64,000 bases of DNA, taken from NCBI GenBank assembly GCA_024635495.1, contig JAGXIT010000005.1, positions 186,001-250,000 on the forward strand, read 5' to 3'. This DNA is from Candidatus Saccharimonadota bacterium (GTDB taxonomy: Bacteria > Patescibacteriota > Saccharimonadia > Saccharimonadales > UBA4665). Shown piece after piece: positions 1-64,000 of the stretch (position 1 is its first letter; every line of letters starts with the position of its first letter). The position numbers and the translations under genes are program-made. Below the pieces are notes generated by a model. The model did not search any database, was not told the DNA's origin, and saw only the letters and a program-made list of their open reading frames with translations.

Positions 1-105
1 TTCACGCACAAGGTATATTACGAGGCTGGGGAGTAGAGATCCCCGAGTAGGGTATAGGTGTTTGGTGTTGTTGAGGGGGGGTAATTGCTATTGAACCGCA
101 GAAAC
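1..105. other. Window edge, no gene recognised
   Basis: This stretch lies downstream (minus orientation) of the VirB6-like gene. I see no convincing reading frame with a start signal and no strong hairpin followed by a T tract. A minus-strand operon partner could begin beyond the left edge. Confidence 0.4.
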
Positions 106-3100
106 CTAATGGGGTGCTTGCTGGGGTCTCACGCCGCCAGCAGGTTCGATGAATTGAGGTGAAGCCTCGTCACGATCAATTTCAGCACGCAGAGACTTCT
201 TCCGGTTGTGATATTCGGGTGCGTTTTCGTAGCTCGAGCTACTTAACCGGGTAATCATCTGCTGAATTGTCTCTGTGCTTCCTTCGAGTCTTTGACCCAT
301 TACTGCATTCGCGTATGCACTAGCATTTGCTGGAGAAGACTGCCCCATGGCTTCGTAGACGCCATCCATCGCGCCTAACATAGCGTGGAGATCTTCCTGT
401 GTTGCGACGCGCCTAATCTCTTCACCGCGTTCGTTTCTACCAACTACTACTGCTTCATTAGTGTTCATACTTCTGTTGATGTCTTGTATACGGTTGAAGC
501 TCTCAGTTGCCATAGCTGCGGCGCTCGACGGCTTGCCGTGAAGTGCGTAGCTTGGTGAAGCGGTGTCAATCGCACCACCCATTACCCGTCTCTGTACATC
601 GACGTCGCTTGAACCTGCTCCTCCTGTCCTGCGAGCAGACAATGCACCCGCCCAATCACCGAAACCAGCCTGTCCAGCAATTTGTCCTGCCCCCACTAGA
701 GAGTTACGCATTTCAGCCAGAGCTCGCTCGGAACCAGTTCTATCATCCCCGTAGGCGCTATTAATATCATCGAGCATCATACCGACATTAAATGCGCCAT
801 TAGCATCCTGGTATCCTGTGCCGGTCTTCGCTTGTGCGCGGACTCGAGCACGCTGGAAAGTAGCACCATTGGTTGCACGCTGGGCACGTAGAATTTGGTT
901 CGTCGCATCATTTCGTGCACGGGCATTCGCTTCACCAGCAAACCTGCCAGGGTCTCGTTGAGCTAAAGCATTGCTAATTCGAGTCCTGTCTGTATGCTGT
1001 GAGGCCCAGACTTTTGCATCATCTCCAAATATAGCAGCTCCTTCCGGAGATTTCTCACCAAATTCACTGGCTGCATCATGTGCTTGATCCTCCATGGTTG
1101 TGCGTAGTCTATTTCTCCACTGCCTTGGGTTATAGCCAAGATTATCCGCGTTTATGCTGGCAGCCCCACGGGTGCCCTGGTTAAAAGCATGACCGAGGCG
1201 ACTACCGTCCCCAAACCTAGTGCCCTGCTTCATGCGTTCCATATTTGCCGCTGATCTGCCCTGGCGATATTTGCTAAGACGGTCGAATGCCCCTCTGTTT
1301 TTATCATTTGCTATAGAGAAGATTGTGCCCATAAGCCCGCCGGTCATTTTGAATGCAAAAGGTAGCATAAAGAAAGGCGCAAAATATATGATAAGTGCGA
1401 GCATACTACTCTGAATTCCTACTGTAGGGTTCTCTGGGTTTGTAGTTGAGGCGATGAGATAGGCCATGGCAGCACCCGCCCCAATGAAGGCCATGATAAG
1501 GGGATACATAAAGAGCGCAGTGAGTAAGGAGTTTTTCCAGAAGCCCCATAATTTTTGACCACCCGGTATGACGCTAGCAGCAATCGCAAGGGGGGCCATA
1601 ATGACGGCGATGAATATGATGAGCTGTCGAACGCTCAGGACTAATAGCCCGATGAGTATTCCAAGCAAGAAAGTTGCGAACAACGATAGCGCACCCGACG
1701 GCCCAAGGAAAGCAAATATTCCAAGACCTACTCCAACAACTCCAATCCCCCCTAATACCTCTCCAACACCCGTACCAATATCAGCCGAGCTTCCGGTCGC
1801 GCCTGCTGCCTCAGGGATTGAAAGGAGTACGCTATAAATCAGGCCACCAAGATCATTTGTAAGTGTGACCACTATCCTCAAGATAGGAAACGCCAGGGCT
1901 ATCCCGATGAGGGCTACTCCGAGGCGTGGCATCAGCTTCCGCACTGTATATGCATCGAGAAACTCAAATCCAAGCGCTTGACTGATGACCATAAAGAGTC
2001 CAGCGATAACGATGAGCACAATGCCGACATTTCGAAAGAAATCAGTCGCCGCCAAAGTGCTAGGGCTAAATAAAGTGTCTGTGTTTGTGAATAGCAAATC
2101 ATCGAGAACTTGACCGACTTTGTCTGCTGTCCCCTTTATCCCAAAGAAGATAGAACACCCCAGCCAACGCATAGACGCGCCTGCTTCCAGCGGGCAATTA
2201 TCGGCTACGTCGCCGTTTGCCACCGCGGCAGCTGTAGTAAGTTTATTGGCTGATGCGCCCGTAAATGTAAGTGTGACCGGCAAGGGTGAGCCAGCGGCTT
2301 TTACGATGTCCTTGCAAAACTCTGTTCCCGCACCTACGCAAATCTTATAGTTGCCCGGATCGACATCTTCAAGAACTGTACGAAGGGTGTAGTTTGCAGC
2401 TGTCGTGCTGCTTGTGCCTACACTTTCGGTTGAGTTTGTTTGAGCGGTCTTTACCGTGGCGCCCTCTGGGTCATATAGGGTTATATCATAGGGTCCTACG
2501 ACAGCAGAAGGTCCCCCTCCTGTATCAAAGTTCATCTCAACAATAACATTTATCTGCCTATCGCCGTAGCCTTCCGTATCGCCCAAGAGCAGGCTTCTGG
2601 CTTCGAACTTCTTTTTCTCAAAAGTCTCGGATTGTTTATCTACGGTTAATCCGCTTACTCTCGCCGTATAGTTACCTGGTTCAAGCTTTGTACTAAACGA
2701 GTACTGTACGACGTCACCCTGTGTATTAGTCTTGCTTGATGAAGTGAGGGTTTGGGTGCTGCCGCCAGTAATGTTTACCTTGATAGTGGCTGGCGCATCA
2801 GCATCTTTTAACCTAGTTACTACCGTTATACTGACCCTTTTTTGGGCATCCGTTTCAGCGGTAGTGGAAGCTGATGATGGTCTAGTGCCTAGCGACACAG
2901 TTTTACCGGCGTAGGTATCATTCACATCTTGGCTACAGAAATCAGGCGGGGGATTATTTGGATCGTAAGCTTCTTGCCCGGTATCATATATCCCAAGGGT
3001 AGCTTTTGAAGCATTGTTAGTGAAGGTCAAAGCTAGGGGTAGTCGGCAGTCACGCAGTTCTGTTGTTTGCTTACACCAAAAGAGGAAAGAACAATTTTGA

Positions 3101-3411
3101 TCTATGTATTCTTGAGATACTAATATTATACCTTTGGTGCTTGTAGGATTGTTGTCGTTGATATCAACCAGCAATTTTTGACCGGGCTTTACACTACCAC
3201 CAGAGATTGAAATTGTCTGTCTGTCTTGCCATGTATAAGTTGTCGCGGGGTCAGGGACGGCTCCTAAGGTGGCAGCAAAGGCGGAAGGAGCTAGTACTAC
3301 CGGAACTAACAAAGAGAGCACGAATGCATACTTAAGAAAGGCTACGCGCCGCATAGCTACACTCTTATTATGGCTGATTGAAAATCTTGGCATCAAATAT
3401 ATCCGCTTCAC
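106..3411 (-). CDS. VirB6/TrbL-like type IV secretion membrane protein
   Basis: This 1101-aa protein resembles the polytopic inner-membrane channel component (VirB6/TrbL type) of type IV secretion-like systems in Candidate Phyla bacteria. Residues about 20-47 form a signal peptide ending APSAFA. Residues about 48-430 form a long extracytoplasmic region with Cys pairs and beta-rich, Ig-like stretches. Residues about 458-700 contain some six or more hydrophobic helices, including the segment VRQLIIFIAVIMAPLAIAAS, which is typical of the family. Residues about 705-1101 are hydrophilic, rich in Arg, Ala, Asn and Gln, and probably cytoplasmic. The start is a GTG placed 5 nt after a good -10 box, so the mRNA is probably leaderless; internal ATGs at codons 7 and 20 are alternatives, and codon 20 would give a shorter signal peptide. 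The pilin array lies nearby on the other strand. The fold assignment is by topology and motif style; substrate unknown. Confidence 0.75.
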   Translation of the reverse strand: MKRIYLMPRFSISHNKSVAMRRVAFLKYAFVLSLLVPVVLAPSAFAATLGAVPDPATTYTWQDRQTISISGGSVKPGQKLLVDINDNNPTSTKGIILVSQEYIDQNCSFLFWCKQTTELRDCRLPLALTFTNNASKATLGIYDTGQEAYDPNNPPPDFCSQDVNDTYAGKTVSLGTRPSSASTTAETDAQKRVSITVVTRLKDADAPATIKVNITGGSTQTLTSSSKTNTQGDVVQYSFSTKLEPGNYTARVSGLTVDKQSETFEKKKFEARSLLLGDTEGYGDRQINVIVEMNFDTGGGPSAVVGPYDITLYDPEGATVKTAQTNSTESVGTSSTTAANYTLRTVLEDVDPGNYKICVGAGTEFCKDIVKAAGSPLPVTLTFTGASANKLTTAAAVANGDVADNCPLEAGASMRWLGCSIFFGIKGTADKVGQVLDDLLFTNTDTLFSPSTLAATDFFRNVGIVLIVIAGLFMVISQALGFEFLDAYTVRKLMPRLGVALIGIALAFPILRIVVTLTNDLGGLIYSVLLSIPEAAGATGSSADIGTGVGEVLGGIGVVGVGLGIFAFLGPSGALSLFATFLLGILIGLLVLSVRQLIIFIAVIMAPLAIAASVIPGGQKLWGFWKNSLLTALFMYPLIMAFIGAGAAMAYLIASTTNPENPTVGIQSSMLALIIYFAPFFMLPFAFKMTGGLMGTIFSIANDKNRGAFDRLSKYRQGRSAANMERMKQGTRFGDGSRLGHAFNQGTRGAASINADNLGYNPRQWRNRLRTTMEDQAHDAASEFGEKSPEGAAIFGDDAKVWASQHTDRTRISNALAQRDPGRFAGEANARARNDATNQILRAQRATNGATFQRARVRAQAKTGTGYQDANGAFNVGMMLDDINSAYGDDRTGSERALAEMRNSLVGAGQIAGQAGFGDWAGALSARRTGGAGSSDVDVQRRVMGGAIDTASPSYALHGKPSSAAAMATESFNRIQDINRSMNTNEAVVVGRNERGEEIRRVATQEDLHAMLGAMDGVYEAMGQSSPANASAYANAVMGQRLEGSTETIQQMITRLSSSSYENAPEYHNRKKSLRAEIDRDEASPQFIEPAGGVRPQQAPH

Positions 3412-3416
3412 GCATT

Positions 3417-3445
3417 ACTATAAGCGAGTAAACAGGGATATTCAA
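3417..3445 (-). promoter_or_regulatory. Promoter of the VirB6-like gene
   Basis: On the minus strand: -35 TTGAAT (3440-3445), 17-nt spacer, -10 TATAGT (3417-3422). The -10 ends only 5 nt before the GTG start, which predicts a leaderless transcript. Confidence 0.65.
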
Positions 3446-3519
3446 GTAAAACTCTTGTGGCTATAACCTGTCAGGCTAGCTAAAAGAATCTATTCTTTAT
3501 AAATATGGCGTGGTGGGTA

Positions 3520-4485
3520 TTAACTAAAGGTTGCAGAAACCTCAGGAGCCCAGTTCAGTCCAGCGATTCCATATTTATCCAAGACTGGTGCCAATACTTC
3601 AGGAGGCTCTGCGCCACTCAGTACGTCTTCTAAGATATTTATATCCTCTTGAGGTGCACTGATTAGGGCTTTACGTACGTCATCTGGGTCGGCGCCCGCC
3701 GTGAAGTGACGAGTAAAATAAAGCACATTGCCCCAAGTGAAATCGTTTGACACGCTGATTCTTGCGTCCATATTTATAGGAACTTCGGTCGTATCAAGCC
3801 CGTGTTGATTGAGGATGGTAGTTATCTCTGAGTTATTATTTGGATCAAAGTCGTCTATGTAGGTTCGTATGGTGTCGATTTCCTTTGGTGAACAGTCGGC
3901 TAACGCTTGAACTACATCTAGGCCTAAGACGTCACCCGTAGGGAAAAAGCCAACAATGCGTTGCGCTTCTGAGCTGGTCATGTCGTTTTTGGACCCTATC
4001 AAATCCTGTGTATTATTGTTTTGATCTGTTTCACCTGGGTTCAGGGTTGCTGCTGCTGGTGGAATATCATTGCCAGGCTTGTTACCCTCATCTTGAGATA
4101 GCGCGTTCATTAACTCTGCGTTTAGCCACATACTATAACCAATAACAGCGGTGAAGATTCCACCAACCGCTACTCCACCTATGATTAATACCTTCTTAAG
4201 CTTGTTTTTTGGGGGTTGAGCCTCTTGAGCTGGGGTAGTTGTTGGCGCGACATTAGGCACATTTGTAGGCTGACTGTCGGTATCGTCCGGATCAGGTGAT
4301 TCGGTCTCTGGGGTTTTTGTCTCGGGCACTTCAGGTATTGGCGAGTGCTCAGACAAGGTTAGTGATGGGTCGTCGAACGCAACACCGTCTTCCGGCATGA
4401 TCTGCAAAAAAATAGTATGCGGGTCTGTATTGCTTACATCTTGGTCTATTCTAGATGGTACTGGCTCATTGTGATCTATCGACAT
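3520..4485 (-). CDS. Single-pass membrane protein of unknown function
   Basis: This 321-aa protein is not recognised. Residues 1-95 are acidic and rich in Pro, Thr and Glu, probably disordered. A transmembrane helix follows at about residues 98-125 (VLIIGGVAVGGIFTAVIGYS), preceded by a basic KKNKLKK stretch. The C-terminal 190 residues are acidic and probably extracytoplasmic. It sits between the VirB6-like gene and the pilin cluster and may be an accessory secretion or envelope component; this is inference from position only. The ATG has a weak GGGAC-type ribosome site and its own strong promoter, divergent from the pilin operon. Confidence 0.6.
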   Translation of the reverse strand: MSIDHNEPVPSRIDQDVSNTDPHTIFLQIMPEDGVAFDDPSLTLSEHSPIPEVPETKTPETESPDPDDTDSQPTNVPNVAPTTTPAQEAQPPKNKLKKVLIIGGVAVGGIFTAVIGYSMWLNAELMNALSQDEGNKPGNDIPPAAATLNPGETDQNNNTQDLIGSKNDMTSSEAQRIVGFFPTGDVLGLDVVQALADCSPKEIDTIRTYIDDFDPNNNSEITTILNQHGLDTTEVPINMDARISVSNDFTWGNVLYFTRHFTAGADPDDVRKALISAPQEDINILEDVLSGAEPPEVLAPVLDKYGIAGLNWAPEVSATFS

Positions 4486-4568
4486 GAATTTGTCCCTTTA
4501 CCATTAGCTCGTGACTGCCGAAGCTTCATCTCCAACAATCTCGGGCAATTGCTAATTGTATGGTTTTG

Positions 4569-4597
4569 ATTTTAGCATAAACAAGCACATTAGTCAA
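4569..4597 (-). promoter_or_regulatory. Promoter of the 3520-4485 gene
   Basis: Minus strand: -35 TTGACT (4592-4597), 17-nt spacer, -10 TAAAAT (4569-4574). It gives a leader of roughly 75 nt, unlike the many leaderless genes around it. Confidence 0.65.
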
Positions 4598-4615
4598 GTA
4601 TGCATAAGCGGAAGC

Positions 4616-4644
4616 TTGAACGCTTGACTGTTTCACGGTATAGT
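4616..4644 (+). promoter_or_regulatory. Promoter of the pilin operon
   Basis: -35 TTGAAC (4616-4621), 17-nt spacer, -10 TATAGT (4639-4644), then 8 nt to the ATG at 4653. It lies back to back with the promoter of the divergent 3520-4485 gene. Confidence 0.65.
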
Positions 4645-4652
4645 TACTAAAA

Positions 4653-5495
4653 ATGAGACGTATATTGAAACAAACAATACTCACCCTTGTAGTCACCATC
4701 GGTTTGGTTGGTGCACTTGGGTTTGTCCTCCCTGCCCCGAATGCAGCTGCTATACAGGCTACCTGTGGTCCTAACGAGACTTATCTTTCGTCGAATGGTA
4801 AGGTGAATGACAATGTCTGTTGTCCGACAGGCTCAGAAACAGATGCAACGGGATGTCTGTTCGCTAAGTATATTAATCCAGTTATCGCGACACTTAGTGT
4901 ACTAGCCGGGATTGCTGTCGTGATCGGCATAATCATGGGGGGTATTCAATACTCCTCGTCTGCGGGTGACCCACAGAAGGCAGCTAAGGGCAAGAGTACG
5001 ATCACGAAAGCTCTTGTAGGTTTAGTATCCTTCCTCTTCCTCTACAGCGCGCTACAATTCTTCTCACCTGGAGGGATATCGAACAATCCCAAGCCAGATG
5101 GTAGTGGTGGAACAATCGCAAGCCAATGCTCCAAAGAATTTCTTGGGTTGAAGCCGTGGTTTGCCTATTTACCAGATAAAGACCCTCTTGGTAACGAAAC
5201 CTTCGCAAAAAACGCTAAAGGCGCACAAACGTGTAATATCGAGAATTTCTCACTACTCGGTAGCGGAAGCGACTTTGGGCGAGTTATGCTAGCAATCGCA
5301 GACAACCTCGTACGTATAGCCGGGCTTGTGGCAGTGGCGTTCGTAATCGTGGGCGGTGCGCAATTCTTGACGAGCCAAGGTGACCCAGAGCGGGCGAAGA
5401 AGGCTCGTGAGACCATATTGAATGCGCTTGTCGGTGTGGCCGTGGCTATCGTGGCCGTGGCACTGGTATCATACATAGGGAGTCAATTAAGCTAA
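4653..5495 (+). CDS. Double-domain VirB2-like T4SS pilin
   Basis: This 280-aa secreted protein starts with a signal peptide (residues 1-33, cleavage near PNAAA). It carries two copies of the two-helix pilin domain of CPR type IV secretion-like systems (T4SS_pilin/VirB2-TrbC style): residues about 75-138 and about 215-280. Each copy has helix, GG-x-Q-(Y/F) turn, a GDP-x-(K/R)-A polar loop (GDPQKAAKGK; GDPERAKKAR) and a second helix. The other genes of the cluster have one domain each, so this gene looks like an internal duplication. A Cys-rich linker separates signal peptide and domain 1. It leads an operon of pilin-like genes with immediate spacing (the next ATG touches its stop). Confidence 0.75.
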   Translation: MRRILKQTILTLVVTIGLVGALGFVLPAPNAAAIQATCGPNETYLSSNGKVNDNVCCPTGSETDATGCLFAKYINPVIATLSVLAGIAVVIGIIMGGIQYSSSAGDPQKAAKGKSTITKALVGLVSFLFLYSALQFFSPGGISNNPKPDGSGGTIASQCSKEFLGLKPWFAYLPDKDPLGNETFAKNAKGAQTCNIENFSLLGSGSDFGRVMLAIADNLVRIAGLVAVAFVIVGGAQFLTSQGDPERAKKARETILNALVGVAVAIVAVALVSYIGSQLS

Positions 5496-5795
5496 ATGAT
5501 AAAATACCATCTCTTACAATTTGTAGCTCAAGTCGACCTGAGCCCACTACCAAATAACGGTACTAATGATGCCCCAAGCAACATGCTCGCTACTATCTTG
5601 CAAATATTATTTGGTACCCTTGGTGCAATTGCTGTGCTTATTATAGTTATCGCTGGTCTTCGCTATATGCTAGCTGGTGGCGATCCGGCCGGGACTGCGA
5701 AAGCGAGAAACACTATCATATATGCACTTATCGGACTTGCCGTGTGCCTCGCGGCGTACTCTATCGTGGGGCTTGTCGTGAAGGGAGTTGCCTAG
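5496..5795 (+). CDS. VirB2-like T4SS pilin
   Basis: This 99-aa protein has two hydrophobic helices (about residues 30-56 and 69-97) separated by a polar loop with the family signature (GGDPAGTAKARNT). It lacks an obvious classical signal peptide; the N-terminal 25 residues are polar and acidic. Start ATG abuts the stop of the preceding gene, so translation is probably coupled. Function as a pilus or channel subunit is inferred from family and context. Confidence 0.7.
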   Translation: MIKYHLLQFVAQVDLSPLPNNGTNDAPSNMLATILQILFGTLGAIAVLIIVIAGLRYMLAGGDPAGTAKARNTIIYALIGLAVCLAAYSIVGLVVKGVA

Positions 5796-6193
5796 TGCGC
5801 GCCCTATTGACTCGTCTCGTGGTCGCTTCTCTGCTCATACTGGGGGTTGGTTTCACGTTTGCTAGCGTACAGCCAGCCTATGCTGAAGATCCACTAGACA
5901 AAATCTGTATCACAAACCCAGACTCAGCGACCTGTAAAAGCAGGGGCACCGGAACAGAAAACCCACTGACCGGCAAGGACGGTCTGCTCTACAAGATTTC
6001 TACTATCGTTGCGGGTGTTGCGGGCGTCGTGGCAGTTATCATGATACTTTTCAGTGGCTTCCAGATGATTACTTCCAGTGGTGACGCCCAAAAGGCGGCC
6101 GGAGCTAAGAGAAACCTCACGGGGGCAATCATTGGGCTTATCATCATCGCATTGGCTCAAACAGTAATACTATTTGTGGTCGGGAGGCTATAA
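5795..6193 (+). CDS. VirB2-like T4SS pilin, GTG start
   Basis: This is a 132-aa secreted pilin-like protein. I choose GTG at 5795 rather than the in-frame upstream ATG at 5744: the GTG shares one base with the previous stop (TAGTG), has AAGGGAG 7 nt upstream, and gives a clean signal peptide ending QPAYA. Two helices flank the loop SSGDAQKAAGAKRN, matching its neighbours. Part of the tandem pilin operon. Confidence 0.75.
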   Translation: MRALLTRLVVASLLILGVGFTFASVQPAYAEDPLDKICITNPDSATCKSRGTGTENPLTGKDGLLYKISTIVAGVAGVVAVIMILFSGFQMITSSGDAQKAAGAKRNLTGAIIGLIIIALAQTVILFVVGRL

Positions 6194-6200
6194 ACTGATC

Positions 6201-6596
6201 ATGCGAAACAATACCAAAAACATCCTGGCTGCCCTGCTTATCACCGCGATGTCATTTTCGAGCTTGCTGCTTGCCTCGTCTTCTTCTGTGTTTGCATTGA
6301 GTGCTAACCAAGAGGAAGTCTGTAAGGCGATCGGAGATGGAAGTTGTGACGGAACCAACAACGGCGGTATAGACGTAAATAGCGTTATCGCTAATGGTGT
6401 CAATATTTTTACCGGCATCGTCGGCATCGTCGCTGTCATCATGATTGTAGTAGCTGGCTTTAAGTACATCACCGCTGCTGGCGATAGCAATAAAGTTGCC
6501 AGTGCGAAGAATACTCTCGTCTTTGCAATAATCGGGCTTATCATCGTTGCCTTGGCGCAGGTTATTGTTCGGTTCGTTTTAAATAAGGTCACTTGA
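6201..6596 (+). CDS. VirB2-like T4SS pilin
   Basis: This 131-aa protein begins with a signal peptide (residues 1-32, ending SSSVFA). The mature part has a short acidic Cys-containing stretch and two helices around the loop GDSNKVASAKNT. The segment from VNIFTGIVGIVAVIMIV onward is closely similar to the next gene, indicating recent duplication. ATG 6201 is preferred over 6174 because only the former places the signal peptide at the N terminus; GGGAGG lies 13 nt upstream. Confidence 0.75.
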   Translation: MRNNTKNILAALLITAMSFSSLLLASSSSVFALSANQEEVCKAIGDGSCDGTNNGGIDVNSVIANGVNIFTGIVGIVAVIMIVVAGFKYITAAGDSNKVASAKNTLVFAIIGLIIVALAQVIVRFVLNKVT

Positions 6597-6632
6597 TAGG
6601 GGCGCTACAACAAAGACATATTCAGAAGATGA

Positions 6633-6660
6633 TTGAAAATTAGGGTATACTTACTATAAA
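6633..6660 (+). promoter_or_regulatory. Promoter of the last pilin gene
   Basis: -35 TTGAAA (6633-6638), 16-nt spacer, -10 TATAAA (6655-6660), followed by a roughly 35-nt leader with GAAAGGA. It would allow the last pilin gene to be expressed separately from the operon. Confidence 0.6.
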
Positions 6661-6699
6661 CTTGAAGAGAACAATCAATAGAAAGGAACGTTACTTCAC

Positions 6700-7110
6700 A
6701 TGACCACGAAAATTATTAGTAAACTAGGACTCTACATTGCGATGCTCGCATTGTTTATCCTCCCACTGGCGGTGCCAGCATTTGCACACGCAGCAACCGA
6801 ATTCCAGGATAAGCTGTGCTCAGGCACAGATCTTTCACTTTCTGGGACAGGTGACTGTAGCAGCTCTGCGGGTGCATCAACCGATGTAAATAGTATAATA
6901 ACTCAAGCTGTAAATATTTTCTCTGGGATCGTCGGCATCGTCGCGGTCATCATGATTGTCTACGGTGGTTTCCGCTACATTACCTCTGGTGGTGATAGTG
7001 CGAAGGTTACCGCAGCGAAGAATACCATCGTCTACGCGATTATTGGTCTTATCGTCGTCGCCCTGGCGCAGTTCATCGTCCGATTCGTACTAGAAAAAGT
7101 AGTCAGTTAA
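6700..7110 (+). CDS. VirB2-like T4SS pilin
   Basis: This 136-aa protein has a signal peptide (1-31, ending AFAHA), a short Cys-containing segment and the two-helix pilin core with the loop GGDSAKVTAAKNT. Its core is nearly the same as that of the preceding gene, yet it has its own promoter and a strong terminator, so it could be the major subunit. That role is inference. Confidence 0.75.
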   Translation: MTTKIISKLGLYIAMLALFILPLAVPAFAHAATEFQDKLCSGTDLSLSGTGDCSSSAGASTDVNSIITQAVNIFSGIVGIVAVIMIVYGGFRYITSGGDSAKVTAAKNTIVYAIIGLIVVALAQFIVRFVLEKVVS

Positions 7111-7128
7111 TACAAAAGACTCAACACA

Positions 7129-7160
7129 AAATCCCCGGCGATAAACCGGGGATTTTTATT
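7129..7160 (+). terminator. Terminator after the pilin genes
   Basis: Inverted repeat AAATCCCCGG / CCGGGGATTT (7129-7138 / 7146-7155) with a 7-nt loop and a T-rich tail. Confidence 0.85.
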
Positions 7161-7185
7161 TGGCGCAAAACAACGTATGCAATAT

Positions 7186-7213
7186 AAAAACCTCGGGATA
7201 TCCCGAGGTTTTT
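7186..7213. terminator. Bidirectional palindromic terminator
   Basis: A perfect 28-nt palindrome with arms AAAAACCTCGGGAT / ATCCCGAGGTTTTT. It serves the minus-strand hsp20 gene and backs up the pilin terminator. Confidence 0.8.
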
Positions 7214-7235
7214 ATGAAGTATGAACTGGAGTAGT

Positions 7236-7715
7236 TTATACGACTTGGATCTTCTTGACCGTGTCTTGCTTGACCTTCGTGAAGCTGACAGTGAGAACAC
7301 CGTCTTTGAGGACTGCTTCGATATCTTCTTCCTTAACAGGGACAGGTAGTGCAATGCTGCGGCTAAATTCGCCCCAGTAGCATTCTTGGACGAAGTAGTT
7401 TTCTACCTCTTCTTCGTTGCCTGCGCTCAAGGTACCGCGAATACTGAGTGTGTTGTCGGCAATGCTGACATCCAGCTCACCTTTGTTCACACCAGCGGTG
7501 CGAGCCTTGACGACGAGCTTTTCCTTCGTCTCGTAGACGTCTACAGCGAGTTGACCAGGCAGAACTGCCTCATCATCATTCCAATCTTGCTCGTTGTTGC
7601 TCTGTGATTGCTCTGCAGTAGTCGCCTGCACTGCAATTTCATCGTCACCTAAAAAGGCGGCAGTTAATTCATCTTCTTCTAGAAGCAAATCATCGTCGCG
7701 GTTTCTTCGCGCCAT
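7236..7715 (-). CDS. Hsp20/alpha-crystallin small heat shock protein
   Basis: This 159-aa ATP-independent holdase chaperone has an acidic, Gln/Asn-rich N-terminal arm (1-60) and an alpha-crystallin domain from about residue 58 (DVYETKEKLVVKA ... DNTLSIRG ... EFSRSIALPVPV ... DGVLTVSFTK). The C terminus is short, ending KKIQVV. GGAGGG lies about 11 nt before the ATG. It is convergent with the pilin operon. Confidence 0.9.
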   Translation of the reverse strand: MARRNRDDDLLLEEDELTAAFLGDDEIAVQATTAEQSQSNNEQDWNDDEAVLPGQLAVDVYETKEKLVVKARTAGVNKGELDVSIADNTLSIRGTLSAGNEEEVENYFVQECYWGEFSRSIALPVPVKEEDIEAVLKDGVLTVSFTKVKQDTVKKIQVV

Positions 7716-7850
7716 AACAGTTATTACCCTCCGCCGGCTGTACCGGATTACAAATAGATTATTTGCGTGTTTATGTTAAATTCAGTATAACTGACGAACG
7801 TAACAGCGTGCAAGGCTGGGGGCACATATTTACAACGAAAGAATTACAAC

Positions 7851-8525
7851 ATGTCTGTTTTTGAACAAATAATTCGACTATATGCACCGTTCACTTGCGT
7901 GGGCTGTGGCGAAGAGCTTGATACGCTTTTGTGTTCGAGTTGCGCGCAGCATCTACCAATAGTGCCGTCTCGCTGCTATAAATGCAAAGCGACGACTCGC
8001 GATTATGCAACATGCACCACCTGCCGGTCCAAAAGTTCACTCAGCCATGTCTACGTGGCAGTACATTACACGGACTTACCAAAAGAATTGCTCAAAGTCA
8101 CGAAATACCAGAGAGCGCGTGGTGGGACTGTGCCGATTGCGACAGCTATGGCTCCCCTGCTCTCCGCGTGCCCGGAAGATGTCCTGCTCGTCCCGATACC
8201 GACGGCGACTGGTCGTGTACGGCAGCGTGGCTATGACCAGGCCGAATTACTTGCCAAAGAAATTTCTAGCCAAACCGGCCTAACCCGAGCTAATTGCTTG
8301 GCACGCCAGGGGCAAGCACATCAAGTCGGTGCAACGAGAGCTGAGCGCCTTCGACACCTTGAGGGGGCTTTTCGGGCTGTATATACTGATAGACTACAGG
8401 ATAAGCACATCGTGCTGGTTGATGATGTGTTAACTACTGGGGCGACCGTAGAAACGGCCGCGCGTATTCTCAAAAAAGCAGGTGCTCGACAGGTTGATGC
8501 AGTTGTATTTGCGCAACCGAGCTAG
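7851..8525 (+). CDS. comF: ComF-type phosphoribosyltransferase family protein
   Basis: This 224-aa protein has an N-terminal Cys-rich zinc-binding part (CVGCGEE, CSSC, CYKC, CTTC, residues 16-60) and a C-terminal phosphoribosyltransferase domain with a VLVDDVLTTGAT PRPP-binding loop near residue 185 and the conserved RGYDQAELLA segment. ComFC proteins of this architecture support DNA uptake in naturally competent bacteria; that role here is inferred from the family. No other competence gene is adjacent. Confidence 0.85.
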   Translation: MSVFEQIIRLYAPFTCVGCGEELDTLLCSSCAQHLPIVPSRCYKCKATTRDYATCTTCRSKSSLSHVYVAVHYTDLPKELLKVTKYQRARGGTVPIATAMAPLLSACPEDVLLVPIPTATGRVRQRGYDQAELLAKEISSQTGLTRANCLARQGQAHQVGATRAERLRHLEGAFRAVYTDRLQDKHIVLVDDVLTTGATVETAARILKKAGARQVDAVVFAQPS

Positions 8526-8575
8526 CGCATCCGGAGGTTTATTGTTATAATCACCTCTGTTGTTTTAACAATCTA

Positions 8576-8665
8576 GGAGAGATGTCCGAGTGGTTGAAGG
8601 AACTGGTCTTGAAAACCAGCGTGCCGGCAACGGTACCGAGGGTTCGAATCCCTCTCTCTCCGCCA
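8576..8665 (+). tRNA. tRNA-Ser(UGA)
   Basis: A class II tRNA with acceptor GGAGAGA/TCTCTCC, anticodon loop CTTGAAA (anticodon TGA), long variable arm and encoded CCA. No terminator follows it, so it is probably cotranscribed with the next serine tRNA. Confidence 0.95.
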
Positions 8666-8724
8666 AATCATGCTTTATTCGCAGGGCCGCCTCTGTTAGA
8701 ATATCAGAGCAATACTAGCAATCA

Positions 8725-8817
8725 GGAGAGGTACCCAAGTGGCTGAAGGGGACGGTTTGCTAAATCGTTAGAGGGGCGTGAGTCCCTGCGAGGGTTCGAA
8801 TCCCTCTCTCTCCGCCA
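8725..8817 (+). tRNA. tRNA-Ser(GCU)
   Basis: A class II tRNA with acceptor GGAGAGG/TCTCTCC, anticodon loop TTGCTAA (anticodon GCT), long variable arm and encoded CCA at 8815-8817. The CCA is also the first part of the terminator stem. Confidence 0.95.
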
Positions 8818-8860
8818 AGATAAAAAGGTCTGCCCGAAAGGGTAGGCCTTTTTATCTTGG
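8815..8860 (+). terminator. tRNA-Ser terminator overlapping the CCA end
   Basis: A 21-bp stem starts at the tRNA CCA (CCAAGATAAAAAGG...) and ends CCTTTTTATCTTGG, with a GAAA loop. The T tract is inside the 3' arm. Confidence 0.85.
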
Positions 8861-8998
8861 TATGAGACGGATGAGAACCCGCACAAGTGAGCGAAGCGAA
8901 CGGAGGGTTCGGCGTAGTTAGGACGCGCACAGGAATAGTATTCCGAGCACGTCGCAGCGGAGAAGTGCAAAGCACGCTATCCCCCTCGAGGGGGTTTT
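8861..8998 (+). repeat. tRNA-trailing element E1
   Basis: A structured element after tRNA-Ser(GCU): hairpin GAACCC/GGGTTC (8875-8910) enclosing GAGCGAAGCGAAC (8889-8901), hairpin GGAATA/TATTCC, then AGAAGTGCAAAGCACGCTATCC (8961-8982). The final segment merges into a small terminator (8981-8998, CCCCC TCGA GGGGG TTTT). E2 shares the first hairpin and the AGAAGYGCAAAGCACG segment. Confidence 0.6.
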
Positions 8999-9037
8999 AC
9001 GTTTAATGCCACAGCCATAAGTGCTACAATAACGCTT

Positions 9038-9685
9038 ATGGAAGACAAGGGACCAGGAAGTGTAATCTCGCCGGATGGTGTAGATGCTACCCAGAAACAA
9101 CCCGAGCCACAACAGGCTCTGCCTCAACCCGTGCCAGAACAGCCCATTACCCCTGCCCCACAAGCACCTAGCCCAAGTATGCCTAGCGACGAACCGATGC
9201 AAAGTCCCCAGCCTGCAAATTCGCAAGAACCATCTCTGTCGTGGACTGCATCTGAATATCTACACCACGACAAAACGGCGAAGTGGTATTTGGCCGGCAC
9301 TTTTGGTGCAGCGGTCATCGCAGCCATCGTATATTTTGCGACGCGGGATGTTGTGTCTGCGGGGATCGTATTCGTCGCTTTGGCTGGTTTGGTAGTATTT
9401 GCGGCGCGTCAGCCCAAGGTGCAAGACTATGCAGTCGAAGGTAATGCGATTCGCGTTGGAAATAAAGTATACGCGCTCAGTGATTTCAAATCATTCTCAT
9501 TCTCAGAAGATGCTACGATAATCGAAGTCTCGATGGTGCCCCTCAAGCGATTCATGCCCATGGTGACCATACATGTAGACCCAGAGCAGGTTGATAGCCT
9601 CATTGATCATCTCGTAGCCTACCTGCCAATGGAACAGCACAAGGCCGATCCAATGGATGGTTTACTTAAACGTCTACGGTTCTAA
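9038..9685 (+). CDS. Two-TM membrane protein of unknown function
   Basis: This 215-aa protein is not recognised. Residues 1-72 are a Pro/Gln-rich, probably disordered cytoplasmic tail. Two hydrophobic helices lie at about residues 83-101 and 106-122. A compact C-terminal domain (about 125-215) is rich in Val and aromatic residues and ends in a basic KRLRF. The -10 TACAAT (9025-9030, with upstream TGC) ends 7 nt before the ATG, predicting a leaderless mRNA. Confidence 0.65.
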   Translation: MEDKGPGSVISPDGVDATQKQPEPQQALPQPVPEQPITPAPQAPSPSMPSDEPMQSPQPANSQEPSLSWTASEYLHHDKTAKWYLAGTFGAAVIAAIVYFATRDVVSAGIVFVALAGLVVFAARQPKVQDYAVEGNAIRVGNKVYALSDFKSFSFSEDATIIEVSMVPLKRFMPMVTIHVDPEQVDSLIDHLVAYLPMEQHKADPMDGLLKRLRF

Positions 9686-9711
9686 TACCATAAGCTAGTT
9701 ATATACCCATC

Positions 9712-9740
9712 TTGCTCGCGTGTAATTATTCTGCTATTGT
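9712..9740 (+). promoter_or_regulatory. Promoter of the LAxTG protein gene
   Basis: -35 TTGCTC (9712-9717), 17-nt spacer, -10 TATTGT (9735-9740). A leader of about 25 nt with GGGAG 8 nt before the ATG follows. Confidence 0.5.
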
Positions 9741-9770
9741 ATACCTAAGTGTATAAACGGGAGTGCGTAT

Positions 9771-10163
9771 ATGTACGAGCAGAATAGAATGTCGTTAATC
9801 GGTCGAATAGTATGGTTACTAGTTTCCCTCGTGGTTATCATCGGTGTGGTATGGCTACTGCTGTGGCTATTATTTTGGCGCGGTAATGATACTGCTGACG
9901 TGACGACAACAGAGACAACTGCAACCGTCCAAAGTGACACAACTCAAGATAGTTCAAATACTTCTGTGTCCACAGGCTCAGCCGACACAAGTGTGAGCAC
10001 CGGACAGACCAGCTCTGCCTCTACAACAGTACCCGCCGTCGCAGGTAGTAGCTCTACAGAGCTTGCTAACACCGGCCCCGCAAGTCTTCTCACCCCTGTC
10101 GCGATAGCCGTCGCGGGTAGTACGCTTTACTACCAAGTCCGCCTCCGTCGCAAGAATAGCTAA
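9771..10163 (+). CDS. Membrane-anchored Thr/Ser-rich protein with LAxTG sorting signal
   Basis: This 130-aa protein has an N-terminal membrane helix (about residues 12-36) and a low-complexity Thr/Ser stretch (42-95). It ends in a sortase-type signal: LANTG at residues 98-102, a hydrophobic segment (LLTPVAIAVAG...) and a basic tail (RLRRKN). LAxTG is the motif used by class E-type sortases. A sortase gene is at 20754-21392. The Ser/Thr linker could be a glycosylated wall spacer; this is inference. Confidence 0.7.
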   Translation: MYEQNRMSLIGRIVWLLVSLVVIIGVVWLLLWLLFWRGNDTADVTTTETTATVQSDTTQDSSNTSVSTGSADTSVSTGQTSSASTTVPAVAGSSSTELANTGPASLLTPVAIAVAGSTLYYQVRLRRKNS

Positions 10164-10179
10164 CCCTGTTTATCTTCTA

Positions 10180-10336
10180 GAGAGGGATAGCGTGCTTTGC
10201 GCTTCTTCGCTCGGGAGGGATATCGCGCGGCTGTTAGCCGCACTCCTTCCTGCGGTACTCGATAATCCTATGCAAGCACAGGATTACTCTCCTTTCCTCG
10301 TACGCCGAACCCTACGGGTTCTCATATCTTTCTTAA
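10180..10336 (-). repeat. tRNA-trailing element E2
   Basis: A minus-strand element following tRNA-Ser(CGA). In its own orientation it has hairpin GAACCC/GGGTTC (10308-10322), GGCGTA, hairpin AATCCT/AGGATT, then AGAAGCGCAAAGCACGCTATCC (10186-10207). It ends with ATCCCTCTCT (10180-10189), which copies part of the tRNA-Ser 3' end. It shares blocks with E1 (27 nt with 2 mismatches at the tail). Confidence 0.6.
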
Positions 10337-10375
10337 CCAAATAAAAAACCTACCAACGGTAGATTCTTTATTTGG
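10337..10375 (-). terminator. tRNA-Ser(CGA) terminator overlapping the CCA end
   Basis: Minus strand: the stem begins at the tRNA CCA (CCAAATAAAGAATCTACC) and closes with GGTAGGTTTTTTATTTGG around a 3-nt loop; two G-U pairs. Confidence 0.85.
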
Positions 10376-10464
10376 CGGAGAGAGAGGGATTCGAACCCTC
10401 GATAGGGTTGCCCCTATACTGCATTTCGAGTGCAGCGCACTAGACCGGACTATGCGATCTCTCC
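10373..10464 (-). tRNA. tRNA-Ser(CGA)
   Basis: A class II tRNA on the minus strand: acceptor GGAGAGA/TCTCTCC, anticodon stem-loop CTGCA-CTCGAAA-TGCAG (anticodon CGA), long variable arm, encoded CCA at 10373-10375. Confidence 0.95.
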
Positions 10465-10578
10465 TTGCGTAAACTTATTGTAACAGATGAGTATCCATAA
10501 TTCAGGCCTAGCATTAGTCTTGTCTATGTGGTAAACTTACCCCTGTTACTTTTTCGTTCATAGTGCGAAATAAGTTAT

Positions 10579-10652
<74 letters not shown>

Positions 10653-10655
<3 letters not shown>

Positions 10656-10692
10656 ATAAAAATACCTCAGCTTGTCTGGGGTATTTTTATTG
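10653..10692 (+). terminator. tRNA-Arg terminator overlapping the CCA end
   Basis: The stem CCAATAAAAATACCTCAG / CTGGGGTATTTTTATTGG begins with the tRNA CCA; loop of 4 nt, one G-U pair. Confidence 0.85.
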
Positions 10693-10823
10693 GTTCCTCT
10701 TGGACTATTTGAGAACCGTAGAAGTGAGCGAAGCGAACGAAGGTTCGTACAGGCGTGAGCGTGCAGGAGCTTGCTCCGAAAAGCGAATGTCGTGCAAGCG
10801 AAGCGCATCTTGCCGGGTGCACC
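10693..10823 (+). repeat. tRNA-trailing element E3 with 17-nt copy of the tRNA-Arg 3' end
   Basis: Hairpin GAACC/GGTTC encloses GAGCGAAGCGAAC (10726-10738). Hairpin GGAGC/GCTCC follows, then GTGCAAGCGAAGCGC. The element ends in ATCTTGCCGGGTGCACC (10807-10823), identical to tRNA-Arg positions 10638-10654. Confidence 0.65.
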
Positions 10824-10938
10824 GCTAACCCGCTTGCGGCATTCGAGCTGAAATTGCCGAAAAACTGCAAATATAGTTGCTGGCGTGAAATGGCTAGTTT
10901 TGCTAGTAAATGCCAAAACCAACTGGTATAGTATGGCT

Positions 10939-11790
10939 ATGGATGAAAAGAGGTTGGGTTCCGTTGTGCAAGCTGCGCGCCGACGGTATGGATTTACACA
11001 GCAGACGCTTTGTCAAAAATCAGGCTTGAGCTACTCGACGCTCGCCAAAATTGAGCGAGGCGCTATCAAATCGCCGTCTGTCTTTACGATTCAGCAAATT
11101 GCCCAAACACTTGGAATATCTCTCGATGAACTTATGGCTGGTGTCCCACCACAAGCTCCTTCTCAACCCAAAAAAGCCGCCAAGAAGGTCTCAAAAAACG
11201 GCGCAAGCTTCATTTATTTCGACATGAATGGCTGTCTCGTGCGGGCTGCTACAAGCTCATTCGCACAACTTGCTGAAGAAGGTGGCGTGTCACAAGATGT
11301 CGTCGAATCAATTTATTGGCAATTCAACGAAGCAGTTAACAGGGGCGATAAGACGGTTGATGAGTTAAATACTGCTCTCGCAGAGCGTCTAGGCATCATG
11401 GTTGACTGGTATAAATATTATCTCGATGCGCTTGAGCCAATGCCCGGCATGGCAGAGCTCGTAACCTGGGTAGCAGAAAATTACCGTATTGGTCTTTTGA
11501 CCAATACCATGCCTGGACTCGTCAAGACCTTGCAAGACCGAGGTTTATTGCCTCCAGTCAAGTTCGACGTCATTGTAGATTCCTCTGAGGTGCACGCTCT
11601 CAAGCCTGAGCCTGGTATGTATGAAATCGCTACCGAAATGGCTGGAGTGGCGTCGAATGAAATTATGCTTATAGACGATGATCGCTCGAATCTCGTCGCC
11701 GCAAGTCGCTACGGTTGGCACACGATGGAGTTTCAATCCTACCAGCCAGAGGACACAATTGTCGCCGTCTCAAGCGCATTGCAGGCTTAG
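10939..11790 (+). CDS. XRE-type HTH fused to a HAD-like hydrolase domain
   Basis: This 283-aa protein joins an N-terminal Cro/CI-type helix-turn-helix (residues about 5-65; RYGFTQQTLCQKSGLSYSTL) through a Lys/Ala/Pro linker (66-88) to a HAD-like domain (89-283). HAD motif I is FDMNGCL: the nucleophile Asp95 is kept, but the second Asp is Asn97. Motif II LLTNT, motif III Lys in LKPEP and motif IV LIDDDRSN are present. The start at 10939 follows TATAGT (10927-10932) by 6 nt with an extended TGG element, so it is probably leaderless; ATG 10933 would touch the -10. It may be a metabolite-responsive regulator; ligand and targets unknown. Confidence 0.75.
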   Translation: MDEKRLGSVVQAARRRYGFTQQTLCQKSGLSYSTLAKIERGAIKSPSVFTIQQIAQTLGISLDELMAGVPPQAPSQPKKAAKKVSKNGASFIYFDMNGCLVRAATSSFAQLAEEGGVSQDVVESIYWQFNEAVNRGDKTVDELNTALAERLGIMVDWYKYYLDALEPMPGMAELVTWVAENYRIGLLTNTMPGLVKTLQDRGLLPPVKFDVIVDSSEVHALKPEPGMYEIATEMAGVASNEIMLIDDDRSNLVAASRYGWHTMEFQSYQPEDTIVAVSSALQA

Positions 11791-11810
11791 ACTACAGGGA
11801 AGACCTCTTC

Positions 11811-11889
11811 CTCCTCGCTATTTCGAAGTACATTCGCAATAGCTCTCCACCTGCACTAAAGCTCGGCTGTCGCCTCGTTCGCTTTGCTC
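11811..11889 (-). repeat. Dispersed repeat, copy B
   Basis: In minus orientation it begins GAGCAAAGCGAAC (11889-11877) and ends GCGAGGAG. It is about 85 percent identical by eye over roughly 80 nt to the copy at 21657-21736. It lies directly after the 3' end of valS. Confidence 0.65.
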
Positions 11890-11903
11890 ATATTTAATTG
11901 GGA

Positions 11904-14471
11904 TTAGGTTTCGCTGGCGCCGGAGAAGCGAGCTTGCTCTAGTTCTATACGGGTAATTGCTGCTTTTGTGTCTGCGAGTTGTTGGTGTGTCTGCTCGACG
12001 ACATGTTTTGGCGCCTGATGCACGTATGACTTATTTGCGAGGCGTTTTTCGTAACTCGCGACAAGTAACTGTTGCTCAGACTTTTGGGTTTCTAGGCGTT
12101 CTACGTGCGCCTCAGTGACAGAGGAGTCGACATCGAGCCAACAGGTGTAAGGTGTGCTTGTCAGATGCAGGCCGGCGCCGCCACTTACCTCTTTCACGCC
12201 GGCTAAGCCGGTGAGTCGGGTGATGAGCTCAGCATTTTCGCTCAAGAAAGGTACATCGGTGTAGTATAGTGTCGGCTTTTCGAGCCCAAGTGCGCGCACG
12301 AGACCACGAGCTTCAACCACTATGGTCATAGCTGCCTCAAATAACTCAGCCTTTTTTGCGTCTGCTTTGTGTGCTTTTGGCCATGATTGCGTTGCGAGGA
12401 TGCTGTCTCCAGTCCAAGCAAGTGTCTGCCAGATGGTTTCAGTGACAAATGGCGCGAATGGATGGGCAAGTTTCAGGACACCTTCTAGCACGTGCCCGAG
12501 GACTCCCCCGCCCTTTTCTGATTTGCTCGCCTCGATGTACCAATCTGCGACATCGTCCCACACGAAGTGGTACAGCGTTTCGTAGGCTTCAGCGAAGCGA
12601 TAGTTGTCTAAGTGTGTACCGATAACTTCGGTAGTTTGTTGTAACTTATCCAGCACCCAGTGTTCGGCATCGGTCGTAGGATCTGCATCAGGGGCGTGAG
12701 TATAGCCATCGCCTAGACGGTTCTCGGCATAGCGGGCAATGTTCCAGATCTTATTACAGAAGTTGCGAGCTTCTTCGATGCGTCGAGGGTCATACCCTCT
12801 GTTGACGGCTGGGCTGCGACCAGCGATGATACCCATTCGGAGCGCATCAGAGCCATATTCCTCGATGACAGGCATTGGGTCGACGACATTGCCAATGCTT
12901 TTACTCATTTTTGAGCCGTCTTCGGCCATGACATAGCCATGGATGTAAACTTCGCGGAATGGCACATCCCCGGCCACGTAGAGCCCGAGCATAATCATAC
13001 GACTGACCCATGGGTAGAGAATCTCACCGCCTGTTTCCATGAGGCTAAGTGGATAGTGGTGCTTGAAGTCATCACTGCCAAGGCCGAGTGTGGCGAATGG
13101 CCAGCTGCTGCTACTGAACCAGGTATCGAATACGTCTGGGTCGCGGTGATACGTCTTGCCGTCCACCTCGATGATTTCTTGGTCAACCCGCTCATCAAAA
13201 ATCCAATCTTCAGCATTGTCGACATTCTGGAATGCGGGTATCGGGATACCCCAGGCTATTTGGCGGCTGATGTTCCAGTCACGTAATCCCTCGAGGTAAC
13301 CAATAAGTTGGTCGCGCTTGGCCGCTGGATAAAACGTAATCTTCTCCGCTTTGAGCGCTTCGATGGCAGGCTTTGCGAGCGGCTTCATATCGATAAACCA
13401 TTGCTCGCGTAGGAGTGGTTCGATGACAGTGCCACACTTGTAGCATTGCCCGACATTGTGCGTGAGATCTTCGATTTTTTCGATTACCCCGCCCTGCTCT
13501 AGGTCTTCGACAACTGCTTTTCGTGCCTCAAGTACAGATAGGCCGCGGTATTTTTCTGGCGCTTCGTCAGATAGCTTACCCTCGTGAGTAATAATCGTAA
13601 TCTTCGGGAGCGCGTGTCGCTCTGCGGCGTCATAGTCATTTTGATCGTGAGCTGGTGTGAGCTTTACGGCGCCGGTACCGAAGCCGGTTTCGACGAACTC
13701 ATCGGCGACTACTGGCACTTCCCTGCCTGTCAGCGGTAGACGTACAGTTTTGCCGATATACTGTTTGTAGCGCTCATCATCTGGGTGGACGGCTACACCG
13801 GTGTCTCCGAGCATTGTTTCTGGCCGGGTTGTCGCAACTATCAGTTCCCCGCTCCCGTCGACGAGTGGATATTTGAGGTACCAGAGATGTGTCTTTTGCT
13901 CTTTGTACTCAACCTCAATATCAGCGAAGGCAGTGCCATGGAACGTACAGAAGTTTACAAGACGTTCACCTCTGTAAACGAGGCCATCATCCCACAGCTG
14001 TTTAAACGTTTGGTAGGCACGAGTTACGATCTTTTCATCGAGGGTAAAGGTATATCTGGTCCAGTCACAGCTGACGCCGAGACTGCGTATCTGTCCCTCG
14101 AAGCTGTTGCGATTAGTAGCTACGAAGTCGTACAGCTGGGTATAGAGTTCTTCACGTGAAAAGTCGAAGCGGCTCTTCCCTTCTTTGGCGAGATGTTTCT
14201 CGTAGACGGCTTGTGTCTCGAAGCCAGCGTGGTCCGCCCCTGGAAGAAGGAGTGTTCGCTCCCCTTTCATGCGGTGATAGCGAGCGGGTATATCCTCAAG
14301 AGCAGCCGTCAGTGCGTAGCCGATGTGTAAGTTTGCATTGGCATTAGGCGGTGGCATGACGATGGTATAGCTTTTGCCTTTTCCGGTTGGCTCAAAAGCA
14401 CCGCTTTTCTCCCACAGAGCGTAGATGTCTGATTCGTATTGGTTTGATTCGTAATTTTTTGGCAGATTCAT
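11904..14471 (-). CDS. valS: Valyl-tRNA synthetase
   Basis: This 855-aa class I synthetase charges tRNA-Val. It shows the HIGH-type motif LHIGY near residue 49, a CP1 editing domain with TTRPETMLGD, the KMSKSIGN loop, an anticodon-binding helical domain and a C-terminal coiled coil (RLETQKSEQQLLVASYEKRL ...) typical of ValS. The start at 14471 is preferred: an extended -10 (TGATACAAT, TACAAT at 14479-14484) ends 7 nt upstream, whereas the longer frame would include the promoter. Confidence 0.95.
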   Translation of the reverse strand: MNLPKNYESNQYESDIYALWEKSGAFEPTGKGKSYTIVMPPPNANANLHIGYALTAALEDIPARYHRMKGERTLLLPGADHAGFETQAVYEKHLAKEGKSRFDFSREELYTQLYDFVATNRNSFEGQIRSLGVSCDWTRYTFTLDEKIVTRAYQTFKQLWDDGLVYRGERLVNFCTFHGTAFADIEVEYKEQKTHLWYLKYPLVDGSGELIVATTRPETMLGDTGVAVHPDDERYKQYIGKTVRLPLTGREVPVVADEFVETGFGTGAVKLTPAHDQNDYDAAERHALPKITIITHEGKLSDEAPEKYRGLSVLEARKAVVEDLEQGGVIEKIEDLTHNVGQCYKCGTVIEPLLREQWFIDMKPLAKPAIEALKAEKITFYPAAKRDQLIGYLEGLRDWNISRQIAWGIPIPAFQNVDNAEDWIFDERVDQEIIEVDGKTYHRDPDVFDTWFSSSSWPFATLGLGSDDFKHHYPLSLMETGGEILYPWVSRMIMLGLYVAGDVPFREVYIHGYVMAEDGSKMSKSIGNVVDPMPVIEEYGSDALRMGIIAGRSPAVNRGYDPRRIEEARNFCNKIWNIARYAENRLGDGYTHAPDADPTTDAEHWVLDKLQQTTEVIGTHLDNYRFAEAYETLYHFVWDDVADWYIEASKSEKGGGVLGHVLEGVLKLAHPFAPFVTETIWQTLAWTGDSILATQSWPKAHKADAKKAELFEAAMTIVVEARGLVRALGLEKPTLYYTDVPFLSENAELITRLTGLAGVKEVSGGAGLHLTSTPYTCWLDVDSSVTEAHVERLETQKSEQQLLVASYEKRLANKSYVHQAPKHVVEQTHQQLADTKAAITRIELEQARFSGASET

Positions 14472-14549
14472 GAGCTCTATTGTATCACCCCTGTTATTCA
14501 TTGCATAATACTTCTCGCTTGTACGCTGGCGCCGACCCCCCCTTGCCTG

Positions 14550-15623
14550 TTACATGCTCAAGTTTGGCTTGATATCGAGCGTGTACGGATCGGCAGCTGG
14601 ACGACCATACTTCACGTGAAAACAGCCAAGCGTGGCAATCATGGCACCATTGTCAGTACAGAGACGAGGATCGGTATACGAGATGCTAATGGGAAGCCTT
14701 TCGGCGAGTTGGCGACGAAGTTCTGGGCTAGCAGCAACCCCACCGGCGATAATGACGGTTTTTGGTGAGAATTCTTCGTAGGCGATGAGTGCTTTATCGA
14801 CAACTGTCTGGATAGCGATACGCTGAAAGCTCGCCGCGATGTTCGCTTTTTGTACTTCGTCTAAGCGACTCGGAATGTCCTTGCTCGGAAACGAGAAATC
14901 TTCGCCGATCGCATCTTGTGCGGTACGCAATACAGCTGTCTTGATGCCCGAGAAACTGAAGTCGTATTTACCGGTCATCTTTGCTTTCGGAAAGGGGTAA
15001 GCGTGAGCATCACCTTCAAGTGCCTTCTTGCCGACACTTGGGCCGCCAGGGTAGGGGAGACCGATGATTTTAGCGACTTTGTCGAAGGCTTCACCAACCG
15101 CATCGTCCTGCGTCTGCCCCAGGAGTGTGTAGTCGAAGTGGTCGCGAAAGAGCGTTAATTGACTATGTCCGCCACTGACAATCAGGGCGAGAACGGGGAA
15201 GTCTGGCTGCCGCTCGGGAAGCTTATAATCTGACAGGGCAGGGGACTCACCGAGAGAGGTCAGATAGTTTGCATAGACGTGTCCCTCGACGTGGTTGATT
15301 GCATAGAGTGGCTTGTCGTGTGTAATAGCCAGGGTGCGAGCGGTGAGAACACCGATAAGCAGCGATCCACCGAGCCCAGCACCGTAGGTGACGGCGATAG
15401 CGTCGATATCATTCCAGCTGCAGCTCGCTTCATCGAGTGCTTGCTGGATAACACCGTTGATAACTTCGATGTGACTGCGAGCGGCGATCTCTGGCACGAC
15501 GCCACCATATTGGATGTGCAAATCCATCGATGAGGCAACAATGTTCGATAATAACCGTTCGCCATCCTCGACGATTGCGGCCGCGGTCTCGTCACAGCTA
15601 CTCTCAATACCCAAAACTTTCAT
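14550..15623 (-). CDS. tsaD: tRNA N6-threonylcarbamoyladenosine transferase TsaD
   Basis: This 357-aa ASKHA-fold protein transfers threonylcarbamoyl to A37 of ANN-decoding tRNAs. It has the N-terminal ESSCDETAAA motif, the metal-binding HVEGH motif near residue 111, VSGGHSQL, and the late GGVAASPELR and DNGAMIA motifs. TACACT with upstream TG precedes the ATG by 9 nt, and TTGCAT lies 16 nt upstream of it. Confidence 0.95.
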   Translation of the reverse strand: MKVLGIESSCDETAAAIVEDGERLLSNIVASSMDLHIQYGGVVPEIAARSHIEVINGVIQQALDEASCSWNDIDAIAVTYGAGLGGSLLIGVLTARTLAITHDKPLYAINHVEGHVYANYLTSLGESPALSDYKLPERQPDFPVLALIVSGGHSQLTLFRDHFDYTLLGQTQDDAVGEAFDKVAKIIGLPYPGGPSVGKKALEGDAHAYPFPKAKMTGKYDFSFSGIKTAVLRTAQDAIGEDFSFPSKDIPSRLDEVQKANIAASFQRIAIQTVVDKALIAYEEFSPKTVIIAGGVAASPELRRQLAERLPISISYTDPRLCTDNGAMIATLGCFHVKYGRPAADPYTLDIKPNLSM

Positions 15624-15702
15624 ATGCCTTCTAGTGTAACAGCGGTGCAGATGGATGCAAATACAGGTGTCAGATATTCTTCTCCTTGCTATACTGGGGC
15701 AT

Positions 15703-17007
15703 ATGAATATACGCGTAATAGTAAAGCGGCTCGTACCGCGTGGTTTGTTTCAGAAAATTGAACCGCTTGGACACTTTGCAGAAGCGGTGTTTTTCAACAT
15801 CCTCTACGGCTTTCCAGCTCGTAATATGCAAGTAATTGGCGTGACTGGCACAAACGGCAAAACGACGACAGCATTCCTCATTCATAAAATGCTAGTAGAA
15901 TCTGGCTATAACAAAGCCGGGCTCATGACGACTGTCGGCTATGGAATTGGTAAAGATATCAAGATGCAAGTTCATCACATGACGAATGTGCCGGTACCCG
16001 AGCTGATGCAGCGACTCAAATGGATGAAATCACAAGGGGTGGACCTACTTATACTCGAAACTACTTCTCATGCACTCGCACAACACCGTGTATGGGGTAT
16101 ACCGTATAGCATCGCAGTGGTGACCAACCTGACCCATGAACATCTGGATTATCACAAAACCTTTGAGCGCTATGTGGCTGCAAAGCGGAGTATGTTTAGC
16201 CTTACGCAGCGTAACGCACGAGGAAGGCGCCTCGGCATCGCTAATGCGGATGATAGTGTGGCGGCCGAGTTTGTGGCAGAAACGGAAAATAGCGTGCTCT
16301 ACGGCGTTCAAGCGGGTGACATACAAGCAAAAGAGGTTCAATTGCGTTCTGATGGCTTGAGCTACAAAGCCGAGACGGCAGATATCACCTATCATATCGA
16401 GAGTCACTTGCCGGGTAGTTTCAATGTGTATAACACCTTGGCGGCCGTGTCTGTCGGCCGAGTACTAGGGCTGACTAAGGCGCAAATAGAGCAAGGAATC
16501 GCAGCGCTCAAAGGTGTCGAGGGCCGCATGACTTCTATTGAAGAAGGCCAAGATGCTTCGATTATCGTAGATTTTGCTCATACGCCAGACAGTTTCGAGA
16601 AACTGTTCAAGGATCTTCGCCCAGTAGTGAAGGGCAAGCTGATCGTGATGTTTGGCTCAGCCGGGCGTCGGGATGAGGCCAAGCGAGCGATTCAAGGCGA
16701 GCTGGCGGGGAAGTACGCTGATGAAGTTGTGGTGACCGAAGAAGATGACCGAGATATCGACGGCATCGGCATCATGAATCAAATCGCTGAAGGTGCAGAG
16801 AAAGCCGGCAAGATTCGAGACAAGAACCTATTCCTCATCCATGACCGCGCGGAGGCGATTGCCTTTGCGGTCGGCCAGACTACCTCTGCGGATGACACCG
16901 TACTCTTGCTCGGTAAAGGCCACGAAAAGACTATCGAGCGTGCCGATGGCGAACACCCATGGGACGAAATTGGCACCACCAAAGACGCCGTGCGCAGACT
17001 AAGCTAG
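15703..17007 (+). CDS. Mur ligase family protein (MurE-like)
   Basis: This 434-aa ATP-dependent amino-acid ligase has a P-loop GVTGTNGKTTT near residue 45, the central NLTHEHLDYH motif, the ligase C-terminal domain with DFAHTPDSFEK and a late GKGHEK motif. It most resembles UDP-MurNAc-tripeptide synthetase but is shorter than usual and lacks the full N-terminal substrate domain. The DNPR motif that marks the meso-diaminopimelate enzymes is replaced by EDDRDID, so the added amino acid is uncertain. Start at 15703 follows TATACT (15690-15695) by 7 nt. Confidence 0.85.
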   Translation: MNIRVIVKRLVPRGLFQKIEPLGHFAEAVFFNILYGFPARNMQVIGVTGTNGKTTTAFLIHKMLVESGYNKAGLMTTVGYGIGKDIKMQVHHMTNVPVPELMQRLKWMKSQGVDLLILETTSHALAQHRVWGIPYSIAVVTNLTHEHLDYHKTFERYVAAKRSMFSLTQRNARGRRLGIANADDSVAAEFVAETENSVLYGVQAGDIQAKEVQLRSDGLSYKAETADITYHIESHLPGSFNVYNTLAAVSVGRVLGLTKAQIEQGIAALKGVEGRMTSIEEGQDASIIVDFAHTPDSFEKLFKDLRPVVKGKLIVMFGSAGRRDEAKRAIQGELAGKYADEVVVTEEDDRDIDGIGIMNQIAEGAEKAGKIRDKNLFLIHDRAEAIAFAVGQTTSADDTVLLLGKGHEKTIERADGEHPWDEIGTTKDAVRRLS

Positions 17008-17113
17008 TTTTCAACTGTACGCATAGATTGTTGTCGTGAGAATAACTTTGAGTAGATAATTTTCGTGCGCATTACGAGAGTTATAGGGTTCAGATGTATA
17101 AAATTGGGAAATT
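17008..17113. other. Intergenic leader of the folded element
   Basis: No gene. A weak promoter-like pair TTGTCG (17031-17036) and TAGATA (17053-17058), and TATAAA at 17096-17101, could drive transcription of the folded element. The 11-mer ACTGTACGCAT occurs here (17014-17024) and again at 17271-17281. Confidence 0.3.
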
Positions 17114-17303
17114 GGGTTCGAGTGTTGATTGCATGTGATGCAAACGCTTTGGTAAAAGCGGAGACAAATAATGTCTCTCAAAACTCGAACCCAGGGGTTC
17201 CGGAAGGAGCGCGTCGCCTAGTGGCAACACAGAAAATGTTCAGAAAGAGTGCCCATAACTTTCTGTCCATACTGTACGCATCATTGCGTAACGCTCCTCC
17301 CGG
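17114..17303. ncRNA. Candidate structured RNA, two multibranched domains
   Basis: Domain A (17114-17192) is closed by a perfect 10-bp stem GGGTTCGAGT/ACTCGAACCC and holds three perfect 6-bp hairpins: TTGCAT-gtg-ATGCAA (17129-17143), CGCTTT/AAAGCG (17145-17160) and GAGACA-aataa-TGTCTC (17161-17177). Domain B (17200-17303) is closed by CCGGAAGGAGCG/CGCTCCTCCCGG (11 of 12 pairs). It holds GCC-tagt-GGC, AACA/TGTT, CAGAAAG/CTTTCTG (7 bp) and TACGCA-tcat-TGCGTA. It does not match tRNA, tmRNA, RNase P or SRP RNA signatures known to me. The strand is unresolved; it could also be the 3' UTR of the minus-strand gene at 17315. Confidence 0.5.
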
Positions 17304-17314
17304 AGATGTCCTGG

Positions 17315-17758
17315 CTAGTGCCGGTTCACGTAACCACGTGACTCCGTATTGCTCGATGACGTCTTGACGACGACGTGGTGCTGCTTCTGGGCGGCAAGAT
17401 CGTCAACCAAAGGGCTGACGGTGAGCCGAACCATGTTCAGTATCTCCTCGCAGAGCTGGTAGGCGTATGCCTTTGGGTCCGCAGAAGCGCCGGTCTTGAC
17501 CTTGATGAGCAGCATCTTCGAAAGCGGTGCATCCGTGCGACCGTGAACTTCAATGGAGTGGAAGTTCCGGTGGATTTGCGTTTCGCGGAGAGCCCTCTCG
17601 AAGAGATCCTCGTCCGTCGAGTAGAGGTGCATGTCGAGGCGGTACGTGTGTCCGTCAACCCACGAAGGCTCCCGCTTCAGTGCCAGCTCAACGACGACCT
17701 TGTCGTTTCCGCTGCCAGCACTGAGGTAGGCGCTTACTGAGGAATTCCGTTTTCCCAT
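17315..17758 (-). CDS. Hypothetical protein
   Basis: This 147-aa protein is not recognised. It has alternating beta-like segments (DKVVVELALKREP, KMLLIKVKTG) and a charged C terminus, no membrane helix or signal peptide. AGGAAG lies about 7 nt before the ATG, and a strong promoter is located at 17827-17855. Base composition appears more GC-rich than its neighbours, and an overlapping plus-strand frame is also open, so I keep some doubt. Confidence 0.55.
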   Translation of the reverse strand: MGKRNSSVSAYLSAGSGNDKVVVELALKREPSWVDGHTYRLDMHLYSTDEDLFERALRETQIHRNFHSIEVHGRTDAPLSKMLLIKVKTGASADPKAYAYQLCEEILNMVRLTVSPLVDDLAAQKQHHVVVKTSSSNTESRGYVNRH

Positions 17759-17826
17759 TGTGTCTTCCTATCTCTGCTTGTAGAGGTGCATTTGTCTTGC
17801 GGCATCCTATCCTTCAGGACTAACGA

Positions 17827-17855
17827 AGTATAATACACGTATAGACAAAAATCAA
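17827..17855 (-). promoter_or_regulatory. Promoter of the 17315-17758 gene
   Basis: Minus strand: -35 TTGATT (17850-17855), 17-nt spacer, -10 TATACT (17827-17832). It overlaps the divergent promoter of the 17881 gene (TAGACA, 17 nt, TAATAT). Confidence 0.65.
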
Positions 17856-17880
17856 CAAAAATGGTAATATAGGCTAAATT

Positions 17881-18414
17881 ATGACGAACATGGAACAACC
17901 CGGTGGCTCAGAGAGCCCTAGAGCTAATCACACTCCACACGAGAGTCAGCTATCTCCAGCTGATTTCTTTGGCGAGCTTATGATAGCCGCAGAGCTCAAG
18001 TTACTGACAGCGTTACATATTCAAGAGAAGACAAAGAAAGACAGGGCGCAATTTGCATGGGTAACTAAAGAATATGACGCTGCCCGCGAGATAGATTTGT
18101 TATGGTATCGGCTTGGCGAGTCACAGCAAATCGGTGACGGTGAAGACCTTATAGAAATAGGCATACCAACCCCTGAGATTAGCCATAATACAACGATCAC
18201 CGTGCAGGAAGCTGAGGCAGGGCTCACAAGCGTCAATCAAACGTTCATTCTAGTAGCAAACCCTAGAGATAAACAATCGGTGTTTGAACTGGATCAAGCA
18301 AATGCCCAGAATTATACCCGTGAAGGGCTAGACGGTAGCAATAGTACTATTTTGAGCGGGTTACTTGGTAAAATTTCGATGTATCACGTGCATCCAATTC
18401 GAACGCTTATATAA
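17881..18414 (+). CDS. Hypothetical protein
   Basis: This 177-aa soluble protein is not recognised. Residues 35-80 are helical and charged (EKTKKDRAQFAWVTKEYDAA); the rest is mixed. A -10-like TAATAT ends 10 nt before the ATG, with TAGACA 17 nt upstream, which predicts a very short leader. It is divergent from the 17315 gene and precedes groES. Confidence 0.55.
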   Translation: MTNMEQPGGSESPRANHTPHESQLSPADFFGELMIAAELKLLTALHIQEKTKKDRAQFAWVTKEYDAAREIDLLWYRLGESQQIGDGEDLIEIGIPTPEISHNTTITVQEAEAGLTSVNQTFILVANPRDKQSVFELDQANAQNYTREGLDGSNSTILSGLLGKISMYHVHPIRTLI

Positions 18415-18461
18415 TTCAGCCGAAGTTCGATAATTCTTGAGCTTTTGAAAATATACAGTTC

Positions 18462-18490
18462 TTGACCGGGAATTAGCACTCTAGTATAGT
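18462..18490 (+). promoter_or_regulatory. groESL promoter
   Basis: -35 TTGACC (18462-18467), 17-nt spacer, -10 TATAGT (18485-18490). Confidence 0.8.
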
Positions 18491-18499
18491 GAGTGCTAG
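18473..18499 (+). promoter_or_regulatory. CIRCE operator (HrcA site)
   Basis: TTAGCACTC, 9-nt spacer, GAGTGCTAG: the inverted repeat bound by the HrcA heat-shock repressor, differing from the consensus by the last base. It covers the spacer, the whole -10 and the start region of the groESL promoter, so HrcA binding should block RNA polymerase. hrcA itself is not in the window. Confidence 0.9.
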
Positions 18500-18559
18500 T
18501 ACTTTGGCATTATTTTTTGCGAGAAACGCTAAAGTTTCATCTAAATAGGAGGAGCTAGT

Positions 18560-18829
18560 ATGACTGTACCGATTGAACCAATGGCTGACTATGTCGTCGC
18601 GCAGCACGAAGAAGCAGCCACCAAGACCGCGAGTGGTCTGTATATCCCTGGGGGAGCCCAAGAAAAGCCAACCGTCGCTAAGGTAGTTGCCGTCGCAACA
18701 GGCGTAAAAAATGTAAAAGTTGGCGACAAAATCGTCTACAAGAGTTATAGCCAGACCGAGGTAAAAGTCGACGCTGAGCAGTACTTGCTCGTGAAAGAGG
18801 AAGACATCCTCGCGAAAGTGAAGGCGTAG
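18560..18829 (+). CDS. groES: Co-chaperonin GroES
   Basis: This 89-aa protein is the lid of the GroEL folding chamber. It shows the GroES pattern: PIEPMADYVVA at the N terminus, the mobile loop region KTASGLYIPGGAQEKP (residues 21-36) and the late GDKIVYKSYSQTEV. AGGAGG lies upstream of the ATG. First gene of the CIRCE-controlled operon. Confidence 0.95.
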   Translation: MTVPIEPMADYVVAQHEEAATKTASGLYIPGGAQEKPTVAKVVAVATGVKNVKVGDKIVYKSYSQTEVKVDAEQYLLVKEEDILAKVKA

Positions 18830-18832
18830 CAC

Positions 18833-18958
18833 ATGATTGAGCTCATTATTGCGATATTGGTGATGATTTGGCTATATCGTATCGAGTCCAATACCGCCAA
18901 GACGGCCGAATCACTTGGTCGCATCGAGGATAAATTAGCTGAAAAGGGGAAGAGATAA
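18833..18958 (+). CDS. 41-aa membrane protein between groES and groEL
   Basis: A short frame starts 3 nt after the groES stop and ends 1 nt before the groEL ATG, so it fills the gap. The protein has an N-terminal hydrophobic helix (residues 2-14, IELIIAILVMIWL) and a polar, amphipathic C-terminal part (ESLGRIEDKLAEKGKR). Its 3' end supplies the AGGGGAAGAG ribosome-binding stretch for groEL. It is not recognised. Exact fit to the intercistronic space favours a real coupled gene, but a spacer function cannot be excluded. Confidence 0.55.
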   Translation: MIELIIAILVMIWLYRIESNTAKTAESLGRIEDKLAEKGKR

Positions 18959-18959
18959 G

Positions 18960-20600
18960 ATGGCCAAAAAAGTATTTTATGATGAAGAAGCTCGCCGCCG
19001 CGTACTGGCTGGCGCCGAGATTTTATACAACGCAGTAAAGATGACGATGGGTCCGAAGGGGCGAAACGTCGTGATTAGCAAGAGCTACGGTGCGCCAACA
19101 GTGACACACGATGGCGTCACGGTCGCAAAAGGTGTCGATATCGCTGATGTCGACGACGAGACGCTCGGCTACAAAGTCGGTGCAGAGCTTATCAAACAAG
19201 CTGCCAGCAAGATGAACGACATGGCTGGTGACGGTACTACTACCGTGACGGTATTGACCTATCACATCTTGAGCGAAGCCAACAAGCTGATAGCTGCCGG
19301 TCACAATCCGATGCAGCTCCGTGCAGGGCTCGAAGCAGCCGCAAAAGAGGTGATAATCAAGCTCGAAGCCATGAGCGAAGACATCAAGAACGACAAGAAG
19401 CGCGTCGCAGAAGTCGCCACCATCTCTGCTGGGGACAACGAAATTGGGGTGCTTATCGCCGAGGTTATGGAACAAGTCGGCCGTGAAGGCATCGTCACTG
19501 TCGAGCAGGGTCAGGGGCTTGGGCTCGAGAGCGAAATCGTCGAGGGCTTTACCTTCGACAAAGGCTTCGTGAGCCCATACATGGTGACTGACACAAGTCG
19601 CATGGAGGCAGTCTACAATAAACCAGCCGTCGTGATTACTGACAAGAAAATCAACTCGGCGCAAGAAATATTCCCGTTGCTCGAGAAAATTATCCAGACA
19701 GGCAAGAAAGATATCATCATCATCGCTGAGGAAATCGAAGGTGATGCGCTGGGTGCGCTTATCTTGAATCGCCTGAAGGGTGCGCTGAACACGGTTGCTA
19801 TCAAGGCTCCTTCTTTCGGCGATAAGCGCAAAGAACTACTCGAGGATATCGCAATTTTGACCGGTGCGCAGGTGATTACCGATGACCGTGGCATGACATT
19901 TGAAAATGTCGATCTCGACGTGGTCGGTACTGCCCGCAGGGTTATCGTCGACAAGGATGAAACAACCATTATCGAAGGGGCTGGTGACGTTGCAGCGGTG
20001 AAGGCTCGCATGACGCAACTTGCTACTCAGGCTGATACGACGACGAGTTCGTTCGACAAAGATACGTATGAAAAGCGCCGAGCAGCCCTCAATGGCAAAG
20101 TTGCCGTCATAAAAGTCGGTGGTGCTACCGAGACCGAAATCGAAGAGAAGAAATATCGTGTCGATGACGCTGTCGCAGCAGTCAAGGCGGCTCTCGCCGA
20201 AGGTGTTGTGCCTGGTGGTGGCGTGACGCTCGTAAATCTTTCTGCAGTTGTAGCAGCGACAGATAAAGATAGTTCAACCGCAGCTGGCCGGGCACTGTTG
20301 ATACGTGCGCTCGAACAACCATTCCGGATATTGATGGAAAACTCTGGCCTCAACCCAGACGAGTGGCTACCTCAGGTGAAGAAAGCCAAAGCTGGGCAAG
20401 GCGTGGACGTCAATAATCCGACCAAGCTGCTTGATTTGAAGACTGCGGGTATCGTCGACCCAACACGGGTAACGAAAGAAGCGTTGCAAAACGCTGTTTC
20501 TATCGCTGGTACGAGTATGACGATGGGTGCACTTGTCGTCGAAGTGCCTGAGCCAAGGGCTGACGCGCCTGATATGGGCGGCGGCATGGGAATGATGTAG
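18960..20600 (+). CDS. groL: Chaperonin GroEL
   Basis: This 546-aa chaperonin forms the folding cage. It has the ATP-binding GDGTTT motif, the equatorial, intermediate and apical domains in standard order, and the GGGMGMM C-terminal tail. Full length for the family. Ends at a bidirectional terminator. Confidence 0.97.
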   Translation: MAKKVFYDEEARRRVLAGAEILYNAVKMTMGPKGRNVVISKSYGAPTVTHDGVTVAKGVDIADVDDETLGYKVGAELIKQAASKMNDMAGDGTTTVTVLTYHILSEANKLIAAGHNPMQLRAGLEAAAKEVIIKLEAMSEDIKNDKKRVAEVATISAGDNEIGVLIAEVMEQVGREGIVTVEQGQGLGLESEIVEGFTFDKGFVSPYMVTDTSRMEAVYNKPAVVITDKKINSAQEIFPLLEKIIQTGKKDIIIIAEEIEGDALGALILNRLKGALNTVAIKAPSFGDKRKELLEDIAILTGAQVITDDRGMTFENVDLDVVGTARRVIVDKDETTIIEGAGDVAAVKARMTQLATQADTTTSSFDKDTYEKRRAALNGKVAVIKVGGATETEIEEKKYRVDDAVAAVKAALAEGVVPGGGVTLVNLSAVVAATDKDSSTAAGRALLIRALEQPFRILMENSGLNPDEWLPQVKKAKAGQGVDVNNPTKLLDLKTAGIVDPTRVTKEALQNAVSIAGTSMTMGALVVEVPEPRADAPDMGGGMGMM

Positions 20601-20622
20601 TAGTTATATTCGACTTAGGTAT

Positions 20623-20650
20623 AAAACGACCACATCACGTGGTCGTTTTT
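20623..20650. terminator. Bidirectional terminator after groEL
   Basis: Stem AAAACGACCAC / GTGGTCGTTTT with a 5-nt loop, T-rich on both strands. It serves groEL and the convergent sortase-linked small gene. Confidence 0.85.
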
Positions 20651-20652
20651 CT

Positions 20653-20757
20653 TTACAGAAACAGTACGCTACTTGCGCGATTATTAAGTATGAGAAGTAG
20701 TGCGACACTGAGCATTAAGATGCCGAGCAATATCCAAAATTTCGTTCGTTCTCTCAT
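20653..20757 (-). CDS. 34-aa membrane protein coupled to the sortase
   Basis: This minus-strand small frame starts within the sortase stop (ATGA overlap). AAGGAGG ends 4 nt before the ATG, inside the sortase 3' end. The protein is a basic start (MRERTK) followed by one hydrophobic helix (FWILLGILMLSVALLLIL) and a short polar end. It ends just before the bidirectional terminator. The strong ribosome site and the overlap argue that it is translated; function unknown, perhaps a sortase partner. Confidence 0.6.
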   Translation of the reverse strand: MRERTKFWILLGILMLSVALLLILNNRASSVLFL

Positions 20758-21392
20758 GATGCCTCCTTCGGGGTTGCAACGACCACTAATCGATCGACAG
20801 GATTCCAGAGTGGGGTACAGGTGTAGAGTGTCAGCCGCGTGTCGCTGGTTGGTTCTTGGACGCTGACTTCGGTTGCCGGTACAGTACGAGTGCTCGACAC
20901 GCTGTAGAGATACAAGGTGCCTTGATACCAGAGGCCAATCTCATCCCCAACGGATAATTTATCGAGATAATAGAATACACCGCGTGGTCCCGTGTAAGAG
21001 AATCGATGACCAGCGATAACCGTATTGCTGCCCTCGTCCGGGGCGGCTGAGATTGGTAAGCGCCAAGCGCCAGCTTTCAATAGGGCAAAACTATCTGACA
21101 TGGGCCCTTCGACGAGAGGGGTGTCGAGTAGCATTTTTGGGATAACCAGGCCATCGGCATATGGTCCAGCGCGAAAGGCTACATCTTTTGGCGTAGTAGC
21201 TGGGTTTTCTGAGCTACTCGGCGGTGAGCTCTCGTATAGGCGGTCCGAATACACCTGAGTTGCCTGAGGGTCCCGACTATGCCACCAAAACGAAATGGCA
21301 GGGAGTAGTGGCATAAGGATGATATAGCCATTTATGACTAGTATGGCAATGAATAGCCCTAAATTAAGTCGGCGCCAGTGTATGTCACGCAT
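20754..21392 (-). CDS. Sortase (class E/D-like)
   Basis: This 212-aa transpeptidase cuts sorting signals and links surface proteins to the envelope. An N-terminal membrane helix (about 9-33) precedes the catalytic beta-barrel. The catalytic residues are visible: His129 in TVIAGH, Cys192 in TLYTC and Arg201 in DRLVV. A plausible substrate is the LAxTG protein at 9771-10163. The start follows TAAACT (with upstream TGC) by 8 nt. Confidence 0.9.
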   Translation of the reverse strand: MRDIHWRRLNLGLFIAILVINGYIILMPLLPAISFWWHSRDPQATQVYSDRLYESSPPSSSENPATTPKDVAFRAGPYADGLVIPKMLLDTPLVEGPMSDSFALLKAGAWRLPISAAPDEGSNTVIAGHRFSYTGPRGVFYYLDKLSVGDEIGLWYQGTLYLYSVSSTRTVPATEVSVQEPTSDTRLTLYTCTPLWNPVDRLVVVATPKEAS

Positions 21393-21472
21393 ATATATTT
21401 AGTTTAGCACTTACACTCTTCTCTTTTTACCGGAAAAAGAGAAGCAGAAAACCTCGGTACACTTCCGCTATC

Positions 21473-21562
21473 TTGGCAAACCGTTGCTAACAAGCACAAT
21501 CGCCACTCGAGAGAACACGAGATGGCTTGATAGATTGTGCTGTGCCACAACGGTTTGGCCAG
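21473..21562. repeat. Long imperfect palindrome
   Basis: Outer arms GGCAAACCGTTG / CAACGGTTTGGCC (21475-21486 / 21548-21560), middle arms AGCACAATC / GATTGTGCT (21493-21501 / 21533-21541), inner arms GCCACTCG / CGAGATGGC (21502-21509 / 21518-21526). The stacked stems would fold into one extended hairpin of about 90 nt. Confidence 0.7.
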
Positions 21563-21591
21563 GCTAGCTCCATAGTACCAAGTAAACCCAT

Positions 21592-21736
21592 GAGCAAAGC
21601 GAACCGGTGCAATGCATCGGCTTTAGGCTGAAGGACAAGGTCCTCCGAAAACTACTGAGCGTAGCGAACGGGGCGAAAGCCGAGCTTTAGAGCAAGAGGG
21701 GAGCTGATTCCGAATTTACTTCGAAACTGCGAGGAG
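21592..21736 (+). repeat. Dispersed repeat, two adjacent copies
   Basis: Copy alpha begins GAGCAAAGCGAAC (21592-21604) and contains CCGGTGCAATGCATCGG and GGCTTTAG; it resembles the minus-strand copy at 50859-50907. Copy A begins GAGCGTAGCGAAC (21657-21669), contains GCCGAGCTTTAG and ends GCGAGGAG; it matches copy B at 11811-11889. Confidence 0.65.
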
Positions 21737-21751
21737 AGCAAGGCTCTCCTG

Positions 21752-22297
21752 TTAATCCTTCTTCTGAGTGAAGTAATTGATTTCGTTGATAACGTCGAGT
21801 AGGGCTTGGGCACGAACCTTATCATCGGTGATAGATAGTGCAGCTGCGTGGGCGTCTTTGAGCAACTCTTGATTGTCGGTACTCTGGATCATCATCATTG
21901 TAGTTCGGAATTTCTCTTCTGGGTTCTGCTCGAGGTGAGTCACGAGTGGTGCGAGTTCGCCGAGAGCTTGCTGTTTGAGCTCGAGAAGTGGATTGTTGCC
22001 GTCTACTTCGGGCGCAGACTCAGACTCTTCTGCCTTCGGTGTTTCTTCTGGTGCTGGGGCTTCTGCTTCGGGAGTTGCTTGCGTCGTTTCGTCCGACAGA
22101 GCATCTTCAACTGAGGGTTGTTCCTGCGTAGGAGTAACCATTGGACTATTATCATCCGATGTCGCAGGTACACTTGCACCCGTCACTGCATCAACAGCTA
22201 GTGGATTTGTGTTCATATCCTGTACGGCAGCATCAGATACCATGTCATCTGGTATTTGTGCGGTTGTATTATCGTTTGCTTGGTGCCCGAAAAGCAT
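21752..22297 (-). CDS. Acidic protein of unknown function
   Basis: This 181-aa protein is not recognised. Residues 1-100 are Thr/Pro/Glu-rich and probably disordered; residues about 100-181 are helical (LLELKQQALGELAPLVTHLEQ ...). No membrane helix. ATG 22297 is preferred over the upstream in-frame TTG because AGGGGGT lies 5-6 nt before it. Confidence 0.55.
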   Translation of the reverse strand: MLFGHQANDNTTAQIPDDMVSDAAVQDMNTNPLAVDAVTGASVPATSDDNSPMVTPTQEQPSVEDALSDETTQATPEAEAPAPEETPKAEESESAPEVDGNNPLLELKQQALGELAPLVTHLEQNPEEKFRTTMMMIQSTDNQELLKDAHAAALSITDDKVRAQALLDVINEINYFTQKKD

Positions 22298-22378
22298 TTC
22301 CACCCCCTCGTTTGCGTTTGACCGCAGTTTCAATTAGCATTATCTGGTTAGTATAGTATCAAAAATTACGTTTATGCA

Positions 22379-22930
22379 CTAGCGTTTATAATCATCGGCG
22401 ACCCGGACGATGTCAGACTCTTCGGACGGATGGCTTGGGTCGGTGTGCTGCCAGATCTCCGCAACCAATGTATAGCTACCCTCAAGAGCTACGAGTCGAT
22501 GGCGTTCACCCGTCTCGAATTGGACAACTTCTCCAGCTTGTACTTTCACGAGTTCGCCTTGCTCGTTATTCGTGCTTATGTGGTAGCCACCAGGCGTCAA
22601 GAAGTGCCAGCGCTCTGCGCGATAGTCGTGATATTGCCAGCTCAATCGCTGGGCAGGGGCGACGACAAGAATTTTCGGGCTGAGTACCAGTTCTGAGTGG
22701 CCAAGTCGGGCTTCGACTGGGTCGAGTCCCGGAAAAAACTCAACCAGAAAACGATCAGCTTCATCATCGACGATGCGGTAGTAGGCTCCCCACGGTTTTT
22801 CTTCGTCAACATCAGAAAAGTGATAGTTTAAAGTATCTGCCAGCGTACTTCGCACAAGTTGCAGCGCTGCTGTTTTTGAAGTTGCTTGCTCAAGATCGAG
22901 GGATTGTAATAATTGTGCGTTTTGATTCAT
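22379..22930 (-). CDS. Phosphomannose isomerase type II-like cupin protein
   Basis: This 183-aa cupin has the hallmarks of the C-terminal domain of mannose-1-phosphate guanylyltransferase/mannose-6-phosphate isomerase: KPWGAYYRI, ILVVAPAQRLSWQYHDYRAERW (metal-binding His/Gln/Glu) and EIWQH...ESDIVRVADDY. The nucleotidyltransferase half is absent and there is an extra helical N terminus of about 45 residues. It may isomerise or bind a sugar phosphate for envelope glycans. TATAAT ends 8 nt before the ATG. Confidence 0.75.
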   Translation of the reverse strand: MNQNAQLLQSLDLEQATSKTAALQLVRSTLADTLNYHFSDVDEEKPWGAYYRIVDDEADRFLVEFFPGLDPVEARLGHSELVLSPKILVVAPAQRLSWQYHDYRAERWHFLTPGGYHISTNNEQGELVKVQAGEVVQFETGERHRLVALEGSYTLVAEIWQHTDPSHPSEESDIVRVADDYKR

Positions 22931-23008
22931 ATCAGTTGATTATAGCAGTAACAATAGTCCCAATAACAGCGAAAGGCAGACTTCACCCCCCTCTGTTATA
23001 CTAGTGCT

Positions 23009-24679
23009 ATGAAACAGGAGCTAGAGCAAGTTATCGCAGAGCTGGTCAAGACAGCTTACGACGTGGATGTCACCATCGAATTGACTAGACCAGAGGAACA
23101 ATTTGGTGATTTTGCTACCAACGTTGCCTTGCAACTAGCTAAGCAGGTTGGCAAAAACCCTCGTGAGATTGCCGATGCGTTGGCAGGAAAACTGCGGAGT
23201 GATGAGCGAATGAGCGAGGTCACGGTGGCCGGTCCGGGTTTCTTGAATCTGCGTCTCACCGATGAGGCCCTCGTCGCAGCCATTACGGCCGACCCCACCA
23301 AGACACTGGCAAGCAAGACGGTGCTTGTCGAATACTCAGACCCAAATCCTTTTAAGCCATTGCATGCCGGACATCTCTATACGACGCTTGTCGGCGACAT
23401 GATCGCCCGACTCGTCGAGCGCGCGGGTGCCGAGACGGTTCGCCTTAACTTTGGCGGTGACGTCGGCCTGCACGCCGGTAAAAGTATGTGGGCGATTATG
23501 CAAGCACTTGGAGGCGAAAACCCCGACAAACTTGCTGAGATCCCAGAGTCAGACCGACCAGCCTGGCTTGGTGCACGGTATGTCGAGGGCAATAATGCCT
23601 ATGAAGAGGATGAAGCAGCGAAGCAGGCAATTGTCGACACGAACAAGCGTATCTACGCGCTGCACGATAGTGTTGACTATGACTCGCCATTTGCACAAAT
23701 ATATTGGGCGTGTCGACAGTGGAGCTACGACTACTTCGCGACACTGTATGATCAGCTGCAAGTCGTGCCCTTCGACCGCTATATCCCAGAGAGCGAAGTT
23801 ACCCCGCTTGGCCTCAAGACCGTAAAGAAACAACTTGAAGAGGGAGTGTTTGTCGAGAGTGATGGGGCTGTCATATTTCGCGGCGAAGACATTGGGCTGC
23901 ATACCCGTGTATTTATCAATTCAGAGGGCCTTCCCACGTACGAGACAAAAGACGTCGGGCTGAGCCTGACCAAGTGGCAAGATTATTCATTTGACGAATC
24001 TATCATCATCACCGCGAATGAACAGATGCAATACATGCAGGTAGTGATTGCGGCGATTCACGCCTTTGCGCCAACGCCAGCTGAGCGGACACGACACCTG
24101 ACACACGGAGTTGTGAAGCTACAAGGGGGCGTAAAGATGAGCTCGCGTAAAGGCAATGTCGTCACGGCGCTAGAAATTCTCGAAGCAGCTCGTGCCGCCG
24201 GAGCAGCCAATGGCACAAATCCAAATGAGGAGACGATACTCGCGGCTGTGAAGTACGCCTTCGCCAAGAATCGCATCGGTGGTGACATCATGTATGATCC
24301 GCTCGAATCAATCGCACTGGAAGGAAATAGCGGGCCATATCTGCAATACGCCCATGCCCGTGCCTGCAGTATCCTCGCCAAGGCACCGGACACCGAAAAA
24401 ATACTCAAGACTGATGCATTACAGCCCGATGAGCGCCGGATGCTTCGTATTCTTGGTGAATACCAAGAAGCTGTGGCACGAGCGACTACGGAGCTGATGC
24501 CACACCATATCTGCACCTATCTATATGAACTTGCCCAAGCGTTCAATCGTTTTTACGAGAACAACCGGGTGATTGGCGACGAGCGTGAAGCACTCCGTCT
24601 TGCTATCGTTGAGCGCTACGCCGAAATCTTACGCACCGGACTCGAGCTACTAGGCATCCACGCACCTGAGCGAATGTAA
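23009..24679 (+). CDS. argS: Arginyl-tRNA synthetase
   Basis: This 556-aa class I synthetase has an N-terminal Add-1 domain, the HIGH-type motif KPLHAGHLYT near residue 115, a KMSK-equivalent GGVKMSSRKGNVV and a C-terminal DALR helical anticodon-binding domain. TATACT (22997-23002) ends 6 nt before the ATG with an extended TG, so the message is probably leaderless. Confidence 0.95.
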   Translation: MKQELEQVIAELVKTAYDVDVTIELTRPEEQFGDFATNVALQLAKQVGKNPREIADALAGKLRSDERMSEVTVAGPGFLNLRLTDEALVAAITADPTKTLASKTVLVEYSDPNPFKPLHAGHLYTTLVGDMIARLVERAGAETVRLNFGGDVGLHAGKSMWAIMQALGGENPDKLAEIPESDRPAWLGARYVEGNNAYEEDEAAKQAIVDTNKRIYALHDSVDYDSPFAQIYWACRQWSYDYFATLYDQLQVVPFDRYIPESEVTPLGLKTVKKQLEEGVFVESDGAVIFRGEDIGLHTRVFINSEGLPTYETKDVGLSLTKWQDYSFDESIIITANEQMQYMQVVIAAIHAFAPTPAERTRHLTHGVVKLQGGVKMSSRKGNVVTALEILEAARAAGAANGTNPNEETILAAVKYAFAKNRIGGDIMYDPLESIALEGNSGPYLQYAHARACSILAKAPDTEKILKTDALQPDERRMLRILGEYQEAVARATTELMPHHICTYLYELAQAFNRFYENNRVIGDEREALRLAIVERYAEILRTGLELLGIHAPERM

Positions 24680-24702
24680 TACTCACAAAGGAGGCTACGT
24701 TT

Positions 24703-25092
24703 ATGGCGAAGCAAATCAATCCAAATCTCACCGATGAGCAAAAGCAAGTGTTGTTTGAAGCTGGCACAGAGCTACCGGGTACCGGTAAGTTTGTCGATGA
24801 GACGGCCGATGGCACGTACACTTGCGCAAACTGTGACGCCACGCTCTTCATGAGTGACGCGAAGTACGAATCAACTACGCCTGGGCTCGTTGGCTGGCCA
24901 AGCTTCGCGGAGGCGGCAAAAAACGAAGCCTTAGTACTAACCCCAGACGACACACTCGGTATGCAGCGGACCGAAGTTTCCTGTGCGAATTGTGGCGTGC
25001 ACTTGGGGCATCTATTTGAGGGTGTCGAGGATCACCCCTCAGGGAGGCACTTCTGTATTAACTCGTGTGCTTTAGACTTTAAGAAACAGTAG
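24703..25092 (+). CDS. msrB: Peptide methionine-R-sulfoxide reductase MsrB
   Basis: This 129-aa enzyme repairs methionine-R-sulfoxide. Two CxxC zinc pairs (CANC and CANC), GWPSF and the catalytic RHFCINSC are present. A strong AAAGGAGG site precedes the ATG, and it lies 23 nt after argS. Its last 14 nt overlap the end of the convergent HxlR gene. Confidence 0.92.
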   Translation: MAKQINPNLTDEQKQVLFEAGTELPGTGKFVDETADGTYTCANCDATLFMSDAKYESTTPGLVGWPSFAEAAKNEALVLTPDDTLGMQRTEVSCANCGVHLGHLFEGVEDHPSGRHFCINSCALDFKKQ

Positions 25093-25438
25093 CAGTCTGT
25101 CCGTCTTTAGAGGGATAGCGCTCGCCCCAGTTGGCCATGTTTCGGAGAATTGGCACGAGGTCTTTGCCTTTTTGAGTCAGGTGATACTCGCAGCGGTTTG
25201 GTGCGCCAGCGCATGAATCTTTTTGAATAATGTCGTGGCGTTCGAGCTCATCGAGGCGGTTGCTCAGGGTGCGGGGATTGATACCTTCGACGGTACGCTC
25301 AAGCTCACAAAAACCTTTGGCGCCACTATGTAGGTCGCGTAGGATAAGGGCGGTCCATTTTTGGCCGAGGATTTCTGCTGCTGCAGCAATGCAACCAACA
25401 TGGTTTTCGAGCGGTTGAGTGGGAGAGGGTGATTTCAT
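25079..25438 (-). CDS. HxlR-family transcriptional regulator
   Basis: This 119-aa winged-helix regulator has the HxlR signature: a conserved Cys near the N terminus (VGCIAAAAEILGQKWTALIL), GINPRTLSNRLDELE as recognition region and the wing NRCEYHLTQKG. The family often senses electrophiles or redox state through that Cys. I start at 25438 (MKSPSPTQ); the longer frame would translate through the divergent operator region. It is divergent from the FMN reductase gene, its likely target. Confidence 0.85.
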   Translation of the reverse strand: MKSPSPTQPLENHVGCIAAAAEILGQKWTALILRDLHSGAKGFCELERTVEGINPRTLSNRLDELERHDIIQKDSCAGAPNRCEYHLTQKGKDLVPILRNMANWGERYPSKDGQTATVS

Positions 25439-25468
25439 AATTTCTCTTGCAATAACAGCACTATATAA

Positions 25469-25495
25469 TGTATAGTACTTAAGTAATACTATACA
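25469..25495. promoter_or_regulatory. Palindromic operator between HxlR and FMN reductase genes
   Basis: Perfect 9-bp arms TGTATAGTA / TACTATACA with a 9-nt centre (CTTAAGTAA). Its position between divergent genes suggests binding by the HxlR-type regulator. Confidence 0.6.
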
Positions 25496-25532
25496 AAGTA
25501 TATCATATAAACAAATGAAGGGACATAAACAG

Positions 25533-26108
25533 ATGAAACTAGGGATTATTATTGGTGCCACACGAGAAGGTCGTTCAACAGATAGGGCCGCGACTTGGGT
25601 AGCAGAAGCAGCCAAAAAGTCAGGGTTTGACGTGAAAATGCTCGATTTACGCGACTATGACATGCCGATGTTCAATGAGCCGGCATCACCACAATACAAT
25701 CCAGACCGCGCCCCAGAAGGGGCAGTCAAGCAGTGGCTCGAAGCAGTTGGCGATATGGATGCATTTATCATCGTGACACCAGAATATAACCGTTCTATCC
25801 CAGGTGTTTTGAAGAACGCGATTGATTTCATTGCCTATGAGTTTGAGCGCAAGCCAATCGGTATTGTAGCGCACGGCTCTAGCAACGGCGCGCAGGCAGT
25901 TTCGCACTTGCGGGGTATATTGCCAGGAGTACTTGCGGTGACTGTGCCGCGGACGGTATTTCTACCGGTTGCTCGTCACGCCTTTGACGAGGACGGTGTA
26001 CTAAATGAGGAGCTGGCTGCGAACCCATACGGTCCGATTGGTGCACTCGATGCGATGCTTGGTGATTTGACGGCCTACACGACAGCGCTCAACACTATTC
26101 GTCAATAA
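25533..26108 (+). CDS. NAD(P)H-dependent FMN reductase/quinone reductase family
   Basis: This 191-aa flavodoxin-like protein has the FMN phosphate loop IIGATREGRSTDRAA, MPMFNEP and the TPEYNRSIPGVLKNAIDF motif typical of NADPH-dependent FMN reductases (SsuE/YieF group). The ATG at 25533 follows AAGGGAC by about 10 nt; the in-frame ATG at 25515 is an alternative. Likely induced under redox or quinone stress by relief of HxlR repression; that is inference. Confidence 0.88.
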   Translation: MKLGIIIGATREGRSTDRAATWVAEAAKKSGFDVKMLDLRDYDMPMFNEPASPQYNPDRAPEGAVKQWLEAVGDMDAFIIVTPEYNRSIPGVLKNAIDFIAYEFERKPIGIVAHGSSNGAQAVSHLRGILPGVLAVTVPRTVFLPVARHAFDEDGVLNEELAANPYGPIGALDAMLGDLTAYTTALNTIRQ

Positions 26109-26217
26109 TTGTCTCTGTTAAATAAGACGAAAATACTAGTATAAAATCTAGTATATATACTAGTATTTCTAGTGCAGTTTTGGTGTGCTAATTTCCCTCT
26201 GCCTGTATACTGAATGT

Positions 26218-26874
26218 ATGAAGATAGTAGTGTTTGGTGCGTCGGGCAGAGTCGGTAGGCGAGTAGTGGAGCTACTCGTCCATCAAGGTCATATGGTTTT
26301 TGCCGTAGTGCATCACAATGACCCGTTTCAGGGCACCCCAAATCTATTCGTGAAGCAAATGGATGTCCACGATGCAGGTGCAGTGGCTGCGGTGCTCGAA
26401 GAATCCGACGCGGTTATTTCAACGCTCGGGAGCTGGGGTACGAAGACTGGTGATGTGCTATCGAGCGCGATGGAGTCAATCATCCCTGCTATGAAAAAGC
26501 ACGGGGTACGGCGCATTGTGACGCTCACTGGCGCAGTGGCATTCCTGCCCGGCGAAAAGCCGACACTCAACCAACGACTCGTTCAAAACGTATTAAAAAA
26601 GGCAGATAAGCGGGTGATAGAAGACGGCGAGAAGCACATCCAACTATTGCAAGCCTCCGAGCTCGACTGGACAGTATTGCGCTCGCCAGTGATGATGACG
26701 CTTGGTAAACCGACCTATCAGCTGGCGGATAAGCTATCTGGAGCGACTGCATCGATTCATCGTCAGGCGGTCGCACAGGCCATGGTTGACCAGATAGGTG
26801 ATAATACCTGGCTACAACAAGCCCCGACTATTTGGCGCGGTTCAGCTAAACTCAGGTATACTAAAGACCAATGA
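26218..26874 (+). CDS. NAD(P)-binding NmrA/SDR-like protein
   Basis: This 218-aa atypical short-chain dehydrogenase-like protein has the Rossmann dinucleotide loop VVFGASGRVGRRV at the N terminus and the HGVRRIVTLTG and LDWTVLRSP segments of NAD(P)-binding, NmrA-like proteins. Substrate unknown. TATACT (26206-26211) ends 6 nt before ATG 26218. Its final codons contain the promoter of orn, and the two genes overlap by 4 nt. Confidence 0.8.
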   Translation: MKIVVFGASGRVGRRVVELLVHQGHMVFAVVHHNDPFQGTPNLFVKQMDVHDAGAVAAVLEESDAVISTLGSWGTKTGDVLSSAMESIIPAMKKHGVRRIVTLTGAVAFLPGEKPTLNQRLVQNVLKKADKRVIEDGEKHIQLLQASELDWTVLRSPVMMTLGKPTYQLADKLSGATASIHRQAVAQAMVDQIGDNTWLQQAPTIWRGSAKLRYTKDQ

Positions 26875-27449
26875 GAGAAATAGATAAGAAGGCGATACCG
26901 ACCAAGCTACTTTGGGTTGATTTAGAGATGACCGGGCTTAACGCTGACGAAGACGTCATCCTAGAGGTGTCGGCTATCGTGACTAATTTTGAATTCGATA
27001 TAATCGGGCAGTACGATGCTATCATTTCGCAGCCAGAAGAAAAACTAAGCACCATGAATGAGTGGGCCGCAGCGCAACACGCCAGTAGCGGTCTGACTGA
27101 GCGAGTCCGTACAGAGGGCAGGCCAGAGGCTGAGGTAGTCAGTGAGCTGGTAACATTTGTGCAGGGACATTTCGGCGAAGAACCTGCAATTCTCTCTGGC
27201 AACAGCATACACAACGACCGCGTTTTCATCCGCCGCTGGTGGCCAGAAGTCGATGAGCTGCTTCACTATCGTATGCTCGATGTCAGTGCCTGGAAGGTGT
27301 TTATGCAGGGACGATACGGCCTTGAATTTGAAAAAGAAGGATCTCACCGCGCAGCTGATGATATCAAGGCGTCAATCGCCGAGCTACAATATTATCTTGA
27401 GTGCTTTAGCGACGAAGGCTCACTAGAGAACGACGACGACGAAGAATAA
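26871..27449 (+). CDS. orn: Oligoribonuclease
   Basis: This 192-aa DEDDh 3'-5' exonuclease degrades 2-5 nt RNA fragments. Exo motif I is WVDLEMTGL, followed by GNSIHNDRVFI and the HRAADDI motif. ATG overlaps the preceding stop (ATGA), but a -10 TATACT (26857-26862) lies 8 nt upstream, so it may be read both from the operon and from its own leaderless promoter. Confidence 0.93.
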   Translation: MREIDKKAIPTKLLWVDLEMTGLNADEDVILEVSAIVTNFEFDIIGQYDAIISQPEEKLSTMNEWAAAQHASSGLTERVRTEGRPEAEVVSELVTFVQGHFGEEPAILSGNSIHNDRVFIRRWWPEVDELLHYRMLDVSAWKVFMQGRYGLEFEKEGSHRAADDIKASIAELQYYLECFSDEGSLENDDDEE

Positions 27450-27462
27450 TAGACTCCAGACG

Positions 27463-27499
27463 ATAATAAAAGAGCCCGGCGTACGGGCTCTTTTATTAT
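27463..27499. terminator. Bidirectional terminator between orn and the Ig-repeat protein
   Basis: Stem ATAATAAAAGAGCCCG / CGGGCTCTTTTATTAT with a 5-nt loop, T-rich on both strands. Confidence 0.9.
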
Positions 27500-27516
27500 A
27501 TTGGTTTTAGTTCTGT

Positions 27517-30435
27517 TTATTCTTGTTCGCTACGGCGACCGAGGATGAACCAGAGAAAGCCGAGGATAGTAGCGAGAATCAGGAGCCACCACCAGCCGAG
27601 GCCGAGGAAAGCACCACTACTCTTCGTTGTATCATCTTTGTTTGAACCAGTATCACTGGCGAGATTCACAGTTTGCGTCTCTGCAGCTTTGACATTGCCT
27701 TCTTCTTCGTTGGTGCTACCTTCGCTAGACTCGCCCGAGCCAGTAGAGCCGCTCGTGTTGCCACTGCCAGTGCTAAATGAAGCTACTGTTGGTGTGCTTG
27801 GAGTCGAGGTGCTAGCACCGAGTACAGCAGTTATCGTGACCTCATCGGTCGTTACGTCTGTGCCAACATTACCGGCTGGGTCTGTTGCCGTAGCTACTAC
27901 GTCGTAAGCGCCAACCGTGAGAGCAGTAGAAACATCTACTGACCAAGTGTTGCCAGTGACGGTTGCCGTGTAGGTAGTGCCATCGATAGTTACTTCAACG
28001 CCTGCAGTACTGTCGTCGACCGTACCGGTGAGGGTTGGTGTTGTGTCGGTACCGCTGTAGGTATTAACCGCCACGATAGGCACGGTTCTATCTATCGAGA
28101 AATCTACAGTGGAGTTCCTCTTGTTTCCAGCCTGGTCGAATGTTTGCAACTTCAATGTGTAGTTACCATCTAGGATTGACGATACATCAATGATGCTGTT
28201 TATTGACTCAAGGCCTGAATCAAATGAAAGGTCTGCTGCGCTTAGGTTTGTCCAGCCAAGTACAGTCCCCGAGGCATCTGATATCTTGTAGCGTGCACTT
28301 GCAATGTTTGTCGCAGCATCTTTGAGCGTTGCGGTTAGCGTAGGGTTAGCGTCTGTCGAGTTGATGACGATATCTGATAGGGCAATATTCTTAATCTTTG
28401 GCTTTGTGCTGTCTACGGTAATAGTGACGGTGCTGGCAAAGTGATTGTTCCCAGCTTTGTCGAAAGCGTTAGCTTTAACTACATATGTACCTTCAGGCAA
28501 TCCGCTCACATCGTAGGTGAAATCCCCGGTGCTCGGGTCATAGGTAGCCGTCTGGTTGTTTACGACGTACCCTCCTTCAGACCAAGGGGAGTGAGCTACA
28601 TACACAACGACATGGTCGATGCCACTAAGGTTGTCGGTGGCATTACCGGTAATCGTGAAGTCGCCAGTCTTGTTGAAGGAATTGTTTGCTGGTGTGGTTA
28701 TTGTTGCGTTCGGACGGGTGTTATCGACGTAAATGGTGCGAAGTGCTTTCCCCCAGTTACTGCCACCGTCAAGGAATTGTGCAGACATGACGTAGGTACC
28801 ATCACTCCAGCTACTCGTGTCTACAGAGCAGGTGATGTCTTGTGATGCACCGAGTGCTGTTCCGCCGGGTGCGCTCGAACAACTGTTATAGGCTAAGTTG
28901 GAAAGACCAGACTCAAATGCACCCTTCCAGACACGTATGTAGTAGCTGCCCATGCCGTTATCATCTGTAGCCTGCACATGTGCAGTAATAGTGCCACGTA
29001 CATAATCATTCTCGGCGGGTGTAGGGCTGACAAAGTTTACGGTTGGTGCTGTATTATCGAGAGTTACCTTCATACGTAGTATCGGTGAGCTGTGGTTTGC
29101 TGCGACATCTTCTGCGATTGCATTCAAGCAATAATCGCCATTCAGACCACTAATATCAAGTGCAGCACTGTAAGTATTTCCACTACCCAACACTTCTTGT
29201 AAAGATGAAAGGTGTGTCCCGTTGCCGTCACACGTATTGTCGCTTACGCGTGGAGTTGTTACGTAGAAAGTCACATTGTCTATGCCGTTAGTATCTGTAG
29301 CATCAGCGCTTACTGGTATTGAGCTGCCATAGACTGAGCTTGGGCTGGTAATCTGGAAATTAGTTAGCGTTGGTCTAGTGCTATCGATTGTGAACTGTGG
29401 GCTAACCAAGTTGTCGACCCTATTGTTTGCCATGGTGTAGGTCGTGGTTGAAGCAGTGTAGGGTCCTTCTGGCAAATTTAGGTTCTGTAGATCACAAAGT
29501 ACGTAGTTACCCTTGTCGGTACAGTCGGCTCTATTAATGGTGTGCGTGACGCCGTTTACTGTCGTTTTCATATATTTAAACTGGTTGAATTGATCATCCG
29601 CTTTAACGCGAACGACTTTATCATTTGGTCGGAAGAACTGACCGGCCTGAGGGATTACGTATTCTGCCCAAGGAGAGTCCAGTGAATATACGGTGCCAGA
29701 ACCACTAACGTCATACCACGCTCCACTAATTTCAACCTGTGCAGTTATCGTGTGCTCACCCCCAGGCAGCGCAGTGCGAAGCCTCCACCAGCTTGTAGTT
29801 GCGCCGGCGCCACCAATGTTCGTGCCACCGAGAGGAGAACTTGTGTTCCCATCGACAAAGAAGCGCACGTCTGTAGTAGTATCTGGAGTAACTAATTGCG
29901 CAGAAAGGTCACTGCCATTATTTGCGCGAACATACTTTGGGCTACCAACAAATTGTGTAGTGCTTGTATCGACGACATCAAAGCGTGTCCACGTGAAGCG
30001 CTCATCGCCTTCTGCTCCAAAAACCATGCGCACCTCAACATAACCATTTGCTGCAATAGTCTTTGTTAACGAGCTACTGTTCTGGCAAGTGAAGGGGTAC
30101 AAACCGTCCAAAATAGCAGAATTATAGTTGCTACCTGTACTTTGGCTCGTGTCTCCATCTGTTCGATACTCAAAACATGAATAAAAACTTCTTGTAGATA
30201 TAAATCTTAAAGTTACGCTGCTCTCATCGTTACTGACGAGATCTACATGAGCCCAGCCGTTTATTGCATTTTGTGAATTTGTACTAGGTGTTATTGGTGA
30301 CAAAGCTGATGCTGTTTTTGATAATAGTATTGGGCCAGTAGCAAGACTGGTAAAAGCTAGTACGAAGGCTAGCGATATGTTTGTGATTTTTGTTTTGATG
30401 TTTTTTATTCGGCTATTGTATAGACGATATGACAT
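27517..30435 (-). CDS. Large Ig-repeat surface protein with C-terminal membrane anchor
   Basis: This 972-aa protein has a basic N terminus and signal peptide (about 1-44), then a beta-rich region (45-350) and a series of Ig-like/bacterial Ig domains. Each domain is introduced by a phrase such as VDNTAPTVNF, VDNTRPNATI, VDSTKPKI and IDRTVPIVAV. A Ser/Gly/Glu-rich linker precedes a C-terminal membrane helix (GLGWWWLLILATILGFLW) and a GRRSEQE tail. It resembles an adhesin or host-contact protein; no LPxTG motif is seen. AAGGAG precedes the ATG. Confidence 0.75.
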   Translation of the reverse strand: MSYRLYNSRIKNIKTKITNISLAFVLAFTSLATGPILLSKTASALSPITPSTNSQNAINGWAHVDLVSNDESSVTLRFISTRSFYSCFEYRTDGDTSQSTGSNYNSAILDGLYPFTCQNSSSLTKTIAANGYVEVRMVFGAEGDERFTWTRFDVVDTSTTQFVGSPKYVRANNGSDLSAQLVTPDTTTDVRFFVDGNTSSPLGGTNIGGAGATTSWWRLRTALPGGEHTITAQVEISGAWYDVSGSGTVYSLDSPWAEYVIPQAGQFFRPNDKVVRVKADDQFNQFKYMKTTVNGVTHTINRADCTDKGNYVLCDLQNLNLPEGPYTASTTTYTMANNRVDNLVSPQFTIDSTRPTLTNFQITSPSSVYGSSIPVSADATDTNGIDNVTFYVTTPRVSDNTCDGNGTHLSSLQEVLGSGNTYSAALDISGLNGDYCLNAIAEDVAANHSSPILRMKVTLDNTAPTVNFVSPTPAENDYVRGTITAHVQATDDNGMGSYYIRVWKGAFESGLSNLAYNSCSSAPGGTALGASQDITCSVDTSSWSDGTYVMSAQFLDGGSNWGKALRTIYVDNTRPNATITTPANNSFNKTGDFTITGNATDNLSGIDHVVVYVAHSPWSEGGYVVNNQTATYDPSTGDFTYDVSGLPEGTYVVKANAFDKAGNNHFASTVTITVDSTKPKIKNIALSDIVINSTDANPTLTATLKDAATNIASARYKISDASGTVLGWTNLSAADLSFDSGLESINSIIDVSSILDGNYTLKLQTFDQAGNKRNSTVDFSIDRTVPIVAVNTYSGTDTTPTLTGTVDDSTAGVEVTIDGTTYTATVTGNTWSVDVSTALTVGAYDVVATATDPAGNVGTDVTTDEVTITAVLGASTSTPSTPTVASFSTGSGNTSGSTGSGESSEGSTNEEEGNVKAAETQTVNLASDTGSNKDDTTKSSGAFLGLGWWWLLILATILGFLWFILGRRSEQE

Positions 30436-30470
30436 TACATCTCCTTAATTTACTCCAACATAAATTCACA

Positions 30471-30500
30471 CTTATAAAAACAGTTTAAACCTTCTGTCAA
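30471..30500 (-). promoter_or_regulatory. Promoter of the Ig-repeat protein gene
   Basis: Minus strand: -35 TTGACA (30495-30500) with -10 TTATAA after 17 nt or TATAAG after 18 nt (30471-30477). A roughly 35-nt leader follows. Confidence 0.65.
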
Positions 30501-30566
30501 ATAATATCCAGTCCATTCTCAGATGTAAATGCTACATGTGTCGGTGATATACTACGATTACTATGT

Positions 30567-30736
30567 ATGAATTGGGGTAGCGACACAAAAGGCACGTTCC
30601 CCAGTTGCTGTTCTTAGCAGGGGTCGTGATTTTGCTTGCGTTTATTGGTTCTGTGGCTACGCAGGCAAGCATCCTTGACCGCCTGAAGTGGACAGATACG
30701 ATGAGCCAGTTGCAGTCTTCGTATGCCTCCCTGTAG
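30567..30736 (+). pseudogene. Possible frameshifted small membrane protein
   Basis: ATG 30567 opens MNWGSDTKGTFP and then meets a stop in frame. A one-base shift at the CCCC run (30599-30602) continues as LLFLAGVVILLAFIGSVATQ and a polar tail ending at TAG 30734-30736. The combined product would be a single-pass protein of about 57 aa. A -10 TATACT (30548-30553) lies upstream. This could be a real mutation, a sequencing error or programmed slippage. Confidence 0.35.
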
Positions 30737-30745
30737 ACTAGAGCC

Positions 30746-31084
30746 ATGACACACAAAGAGGTTGAGGAATATATATTGACTATGCCAAACGCTCGGCTCG
30801 AATATCCATTCGGCGAGAAGGTGGCTGTCTACAAGACTGGCGAGCACATGTTCGCCCTCATCGCCGAAGAAAAAGAGCCAATCACATTGAGCCTCAAGTG
30901 CGACCCGCAGCTGGCGATAATCTTGCGTGAAAAGTACGAGACGGTCATGGCGGGCTATCATCTCAACAAGAAACATTGGAATACGATAGTGATGAGTGGT
31001 CAATTACCCTGGGAAGAAGTCCAGGGGCTTATCCAGCATAGCTATCAGCTGGTGACCGGCACTGATGAACCTAGCTTGCTGTAG
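30746..31084 (+). CDS. MmcQ/YjbR family DNA-binding-like protein
   Basis: This 112-aa protein matches the YjbR/MmcQ pattern: an early PNARLEYPFGE, VYKTGEHMFALI, LSLKCDP and the late HLNKKHWNTIVMSG. These small proteins adopt a CyaY-like fold; biochemical role poorly known. TAGACT (30734-30739) ends 6 nt before the ATG and contains the stop of the preceding small frame. Its 3' end overlaps the convergent gene by 14 nt. Confidence 0.85.
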   Translation: MTHKEVEEYILTMPNARLEYPFGEKVAVYKTGEHMFALIAEEKEPITLSLKCDPQLAIILREKYETVMAGYHLNKKHWNTIVMSGQLPWEEVQGLIQHSYQLVTGTDEPSLL

Positions 31085-31793
31085 GGTCGACTTGCTTCAA
31101 TAGGAGCGTGCCATTTGTGTACATGGTTTGGAGTATACCCTTGAGCTCGGTGTTGCTGGCAGATTCGTATGTGCTTTTTACTTCTGATAGATAGCTTTTG
31201 AGCTGAGCGGCAAGAGTTTGCTCAAGCGAAGTATCATACGTGCCGGTTGTTTTTGCATCGGCTAATGCCGTGTCGGTCTGGGTATCTTTGAGAAGTGAGA
31301 TGGTTTTATCGTTCATCGAAGTACCATTACTGGCCAAGAAATCGACAAGCTTCGTCTCGTCACTACTGATGCTTAGGTCGATAGTGTAAGCGTGGTTTTT
31401 GGTAGACTGATTGGCAGCCTGACTTTCGCCGAGGCTTGCAACTCGGGCGATTTCGGCTTGGCGCTGCACGATAGACTTGAGATTCTCGGTCGGAACACTA
31501 GTTGGTACCAGTGAGGCGATGATTATCCCGACTATAATTACGATGACCGTAATACCACCGATGATAAGTAGAAGTCGCATAGCTGGGCTTTGCCCACCAC
31601 CGATATTAAAACTGTGTTTGGGCTTTTGATTGGATGACATGATGAATTCGTAGGGGTTGTGGCCTCCATTTACTCCACCGCCTACACTTGGCATGGGTGG
31701 CGGTACGACGTCATACTGACCATTTGCATTCGGTTGTGGCGGTGTTTGTGGATGCTGTGGTGGCGTGCCCTGGTAGGGATCATTTGGATTCAT
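31071..31793 (-). CDS. Single-pass membrane protein of unknown function
   Basis: This 240-aa protein is not recognised. The N-terminal 70 residues are Pro/Gln/Asn-rich (cytoplasmic, disordered). One helix follows (LLLIIGGITVIVIIVGIIIASL, about 75-97), then an extracytoplasmic helical domain rich in Ser, Thr and Ala (100-240). Start 31793 is preferred: a -10-like TAAGAT lies 8 nt upstream. Confidence 0.6.
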   Translation of the reverse strand: MNPNDPYQGTPPQHPQTPPQPNANGQYDVVPPPMPSVGGGVNGGHNPYEFIMSSNQKPKHSFNIGGGQSPAMRLLLIIGGITVIVIIVGIIIASLVPTSVPTENLKSIVQRQAEIARVASLGESQAANQSTKNHAYTIDLSISSDETKLVDFLASNGTSMNDKTISLLKDTQTDTALADAKTTGTYDTSLEQTLAAQLKSYLSEVKSTYESASNTELKGILQTMYTNGTLLLKQVDPTAS

Positions 31794-31891
31794 ATGCTTG
31801 TATCTTAGCGAATTTCGACGCAAACCGCTACCGCTTAAACGTGGCTTATGCTTGCGAGTTAGTCACGACTACAGGATACTTATATATACAT

Positions 31892-33676
31892 ATGGATGCC
31901 AAGGAAGATATTCGGGAGCGGTTAGCTATAGAGGACGTGATAGGTGAGTATGTCCAACTCAAGCGTGCCGGTCGAACCTGGAAGGGTCTCAGCCCGTTTG
32001 GGAACGAGAAGACGGCAAGCTTCGTGGTGAGCCCAGAGAAACAAATCTGGCACGATTTTAGTAGTGGACGTGGCGGCGATATTTTTAGCTTTATCATGGA
32101 GATGGAGGGGCTCGACTTCAAGGGAGCTATCGAAGTCCTGGCCCGACGTGCTGGCGTCGACCTGGAGCAATACGCAAAATCTGGCGACCATGGAACAAAC
32201 ACCAAAACCAAGGAACGACTGTATGAGGCAAATGAACTCGCCGTCCGGTTTTATCAAGAACACTTCAAAAAGAGTGAAACTGCTCGAACCTATGTATTTG
32301 AAAAGCGTAAATTTAGCAAAGAAACAGCGCTAGCGTGGCAATTGGGCTACTCGCCTAATACTGGCACGGGGCTCGTCGATTTTCTGCGCGGCAAGGGCTT
32401 CACCGAGCAGGAACTGAAGCTGGCAGGCCTGACAAGTCAAAATTATCGTGGTGGCCTGCAAGATATGTTCCGTGGTCGGCTGCAAATTCCACTGTGTGAT
32501 GCGCAAGGGCGAGTGATTGGCTTCACGGCCCGGCTACTCGCTGATGACCCAAAGGCGCCGAAGTATATCAATACACCGAGCACTGCTATTTATGACAAAA
32601 GCCGACACGTCTACGGCCTGCACCTTGCCAAAGAATCGATACGCAAAACCAAATTCGTCGTCCTGGCTGAAGGTAATCTCGATGTGATTGCGAGCCATCA
32701 AGTCGGCGTGCGGCAAGTCGTGGCGACGGCAGGGACGGCGCTGACAGAATCGCACATCAAAGCACTGAGCCGATTAACTGGCGATATTCGTCTCTGTTTT
32801 GACGCTGACAAAGCCGGTGTAGCTGCAACCGAGCGAGCCATACCAGTCGCCAATAAAGTCGGGGTGAACCTGCAGATTATCACGATACCGAGCGGCAAAG
32901 ATCCCGATGAGCTTATCAAACAAGATGTAAAAATCTGGAAGGATATCATCGAAAAACCGCTGTACGCTGTCGATTGGCTAATTGATCGCTACACAGAGAC
33001 GCTCGATCTCGATTCTGCCACCGGCAAACGAGAGCTCAGTGACATTGTGTTGAAAGTAGTACGACAGCTGCCCGATAGCGTAGAACAAGACCACTACGTG
33101 AGCCGACTCGCCGGCTTGCTACAGGTAAGTCCAGATGCATTGCGTGACAAATTGCAACATTCGGGCGCAGAGGCGTCTACCGTGCGTCGACGTGTCCAGC
33201 AGCAAACTCCCACAAAAATTGAGCAAGCTCGGCAGGATAAGCTTCGTGTCGAAGAACGGCTTATGGCACTGGCGCTCCTATTGCCACGATTACGTTATAT
33301 ACTCTACCCGCTCTTTCCGGAAATGTTTGACGACGAACGAGCCCGGGCTGCTTTTGAGTTTCTAGCAGAGCATCCGGACTTCGACGGTAAGGATATAGCA
33401 CAGGTGAAAAAGATCGAAGAGTATGGTAAAATATTGTCATTAGTCTACGAGACGCTGTACCAAGACATCGAGCCGCAAGAACTCACTAGTGAGGCAAGTC
33501 GGCTACAAACGAATCTGGTCACACAGTATGTACGAGTCCAAAAACTGGCAATTGCCGAAGAACTACAAACAGCAGAAGGAAATGACATCGAGCAGCTTTT
33601 GATGCGAGCTCGAGATCTCGACATATTACTTAAAGAAAAGGAAGGGAGTGCACGTGGCGCCCAAGAAAGACACTAA
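31892..33676 (+). CDS. dnaG: DNA primase, zinc finger degenerate
   Basis: This 594-aa primase makes RNA primers at the replication fork. The TOPRIM domain carries [14 protein letters not shown] and [17 protein letters not shown], and the C-terminal helicase-interacting region is helical. The N-terminal CHC2-type zinc domain is recognisable ([21 protein letters not shown]), but the four expected ligands are Ser34, Gly37, Asp55 and Ser58. I start at 31892 ([11 protein letters not shown]), where the family begins; AT-rich TTATAT lies 6 nt upstream. Confidence 0.92.
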
Positions 33677-34766
33677 AGAGAATTTAGAAATTGCTAAGCA
33701 GGAGCTTTTTGAGCAAGCCAAGAAAAAAGGTGGCATTGAAGCCAAAGACATCTTTGCGCGTATCGCCGATAAGCCGAAAAATGTCGAGCTACTCGACGCT
33801 CTCTACGGCGAACTAGCTGAAGCTGGAATCGAAGTAACGGTTCCCGAAGAACCAGCACCTAAAGAATTAAGTGATGAATGGTTGATTGAAGACGAAGAAG
33901 AAATCGTCGTTGAAGACCAGTCGTACCTCGATGATATTGCTGATGACTCTGTACGTTTATATCTCCGTGAAATTGGTAAGATTCCACTGCTGACTGCAGA
34001 ACAAGAGCTCGCGCTCGCTCAGCGAGTTGTCTCTGGCGAAAAAGATGCCAAAGATCAAATGGCAGAAGCAAACATGCGTCTGGTTGTTTCGATCGCTAAG
34101 CGTTATGTTGGCCGTGGGCTTGATCTTCTCGATCTTATCCAAGAGGGTAACACCGGCTTACTTCGTGCAGTCGAGAAGTTCGACCCAGATAAAGGTTTCA
34201 AATTTTCTACCTACGCAACATGGTGGATTCGGCAAGCTATCACTCGTGCGATTGCCGACCAGGCTCGCACCATTCGTATTCCCGTACACATGGTTGAGAC
34301 TATCAACAAGCTCCTTCGTACGCAGCGTCGCCTCACCCAAGAATTAAACCGTGAACCAACCAATACAGAAATTGCCACAGAGATGGAAATCGACGAAGTA
34401 AAAGTCGAGCACATCATGAAGATTAAGCAGGATATCTCAAGCCTCGATGCTTCAATTCGTGATGACGAAGAAGAGTCAGTCTTGTCTGATTTCATCGAAG
34501 ACGAAGACACAGTTACCCCTGAAGAATCAGCTACAGGCCAGTTACTCAAAGAGCAGGTCAAGGACATGCTCGGCGCACTGACCGAACGTGAGCAGAAGAT
34601 TCTCAAGCTACGCTTTGGTCTCGAAGACGGCAAACAGCACACCCTTGAGGAAGTTGGCCAAGAATTCAGCGTCACCCGTGAGCGTATCCGACAAATTGAG
34701 GCAAAAGCCCTCGCAAAACTACGCAAGCACAAAGATGCGCGTAAACTCCACGACTACATAAAATAG
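33654..34766 (+). CDS. rpoD: Primary RNA polymerase sigma factor RpoD/SigA
   Basis: This 370-aa sigma-70 factor has an acidic N-terminal region, region 1.2 ([16 protein letters not shown]), region 2 ([31 protein letters not shown]), region 3 and the region 4.2 helix-turn-helix ([20 protein letters not shown]). It overlaps the dnaG end by 23 nt; GTG 33654 follows AAGGGAG, GTG 33648 is an alternative. The dnaG-rpoD pairing is the conserved macromolecular synthesis operon, here without rpsU. Confidence 0.95.
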
Positions 34767-34804
34767 AGCTATCTCTTACGCTCGTATTTTGAAGCAAACA
34801 ACGC

Positions 34805-35368
34805 CTAAATGACGTTGCAATCTTTGAGGATCGTGTTCAGTTTCGAGAGCATATCTTGCTCAGTTGAATCATTTACAAGTGTGTAATCGGCATTAGCAAT
34901 AGGGCCACCCTTTTCGATATTTTCGATTTCGGCATACTCGCGTGCCGTCACTTCTTCTTCGGTGAGCGGGCGCACTGGGCGGTTCGAAAGGCGATTGTGG
35001 CGTAAACGTCGGGCTGCTGTAATAGCGATAATAATAATGTCTTCGCCGTATTGCCCCTTGAATACTTTGTATTCACTCCAGCTATATAGGCCATCGGCTA
35101 TAACAACTTCATGACCATCTTCTGCAAGCTTTTCGATTTTGGGCAGGGTACGCTTAGCCATGACTGCAGGGCCTTCAGTGGCGCGCAGCTCTTCGCGAAT
35201 CTTTCGTTCGTTTACCTCGTTTACCTCGAGGCCCCGAGCTTTTACTTCGTCTATAGTGATGCCCCCGAAGTAAATACTTGGCCAGCCCTTTTTCTCTAGG
35301 TAGGCTACACAGGAGCTTTTCCCGGCGCCCGGCATACCAACTAAAGCAATTATTTTCACGTTTTTCAT
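34805..35368 (-). CDS. P-loop kinase-like NTPase
   Basis: This 187-aa protein has an N-terminal Walker A loop (VGMPGAGKSS), a mobile basic lid region (RRLRHNRLSNRPVRP) and a late NADYTLVNDST motif typical of nucleotide or dephospho-CoA kinase-like P-loop proteins (UPF0200/AAA_18 type). Substrate unknown. TACAAT (35377-35382) ends 8 nt before ATG 35368, so a short leaderless message is likely. Confidence 0.75.
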   Translation of the reverse strand: MKNVKIIALVGMPGAGKSSCVAYLEKKGWPSIYFGGITIDEVKARGLEVNEVNERKIREELRATEGPAVMAKRTLPKIEKLAEDGHEVVIADGLYSWSEYKVFKGQYGEDIIIIAITAARRLRHNRLSNRPVRPLTEEEVTAREYAEIENIEKGGPIANADYTLVNDSTEQDMLSKLNTILKDCNVI

Positions 35369-35473
35369 CAAGGTGTATTGTAACCTATATCTGATGCCGG
35401 AGCTACGCAGAATAAAAGTAGTTATAAATAGACCCAAACACGACTCAAATAGTACCTTTCCATTTAGTATAAG

Positions 35474-35502
35474 TTGACTGTATAGATAACAAATTGTATA
35501 AT
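35474..35502 (+). promoter_or_regulatory. Strong promoter of the 35528 gene
   Basis: -35 TTGACT (35474-35479), 17-nt spacer, -10 TATAAT (35497-35502), then a short leader with AAGGA before the ATG. Confidence 0.75.
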
Positions 35503-35527
35503 ATACGTAATAAGCAAGGAATTGTTG

Positions 35528-36418
35528 ATGGATATGAATGGCAGCCCCGAAACAAGGGATTTCAGTAATTATATATTGGGCGATAATGTATACGAACTTT
35601 CAGGTGGACTAATACCAGAGATAGCGGAAACGCTCCAGGTTCCTATACAAGATAAGCCAAATAGCGATAACCTCCAGTCCCTGATGCAACAACTAGGTCC
35701 AAATAAAGAACTTAGAAATAATCCTGAACTAGATATTGAGCTTACTGTAGCGGTAGATTTCGTGGTACGTTCAGGCGTGCAAAAAGCTTTGAATCGAAGT
35801 GTCTGGAGCCCAGAGCTATCAGCAGATGAAGAGCATGTAGATGCTATTGTCTTTCAGGGTGGAGTGGCAAACTGGCAGCAACGTACGGCGAATACAATCA
35901 TTCAACAAGGACTTGATCGTCCTGTCTATGGCGTAGTGGGAGACCGTGTCATGGGAACCAACCTAGAAAGACTTAACCAGCAGGTAAGTGAATTTCATAG
36001 ACGATTTGATAGATTTCCAACCGAAACGGAGTATGCAAAGAGATTCATACAAACAAAACTTCAAGCAGCTGGGCATGAAGTCACGATCGTTGATTTTCCT
36101 GAAGGCAACGGAGACAGGTTGTTTGCAAGTTTTTTGGAGGCGTATCCAGAGGTTGCCAATGAGACGACGGGGGTTGCGGTAGCTCGAGTGGCTAACGCAG
36201 GACTTGTAAATGCCCTACAGCTTCGTAAGGCGGCTCGTGCCTATAACTCGGCTTTCGATGGAAACCAGCACAAGCCGCAACTTTTTGTTATGACGGATGA
36301 TTTCCCGGTTGCTTGTAGGTCGGAAGAACTTGCGATGCCATCAAAATACCAAAACCCAATGACAGCACTTCGCCAGGTTGTATTGGCAGCAAAGATGCTT
36401 CACGAAGCCGAAGTTTAG
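35528..36418 (+). CDS. Hypothetical protein (possible DUF218-like fold)
   Basis: This 296-aa soluble protein is not confidently recognised. A central segment (VDAIVFQGGVANWQQRT ... RPVYGVVGDRVMG) followed by RRFDRFPTETEYAKRFIQ is reminiscent of YdcF/DUF218-type Rossmann-like proteins, but the match is weak. No signal peptide or membrane helix. AAGGA lies 7 nt before ATG 35528; ATG 35534 is possible. Last 4 nt overlap the convergent ATPase gene. Confidence 0.5.
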   Translation: MDMNGSPETRDFSNYILGDNVYELSGGLIPEIAETLQVPIQDKPNSDNLQSLMQQLGPNKELRNNPELDIELTVAVDFVVRSGVQKALNRSVWSPELSADEEHVDAIVFQGGVANWQQRTANTIIQQGLDRPVYGVVGDRVMGTNLERLNQQVSEFHRRFDRFPTETEYAKRFIQTKLQAAGHEVTIVDFPEGNGDRLFASFLEAYPEVANETTGVAVARVANAGLVNALQLRKAARAYNSAFDGNQHKPQLFVMTDDFPVACRSEELAMPSKYQNPMTALRQVVLAAKMLHEAEV

Positions 36419-39237
36419 ATAGCTTTTAGGTGTTTTCGAATTACATCGATGCCGTTGTTTGCAAAGAGATTTTTGCGACTGTGGTGATGGGTACGGATGT
36501 GGAATTCACGCACGCTGACAAATATGACGGCCGCAGCAATAGCGTATAACCAATCAACAATACCGAGTGGTGCACTATTGAAGTACGTATTGAGTGGGCT
36601 GTAGATGATAAGCCCGACGAGTGTGAGCGATAGCGCGTAGGCGCCCCACAGGGTCTTATTGTGCAGCTGGTAGCGGGTAAACAAACCGTGTTCGCTACGA
36701 CGCTGCAAAATATTTGCAAGCTGGGCTAGAACGATGGTGAGGTAGGTGAGCGTCATCGCCTGGGCGTGCACGAAGCTTTGGGCATCGATATTGACCGCAC
36801 TAATACCGTTGCGCCAGTAGTAGAAAAGATAATTCAAAAAGGCGAGTCCACCGATGAGCAAGCCTGCGCCGGCGAGATCACGTAAACTATCACGGTTCAA
36901 TATGTGTGAGCGTAAATCGCGAGGCTTCTCGCGCATGAGGTTGCCCTCAGCTTTGTCGCGCCCAAGTGCGGCGATAGGGAATAACTCAGCGATAAGGTCG
37001 ATAGCCAAAATCTGTAGGACTGAGATTGCGAGCGGGATATGAAATGCCGTCAGTGCGACGAGACTTACGAGGTTTACGACAAGCTCAGCGCCGTTTGAAG
37101 TAAAGGCGCTCAGTGTGCCTTTCTGGATATTTTTGAACACCGTACGGCCTTGCTGTACGGCACCAACCAGGGTGTGGAAGCTATCATCGAGTAGTATGAC
37201 ATCGGCTGACTGCTTGGCGACATCAGTACCCGCGACGCCCATTGCTACGCCGATGTTAGCGCGTCTCAATGCAGGCGCATCATTAATGCCATCGCCAGTC
37301 ACCGCGACGACCAAACCGGCTTCTTCTGCTATCTCGACGATGCGTAGCTTATCTTCCGGCGATACTCGCGAGAATATCGTTTTGCCATTTCGAAGCAGGC
37401 GAAGTACATCGGTACTATCCATGGTGTCTAATTCTTCGCTAGATACAACCGTTAAATCTTCTGGCTTAGCCGCGAGCTTAGCCTTCACAGCGACGGCGCG
37501 GGCCGTAAGTGCTGAGTCACCCGTCACGATTGAAATACTCATATGCGCGCCGTGAGCGGCGACCATAGCGGCAGGTACTTCTTCTCTGACTGGGTCGATC
37601 ATGCTGACCATGCCGAGGAAGACGAGCTCCTTTTCGGCATCTTCATGGGTATGCTTAGAAATATCAAAATTATCTGGCAATATCCGGTAGGCGAGTGCTA
37701 GATTCCGTTGGGCTTGAGCGGCATGTGTTTCGTGATGCGCGAGCAGGCGTTTCTTATCATGAGCGGTAAATTTGCGGGTAAGTGTATGATCCCAGAGCTT
37801 GGTGCTGACCTCCATGATTGCTTCCGGCGCACCTTTTACAAATAGATATTTTTTACCATTGTATTTGCGCACTGAACTCATTCGTTTACGGCCTGAGTCG
37901 AAAGCATATTCTCGGTCTTCGTGATGGGTCTCGGATAGCGCAACTGGATCGATGCCAGCCTTTCTAGCCAGTGTTATGAGAGCACCTTCTGTCGGGTCAC
38001 CGACGACATGCCATTCTGCATGTTCATCGTCTGGCGGGTTTACGAGTGCATTGCTCGCGAATGCAGCTGTTTCAAAAAATATACGTATGTCGGCAAGTTC
38101 TTTTGGTTTGAGTGATGTTTTGTCGTGGTGTGTTAGCGCGCCAGTCGCTTCGTAGCCGGTGCCGGTTACAAGGTATGAGGTGCGGCCGATGAGGAGTTCT
38201 TCTGCGGTCATTTGGTTCTTTGTGAGGGTGCCAGTTTTATCTGTGAGGATGACATTTGTGGCGCCTAGTGTCTCGACAGCAGACAGCTTCTTCACCAACG
38301 CTCGTGCTCGTGCGAGCTTACTGGCGGCTTGCGCGAGGGCGGTGTTTATCTCTGCAGGCAAACCCTGCGGAATAATAGATGCGGCAAATCCAATAGCGAA
38401 AAGGAAAGCATCTTTATAACCGAGACCTCCATAAATCGCAATTGGCAGAAGTACCAGACATAAGACAATTGTGCCTTGGGTGACGCGAGTTGCGATGTTG
38501 TTCGTCTCGCGCTGCAGTGGACTCAGCGATGTACTCGTCCGTTGGCTGAGGGAAGCGATACGCCCAAGCTCGGTGTGCATGCCCGTAGCGATAACTATGC
38601 CGTAACCTTCACCGGTTGCGACTGTCGTACCCATGAAAAGTAGATTTTGACGGCCAGCGATTGGTTGATGCGCGTGAATTGCCTGCGTGACTTTGCGGGT
38701 CGGATTACTCTCGCCGGTGAGAGCGAAGTCATTCGTGCTAAGCTCTTTTTCGCTGAGTAGCCGCAAGTCAGCTGGTATATTATCGCCAGCTTCGATGTAG
38801 ACGATATCACCGACGACGAGCTCGGCTGAGGCCTTCTGGATTTCTTTGCCGTCGCGAATAACGCGAGCCTTTGTGATTACTAGTTTCTTGAGCGAGTCGA
38901 CGAGTTTTTCGGCTTTAAACTCTTGCAAAAAGCCGATGGCTACATTGAAGAAGACAATGGCGAGCAAGACGATTGCGGTACGACTATCACCAAGATACTG
39001 CGACAGCAGAGCACTGGCGAGCAGTAGGAGAATCATCATGTCTTTGAATTGTCTAAATAGAGTAAAGACTTTTGGTTCGCTGTGGTCTATATTTAGTACA
39101 TTTGCCCCGCTGTGGCGAAGTCGTTCGACAGCTTGATGGCTCGTCAGCCCGCTTTCTTTGCTTTGGACGCTTCGTAAAGTCTCAGCAGTCGTGAGCCGAT
39201 AGTACTCATGTTCTTTGTTTATGCCCACCTGTCCCAT
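36415..39237 (-). CDS. P-type cation-transporting ATPase (type II)
   Basis: This 940-aa ion pump has an N-terminal cation ATPase domain, the actuator motif TGES, the phosphorylation motif DKTGTLTKNQM, the nucleotide-binding segment KGAPE, the hinge TGDGINDAP and six C-terminal helices. It resembles calcium/sodium-type (PMR1/SERCA-like) ATPases; the ion is not certain. ATG 39237 is preferred because TATAAT (39247-39252) ends 9 nt upstream. Confidence 0.92.
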   Translation of the reverse strand: MGQVGINKEHEYYRLTTAETLRSVQSKESGLTSHQAVERLRHSGANVLNIDHSEPKVFTLFRQFKDMMILLLLASALLSQYLGDSRTAIVLLAIVFFNVAIGFLQEFKAEKLVDSLKKLVITKARVIRDGKEIQKASAELVVGDIVYIEAGDNIPADLRLLSEKELSTNDFALTGESNPTRKVTQAIHAHQPIAGRQNLLFMGTTVATGEGYGIVIATGMHTELGRIASLSQRTSTSLSPLQRETNNIATRVTQGTIVLCLVLLPIAIYGGLGYKDAFLFAIGFAASIIPQGLPAEINTALAQAASKLARARALVKKLSAVETLGATNVILTDKTGTLTKNQMTAEELLIGRTSYLVTGTGYEATGALTHHDKTSLKPKELADIRIFFETAAFASNALVNPPDDEHAEWHVVGDPTEGALITLARKAGIDPVALSETHHEDREYAFDSGRKRMSSVRKYNGKKYLFVKGAPEAIMEVSTKLWDHTLTRKFTAHDKKRLLAHHETHAAQAQRNLALAYRILPDNFDISKHTHEDAEKELVFLGMVSMIDPVREEVPAAMVAAHGAHMSISIVTGDSALTARAVAVKAKLAAKPEDLTVVSSEELDTMDSTDVLRLLRNGKTIFSRVSPEDKLRIVEIAEEAGLVVAVTGDGINDAPALRRANIGVAMGVAGTDVAKQSADVILLDDSFHTLVGAVQQGRTVFKNIQKGTLSAFTSNGAELVVNLVSLVALTAFHIPLAISVLQILAIDLIAELFPIAALGRDKAEGNLMREKPRDLRSHILNRDSLRDLAGAGLLIGGLAFLNYLFYYWRNGISAVNIDAQSFVHAQAMTLTYLTIVLAQLANILQRRSEHGLFTRYQLHNKTLWGAYALSLTLVGLIIYSPLNTYFNSAPLGIVDWLYAIAAAVIFVSVREFHIRTHHHSRKNLFANNGIDVIRKHLKAI

Positions 39238-39318
39238 ATGTGTTGCATTATACGCTACCGGAGGCATCTTGCGTAAGGGTTCTGTATCTTGTGGGCGAAC
39301 CAGCGTATACTAACAGAT

Positions 39319-41988
39319 ATGGCAGAGGAGAAGCCGAAGCGGCTAGCGATTATTGACGGGAAATCGGTTTTTTATCGCGGATACTATGCGATGCCCAATC
39401 TTGCGACGAAAGACGGCACGCCAACAGGCGGTGTTTTTGGTTTCGCCGCGATGGCGCTTGAAGTTATACGACGCCTAAAACCAGACTATGTCGCCGTAGC
39501 ATGGGATAAGCCGAAAACCAATATCCGCAAACGTCTCGAAATCTATCCTGAATACAAAGCTGGACGCAAGCCAGCGCCACCAGATTTTTATGAACAAATA
39601 CCCGTTTTACATGAGCTCCTAGAAGCCTTTGGCTGGCCGCTGTATGAGCTCGATGATTACGAAGCTGATGACATCATGGGCACACTGGCAGTGCAGGCCA
39701 GTGAAGCCGGCATAGAAACCATGCTCGTCACCTCAGACCTAGACATGTTGCAGCTCGTGAATGAAAAGGTGAAAGTTTATGCGCTCAAGAAGGGGCTCAG
39801 TAACATCGATTTGTATTCACCTGAGTCTTTCCGCGAAAAATATGGCATAGACGTGCATCAATTCCTCGACCTCAAAGCCCTCAAAGGCGATAGTTCGGAT
39901 AATATTCCTGGTGTGCCGGGAGTGGGTGAAAAAACAGCGGTGCAGCTACTACAGGAGCACCAAACACTCGACACTATTTATGACAATCTTGTACTCATTA
40001 AAGATTCTGTGCGCAAGAAACTAGAATCAGGCAAAGAATCGGCCTACATGAGTAAAAAACTTGCCGCCATATGGCTTGATGCGCCGCTCAAACTCGATCT
40101 TGTACGCATGGATGGACATCACGCAAACCCGACAGTGATACAAGGTTTACTTGAGAAGCTTGAGTTCCGTAGTCTTGCGCGGCAACTACCTGAAATTATG
40201 CAGGTAGCTCAAGTACCGCCAAATGGTCGTACATTATCAACTGAGGCGAGTGCTCCGATAGTAGCCGGAGAGACTGTCATGATTACATCTGACAAGGAGC
40301 TTGATCTCATCGAAGTCCCTGATGGGTCCGAAGTTGTGCTTTACGGTCGTTCTGCCGGCCAAGCAGGCCGTGACCCTCGTATATTACTTATATCACCGTC
40401 GCCCGAGAAGACATATGCGATTAATCTTACCGATGTGAGCTCAAAAAAAGTCATTACGCTACTTGAGTCAGCACGAGTGAAATGTATCGGTTATGATCTC
40501 AAGGCTACATTCAAGGTGTTGCTCGGTATGGGTGCTTCCGTTTTACCAACACCCCGCCATGATGTATTAATCGGTGCGTTTACACTGAATAGTCTCATCC
40601 GTGCACAGTCCCTGACAGACCTTGCAAACGACACACTACACTACGACGGTTCGCCTTTTGAAAATTTGACTGATGAAGATGTATTCCACCGAGCCGCAGA
40701 AATTGCAGCGGTTATATGGGGCGTGACCCGGGCACAGCAAGCGGCGATAGCAAAAGAACCTAAATTTATACAACTCAATGAAACGGTAGACTTGCCGGTA
40801 ATATCTGTGCTCGCTCGTATGGAGTTCAGGGGTATCCAGCTCGATACTGAGTATCTGGCGAAGTTTGCAATTGAGATAAACGATGATATTTCTGACTTTG
40901 AGCAGCAGATATATGGATATGCTGATGCGGAGTTTAACATTGCTAGTCCAGCGCAGCTAGCGGAGATACTCTTTGCGAAGATGCAGCTCCCAACGTCAGG
41001 TATCAAGAAGGGAAAGACCGGCTATAGTACCGCAGCCAGTGAGCTAGATAAGTTACGTGGTCAACATCCTATCATCGATCTTATCACGCAGTATCGAGAA
41101 GTGATGAAGCTCAAGAATACCTATGTCGACACATTGCCAAGGCTAGTTGATGGTCATTCACGGATTCACACGACATTCAATCTGACGATTGCACAAACAG
41201 GACGCCTTAGTAGCACTGACCCGAACCTGCAAAACATACCTGTTCGTAGTGAGCTTGGCAAGCGTATTCGTACCGCATTTACGGCTGGAAAGGGGCGATT
41301 GCTCGTCAGCGCTGACTATAGCCAGTTTGAGCTACGGCTAGCCGCAGCCATGAGTGGCGATGAAGACATGGTAGAGATGTTTAACAGGGGTGCAGATATC
41401 CACCTGACGACAGCGGCTCAAATATATGGGCGGGAGCCAGAGGATGTGACAAAGCAAATGCGCTCCGCCGTGAAGGTTATAAACTTCGGGGTGCTCTATG
41501 GCATGAGTCCACATGGGCTGAGTGCTGCAACAGGGATGAATTACGGTCAGGCGAAGTCATTTATTGATGAATACTTCAAGCTACGAGCGCCACTTCTTGG
41601 CTATCTCGATAACCTGAAGGACCACGCACGTAAGGATGGTTATGTCGAAACACTTCTCGGTCGACGTCGTCCGATGCCAGATATCCACTCGAGTAATTTT
41701 GCTGTTAGAAGTGCTGCTGAGCGAGCTGCTATGAATATGCCTATTCAGGGAACCGAGGCCGATCTGATGAAACTCGCGATGGTAGCCGTCGAGAAGAAGC
41801 TGCAATCGGAAGTGCCAACTGCAGCCCAACTCGTGCAGGTGCATGACTCGATACTTGTTGAATGTGATGCTGCAGATTCGGAACGGGTCGCTACTATCCT
41901 CCGAGATACTATGGAGGCTGTCTATCCTGACTTACCAGTAAAACTTGCAGTCGATACATCTGTCGGCCAAAACTGGGGTGAACTCTAA
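39319..41988 (+). CDS. polA: DNA polymerase I
   Basis: This 889-aa polymerase has an N-terminal 5' nuclease (AIIDGKSVFYRGYYA; DDYEADDIMGT; GDSSDNIPGVPGVG), a central exonuclease-like domain and a C-terminal family A polymerase (SADYSQFELRLAA; RSAVKVINFGVLYGMS; VQVHDSILVE). The central domain lacks the DxE of exonuclease motif I, so proofreading is probably absent, as in Taq polymerase. TATACT (39306-39311) ends 7 nt before ATG 39319. Confidence 0.95.
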   Translation: MAEEKPKRLAIIDGKSVFYRGYYAMPNLATKDGTPTGGVFGFAAMALEVIRRLKPDYVAVAWDKPKTNIRKRLEIYPEYKAGRKPAPPDFYEQIPVLHELLEAFGWPLYELDDYEADDIMGTLAVQASEAGIETMLVTSDLDMLQLVNEKVKVYALKKGLSNIDLYSPESFREKYGIDVHQFLDLKALKGDSSDNIPGVPGVGEKTAVQLLQEHQTLDTIYDNLVLIKDSVRKKLESGKESAYMSKKLAAIWLDAPLKLDLVRMDGHHANPTVIQGLLEKLEFRSLARQLPEIMQVAQVPPNGRTLSTEASAPIVAGETVMITSDKELDLIEVPDGSEVVLYGRSAGQAGRDPRILLISPSPEKTYAINLTDVSSKKVITLLESARVKCIGYDLKATFKVLLGMGASVLPTPRHDVLIGAFTLNSLIRAQSLTDLANDTLHYDGSPFENLTDEDVFHRAAEIAAVIWGVTRAQQAAIAKEPKFIQLNETVDLPVISVLARMEFRGIQLDTEYLAKFAIEINDDISDFEQQIYGYADAEFNIASPAQLAEILFAKMQLPTSGIKKGKTGYSTAASELDKLRGQHPIIDLITQYREVMKLKNTYVDTLPRLVDGHSRIHTTFNLTIAQTGRLSSTDPNLQNIPVRSELGKRIRTAFTAGKGRLLVSADYSQFELRLAAAMSGDEDMVEMFNRGADIHLTTAAQIYGREPEDVTKQMRSAVKVINFGVLYGMSPHGLSAATGMNYGQAKSFIDEYFKLRAPLLGYLDNLKDHARKDGYVETLLGRRRPMPDIHSSNFAVRSAAERAAMNMPIQGTEADLMKLAMVAVEKKLQSEVPTAAQLVQVHDSILVECDAADSERVATILRDTMEAVYPDLPVKLAVDTSVGQNWGEL

Positions 41989-42293
41989 TGAGCTATAAGA
42001 AATTAGTGAGAGATAATATCCCAGACATTATAACGAACAACGGGGGTACGCCACGCGTTCGTGTCATGGAAGACAAAGAATATATGGCGGAGCTCGTCAA
42101 GAAACTCGGCGAAGAATACAAAGAATTTATCGAGGCTATGGATTTCGATGAATTGGCTGATGTTTTGGAGGTCGTGTACGCTATTGCGGATGCCGCCTCG
42201 AGCAGGGAGATTCTAGAGCGTGCTCGCAAGCAGAAACTAAAAGAGCGAGGTGGCTTTAGTCGCAGATTATTCTTAGAAGGTGTTGACGATTGA
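41988..42293 (+). CDS. MazG-like/PRA-PH nucleotide pyrophosphohydrolase
   Basis: This 101-aa all-alpha NTP pyrophosphatase begins YKKLVRDNIPDII and carries the EEYKEFIEA...DELADVLEVV metal-binding helices of the MazG/phosphoribosyl-ATP pyrophosphohydrolase superfamily. Its ATG shares a base with the polA stop (TAATG), so the two are coupled; a nucleotide-pool cleansing role fits the context. Confidence 0.85.
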   Translation: MSYKKLVRDNIPDIITNNGGTPRVRVMEDKEYMAELVKKLGEEYKEFIEAMDFDELADVLEVVYAIADAASSREILERARKQKLKERGGFSRRLFLEGVDD

Positions 42294-42352
42294 TTGCACA
42301 AGACAAACAGGCTAAAAACGAATAATTTACCGAGCAAGAGTACTGAATGACT

Positions 42353-42381
42353 TTGCAAAAATCTACTAAATATGCTATTGT
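42353..42381 (+). promoter_or_regulatory. Promoter of the 42404 gene
   Basis: -35 TTGCAA (42353-42358), 17-nt spacer, -10 TATTGT (42376-42381); AGAGG precedes the ATG. Confidence 0.5.
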
Positions 42382-42403
42382 ACTCTAGTCACTAGAGGTT
42401 TAT

Positions 42404-42994
42404 ATGAGATTTATAAGAGTTATCATTTTTGTACTTGTCCTAGCCGGCTTAATCTGGTTGCTTGTCGCTATGTTTCAGCTTGTGTTCTCTGGGTCAAATA
42501 ATACCTCCACTCCAGAACAGGTCGATCAGGTACCAGCACTCTCGACGTATGCCGACACATCTGCTAAAACGAGCATGTTCATCGATGGCCCCATAGTCGT
42601 AAACAAAGAGCATACATCCGTACGAATTACCGTCGATCGAAATCAAAGTTTTATAGAGGTTATGAAGGGGTATGATAACCGTGTAGTAGCACAGCAGGCT
42701 TTTGCAAATAATGAAGCTGGATATACCCAATTTTTGGGCGCACTAGACCGTCTTGGTTTTGCAAGCGTCGACACAGACCAAGCCTTAAAAGACTCCATAG
42801 GGAGCTGTCCGTACGGTAATCGATATAACTATACTCTGTCGACCGGCACTAAAAGCATCATAGATACATGGGCTACAAGCTGTTCAACCCGAGAGGGAAA
42901 CTATCTTGGTGAGCATACACAAACAAAACGCCTATTTTTGGCTCAGATTCCACGTGATGTTCTCTATGACATGACCCGTGGAATCTCTCTATAA
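42404..42994 (+). CDS. Membrane-anchored extracytoplasmic protein, unknown
   Basis: This 196-aa protein has an N-terminal hydrophobic helix (residues 5-30) and a mixed extracytoplasmic domain with two Cys (CPYGNRYNY; ATSCSTREG) that could pair. Not recognised. No operon partner on the same side is tight enough to infer a role. Confidence 0.6.
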   Translation: MRFIRVIIFVLVLAGLIWLLVAMFQLVFSGSNNTSTPEQVDQVPALSTYADTSAKTSMFIDGPIVVNKEHTSVRITVDRNQSFIEVMKGYDNRVVAQQAFANNEAGYTQFLGALDRLGFASVDTDQALKDSIGSCPYGNRYNYTLSTGTKSIIDTWATSCSTREGNYLGEHTQTKRLFLAQIPRDVLYDMTRGISL

Positions 42995-43034
42995 ATACGA
43001 GTAAATTTTGCTCAAGAGTTATACAATGGAGTCA

Positions 43035-43610
43035 ATGGCAGTTCGAGCAATAGTTTTTGATTTGTACGGTGTACTTGGCCTGAATAATTGGCAGGAATTT
43101 AAACAAGCGCACTTTGGAAGCCGCCCCGAAGACTGGGAGCAGCTACGAGCGCTCGGCCAGCGTGTCGATGCCGGCAAGGCTACAGACATAGAGCTCGTGC
43201 AGGCGGTCGCTAATGAGACAGGCGAAACAATCATGACTGTACGGGACCAGTTCGAGCGTACAGTGCCAAATGAACCTATGCTCGATTACATTGCCGCAAG
43301 TCTACATGGGCACTACAAACTTGGTCTCTTGAGCAACGCAAGTAGTGACGTCCTGGGTGATATATTTAGCCCGAAAGAAGTCGCGATGTTTGACCAAATC
43401 ACAACCTCCTATCACGTTGGGCTGACAAAACCGGACCCAAGAATTTTTTTATTGCTGACGAATCGACTTGGTATTGAGCCGGAGCAGTGCTTGTTTATCG
43501 ACGATAAGGAAACTAATGTAGCAGCGGCTCAAGAGTTAGGCTTTCAGACGATTCAGTACGAAACAGTTTCGCAAACGAAACAAGCAATTGAGGAGATAGT
43601 AGCAAGATGA
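43035..43610 (+). CDS. HAD-superfamily hydrolase
   Basis: This 191-aa protein has HAD motif I FDLYGVL (nucleophile Asp, Tyr at the +2 position), motif II LLSNAS, motif III Lys in GLTKPDPRIF and motif IV FIDDKETN: the haloacid dehalogenase-like subgroup IA. Substrate unknown. TACAAT (43022-43027) ends 7 nt before ATG 43035. It overlaps the next HAD gene by 4 nt, a tandem duplication. Confidence 0.85.
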   Translation: MAVRAIVFDLYGVLGLNNWQEFKQAHFGSRPEDWEQLRALGQRVDAGKATDIELVQAVANETGETIMTVRDQFERTVPNEPMLDYIAASLHGHYKLGLLSNASSDVLGDIFSPKEVAMFDQITTSYHVGLTKPDPRIFLLLTNRLGIEPEQCLFIDDKETNVAAAQELGFQTIQYETVSQTKQAIEEIVAR

Positions 43611-44191
43611 TACGTGCAGTAATATTTGATTGCTTTGGTGTATTGCTGGCGGACAAGTTGCAGCTCATGCTTGACGAGCTAGCAGTCGAAAAACCAGACG
43701 TAGCCGAAGAGGCGAGGAACTTGGTACGAGCTGTGAACAAAGGCACACTGAACCCACGTGAAACAAGGGCACAAATAGCAGCATGCTTTGGACTTTCCAT
43801 GGAAGATTATGTAAAAAAGTTACGCGCCGGGGAAGTGAAGAACGAGCAACTCATGCACTATATTCTGAAGCTAAGAAAGCAGCATAAAACTGCAGTATTG
43901 AGTAATATTGGCGCGGATAGTTTGCGAAAAAGATTCACACCAAGCGAGCTTGATAACCATTTTGATGTCGTTGTTGCGTCTGGAGACATTGGCCATGCCA
44001 AGCCCGAAGCTGAGGCCTATACAATTACTGCAGAGCGGTTGAGCCTTTTGCCCGAAGAATGTGTGTTTACGGACGATAGAGAGATGTTTTGTGATGCTGC
44101 CACCTCTGTTAATATGCACGCGATAGTGTATACAAATTTTGCTCAATTTACAAAAGAATTAGATACATTGCTTGCGCGTGAAAACTCGTGA
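43607..44191 (+). CDS. HAD-superfamily hydrolase
   Basis: This 194-aa paralogue of the preceding gene has FDCFGVL, LSNIGAD, Lys in HAKPEAEAY and FTDDREMF. Both genes, and the HAD half of the fusion at 10939, share the same layout. Translation is coupled through an ATGA overlap. Likely phosphatases of small metabolites; not further defined. Confidence 0.85.
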   Translation: MIRAVIFDCFGVLLADKLQLMLDELAVEKPDVAEEARNLVRAVNKGTLNPRETRAQIAACFGLSMEDYVKKLRAGEVKNEQLMHYILKLRKQHKTAVLSNIGADSLRKRFTPSELDNHFDVVVASGDIGHAKPEAEAYTITAERLSLLPEECVFTDDREMFCDAATSVNMHAIVYTNFAQFTKELDTLLARENS

Positions 44192-44199
44192 AAACCTGA

Positions 44200-44436
44200 T
44201 TATTTAATTCGAAATACTAGTGATTTTTCGGTCTGAGCTATCTTTTTTATGGCAGGGGCATTGAGTCTGAGGGTGCCAATAAGCGAAGCGCTGCGTGCAC
44301 TAATCAAAATACTTCGTTGCTGCATCATGACTTCAACTTCAGCATCATAATGTCTGCGAACATAGTTTTTAATCGCCATAATTTCCTGTGGCGTATCAAA
44401 ATCTTTGTGACTTAATATGTCAGACAAATTATCCAT
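44200..44436 (-). CDS. Small DUF721/DciA-like protein
   Basis: This 78-aa protein has a C-terminal pattern (VEVMMQQRSILISARSASL, then LRLNAPAIKKIA) that resembles the DUF721 domain of DciA, a helicase-loading factor in replication. The match is short and tentative. It is divergent from mutM, with a shared 42-nt promoter region. Confidence 0.5.
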   Translation of the reverse strand: MDNLSDILSHKDFDTPQEIMAIKNYVRRHYDAEVEVMMQQRSILISARSASLIGTLRLNAPAIKKIAQTEKSLVFRIK

Positions 44437-44478
44437 ACTAGGTATAGTATATAGACTAAAGGAGTATGCGTTAAGAAC

Positions 44479-45351
44479 ATGCCTGAATTACCAGAAGTTG
44501 AAACAGTGCGAACTGGTTTAGAACGATTGATTATTGGTAAGCAAATTTCGGTCGTTGAGTTTGATACGCCCAAAAGTTTTCCCAACAACGCGGAAGATGT
44601 GAAGCAATTTTTCGTGGGCACTACGATTGTGCGAATACGCAGACGAGCTAAAATTCTCATGATAGATTTGTCGACTGACTACACTGTCATTATCCATTTG
44701 AAAATGACGGGGCAACTCGTCTACCGCGGCAAGAGTAGCTTTGGCGCAGGACATCCAAACGATAGCTTGATAGGTGACTTGCCCGACAAGTCTACTCGCG
44801 TTACGATTACATTTTCAGATGGTAGCTATTTGTATTTTAATGATCAGCGTAAATTTGGCTGGATGAAACTTATGTCAACAGCTGAAGTGCCTATGATTGA
44901 TTTTATGAAACGAGTCGGCCCCGAGCCTCTAGCGGATAGTTTTACTGCGGCAGCATTTACCCAAAGATTTGCGCGACGGAAGAATACGAGCATCAAAGCA
45001 GCTCTACTTGACCAGTCAGTCGTAGCAGGTGTGGGCAATATTTACGCCGACGAATCATTGTGGGGCGCTCAGCTCCATCCAGCGACAAGGGTAGGTGATA
45101 TCACCAGGGCGCAATTCACTGTGTTATTCTCTGAGCTACAGTTTGTACTCCGGCTCGCTATCGAAAAGGGCGGTTCAACAGATAGGAACTACGTGAATGC
45201 AGAGGGTAAAAAAGGGAGCTATATTGATTTTGCACGGGTTTTTCGTCGAGAGGGATATGACTGTCCGCGATGTGGAGCGTCAATCATTAAAATCCGAGTG
45301 GCTGGACGAGGTACGCACATCTGTCCGGTTTGTCAGAAGCAGAGTGTTTAA
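44479..45351 (+). CDS. mutM: Formamidopyrimidine-DNA glycosylase
   Basis: This 290-aa base-excision enzyme removes oxidised purines. The catalytic N terminus PELPEVETVRTGL is intact, followed by the H2TH domain (SVVAGVGNIYADESLW) and a C-terminal CxxC...CxxC zinc finger (CPRCGAS, CPVCQK). Here the zinc ligands are kept, unlike DnaG. AAAGGAG lies about 15 nt upstream. Its stop overlaps the convergent gene by 4 nt. Confidence 0.95.
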   Translation: MPELPEVETVRTGLERLIIGKQISVVEFDTPKSFPNNAEDVKQFFVGTTIVRIRRRAKILMIDLSTDYTVIIHLKMTGQLVYRGKSSFGAGHPNDSLIGDLPDKSTRVTITFSDGSYLYFNDQRKFGWMKLMSTAEVPMIDFMKRVGPEPLADSFTAAAFTQRFARRKNTSIKAALLDQSVVAGVGNIYADESLWGAQLHPATRVGDITRAQFTVLFSELQFVLRLAIEKGGSTDRNYVNAEGKKGSYIDFARVFRREGYDCPRCGASIIKIRVAGRGTHICPVCQKQSV

Positions 45352-47525
45352 AGCTTCTTGAGGAGAGCCTGCACTGCAGCAACATCTGGTAGACGATAAT
45401 TTGCTTCGGTTAATCCACGACCGACCTTGACCGTCCATGAGCTTGGCGGTACGGCGATGAACATATCTTCATCGGTAGTGTCATCGCCTACGCACAGCAC
45501 AAAGTCCTGGTCTTGAATGAGCCATTCCTGTGCGATCCGACCCTTGTTGATGTCGCGGGGCAGTATCTCGAACACCTTATTGCCTTCTTTGATAACAAGG
45601 TTGTACTTTTTTACTATTGGCTTCACGACACGACGGAGTGCTACGAGATTCTTTTGCGCGTAGTAGGGAGAGGCGTTGCGATAGTGCCAGGTTAGGGCCC
45701 AGTTTTTGCGCTCTGTATGTGCACCAGGTGTTAGATCTGTGTATCTATCAAAAATAGCGTTTATTTGGTCCATCCACTCCTGGGAAGAACTGCTCGTTTT
45801 GTGCCAGTTTTTACCATGGGCGCGGCGGAAGTATGCCCCGTGCTCGGCGGCAATTCCAATCGTCAGATCACCAAACCAATCTTGCAGTTCCTCTTTACTG
45901 CGTCCACTTACGATCACGACATCTGTATTTTTTGGCTTATTGAGTTTCTGGAGTCGTTTTAGGATTTTGCGTGTTGGCTTGGCGTCTGCTGGGTCACCAC
46001 TAATGATTGGCGTGAGTGTGCCGTCATAGTCAAATAAGAGCAGCCGCTTTTCAGCAGAGTCGTAATCTGCCTGTAACTGAGCTATCAATTTCTTGTTTAT
46101 GGTTCTTGTGCGCTGGATAGAGGCTAGTTTGAGTGGGTTCTCGAGCGTAGTAATGAATGAATCTACCCAGTGGTCAACATTGAAATGTTGAATATGACGC
46201 TGCATATTGGCAGCGCGACGGTGCAGTTCAGACTTTGGCATCGTGAGAGCCTTTTGCAGCCCATCTACGAGTGTTTTTGGCTGCTTTGGGTTGACGAGTA
46301 CCGCGTCTTTGAGCTCCTCGGCGGCGCCAGCGGTTTCGCTCAGTACGAGTACGCCATCATGCTTGTCTGCGCTAGCCAAGAACTCTTTGGCGACGAGGTT
46401 CATACCGTCACGAATAGGTGCAATAAAGGCTACATCTGCGCGTCGGTAGAGCGCAGCGTACTGCGCAAAAGGGAATGAATCAAATCGTGCATCGATTGGC
46501 TGCCAGTCTTTGGTGCCAAATTCTTTGTTTATGGCAATAACGAGTTTTTCAATCTTTAGCCGAAGATTTTTGTACACTTCAATCTCGCCACGCGACGGCA
46601 TGGCTATCATGGCCATGATGACCTTGCCGCGTAGTTCCGTATGAGTCCTGAGGAGTGTTTGGTACGCGGTAAGGCGTTCCACGAGCCCCTTTGTTGGGTC
46701 CATACGGTCGCTCATGAGTATCACTTTTTTGCCGCGATATTTTCTTTGGAGTTTGCGAAATTCTCGCGCTACCTCAGCTGTTTGAGTCATCTCGGAAAAG
46801 GCATTGTAGTCGATACTGATCGGAAAGTCTGTGACTCGCACCACTCGCGTGGGGAGTGAAACTTTATCTGAACCAACGCGACCAATACCTTTTTCTTTGC
46901 AACAATCAAGAAAATTTTGCGCATAGCTTGGTGTATGTGTACCAATAACGTCAGCGCCAAGCATACCCTTAAGTAAACGATGCGCATGCGGTGTTTTGAA
47001 CAGATGTTTGCTGGCAGGGAATGGTATGTGCAGGAAAAAACCAATCTTAGCCTTGGCTCGTTTGACCCGAATCATTTCTGGGGTCATGAGCAGCTGGTAG
47101 TCATGTACCCAGATGGTGTCTTTTTCGTTGCTCAGTTGCAGTGTTGTATCGGCGAACAGCTGATTGACTTCTTTGTACATGCTCCAGTTTGTCGGTGTAT
47201 CTCCGGTGACAGATTCCATATCATGAAATAATGGCCAAAGCACGCTGTTACTGTAGCCGTTATAGAAGTATTCAAGTTGTTTTTTTGTGAGCCAAATAGG
47301 ATGACAATTTTTTCTCTTAAGGTGGATAGTGATGGCTTGTTTGTCGGCTTCAGTGACATCATCTTCAGGGATGCCTGGCCACCCAATCCATAAACTGTTT
47401 CGTTTTGTAGTGAAGGTACTCAACGCCGTAGCAAGACCACCGCCACCTTCTTTATACTCGAGCTTCCCGTTTACTTTCTTTGCAGTAACAGGCAGACGGT
47501 TCGACACAATTATTTTTCTCGCCAT
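45348..47525 (-). CDS. Fused trehalose-6-phosphate synthase/phosphatase
   Basis: This 725-aa bifunctional protein joins OtsA (residues about 1-465; SNRLPVTAKK, VHDYQLLMTP, FFLHIPFPAS) to OtsB (about 490-725; HAD motif LLLFDYDGTLTP, VSGRS, GDDTTDEDMF). It should make trehalose from UDP-glucose and glucose-6-phosphate in two steps. Such fusions are common in eukaryotes and some bacteria. TACAGT with TTGGTC 16 nt upstream lies about 12 nt before the ATG. Confidence 0.92.
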   Translation of the reverse strand: MARKIIVSNRLPVTAKKVNGKLEYKEGGGGLATALSTFTTKRNSLWIGWPGIPEDDVTEADKQAITIHLKRKNCHPIWLTKKQLEYFYNGYSNSVLWPLFHDMESVTGDTPTNWSMYKEVNQLFADTTLQLSNEKDTIWVHDYQLLMTPEMIRVKRAKAKIGFFLHIPFPASKHLFKTPHAHRLLKGMLGADVIGTHTPSYAQNFLDCCKEKGIGRVGSDKVSLPTRVVRVTDFPISIDYNAFSEMTQTAEVAREFRKLQRKYRGKKVILMSDRMDPTKGLVERLTAYQTLLRTHTELRGKVIMAMIAMPSRGEIEVYKNLRLKIEKLVIAINKEFGTKDWQPIDARFDSFPFAQYAALYRRADVAFIAPIRDGMNLVAKEFLASADKHDGVLVLSETAGAAEELKDAVLVNPKQPKTLVDGLQKALTMPKSELHRRAANMQRHIQHFNVDHWVDSFITTLENPLKLASIQRTRTINKKLIAQLQADYDSAEKRLLLFDYDGTLTPIISGDPADAKPTRKILKRLQKLNKPKNTDVVIVSGRSKEELQDWFGDLTIGIAAEHGAYFRRAHGKNWHKTSSSSQEWMDQINAIFDRYTDLTPGAHTERKNWALTWHYRNASPYYAQKNLVALRRVVKPIVKKYNLVIKEGNKVFEILPRDINKGRIAQEWLIQDQDFVLCVGDDTTDEDMFIAVPPSSWTVKVGRGLTEANYRLPDVAAVQALLKKL

Positions 47526-47621
47526 AATTCAGTAACCACTGTACCACGAGCGTCCTATCGACCAAAACGGCCTCAAACAAAGTTATTGGGCTTATCCATC
47601 CGTTACAGCTACAATATAGAC

Positions 47622-48545
47622 GTGATTACTGTGTTGACTGGTGAGAATGGTGCTGTGCGTACGGCCGAACTGGGCCGTATTGTTGCTGAGTTTATAGCAG
47701 CGCATGGCGATATGGCGGTTGAGCGTCTCGACGGTGAAGAGGCGACCTACGAGCGTATGCTTGAATCTGTTGAAAGCATGCCATTCTTGGCTGATCGCAA
47801 GCTTGTTATCCTACGTGCTCCGGGTTCAAATAAAGAATTTGCCGAAGCTTTTGCTGATTTTCCGTCTCGGGTAGCGGATAGTTGTGATGTCGTCCTCGTA
47901 GAACCAAAGCTCGATAAGCGCTCAAGCTATTTCAAAAGCCTCAAAAAACTCTCTGGTTTTAAAGAGTACACTTCTCTAGATAGCCAGGGACTTGCACGAT
48001 TTGCCCAAGAGTATGCCACAAACAATGGCGGCACAATTAGCTCAAGTACAGCCAGGATGCTTGTAGAACGACTTGCGGGTACTGATCAGCTATTACTGCA
48101 AAATGAACTTGATAAACTCCTTTCGTACAACTTGCACATTACTAACGAATCAGTCGGATTGCTCATCGACAGGCAACCACAGAGCACTGTATTTGAACTG
48201 CTTGAGGCTGCGTTTTCTGGTAATACTGCGCGAGTCGTGTCGCTCTATGCAGAACAGCGAGCGCTGAAGGTAGAGCCGCAACAAATTGTCGCAATGCTGG
48301 CGTGGCAACTGCATATCCTGGCGCTAGTAAAAGCAGCGAAAGATAGGAGCCCAGATACGATTGCTCGTGAGGCCAAGGTGCACCCATTTGTGGTGAAAAA
48401 ATCACAAGCCTTAGTCCGTCGTATGTCACGAAATGAGCTCATCGGACACCTCCGGGATTTGCGAGCGTTCGATGTGCGAATGAAATCAGAAGGCATCGTT
48501 GCTGATGAGGCAGTGCAGTACTATCTCTTGAAACTTGGCGCATAA
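47622..48545 (+). CDS. holA: DNA polymerase III delta subunit
   Basis: This 307-aa clamp-loader subunit has the family order: short N-terminal beta part (ITVLTGENG), the RKLVILRAPG region, an AAA-like fold without Walker motifs and the C-terminal collar (MLAWQLHILALVKAA ... LRAFDVRMKSEG). I choose GTG 47622 because TACAAT (47610-47615) ends 6 nt upstream and the upstream frame would overlap the promoter. Confidence 0.88.
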   Translation: MITVLTGENGAVRTAELGRIVAEFIAAHGDMAVERLDGEEATYERMLESVESMPFLADRKLVILRAPGSNKEFAEAFADFPSRVADSCDVVLVEPKLDKRSSYFKSLKKLSGFKEYTSLDSQGLARFAQEYATNNGGTISSSTARMLVERLAGTDQLLLQNELDKLLSYNLHITNESVGLLIDRQPQSTVFELLEAAFSGNTARVVSLYAEQRALKVEPQQIVAMLAWQLHILALVKAAKDRSPDTIAREAKVHPFVVKKSQALVRRMSRNELIGHLRDLRAFDVRMKSEGIVADEAVQYYLLKLGA

Positions 48546-48576
48546 AAAAACCGCTCGATTCTAGACGAGCGGCTTT
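48544..48576. terminator. Terminator between holA and rpsT
   Basis: Stem CCGCTCG / CGAGCGG with an 8-nt loop and an A7 run upstream: strong for the minus-strand rpsT, weaker for holA. Confidence 0.8.
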
Positions 48577-48594
48577 CAAGTAGTCTGCGATATA

Positions 48595-49035
48595 TTATTT
48601 CTTCGCTGCAGTCTTTTTTGCTGCTGGCTTTTTAGCTACAGCTGGTTTCTTTGCTGGGGCTTTCTTGACGACAGCCTTCTTTGCTGCAGGTTTTTTAGCG
48701 GCAGCTTTTGGTGCAGCTTTTTTTGGCGCTGCTTTTGGCTTGTCACTCTTTACTCCCGCAGGCTTGGTGACGCCGGCAGCTTTCTTGGCGTTTCGGGCGG
48801 CTTGAGCCTTCTTACGAGCAACCTTGTTCTTGTGCATAATACCTTTTTTACCAGCCTTGTCGAGCTCGCTCTGAACTTTGTCCAGTGCCTTTAGGGCCTT
48901 TTTCTTGTCGCTCGCGCCGAGAGCAGTCGCGAATGCCTTAACTGCAGTCTTCAAGCTACGCTTTGTTTTGCTATTACGAACTGCAGCCTTGTTTGCTACC
49001 TTTACACGCTTTTTAGCTGACTTAATAATGGGCAT
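48595..49035 (-). CDS. rpsT: 30S ribosomal protein S20 with long basic C-terminal tail
   Basis: This 146-aa protein begins with a normal S20 (residues 1-87, SAKKRVKVANKAAVRNSKTK) and continues with about 60 residues of Lys/Ala/Pro repeats (AAKKPAAKK, KKAPAKKP) resembling histone H1-like tails. S20 is usually close to 87 aa. AGAGGA precedes the ATG. Confidence 0.9.
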   Translation of the reverse strand: MPIIKSAKKRVKVANKAAVRNSKTKRSLKTAVKAFATALGASDKKKALKALDKVQSELDKAGKKGIMHKNKVARKKAQAARNAKKAAGVTKPAGVKSDKPKAAPKKAAPKAAAKKPAAKKAVVKKAPAKKPAVAKKPAAKKTAAKK

Positions 49036-49084
49036 TATTTTCCTCTTGTTACTTGAACTGATTAATTTATTTTGCTTGGAGCTA

Positions 49085-49113
49085 ACTATAGACTAGTTTA
49101 TCTCTGTTGTAAA
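49085..49113 (-). promoter_or_regulatory. rpsT promoter
   Basis: Minus strand: -35 TTTACA (49108-49113), 17-nt spacer, -10 TATAGT (49085-49090). Confidence 0.65.
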
Positions 49114-49216
49114 GATATGCCATGCCAGAAATGTGACGTATAGGCAAAATATAGCTCGACAACCCTATAACGCTTGTGGTAGAATTACGCCATAACGCAT
49201 AAAAGAAAATAAAAAA

Positions 49217-50848
49217 ATGCAAGAACAACAAAAACAACTCGTCGGTAAACTCAAAGATGCACAGAATGTGCTCGTCACGGTCAGTAAAAATCCATCCGTT
49301 GACCAGCTTTCTGCTGCTATTGGTTTGACGATTGCGCTTAATAAACTTGATAAGCATGCCTCAGCGGTTTTCAGCGGCCAAGTCCCGAGTACAATAGAAT
49401 TTTTGCAGCCAGAAGAAACACTCGAACAGAACACCGATTCGCTTCGTGATTTCATCATTGCCCTTGATAAGTCAAAAGCAGACAAGCTTCGCTACAAAGT
49501 CGAAAATGACGTTGTCCGTATTTTTATAACGCCGTACAAAACATCTATTTCAGAAAAAGATCTTGATTTTAGCCAAGGTGATTTCAACGTCGATGTCGTC
49601 GTGGCGATAGGGGTACGTGAGCAGGATGATCTTGATGAAGCTATACAATCTCATGGTCGGATTTTGCATGATGCAACTGTCGCAAGCCTAGGTGTAGAGG
49701 GGCCGCAAGAGCTCGGCTCAATCAATCTCGTGGATACCGAGGCAAGTAGTCTTTGTGAGATGGTCAGTGGCATCGTCGGTGATTTAGGCGACAAACTATT
49801 CGACGCTCAGATCGCCACGGCGCTCTTGACGGGTATCGTTGCGGTGACCGATCGGTTCAGCAATGAGCGGACTACGCCAAAAACTATGAATGTCAGCTCA
49901 TCGCTTATGGCGGCGGGCGCAAACCAGAAGCTGATTGCTTCTGAGCTTGAGAATGAACTTCAGGTCACTCAGGCTAGCCAGCTAGATAACTCAGCTCCAA
50001 GCGAAGCAAAAAACGAACCGGGCACGCTGGAGATAGGACATGAGAATAATGATTCTCAAAATGGGCAACCGCCTAAAGAAGAAACAACTCCTCCCAAAGC
50101 TCCAGAAATTCACGTGGATGAAGAAGGGAAGTTTCATCCCGCTGGCCTAGGCGACTCTATGGAACAATCGGCCTCCGAAGGTAGCAAGCAAGATTCTGTA
50201 GTGAAGCGTGAACGTATGATTGATCCACCGAAGAATGGAGGCAGGTTATCTGCAAATACAGAAGAAGAGGCAGAAGACGGTTCTACCGAAGAGTTGACGT
50301 TGCCAGCTGCAGATTTGCCATTTTTAACTCATGATAAAGAGCCTCAATCGTCTGCTTCATCAGTGCCTCCATCGGAGTCTGATTTGCAATCAATCCTAGC
50401 TTCTTCCGACGCACAATACGAGCCTCAGCCTGCCGATCAGGAAGGGAAGCCAGCAACTCAAGATGATGAAACCCTCGCAGATATAGAAAAATCAGTGCAT
50501 AGTCCACACGTACAATCAGACGGTCCGGGACAACCCGGAGCACCTGCCGATAGTAATATAGACGATGCTCGGAGCGCGGTAGAAGCAGCACTCGGTGGCG
50601 GCGGCGAAAATTCTGCAGCTCAAACCGATACACAGCCAGCCGATATCTTCGCCCAGGCAAATGTTGGTCAAGCCGATGCGCCACAACAAGATGCAATTGA
50701 CCCAAATATCCAAGATAATGCTCTTGATATGCCATTGCCGAATGCTCAAGCTACCATGCCACAAAACAACATGCCGCCTCAGCAGCAGCAAGACAACACC
50801 TTGCCACCACCTCCTCCCGTGCCACCACCACCTATCTTCCCAGCGTAG
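49217..50848 (+). CDS. Degenerate DHH-phosphoesterase-like protein with disordered tail
   Basis: Residues 1-240 follow the DHH (NrnA/RecJ-like) fold order: VSKNPSVDQLSAAIGL, DVVVAIGVREQDD, ASLGVEGP...GSINLVDTEASS, ALLTGIVAVTDRFSN. The catalytic DHH triad is missing and the DTG motif is altered, so enzyme activity is doubtful. Residues 240-543 are acidic, then Gln/Pro-rich, ending in PPPPPVPPPP-like sequence. Possibly a structural or RNA-binding pseudoenzyme. The leader holds CATAACGCATAA, also seen before the RNase J gene. Confidence 0.6.
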   Translation: MQEQQKQLVGKLKDAQNVLVTVSKNPSVDQLSAAIGLTIALNKLDKHASAVFSGQVPSTIEFLQPEETLEQNTDSLRDFIIALDKSKADKLRYKVENDVVRIFITPYKTSISEKDLDFSQGDFNVDVVVAIGVREQDDLDEAIQSHGRILHDATVASLGVEGPQELGSINLVDTEASSLCEMVSGIVGDLGDKLFDAQIATALLTGIVAVTDRFSNERTTPKTMNVSSSLMAAGANQKLIASELENELQVTQASQLDNSAPSEAKNEPGTLEIGHENNDSQNGQPPKEETTPPKAPEIHVDEEGKFHPAGLGDSMEQSASEGSKQDSVVKRERMIDPPKNGGRLSANTEEEAEDGSTEELTLPAADLPFLTHDKEPQSSASSVPPSESDLQSILASSDAQYEPQPADQEGKPATQDDETLADIEKSVHSPHVQSDGPGQPGAPADSNIDDARSAVEAALGGGGENSAAQTDTQPADIFAQANVGQADAPQQDAIDPNIQDNALDMPLPNAQATMPQNNMPPQQQQDNTLPPPPPVPPPPIFPA

Positions 50849-50858
50849 GTTAATAAAT

Positions 50859-50907
50859 AGGAGGACTTTGTTCTAAAGTCGGTGCATTGCACTGGTTAGC
50901 TTCGCTC
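50859..50907 (-). repeat. Dispersed repeat, copy C
   Basis: In minus orientation GAGCGAAGCTAAC (50907-50895), AGTGCAATGCACCG, CTTTAG and GTCCTCC. It aligns with 21592-21650 with about five mismatches over the first 37 nt. Hairpin GACTTT-gttct-AAAGTC is internal. Confidence 0.6.
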
Positions 50908-50937
50908 ATTGTCTCCTGTGATGGTATGCTACAGATT

Positions 50938-51630
50938 ATGCAAGGGATGCTACTCATAGACAAGCTGAGCGGGTGGACTAGTTTCGACGTGGTTAATTAT
51001 GTGCGCAAACAAGTTGCTGAGGTTGAAGGCAAGAAGCCGAAGAATACAAAAGTTGGGCACATCGGCACGCTCGACCCACTTGCGACCGGCTTGTTGGTAT
51101 TGCTGATAGGTAAGGAATATACCCGTCGCGCAGCTGAGCTAACCAAACTCGACAAGACCTATGAAGTGACACTTACACTAGGACAGACAAGCACAACGGC
51201 GGATGGTGAAGGCGAGATAACACCTGTTTCCGATCGCGTTCCGGATAAGGCCGACGTCATGGCGGCGCTTGATCGTTTCAGGGGTGATATTATGCAAACA
51301 CCCCCAATTTTTAGTGCGATGAAAGTCGACGGAAAGCGGGCTTATGAACTTGCGCGTGCCGGGAAGGAAGTAAAGCTCGAGGCTAGACCAGTGACTATTC
51401 ATGACATCCATGACGTTGCATATGAATATCCAATTGTGTCGTTCACCTGTGATGTCAGCAGCGGTACCTACATTCGCTCTCTAGCTGTTGATATTGGCGA
51501 AGCACTCGGTACAGGTGCATACATGAGTGCCTTGCGGCGCACGCGTATCAGTGGTTTTAGTATCGACGAAGCCTTTGATGTTAAATCCGACAACTTGCTG
51601 ACACACGTACAGCAGCTCGACGAGGCTTGA
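50938..51630 (+). CDS. truB: tRNA pseudouridine-55 synthase
   Basis: This 230-aa enzyme makes pseudouridine 55 in the tRNA T loop. It begins MQGMLLIDKLSGWTSFDVV, carries the catalytic GHIGTLDPLATGLL (Asp), and SGTYIRSLA. The start at 50938 matches the family and follows TATGCT (50925-50930) by 7 nt. Confidence 0.95.
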   Translation: MQGMLLIDKLSGWTSFDVVNYVRKQVAEVEGKKPKNTKVGHIGTLDPLATGLLVLLIGKEYTRRAAELTKLDKTYEVTLTLGQTSTTADGEGEITPVSDRVPDKADVMAALDRFRGDIMQTPPIFSAMKVDGKRAYELARAGKEVKLEARPVTIHDIHDVAYEYPIVSFTCDVSSGTYIRSLAVDIGEALGTGAYMSALRRTRISGFSIDEAFDVKSDNLLTHVQQLDEA

Positions 51631-51635
51631 ACTAG

Positions 51636-51664
51636 TTGCGTTAGGGGTGCATCTCTGGTATACT
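51636..51664 (+). promoter_or_regulatory. rpsO promoter
   Basis: -35 TTGCGT (51636-51641), 17-nt spacer, -10 TATACT (51659-51664). The roughly 50-nt leader contains GGAAAGGA. Confidence 0.65.
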
Positions 51665-51720
51665 TGTGCCTAACGCCATCAGAAATTCTCTAAATTGTTT
51701 TGGAAAGGACACTGTAACGC

Positions 51721-51987
51721 ATGATTTCAGCTGAGAAGAAAACTAAGATTGTCACCGAATTGCAACACGACAAGTCTGACACCGGTAGCGCCGCCGTACA
51801 GGTTGGTATTTTTACCGAGCGTATCAAGGAGCTCACCGAGCACCTCAAGGTTAATAAGAAAGATTTTGCCGCTCGCCGTGGACTATTGCAGCTCGTCGGT
51901 AAGCGCAAGCGCCTATTACAATATATTGCCGCAGCAGATGGTCAAGCATATCTCGATCTCATCAAAAAACTCGGTATCCGTAGGTAG
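51721..51987 (+). CDS. rpsO: 30S ribosomal protein S15
   Basis: This 88-aa protein has the S15 core (DTGSAAVQVGIFTERIKELTEHL, KDFAARRGLLQLVGKRKRLL) at standard length. It precedes pnp, the common rpsO-pnp order. Confidence 0.97.
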   Translation: MISAEKKTKIVTELQHDKSDTGSAAVQVGIFTERIKELTEHLKVNKKDFAARRGLLQLVGKRKRLLQYIAAADGQAYLDLIKKLGIRR

Positions 51988-52003
51988 AATTTGATCTTGG
52001 ACA

Positions 52004-52050
52004 GGAGCATTGAGTTTGCTCAATACTCCAATCTAGAATCAAAATTCTAG
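52004..52050 (+). terminator. Two hairpins after rpsO
   Basis: GGAGCATTGAG-tttg-CTCAATACTCC (52004-52029) and CTAGAAT-caaa-ATTCTAG (52033-52050). There is no clear T tract, so these may be RNA processing or stability structures rather than a classic terminator. Confidence 0.55.
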
Positions 52051-52068
52051 CTTACATTAAATAAGTGG

Positions 52069-52146
52069 TGGGTGATGAAGAACAGGTCTCCATATTTTGA
52101 ACGATAATAATATGGGAGCTTGCACTTTGTTACCCATGAAAAGGAG
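52069..52146 (+). promoter_or_regulatory. Structured 5' leader of pnp
   Basis: Basal stem TGGGTGA / TTACCCA (52069-52075 / 52130-52136) encloses an apical stem CTCCATATT / AATATGGGAG (52088-52096 / 52109-52118). The ribosome site AAAAGGAGG (52138-52146) sits just 3' of the basal stem. In other bacteria PNPase controls its own mRNA through a stem in this leader; the same here is inference. Confidence 0.5.
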
Positions 52147-52154
52147 GCTTATAT

Positions 52155-54299
52155 ATGAGCCAAATAACAACTAAGACTATAAATCCTTACGGCAAAAAAC
52201 TAATTGTCGTAGAAACAGAATTTTGTGGTCGCACACTGACACTAGAAGTTAATCGTGTTGGTTTCCGTACAACCTCAAGTGTCATCGTACGTTACGGCGA
52301 TACGGTCGTGCTTGGAACGGCTATGCTCGGTAAATCTATCAAGGGCATGGACTATTTCCCACTCAGTATTGATTATGAAGAGAAATTCTACGCTGCTGGT
52401 AAGATTAGCGGCTCGAGATACATAAAGCGTGAAGGTCGTCCAAGTGACGATGCTGTATTGATTGGTCGTTTGATCGACCGCCCCCTTCGCCCACTATGGC
52501 CGAAGGGCTACCGCAATGAAGTTCAGGGTGTTGCAAGCGTTCTTAGCATGGACCCTTCATTCCGCCCAGATGTCATCGCGATGATTGCGATGAGCACGGC
52601 ATTTATGCTGACGGGTGCGCCATTTGATGGCCCTGTTGCCGGTGTACGTGTCGGTATCAACGAAAAAGGTGACTACGAAGCCTTCATGAGCGCCGAAGAA
52701 CTTGATGAAAGTAAGCTCGACATCGTCGTGGCTGGTCGCGAAAGTGGCATCATGATGGTTGAGGCTGGCGCAAACGAAGCTACCGAAGAAGAAGTCATGG
52801 GTGCAATTAAGTTTGCCGAGGAAGTTATCCAACCAGCAATCGCTATTCAGGATGAGCTCGTTAAAAAAGTTGGTGTCGAGAAGCAAGAATACGAATTGAT
52901 TCTCCCTGATGCCGACAAGCAAAAGGAAGTAGACGCTTGGGTCTCAAAAAAGCTTGGTAAAGCACTTCGCGCCCCATACCCAGAGCGTAACGAAATGATT
53001 GGTGTTCTTCGCAAGCAAATGCACGATGAATTCGCCACAAAGATTGGCGAAGAAGAATACACAGCACATTTTACTGAGTACGACGAAGCTCTCACTATGG
53101 CACTGCACAAAGATGTCCGTGAAGGTATCCTCAAGGACGGCACTCGTCCAGACGGCCGTGAGCTCACAGAGGTTCGTCCACTGAGTTCAGAAGTTGGTTT
53201 GCTGCCTCGTGCGCACGGTTCGAGCATCTTTACTCGGGGCGTCACGCAAGCTTTCAACATCGTGACATTAGCATCACTCAGCTATGCACAGATGGTCGAC
53301 ACTATGGAACGTAATGGCGAGCGTCGCTATATGCACCACTACAACGCGCCAGGTTATACTGTCGGTGAAGTTAAACGACTCGGTAGCCCGGGCCGTCGTG
53401 AAATTGGCCACGGCTATCTCGCTGAGCGTGCGCTTAGTGCCGTCCTACCAACTGAAGCGGAGTTTCCGTATGCTATTCGTTCAGTCACTGAGATCATGAG
53501 CCAGAACGGTTCTACGAGCATGGCGGCAACTTGTTCAAGCTGTTTAGCACTGCTTGACGCTGGTGTACCCCTCAAACGACTTGTGTCTGGTATCGCTATG
53601 GGCCTTATGGTTGACGGTGACAAGACCTACGTATTGAGCGATATCGCAGATGCCGAAGATTTCGCTGGTGATATGGACTTCAAGGTTACTGGTACGAGCG
53701 AAGGTATTACTGCGCTACAGATGGACATGAAAGTTCATGGTCTGAAGGTAGATGTGCTCGCAAAAGCTCTCGAGCAGGGTAAGGAAGGTCGTGCCTTCAT
53801 CTTGAGCCACATGCTTGAGACCATCGACAAGCCGAACGAGATGAGCCCATATGCACCACGTGTCGAAAGTATCACGATTAACCCAGACAAGATTCGCGAA
53901 ATCATTGGTAAGGGTGGTGAAACAATCCAGAAGATTACTGGCGAGACTGGTACTGAAATTGACATCAAAGATGATGGCACAGTGATGATTGCCAGCCCAG
54001 ACAAGGCGAAAATTGACGCTGCAGTCGCATGGATAAAGAGCATTGTCGAAGATCCTGAAGTTGGTATGATCTATACCGACCGACCAGTGGTAAGTGTGCT
54101 CGACTTTGGTGCTTTCGTGCAAATTTCGCCAGGCAAAGACGGCCTTGTTCATGTCAGTGAAATGAGCGAGGATCGCGTCGAGAAGCCAAGCGATGTTGTG
54201 AAAGAGGGCGATAAGGTTACGGTAAAACTCGTTTCGATTGATGATCGTGGACGACTCCAGCTCAGCATGAAAGCTGCAGCTCGCGAACTGAACAAATAA
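52155..54299 (+). CDS. pnp: Polynucleotide phosphorylase
   Basis: This 714-aa phosphorolytic 3'-5' exoribonuclease has two RNase PH domains separated by a helical domain, a KH domain (REIIGKGGETIQKITGETG) and a C-terminal S1 domain (GAFVQISPGKDGLVHVSEMS). Full length. A perfect AAGGAGG site precedes the ATG. Confidence 0.97.
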   Translation: MSQITTKTINPYGKKLIVVETEFCGRTLTLEVNRVGFRTTSSVIVRYGDTVVLGTAMLGKSIKGMDYFPLSIDYEEKFYAAGKISGSRYIKREGRPSDDAVLIGRLIDRPLRPLWPKGYRNEVQGVASVLSMDPSFRPDVIAMIAMSTAFMLTGAPFDGPVAGVRVGINEKGDYEAFMSAEELDESKLDIVVAGRESGIMMVEAGANEATEEEVMGAIKFAEEVIQPAIAIQDELVKKVGVEKQEYELILPDADKQKEVDAWVSKKLGKALRAPYPERNEMIGVLRKQMHDEFATKIGEEEYTAHFTEYDEALTMALHKDVREGILKDGTRPDGRELTEVRPLSSEVGLLPRAHGSSIFTRGVTQAFNIVTLASLSYAQMVDTMERNGERRYMHHYNAPGYTVGEVKRLGSPGRREIGHGYLAERALSAVLPTEAEFPYAIRSVTEIMSQNGSTSMAATCSSCLALLDAGVPLKRLVSGIAMGLMVDGDKTYVLSDIADAEDFAGDMDFKVTGTSEGITALQMDMKVHGLKVDVLAKALEQGKEGRAFILSHMLETIDKPNEMSPYAPRVESITINPDKIREIIGKGGETIQKITGETGTEIDIKDDGTVMIASPDKAKIDAAVAWIKSIVEDPEVGMIYTDRPVVSVLDFGAFVQISPGKDGLVHVSEMSEDRVEKPSDVVKEGDKVTVKLVSIDDRGRLQLSMKAAARELNK

Positions 54300-54312
54300 G
54301 AAGGTTACGCAT

Positions 54313-54882
54313 ATGGCTGAGGCCACACAGCAACAAGCACTAGATGAGTTACAAGCCAAGATTGAAGCCTCGGGGGTAACCCCAGAGCTTCAATCGCAAG
54401 CCACACAACTGGTGTTTGGAGTAGGAAGCCCAGACGCGGACATCTTATTTATCGGAGAAGCACCGGGAAAAAACGAAGATTTGAAGGGCGAACCATTCAT
54501 CGGAGCCGCGGGGAAGTTCCTCAATGAAATGCTTGAGACTATCGGACTCACTCGCGAGGACATTTACATCACCAATATCGTGAAGTACCGGCCGCCGAAT
54601 AACAGAGATCCGCTACCTGAAGAAAAAGAAGCGTTTCTGCCGTACCTACACGAGCAAATTAACATCATAAAACCGAAGCTTATTGTCACCCTAGGCAGGC
54701 ACAGCATGGATGTGCTACTGCCCGGGCTGAAAATCAGCGAAGTGCACGGTCAGCCAAAACGACACAAAGGTCAGATATATCTTCCTCTGTTTCACCCGGC
54801 TGCAGCACTATATAACGGAGCAATGCGTCAGACACTGATTGACGACTTCTCCCTTATCCCAACCATAGTAGAAAAAATTTAG
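54313..54882 (+). CDS. Family 4-type uracil-DNA glycosylase lacking Fe-S cysteines
   Basis: This 189-aa glycosylase removes uracil from DNA. It has the motif IGEAPGKNED (about 47-56), PFIGAAGKFL, YITNIVKYRPPNNRDP and HPAAALYNG. Family 4 enzymes carry four Cys for a [4Fe-4S] cluster; here KCRPP is KYRPP, the later Cys is Phe108, and the protein contains no Cys at all. It follows pnp by 13 nt. Confidence 0.85.
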   Translation: MAEATQQQALDELQAKIEASGVTPELQSQATQLVFGVGSPDADILFIGEAPGKNEDLKGEPFIGAAGKFLNEMLETIGLTREDIYITNIVKYRPPNNRDPLPEEKEAFLPYLHEQINIIKPKLIVTLGRHSMDVLLPGLKISEVHGQPKRHKGQIYLPLFHPAAALYNGAMRQTLIDDFSLIPTIVEKI

Positions 54883-54919
54883 AAATAACGCATAACGCAT
54901 AAGAAAAGGAATACATCAT

Positions 54920-57022
54920 ATGCCAGAAAACAATGAAAACCAACCAAAACCTAGAAGGGCACAACAACCCCGTCAACAAGACGGCCAACGTCGTTCTAAC
55001 CAGAAAGGCCGTTCTCCATCACAGAAATCAAACGGAGATAACTCGGACCGAAAAAGCGGCGCGAGCCGCGGTGCTGCTGTGCGTGCCCAAAAACGCACCC
55101 AAATGGATGCGCAACGCATCGCAAACCAGTATATGCCAGCACAACCAGCAGAAAATCGCCGCGCAAACTTCATCGATGACAGTCCACGCCTAAAGATTAT
55201 CGGTCTCGGTGGCATGGACGGCGGTGGCTCGAAAAACATGATGCTTGTTGAGTACATGAATGACGCTGTCATTATCGATGCCGGTAACGACCTAAGCGTA
55301 GATCTGCCAGGTATAAACTACGGTATAGCTGATACAGCATATCTCGAAACTATTCGACACAAACTTCGTGGCTATATCATTACACACGGACACCTTGACC
55401 ATATTGGCGGTTTACCGCATATCGTACCAAAATATCCAGCACCAATTTATGGTAGTAATTTTACTATCGGTCGTGTCGAAGAAATCTTCGGTAACTTTGG
55501 CCTGCCAATGCCCGATGGCTTTGAGCTACAGACTGTCATGATGAACGAGAACACTCACGAACGATTAAAGGTCGGTGTATTTTACGTCGAGCTCGTACGA
55601 GTTACGCACTCCATCCCAGGCAGTACCTGTGTAGTACTTGATACTCCAGTTGGGCGTATCATCAACACCGGTGATTTCCGTTTTGATCCAAAGCCACTCG
55701 ACCACGAGCGTACTGATATGGAGCGGCTCAAAGAGCTTGGTGATGAAGGTGTGCTAGCGCTTCTGAGCGAGAGTACAACAGTTGAGCGCCCCGGAACGAC
55801 ACCGAGCGAAAGTACAATCGAAGGAAGTTACATCGATATTATGAACCAAGCGCCCGGACGTATTTTCATCGGGGTATTTAGTACGAACATGAACCGAATC
55901 CAGATGATTGTAAATGCTGCCGTACATCACGGCCGTAAGGTTGCAATCGATGGTCGTAGCATGGTGAGTACACTCGACATGGCAGTTCGCCATGGGTACA
56001 TGAAGATTCCAAAAGGTACGTTCATTCCAATCGCTTCTGTCCCTGCTATAACCGACGACAAGGTCGTCGTCATCTGTACTGGTAGCCAGGGTGAACCTAG
56101 TAGTGCTCTCCAGCGAATGTCTAATGGGGAACATCGACATATCAAATTGAAAGAACAAGATACCGTTATTCTCTCAAGTACACCAATCCCAGAAAGTGGT
56201 AATGACTCACTCATCGGCAATATGGTAGATGATTTGGTTCAGAAGAACGTCCACGTGTTTGAGCACCGTAATCATGAGATAGATAATGTCGGTCCGCTTC
56301 ACGTATCAGGTCACGCTAGCCGCGAAGAGTACGCCGAGATGATTAAGATGACAAAACCAAAGTTTTTCATTCCAATCTACGGAGCTTATCGCGTCAAACA
56401 GCGTCATGTTGAGCTCGCAGTTGAGCAGGGGATACCTCGTGCAAACACAGTCAATGCCCTCAATGGTGAAGTGATTGCGCTTACAACAGAGAAGATGGAG
56501 ATAATCGGTGAAGTGCCAAGCGGTACCATTCTGGTTGACCAGTCCGGCGCTATCGTGAGCAACATTGTCGTGAAAGACCGTGTGCTACTGGCGGAGGAAG
56601 GCCTAATCGCCGTAATTCTCACCGTAGACAAGAAGACGGGTAATCTACTGACCAGCCCGGACATCATTAGTCGAGGGTTCATCTATATGCGTGAACAAGA
56701 AGATCTGATGAATGGTTTACGAACGGAAATCCGTCGTGCTGTACAGCAACGCTTCAAACGTGTCGACCTTGACCGGTTCAAGATTGAGATAAAAGATCAC
56801 GTTACACACTATCTGTTTGACCAGACGCAGCGCACTCCTATTGTTATTCCTGTAGTGAATGTCATAACCGCAAAGGGTGAAAAGCAAAAGGCTGCCGACC
56901 AAGTTACTGTCGAGCAGGCAAGCGATAAGCCAAAGAATCCGGAAGACGTTGCCGCTGAGCAACAAGCGCGATTCCAGGCAATGCGTGAGCGTTTGCTCAA
57001 CCAAGATCCTCGAGTAGACTAG
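54920..57022 (+). CDS. rnj: Ribonuclease J with basic N-terminal extension
   Basis: This 700-aa metallo-beta-lactamase/beta-CASP nuclease should act as 5'-3' exo- and endoribonuclease. The metal motif ITHGHLDHIGG lies near residue 155, later SGHAS and the C-terminal domain are intact. The first 85 residues are extra: Gln/Asn/Arg/Lys-rich and probably disordered (RNA or partner binding). It is grouped with rpsO, pnp and udg. Confidence 0.93.
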   Translation: MPENNENQPKPRRAQQPRQQDGQRRSNQKGRSPSQKSNGDNSDRKSGASRGAAVRAQKRTQMDAQRIANQYMPAQPAENRRANFIDDSPRLKIIGLGGMDGGGSKNMMLVEYMNDAVIIDAGNDLSVDLPGINYGIADTAYLETIRHKLRGYIITHGHLDHIGGLPHIVPKYPAPIYGSNFTIGRVEEIFGNFGLPMPDGFELQTVMMNENTHERLKVGVFYVELVRVTHSIPGSTCVVLDTPVGRIINTGDFRFDPKPLDHERTDMERLKELGDEGVLALLSESTTVERPGTTPSESTIEGSYIDIMNQAPGRIFIGVFSTNMNRIQMIVNAAVHHGRKVAIDGRSMVSTLDMAVRHGYMKIPKGTFIPIASVPAITDDKVVVICTGSQGEPSSALQRMSNGEHRHIKLKEQDTVILSSTPIPESGNDSLIGNMVDDLVQKNVHVFEHRNHEIDNVGPLHVSGHASREEYAEMIKMTKPKFFIPIYGAYRVKQRHVELAVEQGIPRANTVNALNGEVIALTTEKMEIIGEVPSGTILVDQSGAIVSNIVVKDRVLLAEEGLIAVILTVDKKTGNLLTSPDIISRGFIYMREQEDLMNGLRTEIRRAVQQRFKRVDLDRFKIEIKDHVTHYLFDQTQRTPIVIPVVNVITAKGEKQKAADQVTVEQASDKPKNPEDVAAEQQARFQAMRERLLNQDPRVD

Positions 57023-57040
57023 GTTGTAACTGCATTGAAT

Positions 57041-57067
57041 AAAAGAGAGCCAAACGGCTCTCTTTTT
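57041..57067 (+). terminator. Terminator after RNase J
   Basis: AAAAGAGAGCC-aaac-GGCTCTCTTTTT stem-loop. Confidence 0.9.
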
Positions 57068-57094
57068 GATTCATGTCCGCAAGTGGGCTACTAT
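57066..57094 (+). promoter_or_regulatory. Promoter of the 57101 gene
   Basis: -35 TTGATT (57066-57071), 17-nt spacer, -10 TACTAT (57089-57094), 6 nt to the ATG. The -35 begins within the T tract of the preceding terminator. Confidence 0.65.
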
Positions 57095-57100
57095 GAGATA

Positions 57101-57412
57101 ATGAGTTTTCACGAAGAGCCACATATTCAAGATGTATTACATCGACGTACAACTGGAGACGCTGCCGCTGAGTTTGCCATTGACCTTGCAAACGAAGAAA
57201 ATCTTATTGGGCTTGCAAGGCATGAGCCTTCTGCGCCGCCTGAGAAGCTATCAGATAGGGGCGGCGCCTACTATATTAGGACACAGGCAGATCGCGATGC
57301 CGAAGAAAAAACAGATGCGATTAGTGATGAGCAATGGGAAAAGTTTGCGCAACAGTCAGAACCCCGGAGACGAAATGTCTTTCGATCACTGTTTGACAGG
57401 CGCTCGCGCTAG
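57101..57412 (+). CDS. Small charged protein, unknown
   Basis: This 103-aa hydrophilic protein is not recognised; it has no membrane helix and ends in a basic RRRNVFRSLFDRRSR tail that could bind membrane or nucleic acid. Start by the leaderless rule (ATG 57101). Confidence 0.55.
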   Translation: MSFHEEPHIQDVLHRRTTGDAAAEFAIDLANEENLIGLARHEPSAPPEKLSDRGGAYYIRTQADRDAEEKTDAISDEQWEKFAQQSEPRRRNVFRSLFDRRSR

Positions 57413-57422
57413 CATAAGCTGA

Positions 57423-57451
57423 TTGACAAAAGTTGTATTTTTTGCTATAAT
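57423..57451 (+). promoter_or_regulatory. Consensus promoter of the 57459 gene
   Basis: -35 TTGACA (57423-57428), 17-nt spacer, -10 TATAAT (57446-57451), 7 nt to ATG 57459. This exact consensus promoter is the clearest case for a leaderless transcript. Confidence 0.9.
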
Positions 57452-57458
57452 AAACAAA

Positions 57459-57701
57459 ATGGCAAGCAAAGAAAAACTCGATAGAGTCGTACAAGAAAAT
57501 CGCTCGTTACTTATTAAAGGGGGCATGCGTGATACCCGCTCTCTTGTCGCAGACATAATAATGAGAGAAGTCCCTGGTGTCGCCCGACACGAAAAGCTTC
57601 TCGGCCACTATGCTCAACTACTTGACCTTAATGACCAACTTGTGGATGTTGAGAACTATCAGGGCACCCCTAGGGAACATGAAGTTGATAAGGTAGACTA
57701 G
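57459..57701 (+). CDS. Small helical protein, unknown
   Basis: This 80-aa soluble protein is not recognised; it is predicted mostly helical and charged (KEKLDRVVQENRSLLIKGG). It lies between two other genes with near-leaderless promoters, just upstream of ftsK. Confidence 0.55.
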   Translation: MASKEKLDRVVQENRSLLIKGGMRDTRSLVADIIMREVPGVARHEKLLGHYAQLLDLNDQLVDVENYQGTPREHEVDKVD

Positions 57702-57731
57702 AACACCTTTAAGAGATATAATAAAACAGTT

Positions 57732-59996
57732 ATGGCTAAAAAGAAAAAACACACAAAAAAGAAGTCCCAAACTACCAAGCGGACATCAAAGGCTTCTGAA
57801 GCAGTCGAGCATACTCCTTCACCCATATTTGGGTACGTGCTCGCGGTACTTTCAGCGTTAGCTGCAATATTTATGTTGCTTGGTGGCTTTAACGCTGGCG
57901 GCAGTTTGCCGGTTAGCTTATTTGACGCGGCAGCTTGGACCTTTGGATGGGGCGCTTGGCTACTGCCTATTACCTTGCTCTACTGGGGTTATTATAAATT
58001 TACACAAGAGGATCATCGCGTTCCAAAAGCCCGCGTCATTAGTATGTATGCGTTTCTAACACTGTCAGCTGCATGGTTTTTCACTGCATTTTCTGACAAG
58101 CAGCTTTCGGGTGCTATCATCGGTGGCCAAGGCGGGAAAGTCGGGAGCGCAATAGGTGATGCAGTGTTGACTGCGCTGGATAAAGTCCCGGCAAGTCTTC
58201 TCTTTTTCGCCTTTGGGTTACTGACATTCTTTTTCGCATTCGGGATATCACCAAGTATCGTTATGAAGCTCAAGAAAATCTTTAAGCGCCCAGAGCCTCA
58301 AGAAAGTGAGCTGGCGGAGCTCAAATCAAAAGCTCAAGAAAAGGGTTTTACCATGAACGAGGGCGTGCCTATTATGCGCCATAATGAAAAACAGTTACAG
58401 GATCAGCCTCGCAATACGACGCTCAAAAATACTGCGGCAAAACTGACTGCAGCAGAGACCCACGAGGCTTTGACGACGACAAAAGATGCCGAGTGGAAGC
58501 TTCCAAGCGTGCAACTACTCGATCAGCGGCAAGATAGGGCGGACGCTGGTGATGTTGAAGGCAACGCGCACGCTATTCGTACGACGTTCCAGAACTTCGG
58601 TATCGATGTCGCGATGGAGGGGGCGAATATTGGTCCAAGTGTGACGCAGTATACGCTCAAACCACCTAATGGCGTGAAGCTCACGAAGATAACAGCACTC
58701 GAAAATAACCTTGCTCTAGATTTGGCTGCTACGAGTATTCGCATGGAAGCACCGATCCCTGGTAAACGTGCTGTTGGTATTGAAGTGCCAAACGTAAAGC
58801 CTGCAATTGTACGCTTGAGCTCAATTATCCAATCTCGGGAATGGAATGAATCCGAAGGGCCACTCACATTTGCTATTGGCAAGGATATCGTCGGCAAGGC
58901 TGTTGTGGGTGATCTCGCAAAGATGCCGCACCTGCTCGTCGCTGGTCAAACTGGCTCGGGTAAGTCAGTCATGATTAACGATATCCTCACAAGCTTGCTG
59001 TACCGAAACAGCCCAAGTGATTTGAAACTCATTCTCGTCGACCCGAAGCAAGTCGAGCTGACACCATTCAATGAAGTACCACACCTCTTGACGGAAGTTA
59101 TCCATGAGCCAGAGCAAACAATCTCTGCGCTTAAGTGGGCAGTAGCAGAGATGGAGCGTCGTTTGCGCACGATGGCGGGCGTCGGCCGTCGGAACATCGA
59201 CGAATACAATAAGCTCAAACCAGAAGAGAAGATGCCGTACATAGTCATTGTCATAGATGAGCTTTCGGACTTGATGATGATGGCTGCTCGCGATGTCGAA
59301 GCACTGATTGTGCGTATCGCACAGAAGGCACGCGCCGCTGGTATTCACCTCATCCTCGCGACTCAGCGCCCAAGTGTGAATGTTATCACCGGTCTGATTA
59401 AGGCCAACATCCCGGCACGCATAGCTTTCACGACCGTTAGTCAGGTAGATAGTCGTACAATCATAGATCAGATGGGTGCAGAAAAATTACTGGGTAAGGG
59501 TGACATGCTACTCTCTACAGCTGATATGCCAGCACCGCGTCGTGTCCAAGCCGCCTTCGTCTCAGACGAGGAAACAAACAAGGTGAACGACTTCATGCGT
59601 CAACAGCGCGGTCCCGACTATAACGACGAAGTCGTGAGCCAGCCAGTACAAATTGGTAAGGGTGGTGTGGTGGCACAAATCGATTCTGCCCGCGACAATG
59701 CAGAAGAAGATATGTTTCATGATGCCGTACGAGTCGTGATAGAGAATCACAAAGCCAGCACAAGCTTGCTGCAGCGTCGCCTACGAATTGGCTACGGACG
59801 CGCTGCCCGACTTATTGAAGAAATGGAAGAGCAGGGAATTATAGGTGCGGCAGATGGTTCAAGGCCGCGTGATGTACTCGTGACTAGTCTTGATCAAGTC
59901 TTCGGAGCTATCGATACTGCCGTTGATATTGGTGACCCAGAATCTCCTATTCAAGCAGATAGCACTACAGAACGAGATGATTTCTTAGCTCGCTAA
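57732..59996 (+). CDS. ftsK: DNA translocase FtsK/SpoIIIE
   Basis: This 754-aa septal DNA pump has a Lys-rich N terminus, four membrane helices (about 30-180), a linker, the motor domain with Walker A AGQTGSGKS and Walker B YIVIVIDELSDLM, and the C-terminal winged-helix gamma domain (LLQRRLRIGYGRAARLIEEME) that reads KOPS-like sequences. TATAAT ends 9 nt before the ATG. Confidence 0.95.
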   Translation: MAKKKKHTKKKSQTTKRTSKASEAVEHTPSPIFGYVLAVLSALAAIFMLLGGFNAGGSLPVSLFDAAAWTFGWGAWLLPITLLYWGYYKFTQEDHRVPKARVISMYAFLTLSAAWFFTAFSDKQLSGAIIGGQGGKVGSAIGDAVLTALDKVPASLLFFAFGLLTFFFAFGISPSIVMKLKKIFKRPEPQESELAELKSKAQEKGFTMNEGVPIMRHNEKQLQDQPRNTTLKNTAAKLTAAETHEALTTTKDAEWKLPSVQLLDQRQDRADAGDVEGNAHAIRTTFQNFGIDVAMEGANIGPSVTQYTLKPPNGVKLTKITALENNLALDLAATSIRMEAPIPGKRAVGIEVPNVKPAIVRLSSIIQSREWNESEGPLTFAIGKDIVGKAVVGDLAKMPHLLVAGQTGSGKSVMINDILTSLLYRNSPSDLKLILVDPKQVELTPFNEVPHLLTEVIHEPEQTISALKWAVAEMERRLRTMAGVGRRNIDEYNKLKPEEKMPYIVIVIDELSDLMMMAARDVEALIVRIAQKARAAGIHLILATQRPSVNVITGLIKANIPARIAFTTVSQVDSRTIIDQMGAEKLLGKGDMLLSTADMPAPRRVQAAFVSDEETNKVNDFMRQQRGPDYNDEVVSQPVQIGKGGVVAQIDSARDNAEEDMFHDAVRVVIENHKASTSLLQRRLRIGYGRAARLIEEMEEQGIIGAADGSRPRDVLVTSLDQVFGAIDTAVDIGDPESPIQADSTTERDDFLAR

Positions 59997-60061
59997 CGGT
60001 CTCGTGGTGTCCTTGTACGTACAAAAAATGTGTTCATATTTACCTGGGTGTTTTGCAATTG

Positions 60062-60091
60062 GCGTTGTGCATCGAGCAACGCACTGTTTTT
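60062..60091 (+). terminator. Probable terminator after ftsK
   Basis: GCGTTG / CAACGC hairpin (60062-60067 / 60077-60082) followed by a TGTTTTT tract. Confidence 0.6.
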
Positions 60092-60132
60092 GAGTAACAG
60101 ATTGGGATAGAGATTTTTACTACACATTTTGC

Positions 60133-60161
60133 TTGCACATTTATCTATGCAGGACTACCAT
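60133..60161 (+). promoter_or_regulatory. Promoter of the attenuator-like leader
   Basis: -35 TTGCAC (60133-60138), 17-nt spacer, -10 TACCAT (60156-60161). Confidence 0.4.
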
Positions 60162-60184
60162 GGAGTTAAAACAAACAGCCACTT

Positions 60185-60324
60185 GGAGGAGGCGCGATGG
60201 AAATATCTGAAGCGACGAGAGACCGTTTTGGAATACCATTCACAAGCCTCCTCTTTTCAGGTCCAGATACAATGACCCAAAAGGCTACACAAACTCCCGG
60301 CGAAAGAGCCGGGAGTTTTTATTT
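60185..60324 (+). promoter_or_regulatory. Candidate attenuator: sequestrable SD plus intrinsic terminator
   Basis: The strong ribosome site GGAGGAGGC (60185-60193) can pair perfectly over 8 bp with GCCTCCTC (60246-60253). Further on, ACTCCCGGC / GCCGGGAGT (60293-60301 / 60308-60316) with TTTTTATTT forms a textbook terminator only about 12 nt before the next gene. A short ORF (60197-60340) runs through both structures. Confidence 0.6.
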
Positions 60325-60340
60325 GGAGATGGGCTTATGA
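60197..60340 (+). CDS. 47-aa leader ORF
   Basis: A short frame with an excellent GGAGGAGG site 4 nt before ATG 60197. It crosses the terminator stem and ends as TGA overlapping the start of the 60337 gene (ATGA). The product (MEISEATRDRFGIPFTSLLF ...) is polar with one moderately hydrophobic stretch and is not recognised. It may act as a leader peptide whose translation keeps the terminator open; it could also be a real small protein. Confidence 0.5.
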   Translation: MEISEATRDRFGIPFTSLLFSGPDTMTQKATQTPGERAGSFYLEMGL

Positions 60341-61119
60341 TCAACGGTACTATTCAGCTCCACGAAGAAGTCGGTGGCACCTTTTTTGTCCAGGATGAGT
60401 ATAGATACGTACCCCCAGAGCGTATGATGCCAACTGAAGAAGTGCTACCAGGCGTGCTTGCGCCTCTATTCATCCTTCCGAACGTCGACTCAATAAATTG
60501 GGATAATGATCATATGCGTTTTGAAGTGCACGACCCAAGACTAACAGGTGATGACAAGCGACCACTAAGATATTGCGCCGTACAGCACCTACCTCGTCCG
60601 GTGCATGACCGCAAGAATATGCTCTATGATGCGGTTGAAATGCCCACAGACCCTGACAAAATATTCCAAGCAGTTCTGCTGGGGGCGGCAGGTTATGTCA
60701 CTCACCACGCGCTAGACATTAGTGGTAACAAACCGAAGATACAGCTGCTCGATGAAGTAACTCGTGCAAGGATTCATCAGCAAAACTTTATTCACATGCA
60801 ACCAAAAACAAAATGGAAAGTGGGTCTTTATCTCGCAACACATGTATTACGCAATGGCCTAGAAGCAATTCGTGATAGTAGAGAAGTAACTGATTTTCTC
60901 GCGGCTGAGCGAGACGTTGATGCGCTGGAAAAAGCCAGTTTCAGAATTATGCGGCTTGCAGTTCAGGGCGTGGTCGAACCATTTGAGCCGACCTATGCAA
61001 ATGCTCGTCAAACAGGCGGTATTCGCAAGCCCGAATCAACCGCTACACGTTTCGTGACACGATATTTTGATGAGCATCAACCAGACTACGTGCCTGTGAT
61101 CACGGACCAGCTCCTGTAA
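60337..61119 (+). CDS. Hypothetical protein
   Basis: This 260-aa soluble protein is not recognised. It has a beta-rich first half (GTIQLHEEVGGTFFVQDEY) and a helical second half with no signal peptide or membrane helix. Expression is probably controlled by the leader with terminator and short ORF directly upstream. GGAG lies about 9 nt before the ATG. Confidence 0.6.
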   Translation: MINGTIQLHEEVGGTFFVQDEYRYVPPERMMPTEEVLPGVLAPLFILPNVDSINWDNDHMRFEVHDPRLTGDDKRPLRYCAVQHLPRPVHDRKNMLYDAVEMPTDPDKIFQAVLLGAAGYVTHHALDISGNKPKIQLLDEVTRARIHQQNFIHMQPKTKWKVGLYLATHVLRNGLEAIRDSREVTDFLAAERDVDALEKASFRIMRLAVQGVVEPFEPTYANARQTGGIRKPESTATRFVTRYFDEHQPDYVPVITDQLL

Positions 61120-61124
61120 GCTGC

Positions 61125-61153
61125 TTGACGAACAGGGGTGGATGAGGTACAAT
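61125..61153 (+). promoter_or_regulatory. rpsF operon promoter
   Basis: -35 TTGACG (61125-61130), 17-nt spacer, -10 TACAAT (61148-61153), followed by an 85- to 95-nt leader. Confidence 0.75.
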
Positions 61154-61155
61154 AC

Positions 61156-61208
61156 CTCCACTATTAACTCAGCTGGCGGCTAGTCGGGCGCGTCGGCTGT
61201 CCGTGGAG
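61156..61208 (+). promoter_or_regulatory. Candidate S6:S18-binding leader structure
   Basis: Closing stem CTCCAC / GTGGAG (61156-61161 / 61203-61208) and an inner 8-bp stem CAGCTGGC / GTCGGCTG, leaving a CCG trinucleotide just before the closing strand. This matches the layout known for the rpsF leader bound by the S6:S18 complex in other bacteria. The assignment by eye is tentative. Confidence 0.45.
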
Positions 61209-61248
61209 TACTTGATACAAGTGCACCCGGTAACCAAAGGAGTACATC

Positions 61249-61635
61249 TTGAACGTATACGAGATTGCTATTATTTTTGACCCAGGTCTAGAGGTTGATC
61301 TAGATAAAGCTACCGAAAAAGTTGAGAAAATCTTGACTGATAACGGTGGTAAGATCACCAACACAGACAACTGGGGTAAGCGTAAGCTTGCATATCAGAT
61401 CAAGTCGCACGAGCACGGTATCTATGTGTTTTACACCGTAGAAATACCTGGCGAGAACGTGCGCAAGATTGAAAGCATCTTCAATATCACTGATGAAGTG
61501 ATACGTTTTCTCATCACTCGGCCAGACCTCAAGGCTATTGCGAAAGCAGAAGCCGAGAAGGTTGCAAAAGCTGAGCTAATTGCCAAGCGCGGTGATCGTG
61601 ATGACAAGGACGAGGAAGACGAAGAAGAGAAGTAG
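61249..61635 (+). CDS. rpsF: 30S ribosomal protein S6, TTG start
   Basis: This 128-aa protein has the S6 core (YEIAIIFDPGLEVDLDKATEK, GKRKLAYQIKSHEHGIY) and an acidic C-terminal tail (DDKDEEDEEEK). The start is TTG at 61249: AAAGGAG ends 6 nt upstream and no ATG is nearby. Rare start codons can limit expression. Confidence 0.92.
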   Translation: MNVYEIAIIFDPGLEVDLDKATEKVEKILTDNGGKITNTDNWGKRKLAYQIKSHEHGIYVFYTVEIPGENVRKIESIFNITDEVIRFLITRPDLKAIAKAEAEKVAKAELIAKRGDRDDKDEEDEEEK

Positions 61636-61728
61636 ATACGATGTATGCTTGACGCTCTGAGAAATCGGGCGTAGCGTAGAAAGTACTAAATAATTACGGA
61701 CATAGTTTCCGGAGAGGGGAGTTGCCAT

Positions 61729-62199
61729 ATGGCACGTAGTTTCAACCAAGTAGTATTGATGGGTAATTTAACCCGTGACCCAGAACTTCGGCAGACGCCG
61801 AATGGGCAGAACGTTTGTAGCTTTAGCCTTGCGCTGAACCGTAGCTATAAGGGATCTGACGGTGATTGGAAGGAAGCAACAGACTTCATCGACATCGTCG
61901 CTTGGGGTCCGCTCGGTGAGCGCGTCGCGCAATATCTCAGCAAAGGTCGCCCGTGCCTCGTTAATGGACGTTTACAATCACGTAGCTGGGAACAAGAGGG
62001 CCAGAAACGCAGCAAAGTCGAAGTAGTTGCACAAGATGTAACCTTCCTCGGCGGTGCAGGCGGTGGCAGTGGCGGTGAAAACAGTAATGCTGGTGACGCC
62101 GAAGGTGCCTCAACCAAGCCAGCTGCAAAGAAAAAGGAAGATGTAGTGATTGAAGACATTGGCGATGAGCCGATCAATCTCGACGACATACCTTTTTAA
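61729..62199 (+). CDS. ssb: Single-stranded DNA-binding protein
   Basis: This 156-aa protein has an OB fold (NQVVLMGNLTRDPELRQTPN; VNGRLQSRSWEQEGQKRSKVE), a Gly/Ser/Asn linker and the acidic tip INLDDIPF that recruits partner proteins. It lies between rpsF and rpsR, the usual order. Confidence 0.97.
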   Translation: MARSFNQVVLMGNLTRDPELRQTPNGQNVCSFSLALNRSYKGSDGDWKEATDFIDIVAWGPLGERVAQYLSKGRPCLVNGRLQSRSWEQEGQKRSKVEVVAQDVTFLGGAGGGSGGENSNAGDAEGASTKPAAKKKEDVVIEDIGDEPINLDDIPF

Positions 62200-62227
62200 C
62201 GGATAAGAATATTTGAAAGGTTAATAC

Positions 62228-62431
62228 ATGGCTAAGATTTTTAAGCACAGGACTGATGTCGCATATTTCGACTACAAGGATTTCAAAACCTTGCAGCGTT
62301 ATGTAAATCAGTACGGACAGATTGAATCCCGCAAGAAAACTGGTTTGACCGAGAGTCAACAGCGTCATCTTGCGGCTGCAATTAAGCGTGCTCGACACAT
62401 GGCACTGCTTCAATTCGTCGCAACGACGTAG
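62228..62431 (+). CDS. rpsR: 30S ribosomal protein S18
   Basis: This 67-aa protein has the S18 pattern (DYKDFKTLQRYVNQYGQIESRK, HLAAAIKRARHMALL). It partners S6 in the ribosome. Confidence 0.95.
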   Translation: MAKIFKHRTDVAYFDYKDFKTLQRYVNQYGQIESRKKTGLTESQQRHLAAAIKRARHMALLQFVATT

Positions 62432-62444
62432 GCAAAATACAAGT

Positions 62445-62486
62445 TGGGTGCGTGCTGAGGGTGCTAAAGTTCTCGGTTCGCGCCCA
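62445..62486 (+). promoter_or_regulatory. Hairpin between rpsR and the next gene
   Basis: TGGGTGCG / CGCGCCCA (62445-62452 / 62479-62486), 8 bp with one G-U pair. No T tract; it may set mRNA levels of the downstream gene or stabilise the rpsR 3' end. Confidence 0.4.
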
Positions 62487-62509
62487 TTCTATAAGTTAGA
62501 GGGGCATAT

Positions 62510-62830
62510 ATGCAGAGTCTAACGGGTACAGCCCAGCAGCTTAATCGCCGAATACAAGGCATTTTACGGGCTGTCAATATCGAAGAGCTGAGTAGAGATG
62601 ACAGGTATCTCGTGAAGCAACTCAGGCTTGCCTGTAACGAGGTACGACTCGACGTGCGTGATTATGAGTATGCCCAAACCCGCGTCGACCAGGAAAAATG
62701 GGTCAAGATTGCCCACCACAACATCAAAGCACTCGAGACAATACTATTATCACTCGGTGATATATTTGGCCCCGCCGATGTCGCAGAGCTCGATGCACAA
62801 CTGCAGCTGTTACAATCTAAGATAGACTAA
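62510..62830 (+). CDS. Small helical protein, unknown
   Basis: This 106-aa protein is predicted all-helical with heptad-like Leu spacing (LVKQLRLACNEVRLDVRDYEYA; IKALETILLSLGDIF). Not recognised. AGAGGGG lies upstream of the ATG. It sits in a run of translation genes before efp. Confidence 0.6.
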   Translation: MQSLTGTAQQLNRRIQGILRAVNIEELSRDDRYLVKQLRLACNEVRLDVRDYEYAQTRVDQEKWVKIAHHNIKALETILLSLGDIFGPADVAELDAQLQLLQSKID

Positions 62831-62843
62831 TAGGAGACCAACT

Positions 62844-63410
62844 ATGGTACTGAGCATCACGAATTTGAAGAAGGGCGTTTTATTTCAGCTCGACGGCGTG
62901 CCGTATCGAGTGGTTGAGTATAACCAAAAAGTGATGGGTCGTGGCGGCTCCATTGTAAACGTGCGCATAAAAAGCGTGCTCGACGGAAAAGTACTCGAGA
63001 AGACATTCAAGGGTAACGAGCAACTTGAGAGTGCAGATGTCACCAACCAGACGGTTCAATATTTATACAATGATGGCAGCATGTTCCACTTTATGAATCA
63101 GGAGACATTCGAGCAATTTGAAATATCTGCCGATATGATGGGTGATGGCGCTGGCTACCTCAAAGAGGGTGACACCGTACAATTACAATTTTTCAATGGA
63201 TTGGCTATCAATGTTGAGCTGCCCAAGAATGTGCCACTGCTGGTCACCTATACCGAGTCGGTTGTGAAGGGTGATACTACTTCAAATATCACCAAGGACG
63301 CGACGCTCGAGACGGGTATCACCGTGAAGGTGCCAGCATTTATCAAACAAGGCGACGTAATCTCGGTCGATACCGCTACTGGCGCGTACCGCGAACGCGT
63401 GAAGGACTAG
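62844..63410 (+). CDS. efp: Elongation factor P
   Basis: This 188-aa protein relieves ribosome stalling at polyproline. It has KOW-like domain I and two OB domains (YNDGSMFHFMNQETFEQF; GDVISVDTATGAYRERV). The loop tip that carries the modified residue (KPGKG in E. coli) reads MGRGG, with Arg33 in the Lys34 position. AGGAG precedes the ATG. Confidence 0.95.
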   Translation: MVLSITNLKKGVLFQLDGVPYRVVEYNQKVMGRGGSIVNVRIKSVLDGKVLEKTFKGNEQLESADVTNQTVQYLYNDGSMFHFMNQETFEQFEISADMMGDGAGYLKEGDTVQLQFFNGLAINVELPKNVPLLVTYTESVVKGDTTSNITKDATLETGITVKVPAFIKQGDVISVDTATGAYRERVKD

Positions 63411-63413
63411 ACC

Positions 63414-63896
63414 ATGTATCACCCCGTCGAACATATCATGGTAGCAGCGCTCGTGGAGCACCATGACGAGTTTGTTCGACCAATGGGTTCATGGCCACAG
63501 CACATTACGATTTTACCTTGGATGGAAGGATACCCACATCAGGCGATATATCGAATGAATAAAGCAATAGCTGGCTCAGGTGCTATACGTGCGACAGTTT
63601 CCGGGGTTGATTCGCTTGGTGCTGACAGTGCGGAAAAGGCTTGGGTCCTCGAGAGTGATGCATTACATGAACTGCGAAAAAAAATTGCCGATGCTGCTCT
63701 TCGAAATGGCACCGAATACGTTGAACCTGCCCACTCTCCATATCTGTCCCACGTCACGATGCGGGAGGGGCAACCCGAGCTAACACTTGACGAAGAAATC
63801 ACGATTCATGAGCTGTCTGTGCTGAGTTGGATTCACGGTGGTCTTATCGTACGTAAAAACATACTACTGGGAGCGGCTGATGAAACAACGGCTTGA
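63414..63896 (+). CDS. 2H phosphoesterase (LigT-like)
   Basis: This 160-aa protein has the two HxT motifs of the 2'-5' RNA ligase/cyclic phosphodiesterase superfamily: QHITILPW near residue 30 and LSHVTMRE near residue 112. Substrate unknown, perhaps 2',3'-cyclic phosphate RNA. It follows efp by 3 nt. Confidence 0.75.
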   Translation: MYHPVEHIMVAALVEHHDEFVRPMGSWPQHITILPWMEGYPHQAIYRMNKAIAGSGAIRATVSGVDSLGADSAEKAWVLESDALHELRKKIADAALRNGTEYVEPAHSPYLSHVTMREGQPELTLDEEITIHELSVLSWIHGGLIVRKNILLGAADETTA

Positions 63897-64000
63897 TATT
63901 TCGCTGGCCAAACGCGGTTTGGTGACTAGTCGTAGTCAAGCTGAGTCATATATTGGGCTCGGGCAGGTGAAGGTAAATGGCACGGTTGCCCGTAAGGGTG
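63880..64000 (+). CDS. tlyA: TlyA-family rRNA 2'-O-methyltransferase, partial
   Basis: The first 40 codons are visible before the window ends. MKQRLDISLAKRGLVTSRSQ followed by AESYIGLGQVKVNG is the N-terminal S4 domain of TlyA-type methyltransferase/haemolysin proteins; the methyltransferase domain is beyond the edge. It overlaps the preceding gene by 17 nt, with GGGAG 7 nt before ATG 63880. Confidence 0.75.
   Translation, partial: MKQRLDISLAKRGLVTSRSQAESYIGLGQVKVNGTVARKG

Follow-up and report, generated by a model that had tools for sequence, protein, structure and literature searches.

The locus and its neighbours

The window, by which we mean the whole stretch of 64,000 nucleotides analysed (G000:C1:186001-250000), is part of an 820-kb genome of Saccharibacteria type. 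Within it, the 190 bases at 17114-17303 (positions are those of the window) are located between two convergent genes, a Mur ligase on the plus strand and an ORFan on the minus strand, which agrees with the neighbours given by an earlier sequence-only reading (a Mur ligase and an unknown ORF). The surroundings of the locus are as follows.

15655-17007, plus strand: Mur ligase
17008-17113: spacer 3' of the Mur ligase, AT-rich (34% GC), without intrinsic terminator
17114-17303: the folded locus
17315-17758, minus strand: ORFan of 147 aa, stop codon 11 nt from domain B of the fold

The coding scores of 17114-17303 are negative, which indicates non-coding DNA and rules out a coding origin. The stretch is single-copy in its genome, and the nearest tRNA is found at 10579-10655. 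No promoter was observed at its start, and a search of 17008-17314 for intrinsic terminators (a G+C-rich hairpin followed by a U-run) gave no site.

The ORFan has a GC content of 58% versus 48% for the genome, and its coding score is positive but weak. It belongs to no family and has no relative in 59 other genomes, its predicted structure has a pLDDT of 54 without a significant match in the PDB, and a promoter-like site is present upstream of it at 17855-17827. The interval between the Mur ligase and groES (window 17008-18559) is variable, as its gene content differs among the members of the genus that were read: a gene of about 300 aa lies within the interval in five of the six relatives and is absent from it here, and the two unknown ORFs of the interval in the present genome, the ORFan included, are found in none of the six. 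The ORFan and the variable interval fit a recent insertion at a place of gene turnover.

The two-domain fold

Folding of the 190 bases gives two multibranched domains with the following parts.

17114-17192: domain A, with a 10-bp closing stem (17114-17123/17183-17192)
17125-17128/17178-17181: inner stem of domain A, 4 bp
17129-17143, 17145-17160 and 17161-17177: three hairpins of domain A, each with a perfect 6-bp stem
17200-17303: domain B, with a closing stem of 12 positions (17200-17211/17292-17303)
17213-17228, 17229-17275 and 17276-17289: stem-loops of domain B

Computation gives the previously described two-domain fold as the minimum for either strand, and domains A and B are kept when flanking sequence is included in the folding. 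Domain A, with its 10-bp closure and three perfect 6-bp hairpins, appears in the minimum free energy (MFE) structure exactly as had been claimed. For domain B the claimed closure of 11 out of 12 pairs and a 7-bp helix are recovered, but not the four hairpins, since the MFE structure has three stem-loops, of which the middle one is a stem in three parts, the 7-bp helix among them; the proposed total of nine helices becomes nine or ten when separate helices are counted. The closing stem of domain B has 11/12 pairs on the plus strand and 12/12 on the minus strand, where one of them is G-U, and the A-C mismatches of this domain on the plus strand are G-U pairs on the minus strand. Since 67 of the 70 pairs are Watson-Crick pairs, both strands fold nearly equally well. 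G-U pairs make up 0/67 on the plus strand and 3/70 on the minus strand, the latter to be compared with a share of 10% in the tRNAs of the same genome, although such scarcity is weak evidence when taken alone. The positions of the G-U pairs slightly favour the minus strand. Reading of the sequence revealed no GNRA or UUCG loops on either strand.

The RNA MFE is -81.4 kcal/mol for the plus and -88.7 kcal/mol for the minus strand, corresponding to z values of -7.9 and -8.4, and none of 200 shuffled sequences was as stable. With DNA parameters the z value is -9.9 on both strands. In a genome-wide structure scan, in which folding energy was regressed on composition, the minus strand at the exact borders lies 6.9 SD below the trend; on a fixed 100-nt grid it lies 4.9 SD below, at rank 34 of 16,388 scan windows, and many of those ranked above it are elements downstream of tRNA genes (see below). 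The fold is real, and the earlier statement that it is unlikely to arise by chance agrees with the shuffling result, but other places in the genome are equally or more structured.

The fold is without detectable conservation. No Rfam family matches 17114-17303, as the sequence-only reading had held, and permissive cut-offs yielded matches at chance level only. A missing housekeeping RNA was considered and rejected for tmRNA and RNase P RNA, which are located elsewhere in the genome; SRP and 6S RNA gave no match in the genome scans, and we know of no likeness of the fold to either. BLAST searches of 99 relatives and of 93 genomes of the family gave no convincing match, and a 23-nt match in G069 is regarded as chance because the region there does not fold. 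The covariance model R1, which was built on one sequence and run with strict filters so that distant homologues could escape, found only itself among 92 genomes of the family, 393 of the order and 380 of the phylum (overlapping sets). The homologous intergenic regions that had been proposed as a check were not found in the genus, family, order and phylum genomes searched, which leaves no covariation to support the fold at 17114-17303. BLAST against phages and plasmids gave no match, and patterns for domain B gave none in viral contigs. Of the earlier proposal of a new structured RNA, the fold, the absence from Rfam and the non-coding character hold, while its nature as an RNA finds no support in a homologue, promoter or terminator, nor in the nearly equal folding of the two strands. 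In the same genome, at G000:C1:167737-167855 on the minus strand (L161:7737-7855), there is an Rfam match to the DUF3800-I RNA of 87 bits.

T-arm sequence in domain A and folded elements after tRNA genes

What the sequence-only reading missed is the identity of the arms of domain A, which are a tRNA T-arm and its inverted copy and occur otherwise only beside tRNA genes in this genome. The parts concerned are the following.

17114-17192: arms of domain A, GGGTTCGAGT, the sequence of a tRNA T-arm, and the same sequence inverted
17183-17195, minus strand: T-arm-like arm CCTGGGTTCGAGT, the same 13 nt as in the T-arm of the tRNA-Lys(ctt) of this genome
17195-17200, plus strand: third, partial T-arm half GGGTTC, in the linker and running into domain B

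Over the 190-nt length, 0.021 such 13-mers are expected. Genome-wide there are 106 exact 10-bp inverted repeats with arms 40-100 nt apart, and T-arm arms are observed at 17114-17303 and at three or four loci beside tRNA genes, compared with 0.05 loci expected by chance. With the broader class of T-arm/inverted T-arm elements the locus shares an arm that is the same as a T-arm among the tRNAs of the genome and has an inverted copy 40-100 nt away. Within the locus, the T-arm stretch is the only source of tRNA k-mers of at least 11 nt, and no copied tRNA 3' end of that length was found. When viral and genome collections were searched with patterns for the T-arm stem, most matches were tRNA genes that have an inverted T-arm past the terminator, and these are not homologues.

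Similar arrangements are common after the tRNA genes of this genome. By eye, about 20 of the 42 tRNA genes have a terminator behind them, then their own T-arm in inverted copy and a multi-hairpin region, and in several cases the tRNA 3' end is repeated where the element ends. In a stringent count that required agreement at 10 or more of 11 positions, an inverted arm was found for 6/40 tRNAs versus 24/1560 mismatched pairings. That a multi-hairpin domain follows the inverted and the partial third T-arm at 17114-17303 was seen by inspection, and alignment with the tRNA-Glu(ctc) element scored no better than shuffles. Inverted T-arm copies about 60-70 nt past the 3' end, behind a terminator, were noted at many tRNA genes of Clostridia, Spirochaetes, Coriobacteriia, CPR and others (L036-L115), where the arm-to-arm lengths cluster at 80-93 nt.

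One module shared by tRNA-downstream elements was described by a covariance model, R2 (alignment A2, nine members), which occurs in 24 of the 59 genomes of the family, with 11 copies here and up to 34 in one genome. Three members lie in the window.

8906-8988, plus strand: R2 member, 86.5 bits, downstream of tRNA-Ser(gct)
10179-10239, minus strand: weak R2 member, downstream of tRNA-Ser(cga)
10742-10821, plus strand: R2 member, downstream of tRNA-Arg(gcg)

Among the 52 distinct aligned copies 94% of the cells pair versus 76% in shuffles, and the covariation score is 0.52 versus 0.20, both counts leaning towards the model to which the alignment was fitted; two-sided changes occur at 14 of the 18 pairs. 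When R2 loci were examined with a tRNA caller, most had the end of a tRNA about 70-100 nt upstream. Rfam contains no match to R2 and our literature searches found no description of a conserved folded module of this kind, so that R2 apparently is an undescribed, strongly covarying family. Gene-sized inserts lie between some of the R2 copies, together with copies of tRNA 3' ends. Rows of inserts behind a tRNA gene, resembling cassette arrays and separated by copies of the 3' end of that tRNA and by folded elements, were observed at G000:C5:201300-204622 (L187) and at G046:C15:116200-125200 (L270). A second dispersed family, consisting of long folded intergenic repeats, is represented in the window at about 21437-21563 (minus strand), with copies at G000 C1:2965, C5:66812 and C5:385686 that are about 80-83% identical over 128-164 nt.

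Membership of 17114-17303 in R2 was rejected, as the model gave no match there up to an E value of 10 with filters off. It has no tRNA gene directly upstream, and domain B shows no likeness to the tRNA-downstream elements above shuffled controls.

Possible origins and comparison with known systems

With a rough probability of 0.38, our data point to a folded element of insertion or attachment type that carries T-arm sequence, a tRNA-less relative of the tRNA-downstream elements, or to a relic of one. Its general design would be that of those elements, i.e. a T-arm, an inverted T-arm, a partial T-arm and a multi-hairpin domain. It probably came together with the ORFan at its edge into the gene-turnover interval, and it may act chiefly in single-stranded form, as DNA folding into a recombination site, or may be what is left of such a site; mobility, a role at the DNA level and the link to the ORFan are what we infer. 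Counted in favour of an insertion-type element are the T-arm inverted repeats, the z value with DNA parameters, the few G-U pairs, the variable interval and the array-like elements at tRNA genes. Counted against it are a domain B unlike that of those elements, the lack of R2, of a tRNA or copy of a 3' end and of a direct repeat, the single copy, and a recombinase that is distant and Xer-like, the sole tyrosine recombinase found in the genome; by reading, this protein looks like an ordinary Xer protein, encoded at C4:60951, far from the locus. No direct repeat of at least 7 nt joins the two edges of 17114-17303. It is tempting to speculate, although we consider it unlikely, that Saccharibacteria insert cassettes in integron-like fashion at folded T-arm sites on tRNA 3' ends, and that 17114-17303 would be a tRNA-less site of this kind with a domain B of its own, otherwise unsampled.

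A structured RNA read from the minus strand, either as 3' UTR of the ORFan mRNA or as an independent small RNA, is a possible but tentative alternative. Domain B would then come first and domain A last, and the RNA would shield the 3' end or bind a partner. All three pairs that are not Watson-Crick are G-U on this strand, which would however happen by chance in a quarter of cases; the minus strand is also lower in energy, and the ORFan, which lies on the same strand and has a promoter-like site upstream of it, ends 11 nt before the fold. Against such an RNA speak the lack of a homologue, and hence of covariation, the lack of a nearby promoter for a start of its own and of a terminator, and the absence of GNRA and UUCG loops from both strands. 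We regard it as improbable that the fold is a bidirectional 3' barrier halting RNA polymerase or exonucleases that arrive from the Mur ligase on one side and the ORFan on the other. The position between convergent genes in an interval without other terminator and the folding on both strands are in line with such a barrier, but the intrinsic-terminator pattern is missing, with no U-run behind either domain, and the single long hairpins behind the tRNA genes of this genome are far simpler structures. A similarly small probability is given to a relic or chance product without present function, for instance inverted repeats left by past insertions in the variable interval: while the single copy, the lack of conservation and the high turnover of the interval agree with this, no shuffle reaches the observed energy, and nearly all pairs are intact, which is not expected of an old relic.

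If the locus is a folded T-arm insertion site, a way of gene acquisition that these very small, host-dependent bacteria apparently use at tRNA genes would extend to places without a tRNA, whereas an RNA would be large, branched and confined to its lineage, and of the sort missed by RNA searches based on conservation. On either reading, the study led to a strongly covarying family of elements downstream of tRNA genes that has no match in Rfam.

The integron attC is, like the proposed element, a folded single-strand recombination site at the 3' end of a gene. While attC is a single long hairpin with GTTRRRY and RYYYAAC boxes, 17114-17303 is multibranched and has neither box on either strand. With regard to a cognate IntI integrase, the genome gave one tyrosine recombinase, which reads as Xer-like. 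In size and branched shape the locus is like the large structured bacterial RNAs of unknown function in Rfam, from which it differs by having no Rfam match or homologues. In genomic islands at tRNA genes (Islander, PMC4383910), T-stem or T-loop sequence is the core of the attachment site, with accessory genes alongside. The tRNA-downstream arrays with inserts resemble these islands with a T-stem attachment core (PMC4383910), but the site at 17114-17303 differs from them in lacking a tRNA, a displaced tRNA fragment and an integrase. Closest are the tRNA-downstream elements themselves. They are situated directly after a tRNA gene, have domain B motifs in common (R2) and frequently carry a copied tRNA 3' end at their far side, unlike 17114-17303; like it, they are intergenic, contain few G-U pairs, and have a T-arm and its inverted copy around hairpins, with a multi-hairpin domain behind them that at 17114-17303 was seen by inspection. 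As far as can be judged from sequence, the locus stands beside this class and outside it, the agreement being limited to the T-arm arms and the general order of the parts.
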